DNA of 34,516 bases from Anaerolineae bacterium. Lineage in GTDB: Bacteria; Chloroflexota; Anaerolineae; JAADDB01. The position numbers and the translations under genes were made by a program. The stretch is taken from contig WFWT01000065.1 in the NCBI GenBank assembly GCA_015490995.1, positions 1-34,516 on the forward strand, given 5' to 3'. Below, piece after piece: positions 1-34,516 of this stretch (positions within the stretch are counted from its first letter, which is position 1; the number at the start of each line of letters is the position of its first letter). The notes beneath the pieces were generated by a model. It did no database searches and was not told the DNA's origin. It was given only the letters and a program-made list of their open reading frames with translations.

Positions 1-33
1 TACCCATCAACGCACATCACGGTTAGAGGACCG

Positions 34-615
34 GTGAGGGCCATGTGGGCACGCTGGCGCTCATCCGGTTACGTGTTTGTTACCGGCCTATTGTTGGGCA
101 CACTTGTGGGTATGGCGCTGGGGTGGCAGGTGACCCGGCCAGAACCCTTGACCTTGGACATACCTACGTTGCCGCCGCCACCCACGCCAGCGCCGATCAC
201 TGTGTACGTGAGTGGAGCGGTGGCACGGCCAGGGGTATACACCTTACCTCCCGACAGCCGGGCCGTGGACGCGATCAAGGCGGCAGGCGGTTTGACCGCT
301 GCGGCTGACCCGGCCGCTGTGAACTTGGCCCAGCGTCTAACGGATGAAGCCCACCTGCACGTGCCCACGCGACCTCCGACCGGTGAACGCGCCACGCCAC
401 GAGAAAGGACCCCTACCCCGACGGTGCCCTTGCCCATCGATATCAACACTGCCCCCGCGGAAGTGCTCATGACCCTGCCGGGCGTAGGGCCGACCATGGC
501 CGAACGGATTATCGCCAACCGACCTTACAGTTCGGTGGAGGACCTCCTGCGGGTGCGCGGCATAGGCCCTGCTACCCTGGAAAAATTGCGTCCTTACATA
601 ACCGTTAATCCCTAA
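34..615 (+). CDS. comEA: ComEA-like DNA-binding competence protein
   Basis: Membrane-anchored double-stranded DNA receptor of the natural-transformation machinery. The 193-aa protein has, in order, a single membrane segment (about residues 14-33), a Pro/Thr-rich linker, an SLBB domain (about 55-110, beginning ITVYVSGAVARPGVY) and a C-terminal helix-hairpin-helix pair (about 133-190, with INTAPAEVLMTLPGVGP and a second GIGP turn). This is the standard ComEA order and length. The GTG at 34 has AGAGGA three bases upstream and forms GTGA with a possible stop of an upstream frame (TGA at 35-37); an ATG at 43 is the alternative start. No ComEC follows; a glycosidase does. DNA-uptake function is inferred from the family. 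Confidence 0.88.
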   Translation: MRAMWARWRSSGYVFVTGLLLGTLVGMALGWQVTRPEPLTLDIPTLPPPPTPAPITVYVSGAVARPGVYTLPPDSRAVDAIKAAGGLTAAADPAAVNLAQRLTDEAHLHVPTRPPTGERATPRERTPTPTVPLPIDINTAPAEVLMTLPGVGPTMAERIIANRPYSSVEDLLRVRGIGPATLEKLRPYITVNP

Positions 616-653
616 TGTGAATAGCACGCGTCAGGCGTAAGAGGAGCCCATTC

Positions 654-3170
654 ATGCGTTGTACCTGGCACTTGAGCGGCCTTTGGCGTTTGTGGGGCGG
701 TCCACCGGGCGCGGGAGAGCGTGCCGGTGTGTTCGCGGTGAACTACAAGGACGACGATTGGTTGCCCGCTACCGTACCGGGTGACGTCCACTCAACTCTG
801 GTGGCGGCAGGATGCATCCCCGAACCGTACTATCACACCAACGTGGACACCGTCCGGTGGGTTGAAGAGCAGGAATGGTGGTACCGTACGACCTTCGATG
901 TTCCCGCGGTTACAGAAGAGTCTCACCGAGATATCCTGATCTTCGAGGGGCTGGACACCTTTGCCACCGTGTACTTGAACGGTGAGCTCCTCGGTCATCA
1001 TGCCAACATGTTCCGACCGGCCGTGTTCGACGTCTCCCAACATTTGCGCTACGACGCGCCCAACGTTCTGGCCGTTCGTCTCGACCCTGTGACCCTTCAC
1101 GTCCAGGGTCGAGAGGTGCCGGGGCAATGGGGACGGTATAACCCGGAACGGGTGTTTGTGCGCAAGACCCAAGCCCATTTCTCCTGGGATTGGGCGCCCC
1201 GTCTCCTCAACGTAGGGATCTGGCGTGATGTACGGTTGGAGCGTTATACCCGCGCCCGTCTCCACTTTCCGTACGTGCGGGTGCTGGCACTGCGAGGTTC
1301 TACGGCTATTGTCGGTGTCGAATGCGATGTGGAGACATGGGGACCGGTGGGCGATCTGCGCGTACAGGTTTGTCTTGCCCACGAGGCCCAGGTAGTAAAG
1401 GGAGAGACATCGGTTCATCACGGCGTGGCCCATCTTGCCCTTACCGTGCCGGACGCGGCCCTCTGGTGGCCTGCAGGCTACGGCCCTCAGTCACTTTACC
1501 AGGTAACCCTTACCCTGCAGGATGGTCATACGGTGCTGGACGTGTACCGTGACCGTGTAGGACTGCGCACCGTACACCTTGACCGCTCGCCAGACCCCCA
1601 GGAGGTCGGCAGCGAACATTTTACCTTCGTTATCAACGGGGTTCCCATCTTTGCCAAAGGCGCTAACTGGATTCCCCCGGACCTGATGAACGGCCGGGTG
1701 ACTCGTGAGCGGTATGAGACCCTGTTACGGTTGTTGGTAGAGGCTAACGGTAATATGTTACGGGTGTGGGGTGGGGGACAGTACGAGAAGGACGTGTTTT
1801 ACCACCTGGCCGATGAGTTGGGCATTCTCATTTGGCAGGATTTTATGTTCGCCTGCGCCCGCTACCCAGAAGATCCGGCGTTCCTCGCGGAAGTACAAGC
1901 CGAAGCAGAATATCAGGTGCGTCGCCTGCGCAACCGGGCATGTGTGGTTATCTGGGTAGGGAACAACGAAAACGATTGGCTGGAAGACCTTATTTACTGG
2001 CAAACCCCGGGCCATTCCTTCCCTGGCCAGACGATTTATCATCGGCTGCTTCCGGAGGTGATCGCCCGGTTGGATCCCGGCCGTCCATACTGGCCCTCCA
2101 GCCCGTATGGGGGCAACGACCACAACGGAGAACAGGCAGGAGATCGGCACAATTGGCACGTGTGGCACGGTGGCGTGTTGCCACGCCGTTTTGGCGAGCC
2201 CCCTCGCCGCGATTGGAGCCCAGAAGGTGTGTCATATCGCCATTACGGAGAGGACACCGCTCGCTTCATTTCCGAGTTCGGCATGCACGCAGCGCCGGTG
2301 CCGGAAACCCTGCGCCGTACCCTCCCCCCGGAGGAACGATACCTCAACTCCCCCGGACTCCTCTTCCGGATAAGGGATGAGCCCAAGGACAAGGGAGCAA
2401 TGCTTATGCGCGCCCATACCGGCCTGCCCTCAACCCTGGAGGAATACATTGATTTCTCCATGATCTGTCAGGCAGAAGGGCTGAAGTACGGCATCGAGCA
2501 TTACCGTCGTCGCAAATTCCACTGCTCTGGTGCCCTTTTCTGGCAGTGGAATGATTGCTGGCCGGGCTTATCCTGGTCTGTGGTGGACTATTTCGGCTTT
2601 CCCAAGGCCGGATATTACTTTGTCAAGCGCGCCTTTGCCCCCGTTCTGGCTTCCGTGCGAGAAGAGGAGAACGGCGATTTCACCTTGTGGGTGATCAACG
2701 ACACTCTGCAGCCGGTAGAGGACGAATTGATATGGACTCATGGAACGTTTGATGGAGAGTACCTCCGCGAAGATCGCATCGCGGTGACGGTTCCCCCTAA
2801 TACGGCCATGGTGGTTGCCCGCTGGCAGGCTCACGACCTCCAAGGGCCTGATCGTCGACGTGAATACATGTGGCTCCGGTCCGTACGAGGGCTTATTCCC
2901 GAAAACCGCTATTTCTTTGTGGAGATCAAGGACCTGGTGCGGGAGTACCCACACGTTCAGGTCACTTGGGTTCAACAGGACAGTGCATGGGTGGCACACT
3001 TACGCACTGACCGGTACGCGTACTTTGTGCACCTCCTGGCCCCGGATGAAGGGGTCCGTTTTTCCGACAACTGGTTTGACATTCCGCCGGGAGAGACCCG
3101 TTCGGTACGGGTTTGGCACATTACCGGCCACGTGGTGGACCCGGAACACCTGGTCGTGCGATGGCGATAG
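654..3170 (+). CDS. GH2 family beta-mannosidase
   Basis: Retaining exo-glycosidase of family GH2, most like beta-mannosidases that remove terminal beta-1,4-mannose from mannan oligosaccharides. The 838-aa protein starts with the sugar-binding jelly-roll (about 10-190), followed by the Ig-like domain and the TIM barrel (about 300-620), then C-terminal beta domains. The acid/base Glu is E439 in VIWVGNNEND and the nucleophile is E541 in ISEFGMHA. The WVGNNE form points to mannosidase rather than beta-galactosidase or glucuronidase. There is no signal peptide, so it is probably cytoplasmic. GAGGAG at 641-646 fixes the ATG. It lies 38 nt after comEA and converges on the thymidine kinase gene with only 10 nt between stops. 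No sugar transporter is adjacent. Confidence 0.9.
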   Translation: MRCTWHLSGLWRLWGGPPGAGERAGVFAVNYKDDDWLPATVPGDVHSTLVAAGCIPEPYYHTNVDTVRWVEEQEWWYRTTFDVPAVTEESHRDILIFEGLDTFATVYLNGELLGHHANMFRPAVFDVSQHLRYDAPNVLAVRLDPVTLHVQGREVPGQWGRYNPERVFVRKTQAHFSWDWAPRLLNVGIWRDVRLERYTRARLHFPYVRVLALRGSTAIVGVECDVETWGPVGDLRVQVCLAHEAQVVKGETSVHHGVAHLALTVPDAALWWPAGYGPQSLYQVTLTLQDGHTVLDVYRDRVGLRTVHLDRSPDPQEVGSEHFTFVINGVPIFAKGANWIPPDLMNGRVTRERYETLLRLLVEANGNMLRVWGGGQYEKDVFYHLADELGILIWQDFMFACARYPEDPAFLAEVQAEAEYQVRRLRNRACVVIWVGNNENDWLEDLIYWQTPGHSFPGQTIYHRLLPEVIARLDPGRPYWPSSPYGGNDHNGEQAGDRHNWHVWHGGVLPRRFGEPPRRDWSPEGVSYRHYGEDTARFISEFGMHAAPVPETLRRTLPPEERYLNSPGLLFRIRDEPKDKGAMLMRAHTGLPSTLEEYIDFSMICQAEGLKYGIEHYRRRKFHCSGALFWQWNDCWPGLSWSVVDYFGFPKAGYYFVKRAFAPVLASVREEENGDFTLWVINDTLQPVEDELIWTHGTFDGEYLREDRIAVTVPPNTAMVVARWQAHDLQGPDRRREYMWLRSVRGLIPENRYFFVEIKDLVREYPHVQVTWVQQDSAWVAHLRTDRYAYFVHLLAPDEGVRFSDNWFDIPPGETRSVRVWHITGHVVDPEHLVVRWR

Positions 3171-3180
3171 CAAAGAGGGG

Positions 3181-3792
3181 TTACACATCGGTAGAGGTCG
3201 TCAGTTGTGGCTCTGGCTTGCCCGGCACCTCGTGACAGCGTCGACAGCGCGCCTGGTAGACTTCGGCCGCGCCGATCATGATGACCGGGTCGTTATAATG
3301 TGCCGGTTGGCCGTCAATCAACCGTTGGGTTCGGCTGGCCTCGTTGCCACAGACCACGCAAATGGCGTGCAGTTTATCTACCCGTTCTGCCCGCGCCATC
3401 AGCAAAGGCATCGGCCCAAACGGCTCCCCGCGGAAATCCAGGTCCAGCCCGGCACAAATCACCCGCACCCCGCGACTGGCCAGAATCTCCACCACGGTGG
3501 CAATGTCCTCGTCGAAAAACTGCACCTCATCAATGGCCACCACCTGAACGTCGGGTGCCACCCGATCCAAGATCTCACGAGCGTGGGCAACGGGTTGGGC
3601 TTCAAAGGCCATCCCGTTGTGCGAAGCGACCGCGTGGGTGACATACCGGTTGTCCATCGCCGGTTTGAACACCTGGACTTTTTGGCGGGCAATTTGAGCC
3701 CGCCGCACCCGGCGGATCAATTCCTCCGTCTTGCCGGAGAACATGCTGCCACAAATAACCTCCACCCATCCGCTGTTCGAGTGATGATACAT
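3181..3792 (-). CDS. tdk: Thymidine kinase (type II, TK1-like)
   Basis: Phosphorylates thymidine to dTMP with ATP in pyrimidine salvage. The 203-aa protein has the P-loop GSMFSGKT (residues 15-22), the DEVQFF segment with catalytic Glu E89, and two C-x2-C pairs (CVVC and CRRC) for the structural zinc. Length and motif order match bacterial TK1. The frame is open further upstream, but the ATG at 3792 is chosen because AGGAGGAGG lies four bases before it and the family N-terminus begins here. It follows the nucleoside ABC operon on the same strand after 176 nt, which suggests import coupled to phosphorylation. A TACTAT element at 3843-3848 could start a separate transcript but lacks a good -35. 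Confidence 0.95.
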
Positions 3793-3796
3793 CGGG

Positions 3797-3805
3797 CCTC
3801 CTCCT
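3797..3805 (-). promoter_or_regulatory. Ribosome binding site of tdk
   Basis: The minus strand reads AGGAGGAGG, ending four bases before the ATG at 3792. It decides the start against the longer open frame that would reach back to 4173 inside the permease gene. Confidence 0.8.
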
Positions 3806-3857
3806 GTCGGTGTGTTGGTGAACGTGCCACGCGCGGTTTGGCATAGTACCGTGTGCC

Positions 3858-3894
3858 ATGGCCGGAAGGAGGCAACGTACCCTTTCCCGGCCAT
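3858..3894 (-). terminator. Possible terminator of the nucleoside transporter operon
   Basis: Inverted repeat ATGGCCGG / CCGGCCAT (8 bp perfect) with imperfect AAGG/CCTTT pairing just inside, about 75 nt past the stop of the last permease gene. There is no U-tract. A second, weaker repeat (ATCTGGG at 3893-3899 with CCCAGAT near 3927-3933) overlaps it, so the two could be alternative folds. It may separate the transporter operon from tdk or only reduce read-through. Confidence 0.4.
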
Positions 3895-3968
3895 CTGGGT
3901 GTTCCCGTTTACACCGCGCGTTTGCCCCAGATGTGGGTGAGAGGTCGTGATGGTCCGAAGACGCCGGT

Positions 3969-5240
3969 TTACTCCTTGACGTAGGGCTGACCGTCCGCCG
4001 CCGGCGGCAGGGCGCGTCCTACCACACCGGACAGCACGACGATGGTAACAATGTAAGGTGCCATGAGTAGAAATTCGGAAGGAATAGGAATGCGCAAGAT
4101 GGCCATCTTGACCTGCAACGCGTCGGCGAAACCGAAGATCACCGACGCGATGAAGCCGCCTATAGGGGTCCATTTGCCGAAGATCATAGCTGCCAGGCCG
4201 ATAAACCCTTTGCCAGCTGTCATCACCTCGTCAAAGCGGCCTACAGAACCCAGAGTGAAGTACGCGCCTCCTAGTCCCGCGATCATGCCGCCGATGGTCA
4301 CACTGATGTACCGGGTTAAATACACGTTGATGCCCAGCGTATCTGCCGCGCGCGGGTGTTCGCCCACCGCGCGCATGCGTAACCCCCACCGGGTGTGGAA
4401 GAGCACAATGTGACTGAGAACCACCAGCAGCATCATGATGTAAATGATGATGTTAACATTGAAGAAAATGGGGCCGAGGATGGGAATCTGAGCCAGGACG
4501 GGGATGGGGATCGGCTTGAAATTGCCGGCTGCGTTCAGGTCCTGACGCACTGCGAGCCAAGACTGGCTGAGGAAACTGGTCAGGCCCACGGCGAAGATGT
4601 TAATGGCCGTGCCGGCGATGATCTGGTCTACCCGGAAGGTCACGGCCAGGACCGCCAGCACCAACCCCAGGAGGCCGCCGGTCAACACGGCAGCTACGAG
4701 CCCCCAGTACAGGTTTTGGGTCGCGCTGGCGACGACGACTCCCGTAAACGCGGCGCTCAACATCATCCCCTCGATGCCGATGTTGATCACCGCGGTACGT
4801 TCGCACCATACACCGCTTAAGGCCCCAAAGGTGATAGGGGCTGCTCGTAAAAGGGTGCTGGCCAGCATGCCCACCAAGTTGAAAGACTTGCCGGCCGTGG
4901 CCCAGAGCAAGAAGGCGACCAGGAAAATAATGAGAATCACGCCCAACACCGCCTGGGGCTCCCGGAAGCCTCGTGCCAGCTGCCATCCGCCCAGAAACGC
5001 AGCGATGAACCCGAGAAACAGCACGGCCGGCCGCGCCGGCACCACCAAATCGGGTAGCGGTGGCGGTTTGACGGCTGTGACGATGTTCAGGCCGAACTTC
5101 GCGGACGCGCCAGGTTCAATGTTGGGAAAGAAGAGCCACCAGATGAGCACAGCAAATGTCAGATATACCACCCCGAGGACCCGATCACGGGTTAGATACT
5201 GGTGTCGGAAGGTGCTCCAGTCAAGCGTACCGGCTTTCAC
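3969..5240 (-). CDS. Nucleoside/simple-sugar ABC transporter permease (NupQ/YufQ-like)
   Basis: Second membrane subunit of a BMP-type nucleoside importer. This is a 423-aa polytopic protein of the BPD_transp_2 family, with an N-terminal extension carrying three membrane segments before the conserved core. Family signatures are NIGIEGMML (about residue 150), [15 protein letters not shown] (about 290) and [15 protein letters not shown] (about 345). The GTG start at 5240 has AGGAGG four bases upstream. It begins 23 nt after the stop of the first permease gene and is the last gene of the transporter operon. Nucleoside specificity is inferred from the BMP domain of the binding protein and from the neighbouring thymidine kinase. 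Sugar transport by this family is the alternative. Confidence 0.88.
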
Positions 5241-5263
5241 AGGACCTCCTTCGTTTCCTTATG

Positions 5264-6529
5264 TTATGCACCCCAACCTCGGGTGAAGATTGTCTCCCCT
5301 TCTTCTTGCACTGCCCGGACACGCCAAATGAAGCGGACCAGGGCCGGAGCGGCCACGAAGACGATTACCATACCCTGTACAATCTGCACGATGTCAATGG
5401 GAATCCCCGCGGCGGACTGCATGCGTGTAGCGCCGGCGCGCAGGAACCCCCATAACAAGGAGGCCAACACCACGCCCGTCGGGTGGCTTTTGCCCAGGAG
5501 TGCCAAGGCGATGGAATCAAAGCCATAACCGGAGGAGAAGGCTTGTGCCATGAAGCGGTTGACCCCTAAAATCTCACTGGTGCCGGCCAGGCCCGCCAGC
5601 GCGCCGCTCAGGGCCATGGCGATGATGTAGTTCCGCGCGATGGAGATGCCCGCGTAGCGCGCGGCGTCCGGGTTGGCGCCCACCGTACGAATTTCAAAGC
5701 CCCAGGTGGTCTTCCACAGGAACCAGTACACAAAATAAGCGGCCAGCAAGGCCAGGAAAAACCCGCTGTGGAATCGAAGCGGATCGGGCGCCAGTTTGGG
5801 CAGCCATGCGCTCTCTTCCACAGGGGGGGAGACGGGGTTAAAGCCGGAGCGTTTCATCGGCCCGGTGAGCAGAAAGTCGGAGAGTCGAAACGCAATGTAG
5901 TTGAGCATAATGGTGGTTACCACCTCATGGGCCCCGGTGTACGCCTTGAGCACGCCGGCTACAGCAGCCCACACTGCACCCGCCGCGGCCCCGGCCGCCA
6001 GAGCCAGAGGCAGGTGGATCACCAAGGGCAACCCTTTGATGCTATAACCGATGTAGGTCGCTGCCAGCGCTCCCACGAACAGTTGCCCTTCCGCGCCGAT
6101 GTTGAAGAGGCCACAGCGAAATCCCAAAGCCACTGCCAGGCCGGCAAAGATATAAGGCGTGCTGTACACAAGCGTACGGTCAATGGCTTCCAGTGATTTG
6201 ACCAGCTGGGTGGCGTCACCGGTGGTCACCCATGTCTGGAATCCTTGCCAAATGAGGGCGGGGTTCCCCAGGCCGCCCTCCAGCATGGCCCGGTACGCGA
6301 GGCGCAGCTTCTCCCAGCTGGCTGCCAAAGCGACGCCCGGTGCGACTGTGATCTCCCGCCACAGCGCGACCACTTCAGGGTCAGAGATGATGATGAACAC
6401 ACTGCTCAACAGCAGGGCCGTCACAATGGCCAGGACCGGCAACAGCAGCGCCTGAAATGCCTGGCGCCAGAAAGCACGTCGCACAGGGGGTTGCGGTTGG
6501 GCTTCCACAGCCACCTCAGGGGCGGTCAC
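5264..6529 (-). CDS. Nucleoside/simple-sugar ABC transporter permease (NupP/YufP-like)
   Basis: First membrane subunit of the nucleoside importer. The 421-aa protein has a cytoplasmic N-terminus, an early membrane segment (about 25-48), a periplasmic stretch of about 80 residues, then the BPD_transp_2 core. Signatures are FNIGAEGQLFVG (about 155), RTVGANPDAARYAGIS (about 285) and GYGFDSIALALLGKSHPTG (about 345). The GTG start at 6529 overlaps the stop of the ATPase gene by four bases (GTGA), with GGAGGAAGGA upstream, indicating translational coupling. The paired permeases with distinct signatures (NIGAEG here, NIGIEG in the next gene) are the usual heterodimer of this class. Confidence 0.9.
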   Translation of the reverse strand: MTAPEVAVEAQPQPPVRRAFWRQAFQALLLPVLAIVTALLLSSVFIIISDPEVVALWREITVAPGVALAASWEKLRLAYRAMLEGGLGNPALIWQGFQTWVTTGDATQLVKSLEAIDRTLVYSTPYIFAGLAVALGFRCGLFNIGAEGQLFVGALAATYIGYSIKGLPLVIHLPLALAAGAAAGAVWAAVAGVLKAYTGAHEVVTTIMLNYIAFRLSDFLLTGPMKRSGFNPVSPPVEESAWLPKLAPDPLRFHSGFFLALLAAYFVYWFLWKTTWGFEIRTVGANPDAARYAGISIARNYIIAMALSGALAGLAGTSEILGVNRFMAQAFSSGYGFDSIALALLGKSHPTGVVLASLLWGFLRAGATRMQSAAGIPIDIVQIVQGMVIVFVAAPALVRFIWRVRAVQEEGETIFTRGWGA

Positions 6530-8079
6530 GTCCTTCCTCCCTCCTCTTGCACAGTTTCCGGACGCACGCCGGCCATCAACAGTCCCAATTGCTCCCGGGT
6601 GGCTTCCTCCGCGGGGAGAATAGCCATAATTTGCCCCTCATACATCACCGCTATTCGGTCTGAGAGTGCCAAGATCTCGTCCAGCTCGGAGGAAACCAAT
6701 AACACGGCACACCCCTGGTCGCGCTTTTCGATCAAGCGGTGGTGGATGTATTCAATAGAGCCTACGTCCAGGCCACGGGTAGGTTGGGACGCGACCAGCA
6801 GATCGATGGGTCGGGAGAACTCGCGCGCTACAATGACCTTCTGCTGATTGCCGCCGGACAGGTGGGACACTGGGGTATAAATGCTCGGCGTGCGGATGTC
6901 GAACTCCTGTACAAGGCGCACCGCATGTCGGTCGATGACCTCCCCCTGTACCCGAAATCCTACCGCGAAGGGGGGGTGATAATACGTGTTGAGCACGAGG
7001 TTATCTCTCACCGGGTACGAGAGCACCAGACCGTCCCGTTGGCGGTCCTCAGGGATGTGGGCCGTGCCCAACTCGAAGATGTGCCGTGGGGAGGACCACG
7101 TTACATCAACCTCCTTGATGCGGATACGCCCGCCAACCGGTGCGCGCAAACCGGTGATAGCCTCGACCAATTCGGTTTGGCCGTTACCCTGTACCCCGGC
7201 AATGCCGAGGATCTCGCCAGCCCGCACGTCAAAGGAGACTCCCCGCACCGCGGGCTCGCCTCGCTCGTCCAACACGTGTAAGTTCTCCACCGTCAACACC
7301 ACGTCCCCGGGTTCGGCCGGCTTTTTCTCCACCGTGAGGCTTACTGTGCGCCCCACCATCATAGCGGCCAGTTCCGCTTCTGTGGTCTCGGCCGGTGTGG
7401 TCGTGCCTACCACCTTGCCCCGCCGCAACACGGTGATCCGGTCGGCGATGGTCATGACCTCTTTGAGCTTATGTGAGATGAAAATCACCGAATTCCCGCG
7501 AGCTACCAGTGTCCTGATCACTTCAAAGAACTCGTCCACTTCCTGGGGGGTCAACACAGCGGTCGGTTCGTCCAGGATGAGGATGTTGGCTTGGCGGTAA
7601 AGGAGTTTGAGGATCTCGACCCGTTGTTGGATCCCAACAGGCAGGTCCTTCACGTAAGCGTCCGGGTCCACGTCTAGCCCGTACGTGCGGGAGAGCTCAC
7701 GGATTCGTTTGGCCGCGTTGCGGCGGTCGAGAAATGGGCCTATCCGGGTGGGTTCTGCGCCAAGAATGATGTTTTCCGTCACGGTCATGACGGGCACCAG
7801 CATAAAATGCTGGTGCACCATCCCGATACCCAACGCGATGGCATCGCTGGGGGAGCGGATGTCCACTTGCTGGCCCCGCACCAGGATCTCGCCTTCATCG
7901 GCATGGTAAAGGCCGTAAAGAATGTTCATCAACGTCGTTTTGCCCGCGCCGTTCTCCCCCAGCAGGGCATGGATTTCCCCCTCCTCCAATGTCAGGTGGA
8001 CGCCGTCGTTGGCGACCACCCCGGGGAAGCGTTTGGTGATGTTCCGCAACTCCAGAACCGGTGCCACGTTGGACGTCAC
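6526..8079 (-). CDS. Nucleoside/simple-sugar ABC transporter ATPase, two NBDs (NupO/YufO-like)
   Basis: Energising subunit of the importer, with two fused nucleotide-binding domains in 517 aa. NBD1 has Walker A GENGAGKTT (about 40-48), a variant signature VGIQQRVE and Walker B LILDEPTAVL. NBD2 has a degenerate Walker A (GVQGNGQTEL), a canonical LSGGNQQK signature and a Walker B in which the catalytic Glu is replaced (ASQPTRGLD). One competent and one degenerate site is the norm for the RbsA/YufO family, so this is not decay. The GTG start at 8079 is preceded by AAAGGGA. A 121-nt gap with a strong hairpin separates it from the binding-protein gene upstream. Confidence 0.92.
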   Translation of the reverse strand: MTSNVAPVLELRNITKRFPGVVANDGVHLTLEEGEIHALLGENGAGKTTLMNILYGLYHADEGEILVRGQQVDIRSPSDAIALGIGMVHQHFMLVPVMTVTENIILGAEPTRIGPFLDRRNAAKRIRELSRTYGLDVDPDAYVKDLPVGIQQRVEILKLLYRQANILILDEPTAVLTPQEVDEFFEVIRTLVARGNSVIFISHKLKEVMTIADRITVLRRGKVVGTTTPAETTEAELAAMMVGRTVSLTVEKKPAEPGDVVLTVENLHVLDERGEPAVRGVSFDVRAGEILGIAGVQGNGQTELVEAITGLRAPVGGRIRIKEVDVTWSSPRHIFELGTAHIPEDRQRDGLVLSYPVRDNLVLNTYYHPPFAVGFRVQGEVIDRHAVRLVQEFDIRTPSIYTPVSHLSGGNQQKVIVAREFSRPIDLLVASQPTRGLDVGSIEYIHHRLIEKRDQGCAVLLVSSELDEILALSDRIAVMYEGQIMAILPAEEATREQLGLLMAGVRPETVQEEGGRT

Positions 8080-8145
8080 TCCCTTTCACACTCTATAGGT
8101 TTTCTTCTTCCGGTTGTTCAGCTCTGGCCATCTCGTGAAAGTAAG

Positions 8146-8175
8146 GAGGGGGCAGGGTGAACCCCTTGCCCCCTC
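8146..8175 (-). terminator. Intercistronic hairpin between binding protein and ATPase
   Basis: Nine-base perfect stem (GAGGGGGCA / TGCCCCCTC) extended inward by GGG/CCC, located 25 nt past the stop of the binding-protein gene. There is no U-tract. Hairpins in this place in ABC operons commonly protect the upstream mRNA or cut read-through, so that the binding protein is made in excess over membrane subunits. That role is inferred here. Confidence 0.6.
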
Positions 8176-8200
8176 ACGGTCGCGCGTGTGAAGGTGGGCA

Positions 8201-10180
8201 TTACTCCTTGGGCCAGCCCGTGTCGATCTCGCCGTTGATGATGCCCTGACGGACCTCCTCGAGCTCGGCCTTGAGCTCCTCAGGCACGTCGTCCTCGAAG
8301 TCATGGAAAGGCGCGATGCCTACGCCGTTGTTAGCCAACGTGCCCACGTACGTCCCACCCTGGAAGCGGCCCTCGACCACGGCCTTGATGGCTTCAAAGA
8401 CGGCCACATCCATGTTCTTGAGCACGCTGGTCAGGTACACCTCTTTGTACTCGGGGGCGGAGATGTACCAGTCGGTGTCCACGCCGATCATCATCGCGCC
8501 TCGTTCCTTAACGGCTGCGGCCGTGCCCAAGCCAACCGGGCCGGCTACAGGCAGGATGATGTCGGCCCCTTCATCCATGAAGGACTCGGCCACCCGGCGA
8601 CCGTCGTCTGTGGACTCGAAGTTGCCCACAAACACGCCGTCACCAAAGCCCTCCATGGAGAGGTCCGTCTGCCAGCCCAGGACCTCGACGTTGGTGCCCT
8701 TCTTCTCGTTGTAATACTTGACGCCAGATTCAAAGCCCACCATGAACTGGGTCACCGGCGGGATCTTGATGCCGCCAAAGGTGGCCACCTTGCCCGTCTG
8801 GGTCATGCCGGCAGCCAAGTACCCGGCCAGGAACGCGGCCTCATCCACGGAGAAGGTCAGGCCCAGCACGTTGGGCAGCGGTGGATCATAGGCGAAGTCC
8901 ACAATGGCGAACTTCTGATCCGGGTACTTCTGGGCAAATTCTTTCGTGGCATCCCCCAGCAGGAAGCCCACGGTGACGATGATGTCACACCCTTCGTTGA
9001 TGAACTCCTGGATGTTGGTGGCATAATCGGTCTGTTGCTGGCTCTCCAAGTACTTCACCTCTACCTTGAGACGCTTCTGGGCCAGCAACATCCCGTTCCA
9101 GGCCGTGGCATTGAAGGAGCGGTCATCAATACCGCCTACATCTGTGACCTGGCACGCCTTCCAGGGCACGGTGACGCCCTTCCAGTTCTCCAGCTCGATG
9201 CCCAGTTGTACCGCCACCTGGCGAATAGGATCGAAGAGCTCGTCCCGGCTTTCGGCCAGGCCATCCCATTCGTAAATCTCGAAGAGAACCTGTTTGCCCT
9301 CTTCGGTCTCGGCGAGGGAGATCATCGCCTGCTTAAAGGCTTCCAACACCTCTGGGTCGAATCCCGGCCGTACGCTGATGGTGTCGTTGGGGATGGGGTC
9401 GGTGATGGCGATGACCTTGGTCTTCTCCTTGATGTCGGGGAAGTCGTCTTCCAGCCGGTCACGGGCATCCACGTAGGTGAAGGCGGCATCCACCGAGCCC
9501 TTGTACACGGCCAGGGCTGCTGCGGTGTGACCTCCCGCGAAGGTGTACTCGATGTCGTCCAGGGTCACGCCGTTCTTGAGGAGCAGCGCCACCGCGTACA
9601 GGTAACCGGAGGTGGACGCCGGGTCGGTGAAGGCGACCTTCTTGCCCTTGACATCCTCTACCTTTTCAATACCGCTGTTCACGTTAACGATCATCTGGCC
9701 ATTGTAGGTGGCGCTGCCATAGCGAATCGCGTTGAACACCACCTGGGCGTCACACTTGTCCTTGGCCAACACATAGGACAGGGGCGCCAGCCAGACGATG
9801 TCTGCTTTGCCGGAGCACAGGGCTTCAATGGCTGCCGCGTACGAGGTTGCTACCGAGGACTCGGTGTAGACGCCGTACTTGGCCAGGAGTTCATCCAGCT
9901 TCTGGCCTCCGGCAAGGATGGCCTCCGCTTCTCCGGAGGGGACGAACACCATTTCCAGCGGATCGTCAGGGGTGAGGCCTTCCTTCGCAGGTTGTTCTTG
10001 TTGGGGTTGTTCCTGCACGGGCGTCGGCGTTGGCGCCTCCTTCTCCTCCGGCTTCTCCATGGGCTGTTCCGCCGGTGCCGGCGTCGGCGTGGGGGTAGGT
10101 GTGGCCCGAGCACATGCTGCTACAATCAGCAGGAGCCCGAGGAGCAACACCACCAGGTAGAGGGTTCGTCGACCGCTCAT
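8201..10180 (-). CDS. Fused substrate-binding lipoprotein: PhnD-like domain plus BMP-family domain
   Basis: Extracytoplasmic receptor of the nucleoside-type ABC importer, with two unrelated binding folds in one 659-aa chain. Residues 1-23 are a lipoprotein signal ending VAAC (C23 lipidated), followed by a Thr/Pro/Glu/Gln-rich tether to about 73. Residues about 76-335 resemble phosphate/phosphite/phosphonate-binding PhnD proteins (VAFTDPASTSGYLY, DPIPNDTISVRPGF). From about 340 to 640 is a BMP/PnrA-type domain starting CQVTDVGGIDDRSFN, with later HDFEDDVP. The frame is continuous with no internal start having a good Shine-Dalgarno, so this is a true fusion. ATG 10180 has GGAGGAGATC upstream. 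BMP proteins bind nucleosides; the ligand of the PhnD-like half is unknown. First gene of the operon. Confidence 0.92.
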   Translation of the reverse strand: MSGRRTLYLVVLLLGLLLIVAACARATPTPTPTPAPAEQPMEKPEEKEAPTPTPVQEQPQQEQPAKEGLTPDDPLEMVFVPSGEAEAILAGGQKLDELLAKYGVYTESSVATSYAAAIEALCSGKADIVWLAPLSYVLAKDKCDAQVVFNAIRYGSATYNGQMIVNVNSGIEKVEDVKGKKVAFTDPASTSGYLYAVALLLKNGVTLDDIEYTFAGGHTAAALAVYKGSVDAAFTYVDARDRLEDDFPDIKEKTKVIAITDPIPNDTISVRPGFDPEVLEAFKQAMISLAETEEGKQVLFEIYEWDGLAESRDELFDPIRQVAVQLGIELENWKGVTVPWKACQVTDVGGIDDRSFNATAWNGMLLAQKRLKVEVKYLESQQQTDYATNIQEFINEGCDIIVTVGFLLGDATKEFAQKYPDQKFAIVDFAYDPPLPNVLGLTFSVDEAAFLAGYLAAGMTQTGKVATFGGIKIPPVTQFMVGFESGVKYYNEKKGTNVEVLGWQTDLSMEGFGDGVFVGNFESTDDGRRVAESFMDEGADIILPVAGPVGLGTAAAVKERGAMMIGVDTDWYISAPEYKEVYLTSVLKNMDVAVFEAIKAVVEGRFQGGTYVGTLANNGVGIAPFHDFEDDVPEELKAELEEVRQGIINGEIDTGWPKE

Positions 10181-10243
10181 GATCTCCTCCTTTCCCTTTC
10201 TGCCAGTGCAAATTCAGGGTCGCAGCGGGGGGCTGCGGGCTAT

Positions 10244-10272
10244 ATTATAGGGAGGCGGTCCCCGGCCGACAA
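10244..10272 (-). promoter_or_regulatory. Promoter of the nucleoside transporter operon
   Basis: Minus strand: perfect TATAAT at 10244-10249, a 17-bp spacer, and TTGTCG (4/6) at 10267-10272. Transcription would start near 10237, giving a leader of about 56 nt before the ATG at 10180. This is one of the best sigma-70-type promoters in the window. Confidence 0.7.
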
Positions 10273-10438
10273 GTTGCCCGCCAGAGGATGTACATGCTTG
10301 GGCAGGGCGCTGCTGTCAGACAACCGTGGTTGAGGGGTTCGGCCTCGACACCGGAAAGAGGGTAAAATGCCGGGGCCAAGCGGGTATGACATTAAGGGGC
10401 ACGTGCCCTCCGGTCGTTATTCGTTGTCACAAAACCGC

Positions 10439-10444
10439 AGGAGG
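10439..10444 (+). promoter_or_regulatory. Ribosome binding site of cofE
   Basis: Perfect AGGAGG six bases before the GTG at 10451. It decides this start over the longer open frame from 10367, and gives a protein of the usual CofE length. Confidence 0.75.
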
Positions 10445-10450
10445 CCGTCT

Positions 10451-11218
10451 GTGCGTTCACCGGTGATGCAGTGTATCGGTATTCCCGGCATTCCCCTAAT
10501 TCAACCGGGAGATGATTTGGCGTCCCTGATTGCCCAGGCCATCCAGGACGTGGGGGAGACCCTTCAGGAAGGGGACGTGGTGGTAGTGGCCCAGAAGGTG
10601 GTATCCAAGGCGGAAGGACGCTGGGTCCACTTGGGGAGTGTGGTGCCCGGGCCGGACGCGGTGGTCTTGGCGCGGGCTGCGGACAAGGATCCTCGGCTGG
10701 TGGAATTGATCCTGCGGGAAGCGAACGAAGTGTTGCGGGTGCGGCCAGGTGTCATTGTGGTGGAACACCGATTGGGGTTCGTTTGTGCCAACGCGGGTAT
10801 CGATCATTCCAACGTGGCAGGGGATGAAGAGCAGGTCCTGTTGCTGCCGGTCGATCCGGATGCCACGGCACGTCGGCTGCGTGCCATGTGGCAACAGTGG
10901 TTTGGCGTACACCGTCTGGCCGTTATCATTAACGACAGCCATGGTCGTGCCTGGCGGATGGGCACCGTAGGTGTGGCTATCGGTGTGGCCGGTTTGCGTC
11001 CCCTTTCCGACCGTCGAGGCACGTCGGACCTTTTCGGTCGACCGTTGCAGGTGACGGTGATTGGCACCGCCGATGAGTTGGCGGCAGCTGCCTCCGCGGT
11101 CATGGGACAGGCCGCGGAGGCTATTCCTGTGGTCATCGTGCGTGGAGCCACGTACGACGCAGGTGAAGGTTCTCTGGCGGACCTCTTACGCCCTCGTGAG
11201 TTGGACCTCTTCCGCTAA
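10451..11218 (+). CDS. cofE: Coenzyme F420-0:L-glutamate ligase
   Basis: Adds L-glutamate residues to F420-0 using GTP, the tail-forming step of coenzyme F420 biosynthesis. The 255-aa protein matches CofE along its length: IPLIQPGDDL near residue 15, VVAQKVVSKAEGR (about 45-57), CANAGIDHSN (about 113-122), the metal/GTP-binding DSHGRAWRMGTVGVAIG (about 160-176) and GTADELAAAASAVMGQ (about 206-221). The start is GTG with AGGAGG. It lacks the extra nitroreductase-like domain of actinobacterial FbiB. It is divergent from the transporter operon and no other F420 gene lies nearby, so the rest of the pathway must be elsewhere. Its presence implies that the organism makes F420. Confidence 0.92.
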   Translation: MRSPVMQCIGIPGIPLIQPGDDLASLIAQAIQDVGETLQEGDVVVVAQKVVSKAEGRWVHLGSVVPGPDAVVLARAADKDPRLVELILREANEVLRVRPGVIVVEHRLGFVCANAGIDHSNVAGDEEQVLLLPVDPDATARRLRAMWQQWFGVHRLAVIINDSHGRAWRMGTVGVAIGVAGLRPLSDRRGTSDLFGRPLQVTVIGTADELAAAASAVMGQAAEAIPVVIVRGATYDAGEGSLADLLRPRELDLFR

Positions 11219-11613
11219 CCCGCTTACCCGTTGTCCACCCACTGCTTCTTATCGATCAGCGAATGGAGGGGCATCAAACGTCCACATTCTATGTCCGTTA
11301 AGCGACATCCACCTACACTACAAAAAGAGGACTTTGAGCACATAGACGAATCCTCGTGTTTCGTATAAAGTGGAAGATGAAGAGATCGTCGCAAATAGGG
11401 TGCATGGTGTTATCGGTGGTATGTCTAAACGAAAAAGTCTGTGCAAACGAACAAGCGAGGAGATGTCCTGATGTTGTTTGCGGATAGAGAGAAACAAAGA
11501 AGAACAACGCTCATTGTCGCCTCACAGCTACGTGTATTCGTTTGGAGGGAAGATGACGCGCAAGGTGGTTTTCTGCGCGAGTCGTATAGAGGGATAGACG
11601 GAGGGTAAACACG
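11219..11613 (+). other. 395-nt gap without a convincing gene, visibly AT-richer
   Basis: By eye this stretch is clearly less GC-rich than its neighbours, with A-rich runs such as ACAAAAAGAGG and GAAACAAAGAAGAACAACG. It holds a 36-codon frame at 11377-11487 (+) and short minus-strand frames, none with a good ribosome binding site or recognisable protein. TATAAA at 11364-11369 has no -35 at proper spacing. No tRNA or known RNA motif was seen. It could be a decayed gene, a small transferred remnant or an AT-rich leader of the DUF3307 gene. Confidence 0.5.
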
Positions 11614-12165
11614 ATGGGCGATACGTTTGTTGGGTTGCTGACGGCCCACTTACTTGCCGATTTTCCGTTGCAGACTGATGTGATTTATCTGATGAAACGG
11701 CGGGGTGGGTGGGGAACCTTACTTCATGCCGGTATTCACACCGCTATGACCGCGTTGTTGGTTGTTCAGCCATGGCGCTGGTTGCCTTTGCTGCTGGTTA
11801 TTGGTCTGTCTCACTTCCTGGTGGACAGTTTGAAGAATCGTTTGCGTTTTCGCCGGGAGAGCCTGGCGTTCCTCAGCGACCAGGCCGCCCACATCCTGAT
11901 CCTGGCAGGGATCAGCGTGTTGGTGCCCGCTGTGCCGTTCCGCTTGCCGTCCTCTGTGTTGTACCTGGCAGCAGTTTACGCATTTCTGCCCTTAACGCTG
12001 ATGTTCCTCGCGCTGGCGTGGGAGGACGTGACCGGTGGGCAACAGGATGGCCCTTCGCCGGTGGCACGGCGGCTGATCCACCTTTCCCACCTTGCCGGAT
12101 GGCCGTTGGTGATGTTGGTCTTCCTCGGCCTGCTGGTGCCTGAACGGTGGCTGGCTGCCTTCTAA
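11614..12165 (+). CDS. DUF3307 integral membrane protein
   Basis: Membrane protein of unknown function, 183 aa, with four or five predicted membrane segments. The N-terminus has the DUF3307 pattern: LTAHLLADFPLQTD (residues 9-22), then LLHAGIHTAM (about 36-45) and the His/Asp-containing LSHFLVDSLKNR (about 64-75). The spaced polar His, Asp and Gln residues in otherwise hydrophobic helices suggest a metal or proton site, which is inference only. The start at 11614 has GGAGGG about six bases upstream. It converges on the EF-G gene across a strong dyad. No operon partner is evident. Confidence 0.75.
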   Translation: MGDTFVGLLTAHLLADFPLQTDVIYLMKRRGGWGTLLHAGIHTAMTALLVVQPWRWLPLLLVIGLSHFLVDSLKNRLRFRRESLAFLSDQAAHILILAGISVLVPAVPFRLPSSVLYLAAVYAFLPLTLMFLALAWEDVTGGQQDGPSPVARRLIHLSHLAGWPLVMLVFLGLLVPERWLAAF

Positions 12166-12206
12166 AACTTCTAAAAGGAGTGGTCACAAACACCCGGCAC
12201 ACGCCA

Positions 12207-12247
12207 ACGAGGCTCGGGGGAAGCCACAGACCTCCCCCGAGCCTCGT
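12207..12247. terminator. Two-way terminator between DUF3307 gene and EF-G gene
   Basis: Perfect 15-bp inverted repeat (ACGAGGCTCGGGGGA and its complement) with an 11-nt loop at 12222-12232, placed between two converging genes. It is the longest perfect dyad seen in the window. No T-run follows on either side, so it is GC-driven rather than a classic intrinsic terminator. Confidence 0.7.
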
Positions 12248-12270
12248 CACAGTGTTAGAGAAGGCGGAGG

Positions 12271-14361
12271 TTACTTCTTGTCCTTTTCTTCCCGTTCCTT
12301 GCGGGCCTGTTCGATGATCTTCTGGGCCAGGTGTTCGGGCACGATCTCGTAGTGAGAGAACTCCATGGTGAAGACCCCACGTCCCTGTGTGATAGAGCGG
12401 AGATCGGTGGCGTAACGTTGCATTTCGGCCAGGGGGACCAGGGCCTTGACGACCGCTTTGCCGCGTTCCTGGGTCATGCCCTGCACGATTGCGCGACGGG
12501 TATTCAGGTCGCTGATAATATCCCCCACGTACTCGTCCGGCACGATAACTTCCACTTTCATGATCGGTTCCAGCAGGGCCGGTTTGGCTTCCATGAAGAC
12601 TTTCTTGAACACTTCGCGGCCCGCGATCTGAAACGCGATGTCCTTGGAGTCTACGGGGTGTTCCTTCCCGTCGTACACCTCGCACCGGACGTCTACCACC
12701 GGGTATCCGGCCAGGGGGCCTTCTTCCATAGCTTGCTTGATACCCTTTTCAATGGAGGGGAAGAACTGGCTGGAGATGGCACCGCCGAACACGCGGCTCG
12801 TATCGTACTCGAAGCCACCCCCGCGCGGTAAGGGCTTGATTTCCATGTGTACTTCGGCGAACTGGCCGGCACCTCCGGTCTGTTTCTTGTGGCGGTACTG
12901 CCCACTGGCGGAGGTGGTTACCGTTTCCCGATAGGGCACTCTGGGCAGAGTCACGTCCACATCCACTCCAAATCGGCCTTTCAGGTACTGTACCGCCACA
13001 TCGACGTGCGTATCCCCCATGCCGGAGAGGATGGTTTCCTTGGTACTGGCGTCGTAACGCCACACCAGAGTAGGATCTTCTTCCTGAAGACGGGAAAGGG
13101 CGTTGGTCAGTTTGGCCGCATCCTGCTTGGATTTCGGATGTACAGCGACAGAGTACAGTGGTTCGGGGTACACGATTTCGCGTAACTTGAGTGGGCGTTC
13201 CCGTGTGCACAGAGTGTCATTGGTCAACGTGTGGGCGAGCTTAGTCACCGCGGCGATATCCCCTGCTACCACGGTGTCGGTATCAATGTGGTCCTTACCG
13301 CGGGGGTAGAAGATGTTGCTCAAGCGTTCCTCACTTTCAGCCCGGATGTTCCACACGCGCATGTCCTTCTTAAGTGTGCCCGAGAAGACCCGGTAGTACG
13401 AGATCTTGCCCACGTATGGGTCTGCCACGGTCTTAAACACAAACACGGCCAAAGGACCATTGGGGTCACAGGGAAGTTCGACCGTTTCGCCGCTTTGTAC
13501 ATCGGTCGCCGGTTCGGCCGGGCGGTCCAGGGGGCTGGGGAAGTACGCAGCGATTGCGTCCATCACCGCGCGTACGCCAATGTTGGCAGTGGCGGCCGCA
13601 GCCAGGACAGGCACAATTTGACCTTCAATAATGCCTTGACGCACACCGCGCTGGATCTCTTCGACCGTCAACTCTTCCCCTTCCAGGTATTTCATGATCA
13701 GTTCGTCATCCATCTCCGCTGCGGCCTCGAGGATCTCCAGCCGCCGCTCTTCCACCTCGTCCGCGAATTCTGGTGGAACGTCGGAGGGATCAGCGTTCTC
13801 ACCGATGTATGCTTTGCGGCTTACCAGGTCGATCACCCCCTGAAATCCTTCCCCACTACCGATAGGCATGTGGAGGGCCACAATTTTGACGTTGCCGCCA
13901 AAGGCTGCCCGCACGTTTTCCAGCGTGCGTTGGAAGTCCGCGTTTTCCCGGTTCATTTTGTTCACCAGCACCGCCCGGGGAAGGGACCATTCATCCATGT
14001 AGGACCATACCAGTTCTGTACCCACCTCGACGCCGGCCACGGCGTCTACCAACAGCAGGCCGACGTCGGCCACGCGCAAGGCGCCCTTTACCTCACCCAC
14101 GAAGTCAAAATAACCCGGTGTATCGAGAACGTTGACCTTGGTGTCGCGCCACTCAAATGGAAGGACAGAGGTGTAGATGGAGATCTGACGACGTATCTCC
14201 TCCGGGTAATGATCGGAGACGGTGTTTCCATCCTCTACCCGGCCCATCCGATTGGTCACACCCGCGCTGAAAAGCATTGCTTCGACGAGGGATGTCTTGC
14301 CTGAACCGGTGTGACCAACCAAAACCACATTTCGTATGGCCTCTGGCTTATAGGTCCGCAT
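12271..14361 (-). CDS. fusA: Elongation factor G-like GTPase (EF-G2 type)
   Basis: Translational GTPase with the full five-domain EF-G architecture in 696 aa. The G1 loop is GHTGSGKTS (residues 16-24) instead of the GHIDAGKTT of canonical EF-G, G3 is DTPGYFDF and G4 is NKMNRENAD rather than NKMD. These substitutions mark the EF-G-like (EF-G2) branch found in Thermus, Actinobacteria and Chloroflexota beside a normal EF-G. Domain IV includes QYRHKKQTGGAGQFAEV and domain V ends in a Lys/Glu-rich tail. AGGAGG at 14367-14372 sets the ATG. It is not in a str operon (no rpsL, rpsG or tuf nearby). A role in translocation under special conditions or in recycling is family knowledge, not shown here. 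The symbol is used loosely. Confidence 0.88.
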   Translation of the reverse strand: MRTYKPEAIRNVVLVGHTGSGKTSLVEAMLFSAGVTNRMGRVEDGNTVSDHYPEEIRRQISIYTSVLPFEWRDTKVNVLDTPGYFDFVGEVKGALRVADVGLLLVDAVAGVEVGTELVWSYMDEWSLPRAVLVNKMNRENADFQRTLENVRAAFGGNVKIVALHMPIGSGEGFQGVIDLVSRKAYIGENADPSDVPPEFADEVEERRLEILEAAAEMDDELIMKYLEGEELTVEEIQRGVRQGIIEGQIVPVLAAAATANIGVRAVMDAIAAYFPSPLDRPAEPATDVQSGETVELPCDPNGPLAVFVFKTVADPYVGKISYYRVFSGTLKKDMRVWNIRAESEERLSNIFYPRGKDHIDTDTVVAGDIAAVTKLAHTLTNDTLCTRERPLKLREIVYPEPLYSVAVHPKSKQDAAKLTNALSRLQEEDPTLVWRYDASTKETILSGMGDTHVDVAVQYLKGRFGVDVDVTLPRVPYRETVTTSASGQYRHKKQTGGAGQFAEVHMEIKPLPRGGGFEYDTSRVFGGAISSQFFPSIEKGIKQAMEEGPLAGYPVVDVRCEVYDGKEHPVDSKDIAFQIAGREVFKKVFMEAKPALLEPIMKVEVIVPDEYVGDIISDLNTRRAIVQGMTQERGKAVVKALVPLAEMQRYATDLRSITQGRGVFTMEFSHYEIVPEHLAQKIIEQARKEREEKDKK

Positions 14362-14483
14362 TCATGCCTCCTTGCCCGCCTGTCGTGGGATAGGGGATCA
14401 CACGGCTATGTCATTTGGCACGTCCGGATGCCGGCCATCTCGAATGGATCACCCTTCTTCAGGTTGTACGGCCAAGCCCTTTC

Positions 14484-14513
14484 ATTGTAATCCATGCCCA
14501 GATGAGTCCGCAA
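14484..14513 (-). promoter_or_regulatory. Promoter of the EF-G-like gene
   Basis: Minus strand: TACAAT (5/6) at 14484-14489, an 18-bp spacer, and TTGCGG (4/6) at 14508-14513. It lies in the 328-nt gap after the glyoxalase gene and would give a leader of about 115 nt. Nothing else was recognised in this gap. Confidence 0.5.
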
Positions 14514-14689
14514 GGGGGCGCGGCGCTCGCGGCGAGAGAACGTGCACAGTAGCGGGTTTGGGGGATGACAACAGAGAAGGTTGGTTCTTCCTGGGTAAAA
14601 TTGCCGCGATGACCAACCCCAAGGGCGCTAAGCGCCATGAACCGGAAAGGGGCAAGGCGCGCATCGTTCATGCCGACTCTAGAGAATGC

Positions 14690-15646
14690 TCAATGGCCTG
14701 GTTCCAAGATGGGCGGATAGGCCAGCGGGGGCAGGTGAGCCTCGATTTCGGCCCGGCGGGGTTCCAGCCACGGTGGCAGTACTAGCGACTCGCCCAGGTG
14801 CGCGACGTCCTCGTCCACTGCAAAGCCGGGACCGTCGGTGGCCAGTTCGAAGAGCACGCCACCCGGCTCGCGGAAGTACACCGACTTGAACCAAAACCGG
14901 TCGATGACCCGCGTCGTGTGCCGCCCGGCCGCTATCACCCGTCGCTGCACCTCCTCTTGGTGTGCCTCGTCCGTGACCCGCCAGGCGATGTGGTGCACCA
15001 CCCCCACGCCGTACCGGCCCAGGACCGCGCCAGGGTCCTCACGCACCTCCACAAAGCGACCGGAGCCCCCTCCATTGACCCCGTAACGGTGCCACTCCCC
15101 CTCGGTCCCAAGGTAAATGCACCCTAAAGTGGCCGTCATGAAGTGGGCTGTGCGGGAAAGGTCATACACTACCATGCGGGCGCTGTGGAGCCCGAGGATC
15201 TGTTTTTCCGGTGGCACCGGGCTTTCGTCCCAGGGCACCGCTTCCCGGTTGGTTACCTCTACTAAGGCCAGGGACAAGCCGTGGGGGTCGAGGCACGGGA
15301 GCACCCGCTCGCCGAACCGGTGAGTTCGCTCGCCCACGGTCACACCGTAGTGCCGGAGTCGTTCCTCCCAGTAGGCCAGGGTACCCTCCGGTATAGCCAG
15401 CGCTACCTCCAGGGGCACACCGATGCCCACTCGGCCGCGGGGCAGGTAATCCCATGGGAAGAAGGTCAAAGCCGTTCCCGGCGTGCCCATCGCGTCCGCG
15501 TAGAACAGGTGGTACGTGAACGGGTCATCCTGGTTCACCGATCGTTTCACCAGCCGCATCCCCAGAATGCCCACGTAGAAGTCTACGTTCTCCTGCGGGT
15601 TGCCACAGATTGCCGTAATGTGGTGAATGCCCAACACCGGCCGCAT
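14690..15646 (-). CDS. Glyoxalase-fold ring-cleaving dioxygenase family protein (MhqO/MhqA-like)
   Basis: Vicinal-oxygen-chelate protein, probably an Fe(II)-dependent extradiol dioxygenase or a relative acting on hydroquinones or other aromatics. The 318 aa contain two tandem glyoxalase modules (about 5-140 and 150-290). The start GIHHITAICGNPQENVDFY and middle VHHIAWRV and FELATDGPGF segments supply the expected His, His and Glu metal ligands. The ending LPPWLEPRRAEIEAHLPPL is typical of the MhqO subfamily. AGGAGA lies eight bases upstream of the ATG at 15646. It has its own promoter at 15686-15714 and is not visibly linked to other degradation genes, so the substrate is unknown. Quinone detoxification is the commonest assigned role. 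Confidence 0.85.
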   Translation of the reverse strand: MRPVLGIHHITAICGNPQENVDFYVGILGMRLVKRSVNQDDPFTYHLFYADAMGTPGTALTFFPWDYLPRGRVGIGVPLEVALAIPEGTLAYWEERLRHYGVTVGERTHRFGERVLPCLDPHGLSLALVEVTNREAVPWDESPVPPEKQILGLHSARMVVYDLSRTAHFMTATLGCIYLGTEGEWHRYGVNGGGSGRFVEVREDPGAVLGRYGVGVVHHIAWRVTDEAHQEEVQRRVIAAGRHTTRVIDRFWFKSVYFREPGGVLFELATDGPGFAVDEDVAHLGESLVLPPWLEPRRAEIEAHLPPLAYPPILEPGH

Positions 15647-15685
15647 GTCATGCCTCTCCTCTGCTATTTTGACCGTCTGTGTCCA

Positions 15686-15714
15686 ATATTACCGTGGCAC
15701 GGACGCCGGAGCAA
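15686..15714 (-). promoter_or_regulatory. Promoter of the glyoxalase-family gene
   Basis: Minus strand: TAATAT at 15686-15691, a 17-bp spacer, and TTGCTC at 15709-15714. The predicted start near 15680 leaves a leader of about 33 nt. Confidence 0.5.
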
Positions 15715-15788
15715 GAGGTAGAGACGCCCCCGGAGGATCACCCTACTTTGCCCTTGCGAGGAGGGACGTACGGGAAGGCTGGGGGAGT

Positions 15789-15837
15789 AAGGATTTTTCT
15801 CGGGAGCCGGGTGAAGCCCCGCACCCGGAAAAACCTT
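15789..15837. repeat. Nested inverted repeat in the glyoxalase/pheT divergent gap
   Basis: An inner 7-bp stem CCGGGTG / CACCCGG (15807-15813 with 15822-15828) is enclosed by an outer stem AAGG(A)TTTTT / AAAAACCTT with one bulged base. It lies between the two divergent promoters and outside both predicted transcripts. It is either a DNA operator or part of an unrecognised small RNA. Confidence 0.5.
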
Positions 15838-15917
15838 CTCTCCTCTCACCCTTCTCAACCGGCCTGTCAACGGGCTTCGGGCGTATGCCTTTATTGTGCC
15901 ACTGGAGGATGGCCGGT

Positions 15918-15947
15918 TTGACGTTCCCTGCCGGGCCGCTGTAGCAT
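15918..15947 (+). promoter_or_regulatory. Promoter of pheT
   Basis: TTGACG (5/6) at 15918-15923, an 18-bp spacer and TAGCAT (4/6) at 15942-15947. Transcription would begin near 15954, just before the dyad at 15958-15983, leaving a leader of about 115 nt. Confidence 0.55.
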
Positions 15948-15957
15948 TAAGGCGGTG

Positions 15958-15983
15958 CAGGGGTGCACATACGTGCACCCCTG
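15958..15983 (+). promoter_or_regulatory. Perfect dyad at the 5' end of the pheT leader
   Basis: Eleven-base perfect inverted repeat CAGGGGTGCAC / GTGCACCCCTG with a four-base loop (ATAC), followed by TTTG. It sits within a few bases of the predicted pheT start point. As DNA it is placed like a repressor operator. As RNA it would form a 5'-terminal stem or an early terminator. No T-box sequence or Phe-rich leader peptide accompanies it. Confidence 0.6.
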
Positions 15984-16068
15984 TTTGCCATCTTCGGTGA
16001 ACGGAACGGGGCCATGCCCGCGCGGTCGACGCGTTGGCACGACTATCCAGGAGAGGGAGCAAGCGATC

Positions 16069-18543
16069 ATGCGGGTGCCACTGTCTTGGTTGCGAGAGTT
16101 CGTGGAGATCACCCTGCCACCCGAGGAGCTGGCCGAACGGCTCACCTTGGCAGGCCTAGAGGTTACCCGGCTGGAAGGGGTGGGAGAGTGGTGGGATCCG
16201 GAAAAGATCCGGGTGGGAGAAATCCTTGCGGTGGAAAGACATCCGAACGCCGACCGCCTTGTGTTGGCCACGGTGGATTATGGAGCGGACACGCCTATGA
16301 CGGTGGTGACCGGCGCGCCAAACCTGTTCCCTTACGTGGGGCAGGCGCGCCCCGGCCTTAAGGTGGCCTTCGCGGTGGCTGGTGCCCGTCTCATCGACCC
16401 CTATGATGAACAACGTCGCCTTAAGACCCTTAAACCGGCCAAGATTCGGGGCGTTTCCTCGGCTGGCATGGTGTGCTCCGAACGGGAGTTGGGCCTGTCC
16501 GACGAGCATGAAGGGGTCCTGCTGTTACCCCCGGACGCGCCGGTCGGTGTGCCGTTGGTGGAATACCTAGGGGATGTGATCTTTGAGTTCGACATTACGC
16601 CCAATATGGCCCGCTGTCTGAGCGTCGTGGGAGTTGCACGTGAAGTTCACGCGGTCACCGGTGCGGCATTGCGTGTCTCTCTGCCCACTATGCAGGATGA
16701 AGGAGAGCCCCCTGCAGCCGAGCTGGTGGACGTGGTTATTGAGGACCCGGACCTCTGCCATCGGTATGCCGCGACCATCATCCGCGATGTACGGATAGAC
16801 GTTTCTCCCTTCTGGATGCAACGTCGGCTCCAGATGGTCGGCATGCGTCCCATCAACAACATCGTGGACGTCACCAACTATGTGATGTGGGAATGGGGGC
16901 AACCCCTTCACGCATTTGACTATGACAAGCTGGTGGCTCGGGCGGGCGGCGGTAAACCGACGATTATCGTGCGTCGTGCCCGTCCCGGTGAACGCTTGCG
17001 CACCCTGGACGGTGTGGACCGGGCCCTGGACCCCGACATGCTCCTCATCTGCGACACTCGGGGACCCATTGCCATCGCGGGGGTAATGGGTGGAGAGGAG
17101 ACCGAGGTGACGGCGGAGACGCGTAACGTGTTGCTGGAGTCGGCCAATTTCGAGTACATCAACAACCGACGTACGGCCCAGCGTCTCAAGTTGCCTTCTG
17201 AGGCCAGCCGTCGCTTCTCCCGCGGCATTCCTGAAGAGATGGTACCCGTGGCAGCTCGTCGGGCTTCAGAACTCATCCGGCGTCTCGCCGGGGGACACAT
17301 TGCTCGGGGCATGGTGGATGCTTATCCCGTGCCCCAGGAACGTATTACCATCACTTTACCCACGACCGAGGTGGAGCGCCAGCTCGGCGTGAAGATCCCC
17401 AAAGAGGAGATGATAACCATCCTTCGCCGGTTAGACTTTAACGTGCAGGATAAAGGGGATGTCCTGAGTTGTGAACCACCTTGGCACCGGCTGGACGTCC
17501 GCATTCCGGCAGACGTGGTGGAGGAGATTGCCCGCATCTGGGGATATGACAGGATTCCGGAAACCCTGCTCAGCGACACGTTGCCGCCACAGCATCGTAA
17601 CTGGGAATTGGAAACCCAGGAGCGGGTGCGGGATATCCTGGTAGGGGTTGGGCTACAGGACATCATCGCGTACTCACTGACCAGCCTGGAGAACTGTGCC
17701 AAATTGACTCCTGGTGGCCCACCCCCCGATCCAGAAGATTATGTGCGGTTGGCCAACCCGCTTACCCAGGAACGCAGCGTGATGCGGCGCACGTTGTTGG
17801 TGAGTTTGTTGGAAACGTTGGCCTATAACCAGCGGTTCACCGACCGACAGGCTCTCTTTGAAATCGGACGGGTATATCTCCCACGTCCGGATCAGGAACG
17901 GCCCGATGAGCCTACCCGCATTGGTATCGCGTTAATGGGACCTCGCCAGCTGGAAAGCGTCTGGGGCGCGGATACCCAACCGATGGATTATTACGATTTG
18001 AAAGGCATTATCGAAGTTCTGTGTACTCATATGCACCTGTCCGAGATCACCTTTGAACATCTTACCGACCATCCCACCTTCGGCCCCCGGGCTGCACGGG
18101 TGATCCTTGATGGTCGCCCCATCGGGGTGTTGGGAGAAGTCCATCCTCAGGTGCGAGAAGCCTTTGATCTGCCTCGGGTGCCGGTGTGCCTGGCAGAGCT
18201 GGAATTGGCTCCCTTTATCACCGCGTATCGGCGTGGCCATCGCATTACCCCCATTTCGCCCCACCCACCGGTGAAGGAGGACCTGGCGGTCATTGTGGAC
18301 GAGCAGGTTCCCGCAGCCCAGGTGGCCTCGGTCATCCGCCGAGCAGGGGGACCGTTGGTGGTTCACGTGGCCCTCTTTGACTTGTACCGGGGACCTAACA
18401 TCCCACAGGGCAAGAAGAGCTTGGCCTTCCACATTACTTACCAGGCTCTGGAGCGCACGCTTAAGGACGAGGAGGTAGCCCGTATTCGGCGACGCATTAT
18501 TCGCGCGTTGGAACAAGAATTAGGTGCTCAACTGCGCACATGA
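16069..18543 (+). CDS. pheT: Phenylalanine--tRNA ligase beta subunit
   Basis: Beta subunit of the (alpha-beta)2 enzyme that charges tRNA-Phe. The 824-aa protein shows the usual order: N-terminal coiled/OB region MRVPLSWLREFVEI, tRNA-binding OB domain (about 42-155), B3/B4 editing domain (about 210-390, PINNIVDVTNYVMWEWGQPLH), B5 (about 405-475), the catalytic-like core (HRNWELETQERVRDILVGVG) and the C-terminal FDX-ACB anticodon-binding domain (about 730-824, ISPHPPVKEDLAVIVDE). The start at 16069 has AGGGAG nine bases upstream and fits the family N-terminus; the frame is open upstream. pheS, normally just upstream, is absent from the window. It converges on the PrcB-domain gene. Confidence 0.96.
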   Translation: MRVPLSWLREFVEITLPPEELAERLTLAGLEVTRLEGVGEWWDPEKIRVGEILAVERHPNADRLVLATVDYGADTPMTVVTGAPNLFPYVGQARPGLKVAFAVAGARLIDPYDEQRRLKTLKPAKIRGVSSAGMVCSERELGLSDEHEGVLLLPPDAPVGVPLVEYLGDVIFEFDITPNMARCLSVVGVAREVHAVTGAALRVSLPTMQDEGEPPAAELVDVVIEDPDLCHRYAATIIRDVRIDVSPFWMQRRLQMVGMRPINNIVDVTNYVMWEWGQPLHAFDYDKLVARAGGGKPTIIVRRARPGERLRTLDGVDRALDPDMLLICDTRGPIAIAGVMGGEETEVTAETRNVLLESANFEYINNRRTAQRLKLPSEASRRFSRGIPEEMVPVAARRASELIRRLAGGHIARGMVDAYPVPQERITITLPTTEVERQLGVKIPKEEMITILRRLDFNVQDKGDVLSCEPPWHRLDVRIPADVVEEIARIWGYDRIPETLLSDTLPPQHRNWELETQERVRDILVGVGLQDIIAYSLTSLENCAKLTPGGPPPDPEDYVRLANPLTQERSVMRRTLLVSLLETLAYNQRFTDRQALFEIGRVYLPRPDQERPDEPTRIGIALMGPRQLESVWGADTQPMDYYDLKGIIEVLCTHMHLSEITFEHLTDHPTFGPRAARVILDGRPIGVLGEVHPQVREAFDLPRVPVCLAELELAPFITAYRRGHRITPISPHPPVKEDLAVIVDEQVPAAQVASVIRRAGGPLVVHVALFDLYRGPNIPQGKKSLAFHITYQALERTLKDEEVARIRRRIIRALEQELGAQLRT

Positions 18544-18566
18544 CGCGGGCGTCTCACGGCGCATTT

Positions 18567-18605
18567 GGCCGGGGGAGGACATGTCGCCGTAATGTGCTCC
18601 CGGCC
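18567..18605. terminator. Two-way terminator between pheT and the PrcB-domain gene
   Basis: Inverted repeat with a 7-bp GGCCGGG / CCCGGCC base, a small bulge, then AG and ACAT / ATGT pairing and a loop of about nine bases. It lies between converging genes. There is no T-run. Confidence 0.55.
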
Positions 18606-18614
18606 TGATTCCCC

Positions 18615-19274
18615 TTACTCCGTGGTCTTGTCCGTGATGGGCCCTGTAGGGGTGGCCACGTATACACCGTCGGACGTGAGAGACGGTACCTGCACGGACC
18701 AGCGCCCCGACGGCGCCAGGAAGTGCACCGTGAACGGCCCCGACGGCAGCATGTCCCGGGCCAAGAGTCCCAAGTAATACGGCGTTGTCAAAACTTGGAT
18801 GACCATCTCCCCAGGGGCAGGCGCTTCCTCTTCAACGCGCGCGATGACCACATCCCCCCGTACCCGAACCTGGCGCACCGCGATGCGGTAGCCGCCGGTG
18901 CGCTTTTGGCCCATCACCGCAACCACCACCACGTACGAGTTCCAGTCTATTTCGGGCCAGAGCTCCGGTTGGCTCCTGTGCTGACGTAAAAATGTGCGCC
19001 ATCCCTCGGGTCCTGTGATGAGGGCAAAGAGAGGGCCCCGTTCGGATGGCCACTGGGTCCCGACTTTCAAGGTTTTGATCGGCACTCGTACCTCCTGTGC
19101 GGGCGGTGGTACCTCCGGTGTGGGTTGGGTGGCTTCAGTCTCAGGCAGGCGGGCAACAGGTGTTGTCATCACCGGCGTGTCCTGTGGGACGTTGGGCCCT
19201 GTTGCCGGCGTGACGACGCACCCCACCAGGAGCCACATTGCCCACAACCCGTGAATCCACCGACGCCATTTCAT
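18615..19274 (-). CDS. Lipoprotein with PrcB C-terminal-like domain
   Basis: Secreted lipoprotein of 219 aa. A signal peptide ends in the lipobox LVGC (C19), followed by a Thr/Pro-rich tether to about residue 65. The rest resembles the PrcB C-terminal domain first described in the Treponema dentilisin protease complex, with the TGGYRIAVRQV strand (about 127-137), a central EEEAPAPGEMVIQVLTTPYY segment and a short conserved end. Such domains are usually assembly or maturation partners of subtilases, but no protease gene is adjacent here. It is divergent from the STAND gene; the two may share overlapping -10 elements. Function is uncertain. Confidence 0.65.
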   Translation of the reverse strand: MKWRRWIHGLWAMWLLVGCVVTPATGPNVPQDTPVMTTPVARLPETEATQPTPEVPPPAQEVRVPIKTLKVGTQWPSERGPLFALITGPEGWRTFLRQHRSQPELWPEIDWNSYVVVVAVMGQKRTGGYRIAVRQVRVRGDVVIARVEEEAPAPGEMVIQVLTTPYYLGLLARDMLPSGPFTVHFLAPSGRWSVQVPSLTSDGVYVATPTGPITDKTTE

Positions 19275-19355
19275 CGTGCTCTTTCCCTTCTCTATCCTGC
19301 CACATCGCGAACAGGTTCACCGTTCATCGCGAAGACGTATGAGGCAGGTGCCCAG

Positions 19356-19384
19356 TTCCCTAACTCCTTCAATCCGGGTATAAT
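19356..19384 (+). promoter_or_regulatory. Promoter of the STAND-TPR gene, possibly bidirectional
   Basis: Perfect TATAAT at 19379-19384 with a weak TTCCCT (3/6) 17 bp upstream. Read on the other strand, the same AT patch gives TATTAT with a weak TTATCT 17 bp away, facing the PrcB-domain gene. Overlapping divergent promoters would couple the two genes' expression. Confidence 0.45.
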
Positions 19385-19515
19385 ATCTCTGGCACACCGG
19401 ACAGATAACCTGTATGGTCCTTCCCCGACACCGGAGCTACAGCCGTTAGATTGTAGCACCACCCACTTGGCCACGGGGGTCTGTGCTCTTGAACAGGCAA
19501 GGCAGACGACATCGC

Positions 19516-19520
19516 AGGAG
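19516..19520 (+). promoter_or_regulatory. Ribosome binding site of the STAND-TPR gene
   Basis: AGGAG six bases before the ATG at 19527. It places the start 134 codons inside the open frame and after the predicted promoter. Confidence 0.75.
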
Positions 19521-19526
19521 CTTGTG

Positions 19527-22439
19527 ATGCCGGCCGAACAACCGACGAGCCTGCAAGATATCATTGCTCGGCGCCGGGAAGAGGAGTTCGTGGGCCGAGA
19601 AGAGCCCCTCTCCCGGTTTCGTGATAACCTGTACCTCCCGGTGGATGATCCTCGCCGTCGTTTCGTGTGGAACGTGCACGGTCCTGCCGGTGTGGGCAAG
19701 ACATGGCTCCTGGCCCGTATGCGCCAAATCGCGGAGGCAGAAGAGGCGTACACCGCGTGGAGTGATGAAGACCACAGTGACATGCCCTCTGTGCTTGGTG
19801 CGCTCGCGGCTCAACTGGGCCAACAAGGCCTTTCCTTGAAGGCCTTTGAGGAACGATACCGCACGTACCGGCAACAGCGCAAGGAGCTGGAAGCAGATCC
19901 GGAAGCTCCCCAAGGATTGCCGTTCTTCCTCGGGCAAATCCTCGCCCGCGCGGGAATGCGCCTGGCCCGCCAGGTCCCCATCGGCGGCGCGCTGGTAGAG
20001 CTGGTGGATGAAGAGCAAGTTGCCGAGCAGATGGGCGAGTGGCTTGCTTACCTTGGTCAACGGTTGACTAACAAGGACGAAGTGCAACTCATGTTGGAGC
20101 CGGTGGCCACCCTCACGCCCCTTTTCCTGGCGGACCTTCGGAAACGGCTGCGTAAGCGTCAACTGGTCCTCTTTTTCGACGCGTTCGAGCGCACCGGTGT
20201 TTTCTTGGAACCCTGGCTTCTATCCCTGCTGGAAGGACGGTTTGGAGACGTACCTGCTCACGTCATTTTCGTCATCGGCGGCCGCGAACCTTTGGACCCT
20301 AGCCGTTGGACCGCGTACGAACAGCTGATCCACCGGGTGCGCCTGAGCCCTTTCACCGAAGAGGAGTTACGCACGTACCTGGAGCGGAAAGGCATCACCG
20401 ATCCTCAGGCCATGAACGTTGTTCGGCGCCTGACCGGAGGGCTGCCTTTGCTGGTCGCTACCGTAACCGCCGGTCCCTCCCCTGAGGCCACCCAGTTCAC
20501 CGAAACCAGCGAGACGGCGGTGGCTCACTTCCTCAAGTGGGCTCCTGATGCCACCGCCCGAACGGTAGCCGTTAACGCCGCGTTGCCCCGTCAACTCAAC
20601 CGCGACATTTTCCAGATTGTGGCAGGAGAGGGGGCCGATGACCGATTTGAATGGCTGATCCAGCTTCCCTTTGTGGAGGAGACCCCCCACGGTTGGGTGT
20701 ACCACGATTTGGTGCGATACCAGCTGGTACGGCACAAACGTCGCGAGTCACCCGACACGTGGCGCTCGTTGCACGAGCGCCTGGCGCGCTATTACGAAGA
20801 GCAACAACAGCGCCAACGCGTGCGCAAGGGTAGTCCGTGGGACCATGCCCCCTGGGTAAGCGCCACTCTGGAACGGTTGTATCACCGTCTTTGTGCGGAG
20901 CCGTTGGCTACTCTGCCTGACGCGCTCAACGACTTTATGGCCGCGTTACACCATCATCCGACCCTCGCTCGCCGCTGGGCGGAAACCATCCGTCAGAGCG
21001 GGGACGATGCAGGTGTGGAGGACGTTCGTCGTTGGGGGAAACGCTTGCTTTTGGCGCTCACCCGCAGCGGAGAGGAAGGCCATCGGGCGACCGTTGAAGC
21101 CTTCACCGCCCTGATTGAAAGCCCCCATCTGGCCCGACGTTGGTTGGGGTTGGCGTACCTGCACCGTGGGCTGGCTCACCTGGCCCTGCGAGACTATGAC
21201 ACCGCACTTACCGATCTCAGCGCGGCCATCCGACGTTTGCCACGTGATCCACGACCGTGGGTGTACCGGGGAGAAGTGCACCTGCAGCGCGGGGATTACC
21301 GGAAGGCCCTCGTCGATTTTTCCCGCGCTCTGGAAAATGATCCGCAACACGTGCGGGCCTGGCAACGGCGGGCAGTGGTCCACTTACACCTGGGACGTCG
21401 GCGTCAAGCCCTGGCCGACGTGAACCGAGCGCTGCGCCTGCGACCCGACCACGCAGCCGCCTATGTTACCCGGGGTGAAATTTATCGCTTGCAAAACAAC
21501 CTGACACGGGCCTTGGCCGACTTTGAGCAGGCTTTAGCCCTTAACCCCGATGACCCGGAAGCGCTTTCACGGCGGGGATACATTTTTCTCCAACAGGGAC
21601 GGCTTCAAGATGCCGTTGCGGATTTCAATCAGGCCCTACGTCTGCGGCCGGATAACACCTGGACCTTAGCCTGGCGGGGGGAAACGTATCGGTTATTGGG
21701 ATATTACCTGGCCGCCCTCTCCGACTTCACCCGAGTGCTCCAACAAGAACCCAACAACGCGTGGGTGCTGGCTTCTCGCGGAGAGTTATATCGCACCATG
21801 GGGGAATTCGAGAAAGCCCTTGCGGACCTGGACGAGGCGGTGCGTTTGAACCCCAATGACCTATGGGCACGGGCGTGTCGGGGGGTTACCCTCATTCACC
21901 TGCAACGTCCTCGGGAAGCCTTAAAAGACCTTTCCTATGTCCTGGAAAAGGATCCTCGCGATCCGTGGACGTTGGCCCATCGGGCCGAGGCTTATCGTCG
22001 GCTGCGCCAGCTGACCGCTGCCTTGCGCGATATCACCCGAGCCATTCGCCTGGCCCCGGAGGAGGACTGGTATTATTACGTGCGCGCGCTGGTGTACCTC
22101 AGTTACAGCAAGCGCAAGGTGACGAAGGCCCGCCGTGATTTGGAGAAGGCCATCGCCATCGCCGAACGGCGACGTCAGTCCCATCCTGAGGACTGGGCCA
22201 ATCTGTTGAATCTGGCCCTTTATCACCTGGCTCAGGGGAACGAAGCAACGGCGAAGACGTTGTACGAGGACGCACTGCGCAGCGGCGCAACGGTACATCA
22301 CGTCCGTGCTGCCCTGGATGATGTGCGCACGTTGGCCGCTACTGTCCAGGATCTGTTACAAACTGAGAGCATCGAGCGATTGCACGAGGAACGCCTGGGC
22401 GCCATCGCCCCTTCTATCCCTTCTTCGACGGTTGAATAA
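19527..22439 (+). CDS. STAND-type NTPase with C-terminal TPR array
   Basis: Large signalling-type ATPase of 970 aa. The NTPase module has Walker A HGPAGVGKTW (G52-T59), Walker B LVLFFDAFE (D218), a sensor-like FVIGGREPLD and the LTGGLPLLVA motif (about 300-310) common to NACHT/NB-ARC-like STAND proteins. A winged-helix-like and linker region follows (about 340-535). From about 540 to 930 are ten or eleven TPRs of exact 34-residue period, most starting with W, with internal AL.DF..AL..P signatures. There is no membrane segment and no N-terminal effector domain; the protein starts almost directly with the NTPase. STAND proteins act as switches in regulation, cell death or phage defence. Which applies is unknown, and no effector gene is adjacent. 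Confidence 0.85.
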   Translation: MPAEQPTSLQDIIARRREEEFVGREEPLSRFRDNLYLPVDDPRRRFVWNVHGPAGVGKTWLLARMRQIAEAEEAYTAWSDEDHSDMPSVLGALAAQLGQQGLSLKAFEERYRTYRQQRKELEADPEAPQGLPFFLGQILARAGMRLARQVPIGGALVELVDEEQVAEQMGEWLAYLGQRLTNKDEVQLMLEPVATLTPLFLADLRKRLRKRQLVLFFDAFERTGVFLEPWLLSLLEGRFGDVPAHVIFVIGGREPLDPSRWTAYEQLIHRVRLSPFTEEELRTYLERKGITDPQAMNVVRRLTGGLPLLVATVTAGPSPEATQFTETSETAVAHFLKWAPDATARTVAVNAALPRQLNRDIFQIVAGEGADDRFEWLIQLPFVEETPHGWVYHDLVRYQLVRHKRRESPDTWRSLHERLARYYEEQQQRQRVRKGSPWDHAPWVSATLERLYHRLCAEPLATLPDALNDFMAALHHHPTLARRWAETIRQSGDDAGVEDVRRWGKRLLLALTRSGEEGHRATVEAFTALIESPHLARRWLGLAYLHRGLAHLALRDYDTALTDLSAAIRRLPRDPRPWVYRGEVHLQRGDYRKALVDFSRALENDPQHVRAWQRRAVVHLHLGRRRQALADVNRALRLRPDHAAAYVTRGEIYRLQNNLTRALADFEQALALNPDDPEALSRRGYIFLQQGRLQDAVADFNQALRLRPDNTWTLAWRGETYRLLGYYLAALSDFTRVLQQEPNNAWVLASRGELYRTMGEFEKALADLDEAVRLNPNDLWARACRGVTLIHLQRPREALKDLSYVLEKDPRDPWTLAHRAEAYRRLRQLTAALRDITRAIRLAPEEDWYYYVRALVYLSYSKRKVTKARRDLEKAIAIAERRRQSHPEDWANLLNLALYHLAQGNEATAKTLYEDALRSGATVHHVRAALDDVRTLAATVQDLLQTESIERLHEERLGAIAPSIPSSTVE
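21130..22330 (+). repeat. Tandem TPR-coding repeats (102-nt period)
   Basis: Ten to eleven consecutive 34-codon units encode helix-turn-helix TPRs. The amino-acid pattern W..A.RGE.Y...G....AL.DF..AL...P recurs strictly. Nucleotide identity between units is low, so the array is old rather than recently expanded. Confidence 0.8.
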
Positions 22440-22480
22440 GCCCCTTCGGCGGAATGCCCCTTGCCTGTTCAGGAGAAAGG

Positions 22481-22507
22481 GCGGGCAGGAAAGTGTCTCC
22501 TGCCCGC
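22481..22507. terminator. Two-way terminator between STAND gene and mdh
   Basis: Perfect 10-bp inverted repeat GCGGGCAGGA / TCCTGCCCGC with a seven-base loop, between converging genes and eight bases past the mdh stop. There is no T-run. Confidence 0.7.
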
Positions 22508-22514
22508 AGGGTAG

Positions 22515-23495
<981 letters not shown>

Positions 23496-24431
23496 TCAGG
23501 AACCGGTCACCGTCGACAGAACGGTGGTGGGTGTTACCTCTGTCGTGGAAGGAAGGACACCGTCCGCCGTTAACACGGGCACCAGTGCGGCAATGGCTAC
23601 CTCCAGCATGTCCGGGGTGGGTTCACGGGTTGTTAATCGTTGCAGCCAAAGGCCGGGTACGACCAGCCACCGCCACCACCAACGGTGTCCCCGCGCCGCG
23701 CTAAAGCGGATCAGCTCATAGGCCACCATGGCGACCACGGGGATCAAAATGACCCGGGAGAGCAGGTGCAAGAAGATGTTGTCGAAGTTAAAGGGGGCGA
23801 ACAGGATAACAGAAGCCAGCAAAACGAAGAGCAGAAAACTGGTGCCACAGCGTACGTGCTCCCGGCTGAAGCGGGCCACGCTTTCCGGCGTCAGGGGAGC
23901 GCCGGCTTCCCATGCGTTGATGGTCTTGTGTTCCGCGCCGTGGTAAGCAAACACCCGTGCAATGTCCTGAGAGCGACCGATCACCCAGAGGTACGCGAGA
24001 AAGAGCACCAGGCGAAACAGTCCCTCCACCAGGCTCACAGCCAGGGAGGAGGCTAACCATTCTTCCAGCCATTTAGCCGCGTACGAGGGCAACAGGAAGA
24101 AGAGGCCAATCCCCAGGGCCAGGGAAACGGCCAGCGTGCCCCATGCGGCCGGTCCCTCGAAGCCACCTACTTCCTCATCGTCCTCTGCCATGGCCACATC
24201 CGCGGACCAGATCAGCGCCTGGGTGCCTAACACCAGCGCGTCCCACAGGGCTGCCAGGCCCCGAAAGAAGGGCCAGCGGGCCCAACGGGCCCGGTATAGT
24301 ACCCCGGTCAGCGGGATGTGGCGCACAACAATGTCACCCTTGGGTGTGCGCACTGCTATGGCGGCCAAGGTACGCCCGCGCATCAACACACCCTCTATCA
24401 CCGCTTGACCGCCATAGTAAAACCGGCTCAT
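23496..24431 (-). CDS. DUF1385 (YqhQ-like) membrane protein
   Basis: Polytopic membrane protein of 311 aa, function not established. The start has the diagnostic YYGGQAVIEGVLMRG (residues 5-19). The middle holds two pairs of membrane helices flanking the invariant FAYHGAEHKTINAWE (about 163-177), and RCGTSFLLFV (about 195-204) follows. The conserved His/Glu residues next to the membrane suggest a catalytic or metal site, which is inference. The ATG at 24431 is chosen because it begins the conserved YGGQAV region and has a GGGGGA eight bases upstream; the frame is open to 24761. Its 30-residue C-terminal tail is Thr/Val-rich. It precedes mdh by 42 nt. Confidence 0.85.
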   Translation of the reverse strand: MSRFYYGGQAVIEGVLMRGRTLAAIAVRTPKGDIVVRHIPLTGVLYRARWARWPFFRGLAALWDALVLGTQALIWSADVAMAEDDEEVGGFEGPAAWGTLAVSLALGIGLFFLLPSYAAKWLEEWLASSLAVSLVEGLFRLVLFLAYLWVIGRSQDIARVFAYHGAEHKTINAWEAGAPLTPESVARFSREHVRCGTSFLLFVLLASVILFAPFNFDNIFLHLLSRVILIPVVAMVAYELIRFSAARGHRWWWRWLVVPGLWLQRLTTREPTPDMLEVAIAALVPVLTADGVLPSTTEVTPTTVLSTVTGS

Positions 24432-24489
24432 TGGCTCTTTCCCCCTTCTCATCGCGCTTCTCAACGGTGTGTTCCTTTCCCCTCGCCCG

Positions 24490-24495
24490 ATTATA
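24490..24495 (-). promoter_or_regulatory. Extended -10 promoter of the DUF1385-mdh unit
   Basis: Minus strand TGCTATAAT: a perfect -10 with the TGn extension. No clear -35 at 17-18 bp. The start near 24483 would leave about 50 nt of leader. The rest of the 203-nt gap after tupC shows nothing recognisable. Confidence 0.6.
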
Positions 24496-24634
24496 GCACA
24501 CCCGGCGACGAAGCGAAGGACCGATGTCGAGATAGAAACACATGTCCTCCGGCGGAAGGGACGAATGCCTCCCGGAAAGGCAAGAGACACAAGGCAAAGG
24601 GCGTTCATGTCGGTGCCGACCACGCGTTCTCCCT

Positions 24635-25738
24635 TTAGGGGGAGGGTAGCAAGTGTACATGGTCCGCGGCCACGTGAAGGATGACCCGTGCCCCCACTCG
24701 GGCGGGACTTGTTTGCCAGTAGACGTAGTCCCATAGCGCGGATAACGTCACGCCACCACAACGCAACCGTACCCGTACCCGTGTGCCCAGGGGCACCACT
24801 TCCTCCACTCGGGCCTCGAAGTCCACGCCGGGAGCCTGGGCACTCATCGACTCATCTGCCAGGCGCACGTGCTCAGGACGCACGCAAACCAAAACCTCCT
24901 GCTTGGGTGCGCGGCGTGTGGACAACAGTTCCGGTCCTTCAGGCAGACAGCGCACTCGCGTGAGGGATGTGGCACGTACCACCTCTGCAGGCAAAATGTT
25001 GTCCGCGCCCACGAAACGGGCTACGTCCACCGACACCGGAGCGGTAAACACCTCCTGCGGGGTACCTATCTGACAGATGCGTCCGGCCAACATCACGGCT
25101 ACCCGGTCACCAAGGGCCAGCGCGTCCTCCCGGTTGTGGGTGATTAGAAAGGTGGTAATGCCCGTAGCTTCCAAGTTACGGCGAACGTCCGGGAGTAGCC
25201 GTTCGCGGGTGGGCTCATCCAGGCCGGAAAAGGGCTCGTCCAAGAAGAGGATATCAGGTTCCAGCACAAAGGCCCGGGCCAGTGCCACTCGTTGCAGTTC
25301 GCCGCGTGATAGCCCCAGTGCTCGCCGTTGGGCCAGGTGATGGACGTGAAAGCGCTGTAACCATTCCATCACCCGTGCCCGAACGGTGGCGCCCCGCATG
25401 CCTCGAAGGTACAGCCCCAATGCGACGTTGTGGTACACCGACAGGTCTAACAGAGGAGGGGGATGTAGCACAACGGCCACCCGCCGGCGATATACGCGCG
25501 CCCGTCGACGGTCCAGCACGTGGCCGCGGTAAACTATCCGTCCTCGGCTGGGCTTTTGGAGGGTTGCCAACACGCGTAACAACGTGGTCTTGCCCGCCCC
25601 GTTGGGGCCGATTAATACCAATCGTTCGCCCTCGTGCAAGGTCAGGTGTGGGATCCAAAGCACGGAAGTTTGGGCATAGGTGACCTCCAGGTCATATGCT
25701 TCCAGAACAGGGGAGGACTCCCGCGCGTCGGCCTTCAT
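24635..25738 (-). CDS. tupC: Tungstate-type ABC transporter ATP-binding protein
   Basis: ATPase of the oxyanion importer encoded with tupA and tupB. The 367 aa contain one nucleotide-binding domain: Walker A GPNGAGKTTL (about 38-47), signature LSRGELQRV (Arg replaces the usual Gly), Walker B ILFLDEPFSGLDEP and the H-loop ITHNRED. An additional C-terminal region of about 120 aa forms a TOBE-like oxyanion-binding or regulatory domain of the ModC/PotA kind (VCVRPEHVRLADE onward). Its stop lies in the small dyad CTCCCTTTAGGGGGAG. It follows tupB after 65 nt; the Shine-Dalgarno is weak (GAGGTGA, distant). Tungstate specificity is inferred from TupA; molybdate is the alternative. Confidence 0.85.
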   Translation of the reverse strand: MKADARESSPVLEAYDLEVTYAQTSVLWIPHLTLHEGERLVLIGPNGAGKTTLLRVLATLQKPSRGRIVYRGHVLDRRRARVYRRRVAVVLHPPPLLDLSVYHNVALGLYLRGMRGATVRARVMEWLQRFHVHHLAQRRALGLSRGELQRVALARAFVLEPDILFLDEPFSGLDEPTRERLLPDVRRNLEATGITTFLITHNREDALALGDRVAVMLAGRICQIGTPQEVFTAPVSVDVARFVGADNILPAEVVRATSLTRVRCLPEGPELLSTRRAPKQEVLVCVRPEHVRLADESMSAQAPGVDFEARVEEVVPLGTRVRVRLRCGGVTLSALWDYVYWQTSPARVGARVILHVAADHVHLLPSP

Positions 25739-25803
25739 AATGACCGGTCACCTCGCTCTCGCGGATGGCGCGCCATGAAGAGCCACCGCACAGGCTTGGC
25801 CTG

Positions 25804-26502
25804 CTACCACCGTCGTGCCCGTTGTTGCACGGTGGTCAGGACCAGTGTGATGAGATATGCCAGGATCAGCAAGATGAGGCTCAGCGCGATGGCCCGATCG
25901 AAGTTTCCTCGGCTGGTCTCCAACACCGTGGCAGTGGTCAACACCCGTGTCTGGTGGGCAATGTTGCCACCGACCATGAGGGATGCCCCCACTTCGGAGA
26001 TGACGGCCCCAAATGCGGCAATCATCGCCGCCATCAACAGCAACCGGGATTCCCAGAGCAACAAGAGCACAAGTTGAACCGGTGATGCCCCCAGCCCCAG
26101 GAGTTGCCAGTGGAGTTGAGGGTCCAGCTGTTGCAGCGCGGCCATGCTTAAGGCCGTTACAATCGGCAAGGCAATGATCGCCTGGGCTAGAATCATGGCG
26201 GTAGGGGTGTATATCAGGCCCAGTGCACCTAAGGGACCGCTTCGCCATAACATGAGGGCTACCACCAGCCCTACCACTACCGGTGGCAAGCCCATGCCCG
26301 TGTTGAGCGCGGCCATGACGTAACGTCGTCCGGGGAACGGTGAAAAGGCCAACAGCGTGCCTAAAGGTACCCCTAACACGACCGCGATGATGGTCGCCGT
26401 GCCCGAGACCCGCAACGTCAAGGCGGTCACTTCCAGCACGTATGGGTCGGCGTTCAAGAGCAAACGTATAGCCTCTCGGCCACCTTCCAAAATGATGTCC
26501 AT
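25804..26502 (-). CDS. tupB: Tungstate ABC transporter permease
   Basis: Membrane subunit of the TupABC importer. It has 232 aa with about five or six membrane helices of the MetI-like fold. The cytoplasmic coupling loop reads AAFGAVISEVGASLMVGGNI (about 164-183), and its ISEVGASLMVGGNI part is distinctive for TupB compared with ModB. MGLPPVVVGLVVALMLWRSGPLG (about 88-110) is also typical. It starts 28 nt after the tupA stop with only a weak ribosome binding site, so it probably depends on translation of tupA. Confidence 0.88.
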   Translation of the reverse strand: MDIILEGGREAIRLLLNADPYVLEVTALTLRVSGTATIIAVVLGVPLGTLLAFSPFPGRRYVMAALNTGMGLPPVVVGLVVALMLWRSGPLGALGLIYTPTAMILAQAIIALPIVTALSMAALQQLDPQLHWQLLGLGASPVQLVLLLLWESRLLLMAAMIAAFGAVISEVGASLMVGGNIAHQTRVLTTATVLETSRGNFDRAIALSLILLILAYLITLVLTTVQQRARRW

Positions 26503-26530
26503 ACGTGGTGTACCCTGTTACCTGTTGCCT

Positions 26531-27400
26531 TCAGCGGCCAATTTGGAAGAGTGGTTGTCCGAACTCATCGACCCCGTACGAGCGAATGATATCCTGAACT
26601 TGCGGGGATGTCAGGAAATCGGCAAATGCACGTGCCCCATCCACGTTGACCTGGGGATGCTTTTCCGGGTTCACCACGATCACGTGGTACACGTTGTACA
26701 GCCGCGGATCGCCTTCCACCAGAACGTCCAAAGAAAGGGAAGGGCTCAGGCGCAGGAAGGTTCCCCGATCGGTTAGGGTATATGCCTGTTTTTCAGAGGC
26801 AATGAGGAGAGTGGCTCCCATGCCCTGGCCACTTTCTTGGTACCAAGTCCCTTCCGGTGTGATGCCGGCCTCTGACCAGAGGCTTGTCTCCTTCTTGTGG
26901 GTGCCGGAATCATCCCCGCGGGAGATCCACAGGGTTTGAGCCCGAGCGATGCGCCGTAGAGCTACGACCGCGTCGGTCAGGCCACGCACACCTGCGGGGT
27001 CGTCCGGTGGACCGACAATGATGAAGTCGTTGTACATCACATATTCTCGGTCCAAGCCATGCCCCGCGGCCATGAAGGCTTCCTCCGCTTCGGGTGCGTG
27101 GACCAGCAACACATCGGCATCCCCACGTTCGCCCATGCGCAGTGCCGCGCCGGTGCCCACAGCCACCACTTTGACCCGATAACCGGTTTGCTTTTCGAAG
27201 AGGGGTACCAGGACATCCAACAGGCCCGAATCCTGGGTGCTGGTGGTGGTGGCCAGAATGACATCTCGCCGGTTTGCCGTCGCGGGGGACGAGGTGCGTG
27301 AGGCACATCCCAGGAGGACCATGGCCATCATCAAGGTCACGCTCACCGTCACTACCTGGCGCAGGGCAGCCCACCACAGCAGCCCCCACCTTCTGCTCAT
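26531..27400 (-). CDS. tupA: Tungstate-binding lipoprotein
   Basis: Substrate-binding component of a tungstate importer, 289 aa. The signal peptide ends in a lipobox LLGC (C32). The mature protein begins with the hallmark TTTSTQDSGLLD (about 50-61) of TupA, followed by VKVVAVGTGAALRMGERGDADVL split over the first lobe, and SRGDDSGTHKKE (about 160-171) in the second. The TTTSTQDSG motif separates TupA from ModA. The ATG is directly joined to the dnaE stop (TGA-ATG) and its GGGAGG Shine-Dalgarno lies inside the last dnaE codons, indicating coupled translation. High-affinity tungstate uptake would supply tungstoenzymes such as aldehyde oxidoreductases, none of which is in view. Confidence 0.9.
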   Translation of the reverse strand: MSRRWGLLWWAALRQVVTVSVTLMMAMVLLGCASRTSSPATANRRDVILATTTSTQDSGLLDVLVPLFEKQTGYRVKVVAVGTGAALRMGERGDADVLLVHAPEAEEAFMAAGHGLDREYVMYNDFIIVGPPDDPAGVRGLTDAVVALRRIARAQTLWISRGDDSGTHKKETSLWSEAGITPEGTWYQESGQGMGATLLIASEKQAYTLTDRGTFLRLSPSLSLDVLVEGDPRLYNVYHVIVVNPEKHPQVNVDGARAFADFLTSPQVQDIIRSYGVDEFGQPLFQIGR

Positions 27401-30400
27401 TCAGGATCCTCCCTGCCAGGGACGGATTTCGATGCGCTCTACTCCGACCAGCGCTTGCAGCGCCGCTGCCAGTTGGGGGCACCACCCGGTCCGCGCGTTG
27501 GGGAAGTCCACTTCCACCCACCCGCCGTTTTGCGGGATGATGAGGATAAATCGATCTTCCCCCTGGTACTGGGTGAGGAGCTCGAACACCTCGGCCAGGT
27601 GTTTACGGTCTGTTTGCAGGTTGCCCGTGCGCCGGAGGACAACGCGAATCTGCCGTGGTCCTTCTTCAAGGGCCGTGGCATTTCGGGCTTCGCCGTTCGT
27701 CGTGGGCACGTAAATGGGCGCTCGATAAGTCTTCGGGGTAGGCTCGTCCGGCGTCGGGGTGGGTGCGGGCGTTGTCGCCGGAGCGGCCTCTGTGGCAGGG
27801 TTTGGTGCTTCTGTTTCGCTTTCGGTCGTTTCCGGGATAACCTGGAGTTCCCTTTCCACCTCCTCCTCTTCCAGAACATCCATCTCCGGTTCCCAGGGGG
27901 AGTCCATTGGCGGAGGGAGGTCGTCCAAGGCGTTCTCTTGAACGGGTGTCTCGATCGGGGGAGGCACCGGCGGCAGTGCGGAGCGGGAGGTCACCACTTC
28001 TACGTGGTCCTGGGCCCGTTCGACAATGAGGCTGACGGCCTCACCCCGTTGCTCTACCCGTCCATCCACGATTAAAATCGTGCCCGACTTCCAGAAGTTC
28101 TGGGTCTCTCGGTAAACCCGCGGGAAGACCACCAGGTCCAGCGTGCCGTACATGTCCTCCAGCGTCACGAAAGCCATCGTCTCCTGGGAGCGAGTGATCA
28201 CCGTGCGTACGGATTGGACCAACCCTGCTGTGCGTACCCGGCGGCCGACGTAGGCTTCGTTCAGCCGGCCTGCATATTCGGTGATGTAGTCTCCGATGTT
28301 GATGGAAAGCTTTTGCAAAGGATGTCCTGAGAGATATACGCCCAGGAGATCCTTTTCCCATTCCAGCATCTCGCGCGCGCTGGGTGGTGCCACGTCCGGA
28401 AGTTGGATCTGACCAACATCCACCGGTTCATCTTCACCCAGCAGGTCAAAGATGCTGATTTGGCCTGTGTCCTTGTCCTTATGATGGGCCGCGCTAAACG
28501 CCATCATCTGGTCAATGGCTTCTAACAACTGCCGGCGATTGCCGAACTGGTCCAGCGCGCCCACTTTAATCAGGCATTCTAAGGCCTTGCGGTTCACTTT
28601 ACGCAGGTCAACCCGGCGGCAGAAATCTTCCAGCGATGTGAACGGTCCGCCCTGCCGTCGTGCTTCCAGGATTGTCTCGACAGGCCCCTCGCCGACGTTT
28701 TTAATCGCAGCCAAACCGAAGCGAATGGCCGATCCCGGTGGTACCGGGAAGGGATAACGGGTTTGCTGCACTATGTTCTCCCGGCGGGGATCATTATCCG
28801 GCAATGCTTCGATGGTAAAGGTTAACTCGCTCTTGTTGATATCCGGTGGTAACACTTCAATGCCCATGCGTCGGGCATCGATGATGTAGGTGGTGACTTT
28901 GGCCTGGTTGTTCTGGTCCACCTCCAGGAGTGCGGCCATGTACTCTACCGGGTAATGCGCCTTAAGAAACGCGGTTTGTACTGTGATTTTGGCGTAGTCG
29001 GTGGCGTGGCTGTTGTGCACGATGATGGTGTTCGCGATGAAGTTGTGGTGTGGCGTCACCGTCAGGTCATACGTGCGCTTTTCGCCTACATATTCTATGG
29101 CCACCACCTCGTCCCAGTAGATATCTCCGACCTCAGCCCATCCCTCAGACCCGGCCAGGGCTTGGACAGGCCCGATGGCTCCTCCCGGCCAGGACCCGTT
29201 GGGAGGCGCAGGGTGGGAGGCAATGTCGGAGACGGGAGAGACGCTCGTAGCAGAGAGTGTTCCCATCGCCGGTACTGCATTTGAGCGCACGGGTGAGGGT
29301 TCTTTTGCCGGGGACATGGCGGTGATCGCGGCACAGGCTTCTCGTTGCTCTGCCGGAACCAGGTGGGGTCCTACCTGGTGGGCAAAACGTTGCAGGAACG
29401 CCGCGTGCAGGACCCGGATTTCGTAGTGAACCGATGTTGCGTCCTCCAAGGTGTGTTTCTTCACCTGGGAGACCACTCCTAACCTTAGGAGCATGTGCTG
29501 TACTTGAGAGGCCATGCGCCGGGAGGGCGTGCGGTATGCGACGGTAAACTCGTCCCCTTTCCAGCTTACCTCCCCTCCTGTAGCCCACATGCGTCCCAGC
29601 AACAGGGCGATCTGTTCTGGGGGAAGAGAAAACACCTCCCGGGGAATGACGGGCATGTCCGTTTCCGGATCGTACAGGTCCAAGGAGGAGAGCCACGTTA
29701 TCAACTCAGAGGTATGGTGTGGGGACGCGGGTTGAACGGTGAGGGTCATCGTTTGTCCACGGTGTTGGACTGTGCTCGTGGTGTGCTCGAACTGGCGGGC
29801 GGCCTGCCAACAGTCCGCCAGCACGTCAGGATCATGAAAGGTGAGGTGAAGCGCGGGATAAATGCGTTGCGGAAGTTGACCCAGCAGGTATCCCAGGAAC
29901 ACGACCTGATGTGCTGGCCATGCATGCCTTCCGGTGACGGGCAGACGAGAGGGAGTGGCAATGCGATCGCCCGGTTGCAACGCGGCCAAGAGTTGCCACC
30001 CTTGGGGGGTGTAGAAGGGGTGGTTTGCCGTGGCCTCGATTTCGTAACCCAAAGCCGTTCGTAGCCGGTACACCGGTCGTACCCCGTTGTCCATCACCGC
30101 GCTGACCGTTCCCCGCACGACACGTTGGGTGTGAGGGTCTAAGCTCAGGGTTTCCTCAACCTGCACCCGGCCGGTGAACAGGTCCTCCAAGCGGACCATC
30201 TGGCCGGTAGCCCCATCCAGGATTTCCACATCTCCGGGCAAACACTTGTTGAAGCCGTAGCGGGCGAAGTACTCGATATCGTTGAAGATGGCTTCTGCCA
30301 CCTCGCGTGCGATGCCGTTGCGCTCACATCCCTCCACGAACTTCTTGCGGTGGGCTAGAAGCTGGTCTTCCTTCTTCTTTGCTACTGCTTTGCGAATAGT

Positions 30401-32509
30401 ATCCGCCTCGCCAAGGTCATAACCGGCCAGCTCGCCGGCGATCTGCATGATTTGTTCCTGATACACGATGATGCCGTAGGTTTCGGCGAGGATAGGTTCC
30501 AGTTTGGGGTGCCGGTATGTCACCGGTTTGCGGCCGTGCATCCGGTCTATGAACTCTGGAATATATTCCATGGGGCCGGGGCGGTAAAGGGAGATCAGCG
30601 CGATGATGTGTTCGAAGCGGGTGGGCTGCATCGCCCGTAAGGTGCGGCGCATCCCCTCGGACTCAACCTGGAAGATGCCGGTGACCTCCCCGCTGGAGAG
30701 AAGTTTGTAGGTGTCCGGGTCGTCGAGGGGGATATTTCCCAGGTGCCAGCGTTTACCGTGACGGGCTTCGATGAGTTCTGCAGCCCGTCGCATAATGGTC
30801 AGGGTCGCCAGGCCGAGGAAGTCGACCTTCAACAGGCCCAGTGACTCCAGGATTTCCATGTCAAACTGGGTCATCGCGCCCGCGGTGCCTTCGCGGGTGG
30901 GGCGGTGCAGGGGAGTGTAGTTAACGAGGGGTTTGTCGGCAATGATCACTCCGGCCGCGTGGGTGGACGCGTGGCGGGCTAGGCCTTCCAGGCGCAGCGC
31001 GTAATCCAGCAATTCCCGATACTTTTGCCCCTCCTCCCCCGCCGGTTGCTCCCACATGGTGCGCAGTTCGGGCACCTGTTGAATTGCGTCCTTAAGTTTC
31101 ACTTTGGGGCCGAAGGGCACCAGCTTGGCAATGCGGTCTACCTCCGTGGGGGAAAGCCCCAGTGCCCGGCCTACATCCCGGATAACGGCTCGCGCGCCCA
31201 TGCTGCCAAAGGTGATAATTTGGGCCACGTTTTCCCTGCCGTATTTTTCCACAGCGTATTGAATCATCTCATCTCGGCGGTCATCGGGGAAGTCCAGGTC
31301 AATGTCGGGCATAGAGATGCGGCCAGGGTTTAAAAATCGTTCAAAGAGGAGGTTGTAACGCAGGGGGTCGAGGGAGGTGATGCCTAAGGTGTAAGCCACA
31401 ATGGACCCTGCGCCCGATCCGCGCACGTTCCACCAGATGTCACGCTTGCGAGCATATTGACAAATGTCCCACACGATGAGGAAGTACGTGTCAAATCCCA
31501 TCTGGTGAATGAGGCGTAGTTCGTACTCGAGTCGTTGTCGAACCTGGGGGTCATTGGCCCGGTCGCCGTACCGTTCCTTTAGCCCCTGTTCGCACAGGTG
31601 ACGGAGGTAGGTTTCCGGCGTGAAGCCCTCAGGCACGGGGAAGTGAGGCAGGTGGTAGCCCTGATACCAGCTGTCCAGGTCGAGGTCGCACATTTCGGCC
31701 ACGCGCAGCGTGTTGTTCAAGGCCTCAGGGACCTCTCGAAACAGGGCCTCCATCTCGGCCCGGGATTTGAGATAATAGCTGTCGTCGCTCATGCGCAGGC
31801 GATCCGGGTCGTTGACCAGTTTGCCCGTTTGGACGCATAAAAGGATGTCATGATAGCGGGCATCTGCCTGACGCACGTAGTGGACATCGTTGGTGGCCAG
31901 CAGAGGGATGCGGTACTTTTTGCTGAACTCGATGAGCTTGCGGTTGAGTTGGTCCAACCAGGGGATGTTATGGCTTTGGAGTTCTAGGAAGAAATGATCA
32001 GGGCCGAAGACGTCTCGATACCAGTGCAGGGCTTCGACAGCTTCCCGTTCCCGGTCTTCCTCCAGCAGACGGGGGATTTCGGCGGCCGCGCACCCGCTGG
32101 TGGCGATGAGGCCTTCTGCGTGCCGGGCGAGAAAGTCCTTGTCTACCCGAGGTTTGTAATAGAACCCTTCCAGCTGTGCTGCGGTGGCGATCTTCATCAA
32201 GTTGAGGTAGCCGGTTAGGTTGCGGGCCAGAAGGAGCAGGTGATACGGTTTGGCGTCTTTTTGATTGTCTCGGTCCTGCATGCGGCGAGGGGCCAGATAC
32301 CCTTCCATTCCGATGATCGGTTTGATGCCTGCGTTGCGTGCCTGGCGGTAAAACTCGATCACGCCGTACATCACACCGTGGTCGGTGATGGCCAGGGCCG
32401 GTTGGCCAAGCTCTGCCGCGCGTTGGACCAGGTCCGGGATGCGACTGAAGCCGTCGAGCAGGGAGTATTCGGTGTGAACGTGTAAATGGACAAACGGATC
32501 CTGTGTCAT
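27401..32509 (-). CDS. dnaE: DNA polymerase III alpha subunit precursor with intein
   Basis: Replicative polymerase of the DnaE1 class; 1702 codons including a 411-aa intein, so the spliced enzyme has 1291 aa. The PHP domain starts at once (HLHVHTEYSLLDGF, residues 8-21). The palm carries PDIDLDF with catalytic D404 and D406, matching E. coli D401/D403. The intein splits the conserved YGFNK/SHATDYA segment after residue 755. Beyond are the fingers, an HhH region, an OB fold (YVGRRVRTAGLVQSVRTVITR) and, after a roughly 100-aa acidic, Pro/Thr-rich linker, a C-terminal domain of about 90 aa. The ATG at 32509 has AGGAG six bases upstream; the frame runs open to 32716. tupA follows without a gap. 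Confidence 0.97.
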   Translation of the reverse strand: MTQDPFVHLHVHTEYSLLDGFSRIPDLVQRAAELGQPALAITDHGVMYGVIEFYRQARNAGIKPIIGMEGYLAPRRMQDRDNQKDAKPYHLLLLARNLTGYLNLMKIATAAQLEGFYYKPRVDKDFLARHAEGLIATSGCAAAEIPRLLEEDREREAVEALHWYRDVFGPDHFFLELQSHNIPWLDQLNRKLIEFSKKYRIPLLATNDVHYVRQADARYHDILLCVQTGKLVNDPDRLRMSDDSYYLKSRAEMEALFREVPEALNNTLRVAEMCDLDLDSWYQGYHLPHFPVPEGFTPETYLRHLCEQGLKERYGDRANDPQVRQRLEYELRLIHQMGFDTYFLIVWDICQYARKRDIWWNVRGSGAGSIVAYTLGITSLDPLRYNLLFERFLNPGRISMPDIDLDFPDDRRDEMIQYAVEKYGRENVAQIITFGSMGARAVIRDVGRALGLSPTEVDRIAKLVPFGPKVKLKDAIQQVPELRTMWEQPAGEEGQKYRELLDYALRLEGLARHASTHAAGVIIADKPLVNYTPLHRPTREGTAGAMTQFDMEILESLGLLKVDFLGLATLTIMRRAAELIEARHGKRWHLGNIPLDDPDTYKLLSSGEVTGIFQVESEGMRRTLRAMQPTRFEHIIALISLYRPGPMEYIPEFIDRMHGRKPVTYRHPKLEPILAETYGIIVYQEQIMQIAGELAGYDLGEADTIRKAVAKKKEDQLLAHRKKFVEGCERNGIAREVAEAIFNDIEYFARYGFNKCLPGDVEILDGATGQMVRLEDLFTGRVQVEETLSLDPHTQRVVRGTVSAVMDNGVRPVYRLRTALGYEIEATANHPFYTPQGWQLLAALQPGDRIATPSRLPVTGRHAWPAHQVVFLGYLLGQLPQRIYPALHLTFHDPDVLADCWQAARQFEHTTSTVQHRGQTMTLTVQPASPHHTSELITWLSSLDLYDPETDMPVIPREVFSLPPEQIALLLGRMWATGGEVSWKGDEFTVAYRTPSRRMASQVQHMLLRLGVVSQVKKHTLEDATSVHYEIRVLHAAFLQRFAHQVGPHLVPAEQREACAAITAMSPAKEPSPVRSNAVPAMGTLSATSVSPVSDIASHPAPPNGSWPGGAIGPVQALAGSEGWAEVGDIYWDEVVAIEYVGEKRTYDLTVTPHHNFIANTIIVHNSHATDYAKITVQTAFLKAHYPVEYMAALLEVDQNNQAKVTTYIIDARRMGIEVLPPDINKSELTFTIEALPDNDPRRENIVQQTRYPFPVPPGSAIRFGLAAIKNVGEGPVETILEARRQGGPFTSLEDFCRRVDLRKVNRKALECLIKVGALDQFGNRRQLLEAIDQMMAFSAAHHKDKDTGQISIFDLLGEDEPVDVGQIQLPDVAPPSAREMLEWEKDLLGVYLSGHPLQKLSINIGDYITEYAGRLNEAYVGRRVRTAGLVQSVRTVITRSQETMAFVTLEDMYGTLDLVVFPRVYRETQNFWKSGTILIVDGRVEQRGEAVSLIVERAQDHVEVVTSRSALPPVPPPIETPVQENALDDLPPPMDSPWEPEMDVLEEEEVERELQVIPETTESETEAPNPATEAAPATTPAPTPTPDEPTPKTYRAPIYVPTTNGEARNATALEEGPRQIRVVLRRTGNLQTDRKHLAEVFELLTQYQGEDRFILIIPQNGGWVEVDFPNARTGWCPQLAAALQALVGVERIEIRPWQGGS
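29012..30244 (-). other. Intein in DnaE with degenerate LAGLIDADG endonuclease domain
   Basis: In-frame protein-splicing element of 411 aa (DnaE residues 756-1166). Block A is CLPGDVEIL with Cys1. Block B is ATANHPFYT with the TxxH histidine. Block F is TYDLTVTPHHNFIAN. Block G ends IIVHN with penultimate His and terminal Asn, and the +1 residue is Ser. All splicing residues are present, so splicing should work. The middle shows two LAGLIDADG-like helices, FLGYLLGQL and ALLLGRMWATGG, in which the catalytic acidic residues (normally GDG and DADG) are replaced, so the homing nuclease is probably dead. A Pro/Ser/Ala-rich stretch of about 65 aa sits before block F. Confidence 0.93.
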
Positions 32510-32515
32510 AGGTGG

Positions 32516-32520
32516 CTCCT
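32516..32520 (-). promoter_or_regulatory. Ribosome binding site of dnaE
   Basis: Minus strand AGGAG six bases before ATG 32509. It supports the start at the PHP domain, which needs no N-terminal extension. Confidence 0.7.
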
Positions 32521-32569
32521 CGTTTCCGGCACACACTCCCCAGGCAGGCTTAAATCGGTGACCCGGCGC

Positions 32570-32631
32570 TATCAGCGAGGGTAAGGCAAGGGCGTTACCA
32601 CGATTAACGTTCCCTTGCCGGTGTGCTGATA
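32570..32631 (-). promoter_or_regulatory. Nested hairpin in the dnaE leader
   Basis: Outer stem TATCAGC / GCTGATA (7 bp, perfect) encloses an inner stem GGCAAGGG / CCCTTGCC (8 bp) that continues, after a two-base bulge, with CGTTA / TAACG (5 bp) and a seven-base loop. It spans 62 nt and ends about 60 nt before the dnaE start. It lies within the predicted leader RNA; it could also end transcripts of the upstream serine-hydrolase gene. It matches no riboswitch known to the annotator. Confidence 0.65.
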
Positions 32632-32679
32632 ACGGACACGGGCTGCAATGTGGGCTTCGGTTGTGCCCGTTACAGGTCC

Positions 32680-32709
32680 AGTTTACCACGCTTTGGCCCA
32701 GCACGCCAA
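32680..32709 (-). promoter_or_regulatory. Candidate dnaE promoter
   Basis: Minus strand TAAACT at 32680-32685, an 18-bp spacer, and TTGGCG at 32704-32709. The start near 32673 yields a leader of about 165 nt that contains the nested hairpin. Both boxes are 4/6 matches. Confidence 0.45.
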
Positions 32710-32794
32710 CCCTCATTTATGCCATGAGACGAAGGGTGGTCGGCAACGGGCCGGTGTTCTGCCGGTTATACGGGGGATGGAGATGGATAGGTGT

Positions 32795-34267
32795 TCATTC
32801 CGAACGTTCCGACAGAAGGTTCTCCCCTGTGGGGTCGACGCGCAACAGGAAGTATTCCCAGGTCAAGCGGGAGATGTCGATGAAGGTGGTGTTAGAGAGA
32901 TCCCAAACCAGCCATTCGCCGGGGGTGGAGAGGAACACGCTGATCACGTAAACGCCATCGGGACCCCAGATGGCAGCCACATCACCATGGGTGTCGGCCG
33001 CGTAACCGTGTTTGTGGACGTAGCGGGCATCGTGGGGAATGCCTTCAGGAAGTAGTGCTTCGGTTACCGGGTTCAAGGCCAGGATGCGCAACAGGTCTTC
33101 GCACTCTTCAGGGGTCAACCGGTCGGGAAAGACGGCCAGCAATGTGCCCCGGCCTCGCGCGCAGTTTACCACCATGCTCATGAGCAGCCCCATGTCCTCG
33201 GCCGTTGCCTGAATGAGAGGGTCAGGGAGGGTGAAGTACCGCGGGTTTTGATTGGCCGGTGTGCGTACGATGCGAGGTATAGCCCCTTCCCAGGCATATG
33301 GCGCGACGATGAAGCTGTTTTCCAGTCCCACGTCATGCAGCAGTTGCGTCACCTTGTCAGCCCCCGCCAAAGGATCGCCATCTCCCAGGAAGGAGAGGAC
33401 GCGGTTGGCCGTATAATTCCCCGCGCCGGTCGTACTGGTAATGGTCTCCGTCATCCATGCGCGCAGGTCGCCCTCGGGAAGGGTGTCCAGTTCAGCGTAC
33501 ACGGCCAGCAAAATGGGTATCTTCATCACGCTCATCCCGGAATAGGGGACGTCAGACGCGTTGATGTTTACCTCTTCGCCTGTGTCAAGGTGGCGGACAA
33601 AGATGGAAGCCACGCCGGGGAACGCGTCCGCGCGGGCTTGTAACATTCGGGCAAGCTCGGAGAAGGACGGCGGCGGAGGGGGGGCTTCCCGCACTACCAG
33701 CTCGGCGACCCGTTGATCGCCCACTTGCTTCAGCGCGCTGACGATGCGTGGCACAGAGGCGTCCTTGTCCAACACAAAGCCCGCTGCGCCCGGCTGCCAG
33801 GTGAAGGATTCCGTGCGGGCACGAGGGGGCTGCGGCGGCCGGTCGAAGCGCTCCGCCACCTGTGTCAACCAGGCGTTGAAACGCTGAGGATCCCAGCTCA
33901 CGATCAGGGGAATGTCACGGGTTGGAGGGGTGCGTCCCAGGAGGTACAGCAAAAACGCCCGCGTCATGTAAAAGGCGTTGCCGATCCGGCGGGCTTCGTT
34001 GACCATCACACGCGTGCGCACTTGGAAACCGATCTCTTCCGGCCGCAGGATAATGCGTCGGTCCCGATAGTACACGGCGACCGGTCGCATGAACAGGTCA
34101 AGGAGTTGTTCCTCCACTTGGGCCAGGGAAGCGCCGTTCATGGCGCGGCCAGCGAGGGTCACCCCTGGGGGAATGACCCCCTGGGCCTGTGACCAGGCGT
34201 GATACTGCGGCGCCAGGAGCGCGATCAGTACAGCGACGAGAAAACCCGTGAACAGCTTATCTCGCAT
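32795..34267 (-). CDS. Exported serine hydrolase (class A beta-lactamase-like fold) with altered motifs
   Basis: 490 aa. An N-terminal membrane anchor or signal (about 5-25) is followed by a VanW/YoaR-associated peptidoglycan-binding-type region (about 33-200, starting IPPGVTLAGRAMNGASLAQVEEQL split across the first strands), a Pro-rich hinge APPPPPSF, then a serine beta-lactamase-like domain (about 210-480). The nucleophile motif is S246-V-M-K249. The SDN position reads A282-G-N284, lacking the serine, and the KTG motif reads K419-H-G421. True beta-lactamase activity is therefore doubtful; a D,D-peptidase relative or cell-wall binder is as likely. The start has only a weak ribosome binding site and lies 108 nt after guaA on the same strand. 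Confidence 0.75.
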   Translation of the reverse strand: MRDKLFTGFLVAVLIALLAPQYHAWSQAQGVIPPGVTLAGRAMNGASLAQVEEQLLDLFMRPVAVYYRDRRIILRPEEIGFQVRTRVMVNEARRIGNAFYMTRAFLLYLLGRTPPTRDIPLIVSWDPQRFNAWLTQVAERFDRPPQPPRARTESFTWQPGAAGFVLDKDASVPRIVSALKQVGDQRVAELVVREAPPPPPSFSELARMLQARADAFPGVASIFVRHLDTGEEVNINASDVPYSGMSVMKIPILLAVYAELDTLPEGDLRAWMTETITSTTGAGNYTANRVLSFLGDGDPLAGADKVTQLLHDVGLENSFIVAPYAWEGAIPRIVRTPANQNPRYFTLPDPLIQATAEDMGLLMSMVVNCARGRGTLLAVFPDRLTPEECEDLLRILALNPVTEALLPEGIPHDARYVHKHGYAADTHGDVAAIWGPDGVYVISVFLSTPGEWLVWDLSNTTFIDISRLTWEYFLLRVDPTGENLLSERSE

Positions 34268-34375
34268 TGTCGTCTAGCATCTCGGCAGCGTGCAGACAGG
34301 ATGATACACCCGCCACGTTAAGGTTGTCGGATCGTCTTGACATCGTCGTGGTGTTGGTGAGCGTCCACGCGCATG

Positions 34376-34516
34376 TTATTCCCATTCAATGGTGCCTGGG
34401 GGTTTGCTGGTAATATCATACACTACCCGGTTGACGCCGGGCACTTCGTTGACAATACGTGTGCTCACACGGGCCAGGAAATCGTCCGGCAAGCGTGCCC
34501 AATCCGCGGTCATGAA
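34376..34516 (-). CDS. guaA: GMP synthase (glutamine-hydrolysing), C-terminal end, cut by window edge
   Basis: The last 46 codons plus TAA of guaA. The translation contains [14 protein letters not shown], then ISTR-like [18 protein letters not shown] and the universal ending [11 protein letters not shown] of GMP synthase, which converts XMP to GMP in purine synthesis. This part is the dimerisation domain. The rest of the gene lies beyond the right edge of the window, so the start cannot be seen. No terminator was recognised in the 108 nt before the serine-hydrolase gene. Confidence 0.95.

Follow-up and report, generated by a model that had tools for sequence, protein, structure and literature searches.

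The genome of an Anaerolineae bacterium codes for a lipoprotein in which a PhnD-type receptor domain is followed by a BMP/PnrA-type receptor domain. This two-headed receptor probably serves two ABC importers: gene content suggests that its PhnD head would deliver to a distant PhnC-PhnE importer and its BMP head to the importer encoded beside it. The gene lies in a contig of 34,516 nucleotides that was analysed over its whole length (the window). Each half of the protein is a complete two-lobed receptor with its own cleft and pocket residues. The ligands and the docking are predicted, and we infer the service of two translocators by one polypeptide from gene content and operon structure.

Architecture and occurrence of the fused receptor

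The fusion gene (Table 1) starts with an ATG, is preceded just 5' of this codon by the ribosome site GGAGGAG, and its frame is open throughout its 659 codons. A first-pass annotation made from the letters alone had reported a PhnD-like and a BMP domain joined in one lipoprotein and recommended separate Pfam searches of the halves, a structure prediction and a survey of other Chloroflexota. The two motifs that it quoted, VAFTDPASTSGY and TDVGGIDDRSFN, are both present in the protein, and both domains prove complete by Pfam match. PF12974 covers residues 79-314 with model positions 3-240 of 242 (1.4e-58; 198.6 bits for a cut-off of 27), a full-length match where its failure had been named as grounds for abandoning the fusion. 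From residue 344 onward, two stretches match PF02608 and jointly span the model (5.6e-59; 200 bits for a cut-off of 24.1). The PhnD subfamily model TIGR01098 is also over its cut-off (182 against 112 bits).

Table 1. Features of the fusion gene and of the genes downstream of it (positions in the window).
Feature	Positions	Strand	Remarks
Fusion lipoprotein, 659 aa: signal peptide, PhnD-type domain, BMP-type domain	8201-10180	minus	
Lipoprotein signal peptide, residues 1-23	10112-10180	minus	lipobox VAAC at residues 20-23, ends in Cys23
Low-complexity Pro/Thr/Glu-rich tether, residues 24-69	9974-10111	minus	mostly predicted disordered
PhnD-type (PF12974) receptor domain, about residues 70-331	9188-9973	minus	profile match; structure matches PtxB/PhnD
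Inter-domain linker, residues 332-340	9161-9187	minus	starts with invariant N-W-K-G
BMP/PnrA-type (PF02608) receptor domain, about residues 341-655	8216-9160	minus	profile and structure match
ABC ATPase with two nucleotide-binding domains, BMP-importer type	6526-8079	minus	PF00005 twice
Permease 1	5264-6529	minus	PF02653
Permease 2	3969-5240	minus	PF02653
Thymidine kinase	3181-3792	minus	PF00265 and NF003296 over cut-off

The AlphaFold model of the fusion (mean pLDDT 87.7) has two well-formed domains, mostly above 90. Confidence is lower in the linker (about residues 331-340) and pLDDT falls below 50 at residues 23-61 of the tether. The halves match different receptor families in Foldseek searches: the BMP half finds guanosine-bound Lbp (7x0r, E 2e-28) as best match and also PnrA and BmpD, while the PhnD half alone finds PtxB and PhnD. 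There is no transmembrane domain besides the signal peptide. Among ten fusion homologues A22 and C23 are invariant in the alignment and the tether differs in length, while the N-W-K-G at the junction is found in ten out of ten sequences.

Nine further genomes of the class, from other assemblies, code for the same PhnD-BMP fusion with the same order and junction. Identity is 89% in the MAG behind L008 (G004) and 50-63% in the other eight (G189, G406, G451, G476, G423, G465, G485 and G442), thus 50-89% overall. The ten genomes are spread over six families, although they do not count as ten separate events. In pairwise comparisons dN/dS is 0.04-0.10 for the PhnD as well as for the BMP half, and therefore both are under purifying selection. 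An assembly or sequencing artefact could in principle have joined two neighbouring genes, since the genomes are drafts and some tandem BMP copies elsewhere are identical. However, the open frame, the selection on both halves and the junction invariant in ten genomes at 50-89% identity leave such an artefact a negligible chance: the fusion is not an assembly error because it recurs in nine other genomes, which also answers the concern, raised in the annotation, that the halves might be separate genes. Several long open frames from a phylum-wide search with the PhnD half were rejected as fusions, being PhnD with a spurious upstream extension. None of the plasmid records searched covers 80% of the fusion protein.

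The pocket residues S189, T190, S191, H218, D238 and D266 are invariant in the ten fusions. When the PhnD half is aligned to 3p7i and 3s4u, S189, T190 and S191 are the S-T-S of DPxSTSG and H218 corresponds to H157 of the E. coli protein. E177 and D205 of E. coli PhnD hold the amino group of 2-aminoethylphosphonate; the second of these positions is a tyrosine in phosphite-specific PtxB (PMC5700983). The fusion carries D238 and D266 there, an acidic cap without the PtxB tyrosine, so that its pocket would be similar to that of a 2-aminoethylphosphonate binder, a likeness that is not proof of the ligand. An aminophosphonate is the best guess for the predicted ligand because of D238 and D266 together with the invariant oxyanion residues S189, T190, S191 and H218. 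The fusion is under the cut-off of the C-P-lyase type PhnD model TIGR03431 (142.6 against 261.1 bits) and is thus not filed as this equivalog. PhnD-fold proteins also take glycerol phosphates (PMC12718374). In its modelled structure the BMP half most resembles nucleoside receptors, and its closest solved relatives bind nucleosides (PMC7093131). Judging from these relatives, from the thymidine kinase of the operon and from the nucleoside hydrolases of sister operons, it presumably binds nucleosides too.

The adjacent importer and the orphan phnC-phnE genes

The fusion gene lies upstream of the genes for an ATPase, two permeases and then a thymidine kinase, whose probable start Met is at 3792 within a longer open frame. 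The double ATPase and the two PF02653 permeases make up the complete nucleoside-type importer that had been noticed beside the fusion. The best NCBIfam model for the ATPase is NF047930, under its cut-off. The name 'putative B6 ABC transporter' (NF047927-NF047930) was rejected because all four subunits score under the equivalog cut-offs.

Two other loci of the window, both on the minus strand, are of separate interest. The DNA polymerase III alpha subunit (27401-32716) is interrupted by an intein, with Intein_splicing at residues 840-1235 and a LAGLIDADG domain at 1034-1116. A tungstate-type ABC importer (24635-27400) consists of a TupA-like protein (26531-27400), a TupB-like protein (25804-26502) and an ATPase with a TOBE domain (24635-25738), all under equivalog cut-offs.

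The genome of the window (G000) is 99% complete. It codes for exactly one PhnE, on contig C130 (TIGR01097, 266.5 bits for a cut-off of 216.7), and has phnC in front of it (TIGR02315, 352 against 266 bits). No phnD is found near these genes and PF12974 occurs nowhere else in this genome than in the fusion. The same organization is found in all ten PhnD-BMP genomes: every one of them codes for a single PhnE, which is not on the contig of the fusion and has phnC, but never a transporter-type phnD, adjoining it. Extra strong PF12974 matches in G189, G465 and G406 (contig C545) precede a histidine-kinase-like gene, and a second extra match in G406 (contig C28) is 30% identical and followed by a short membrane protein. 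As no phnCE gene adjoins the fusion in the genome of the window, its link to phnCE is made by elimination.

The control was a convenience sample of 20 phnE loci of non-fusion genomes, picked stepwise down the list, of which 17 could be evaluated. A stand-alone phnD is adjacent in 14 of the 17, against none in the ten fusion genomes (Fisher p = 3.4e-5, uncorrected for kinship). In one exception, G534, PhnD is part of a PhnD-PhnD-SBP_bac_8 protein encoded behind sugar permeases; orphan phnCE with PhnD fused to a sugar receptor is what delivery to two importers predicts. G531 has separate phnD-phnC genes on a different contig and G447 no strong PhnD. Outside the control set, G471 combines orphan phnCE with a PhnD-SBP_bac_8 fusion whose parts lie on two overlapping contigs. 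Orphan phnCE is also present in G001 (86% complete), where a strong PhnD is altogether missing. An orphan phnE is thus no proof of a fused PhnD, in view of G001, G447 and G531. A purine/methylthioadenosine phosphorylase-like gene (L185 9900-10721, contig C130) lies two genes behind the orphan phnC-phnE; it is given no weight because it was not seen near phnCE of G004 or G001.

Two proposed translocators for one receptor, and the origin of the fusions

Six genomes (G488, G663, G533, G681, G435 and G642) code for the domains in reversed order, as BMP-PhnD or BMP-BMP-PhnD. Directly behind the reversed fusion come phnC and phnE, then the gene for a BMP-type ATPase, and several of these operons also hold BMP permeases and a nucleoside hydrolase. 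A reversed-fusion operon therefore comprises one receptor and parts of both importers. These operons are the most direct evidence to suggest that one polypeptide may serve two translocators, a delivery that we infer from their gene content.

In the proposed mechanism a single lipid anchor, with a flexible tether of ~45 residues, would hold the receptor at the membrane. The inner, PhnD-type head would bind a phosphonate-like oxyanion, whose tail is most likely positively charged as in 2-aminoethylphosphonate, and pass it to the PhnC-PhnE importer that is encoded elsewhere without a receptor of its own. The outer, BMP-type head would bind nucleosides and pass them to the directly downstream importer, and the imported nucleosides would feed salvage by thymidine kinase.

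Both heads might instead deliver to the adjacent BMP-type permease pair. This importer is the only one adjacent to the fusion in the PhnD-BMP genomes, and GlnPQ offers a precedent with tandem domains for different ligands (PMC8025302). Two substrates for one permease pair had also been considered in the first-pass annotation; the two substrates are kept here, while the orphan phnC-phnE speaks against the single pair. Orphan phnCE accompanies the fusion in ten out of ten genomes, the reversed fusions share an operon with both importers, and PhnE belongs to PF00528 while the BMP permeases belong to PF02653, two families that normally take different receptors. Delivery to one translocator is thus unlikely. 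It is less probable still that the PhnD half serves for sensing or regulation rather than transport and that phnCE is idle or served by something else. AioX and ArrX do use the PhnD fold as sensors, and PF12974 proteins of the same class are linked to kinase-like and response-regulator-like genes; however, the PhnD half of the fusion groups apart from these kinase-linked proteins, no kinase lies beside the fusion, and phnC-phnE is kept in each of the ten fusion genomes. A composite receptor, whose halves would jointly bind a phosphorylated nucleoside or a nucleoside phosphonate, has only the juxtaposition of the two folds in its favour. Each half retains a complete cleft and pocket residues, and BMP is also found fused to SBP_bac_5, SBP_bac_8, SBP_bac_3, Peripla_BP_4, Peripla_BP_6 and a second BMP. 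A composite nucleotide ligand is not supported because these partners include sugar, oligopeptide, amino-acid and BMP domains, and the joint recognition of a phosphorylated nucleoside put forward in the annotation is very improbable.

A separate PhnD-fold subfamily was found at L227 4166-7296, L228 6440-9551, L230 5986-9051 and L234 805-3910. Its genes are followed by kinase-like and response-regulator-like genes and lie near respiratory-looking genes (as read from sequence starts only). The subfamily is a possible oxyanion sensor.

The two-headed receptor may also have lost its PhnD head. In a sister genus, the BMP receptor of G002 (L007) shares 87% identity with the BMP half and has the same operon and lipoprotein leader type, but no PhnD half; all 27 of its 27 PhnE candidates were scored and none passed, in a genome 90% complete. 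In G463 a decayed remnant of PhnD precedes a BMP domain (L267 1833-3524), and there is no PhnE among the part of its candidates scored in the class search. Both genomes fit a loss of the PhnD head upon loss of its importer, although the absences could be gaps in draft genomes instead.

The PhnD halves of the PhnD-BMP fusions may form a single clade (weak support, 73). A single clade is rejected for their BMP halves (AU p 6e-105 with ten rows; 5e-5 without the three most divergent rows), and therefore the PhnD module and its linker stayed constant while the outer head behind them was repeatedly swapped or newly attached. It is likewise rejected for the PhnD halves of the reversed type (AU p 2e-10), showing that the union of PhnD with BMP took place several times. 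All fused PhnD domains together do not form one clade either (AU p 6e-41), which rejects a common origin for all PhnD/BMP fusions. Repeated independent origins in one bacterial class suggest selection for coupling nutrients.

The PhnD-BMP fusion belongs to a general tendency of the class to fuse receptors. Lipoproteins with the organization BMP-BMP, SBP_bac_8-BMP, BMP-SBP_bac_8, BMP-BMP-SBP_bac_8, SBP_bac_3-BMP, Peripla_BP_4-BMP and BMP-Peripla_BP_6 are also found, as well as a BMP-SBP_bac_5 lipoprotein followed by oligopeptide permeases and ATPases. There is an even chance that the class repeatedly built 'receptor hubs', lipoproteins with two or three domains of unrelated families (PhnD, BMP, SBP_bac_8, SBP_bac_5, SBP_bac_3, Peripla_BP_4 and Peripla_BP_6) each of which would serve its own ABC importer. 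If true, nutrients that enter by separate translocators are coupled in their uptake by one anchored polypeptide.

Further receptors in which BMP or PhnD is joined to a sugar, oligopeptide, amino-acid, Peripla_BP_4 or Peripla_BP_6 domain were seen in L171, L173, L174, L175, L178, L177, L264, L265, L268, L270, L271, L273, L274 and L279, and several adjoin genes of the partner importer. Tandem BMP copies are identical or nearly so in protein in L180 8209-10290, L259 2669-4747, L275 7460-9832 and L172 7762-10947, by recent duplication, gene conversion or an assembly effect. The BMP-PhnD receptor of L252 (7974-10088) has a weak amino-terminal LysM match, just under the Pfam cut-off, which suggests cell-wall binding.

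Comparison with known systems

A substrate-binding protein is normally thought to be single-headed and the partner of one importer family. To our knowledge, binding domains in tandem have been described only within a single transporter, and the open-access literature searched for fused heterologous receptors holds no description of such a receptor. If one receptor does link two importers, the ratio of phosphonate to nucleoside receptors is fixed and both are held at one anchor, which raises the question of whether a docked receptor can serve the second transporter simultaneously. It is also a warning for annotation pipelines, as phnCE operons that look broken may hide their receptor inside the gene of another transporter.

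The kin of the BMP half are T. pallidum and S. pneumoniae PnrA, B. burgdorferi BmpD and C. thermocellum Lbp. BMP/PnrA importers combine, like the fusion locus, a BMP receptor with a double ATPase and two PF02653 permeases; the known receptors of this type are single-headed and we know of none with a second receptor domain. The PhnCDE and PtxABC systems share with the fusion the PhnD-type fold and the oxyanion-binding S-T-S-G and G-x-H motifs. The genome of the window has phnC and phnE as well, but its phnD forms the inner half of a nucleoside receptor whose gene is not on the contig of the phnC-phnE cluster. Sensors of the AioX/ArrX type also use the PhnD fold outside plain transport; in contrast to them, the fusion has no linked kinase and its domain groups with transporter-type PhnD.

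GlnPQ has two tandem binding domains of different specificities that act independently and are attached to the transmembrane domain of a single translocator (PMC8025302). Transporters of the GlnPQ/OpuA type and the fusion both have several binding domains per polypeptide, joined by a short linker. The GlnPQ/OpuA domains are of one kind, fused to a transmembrane domain and dedicated to one translocator, while the fusion combines two receptor families, is held by a lipid anchor rather than joined to a transmembrane domain, and appears to serve two translocators.
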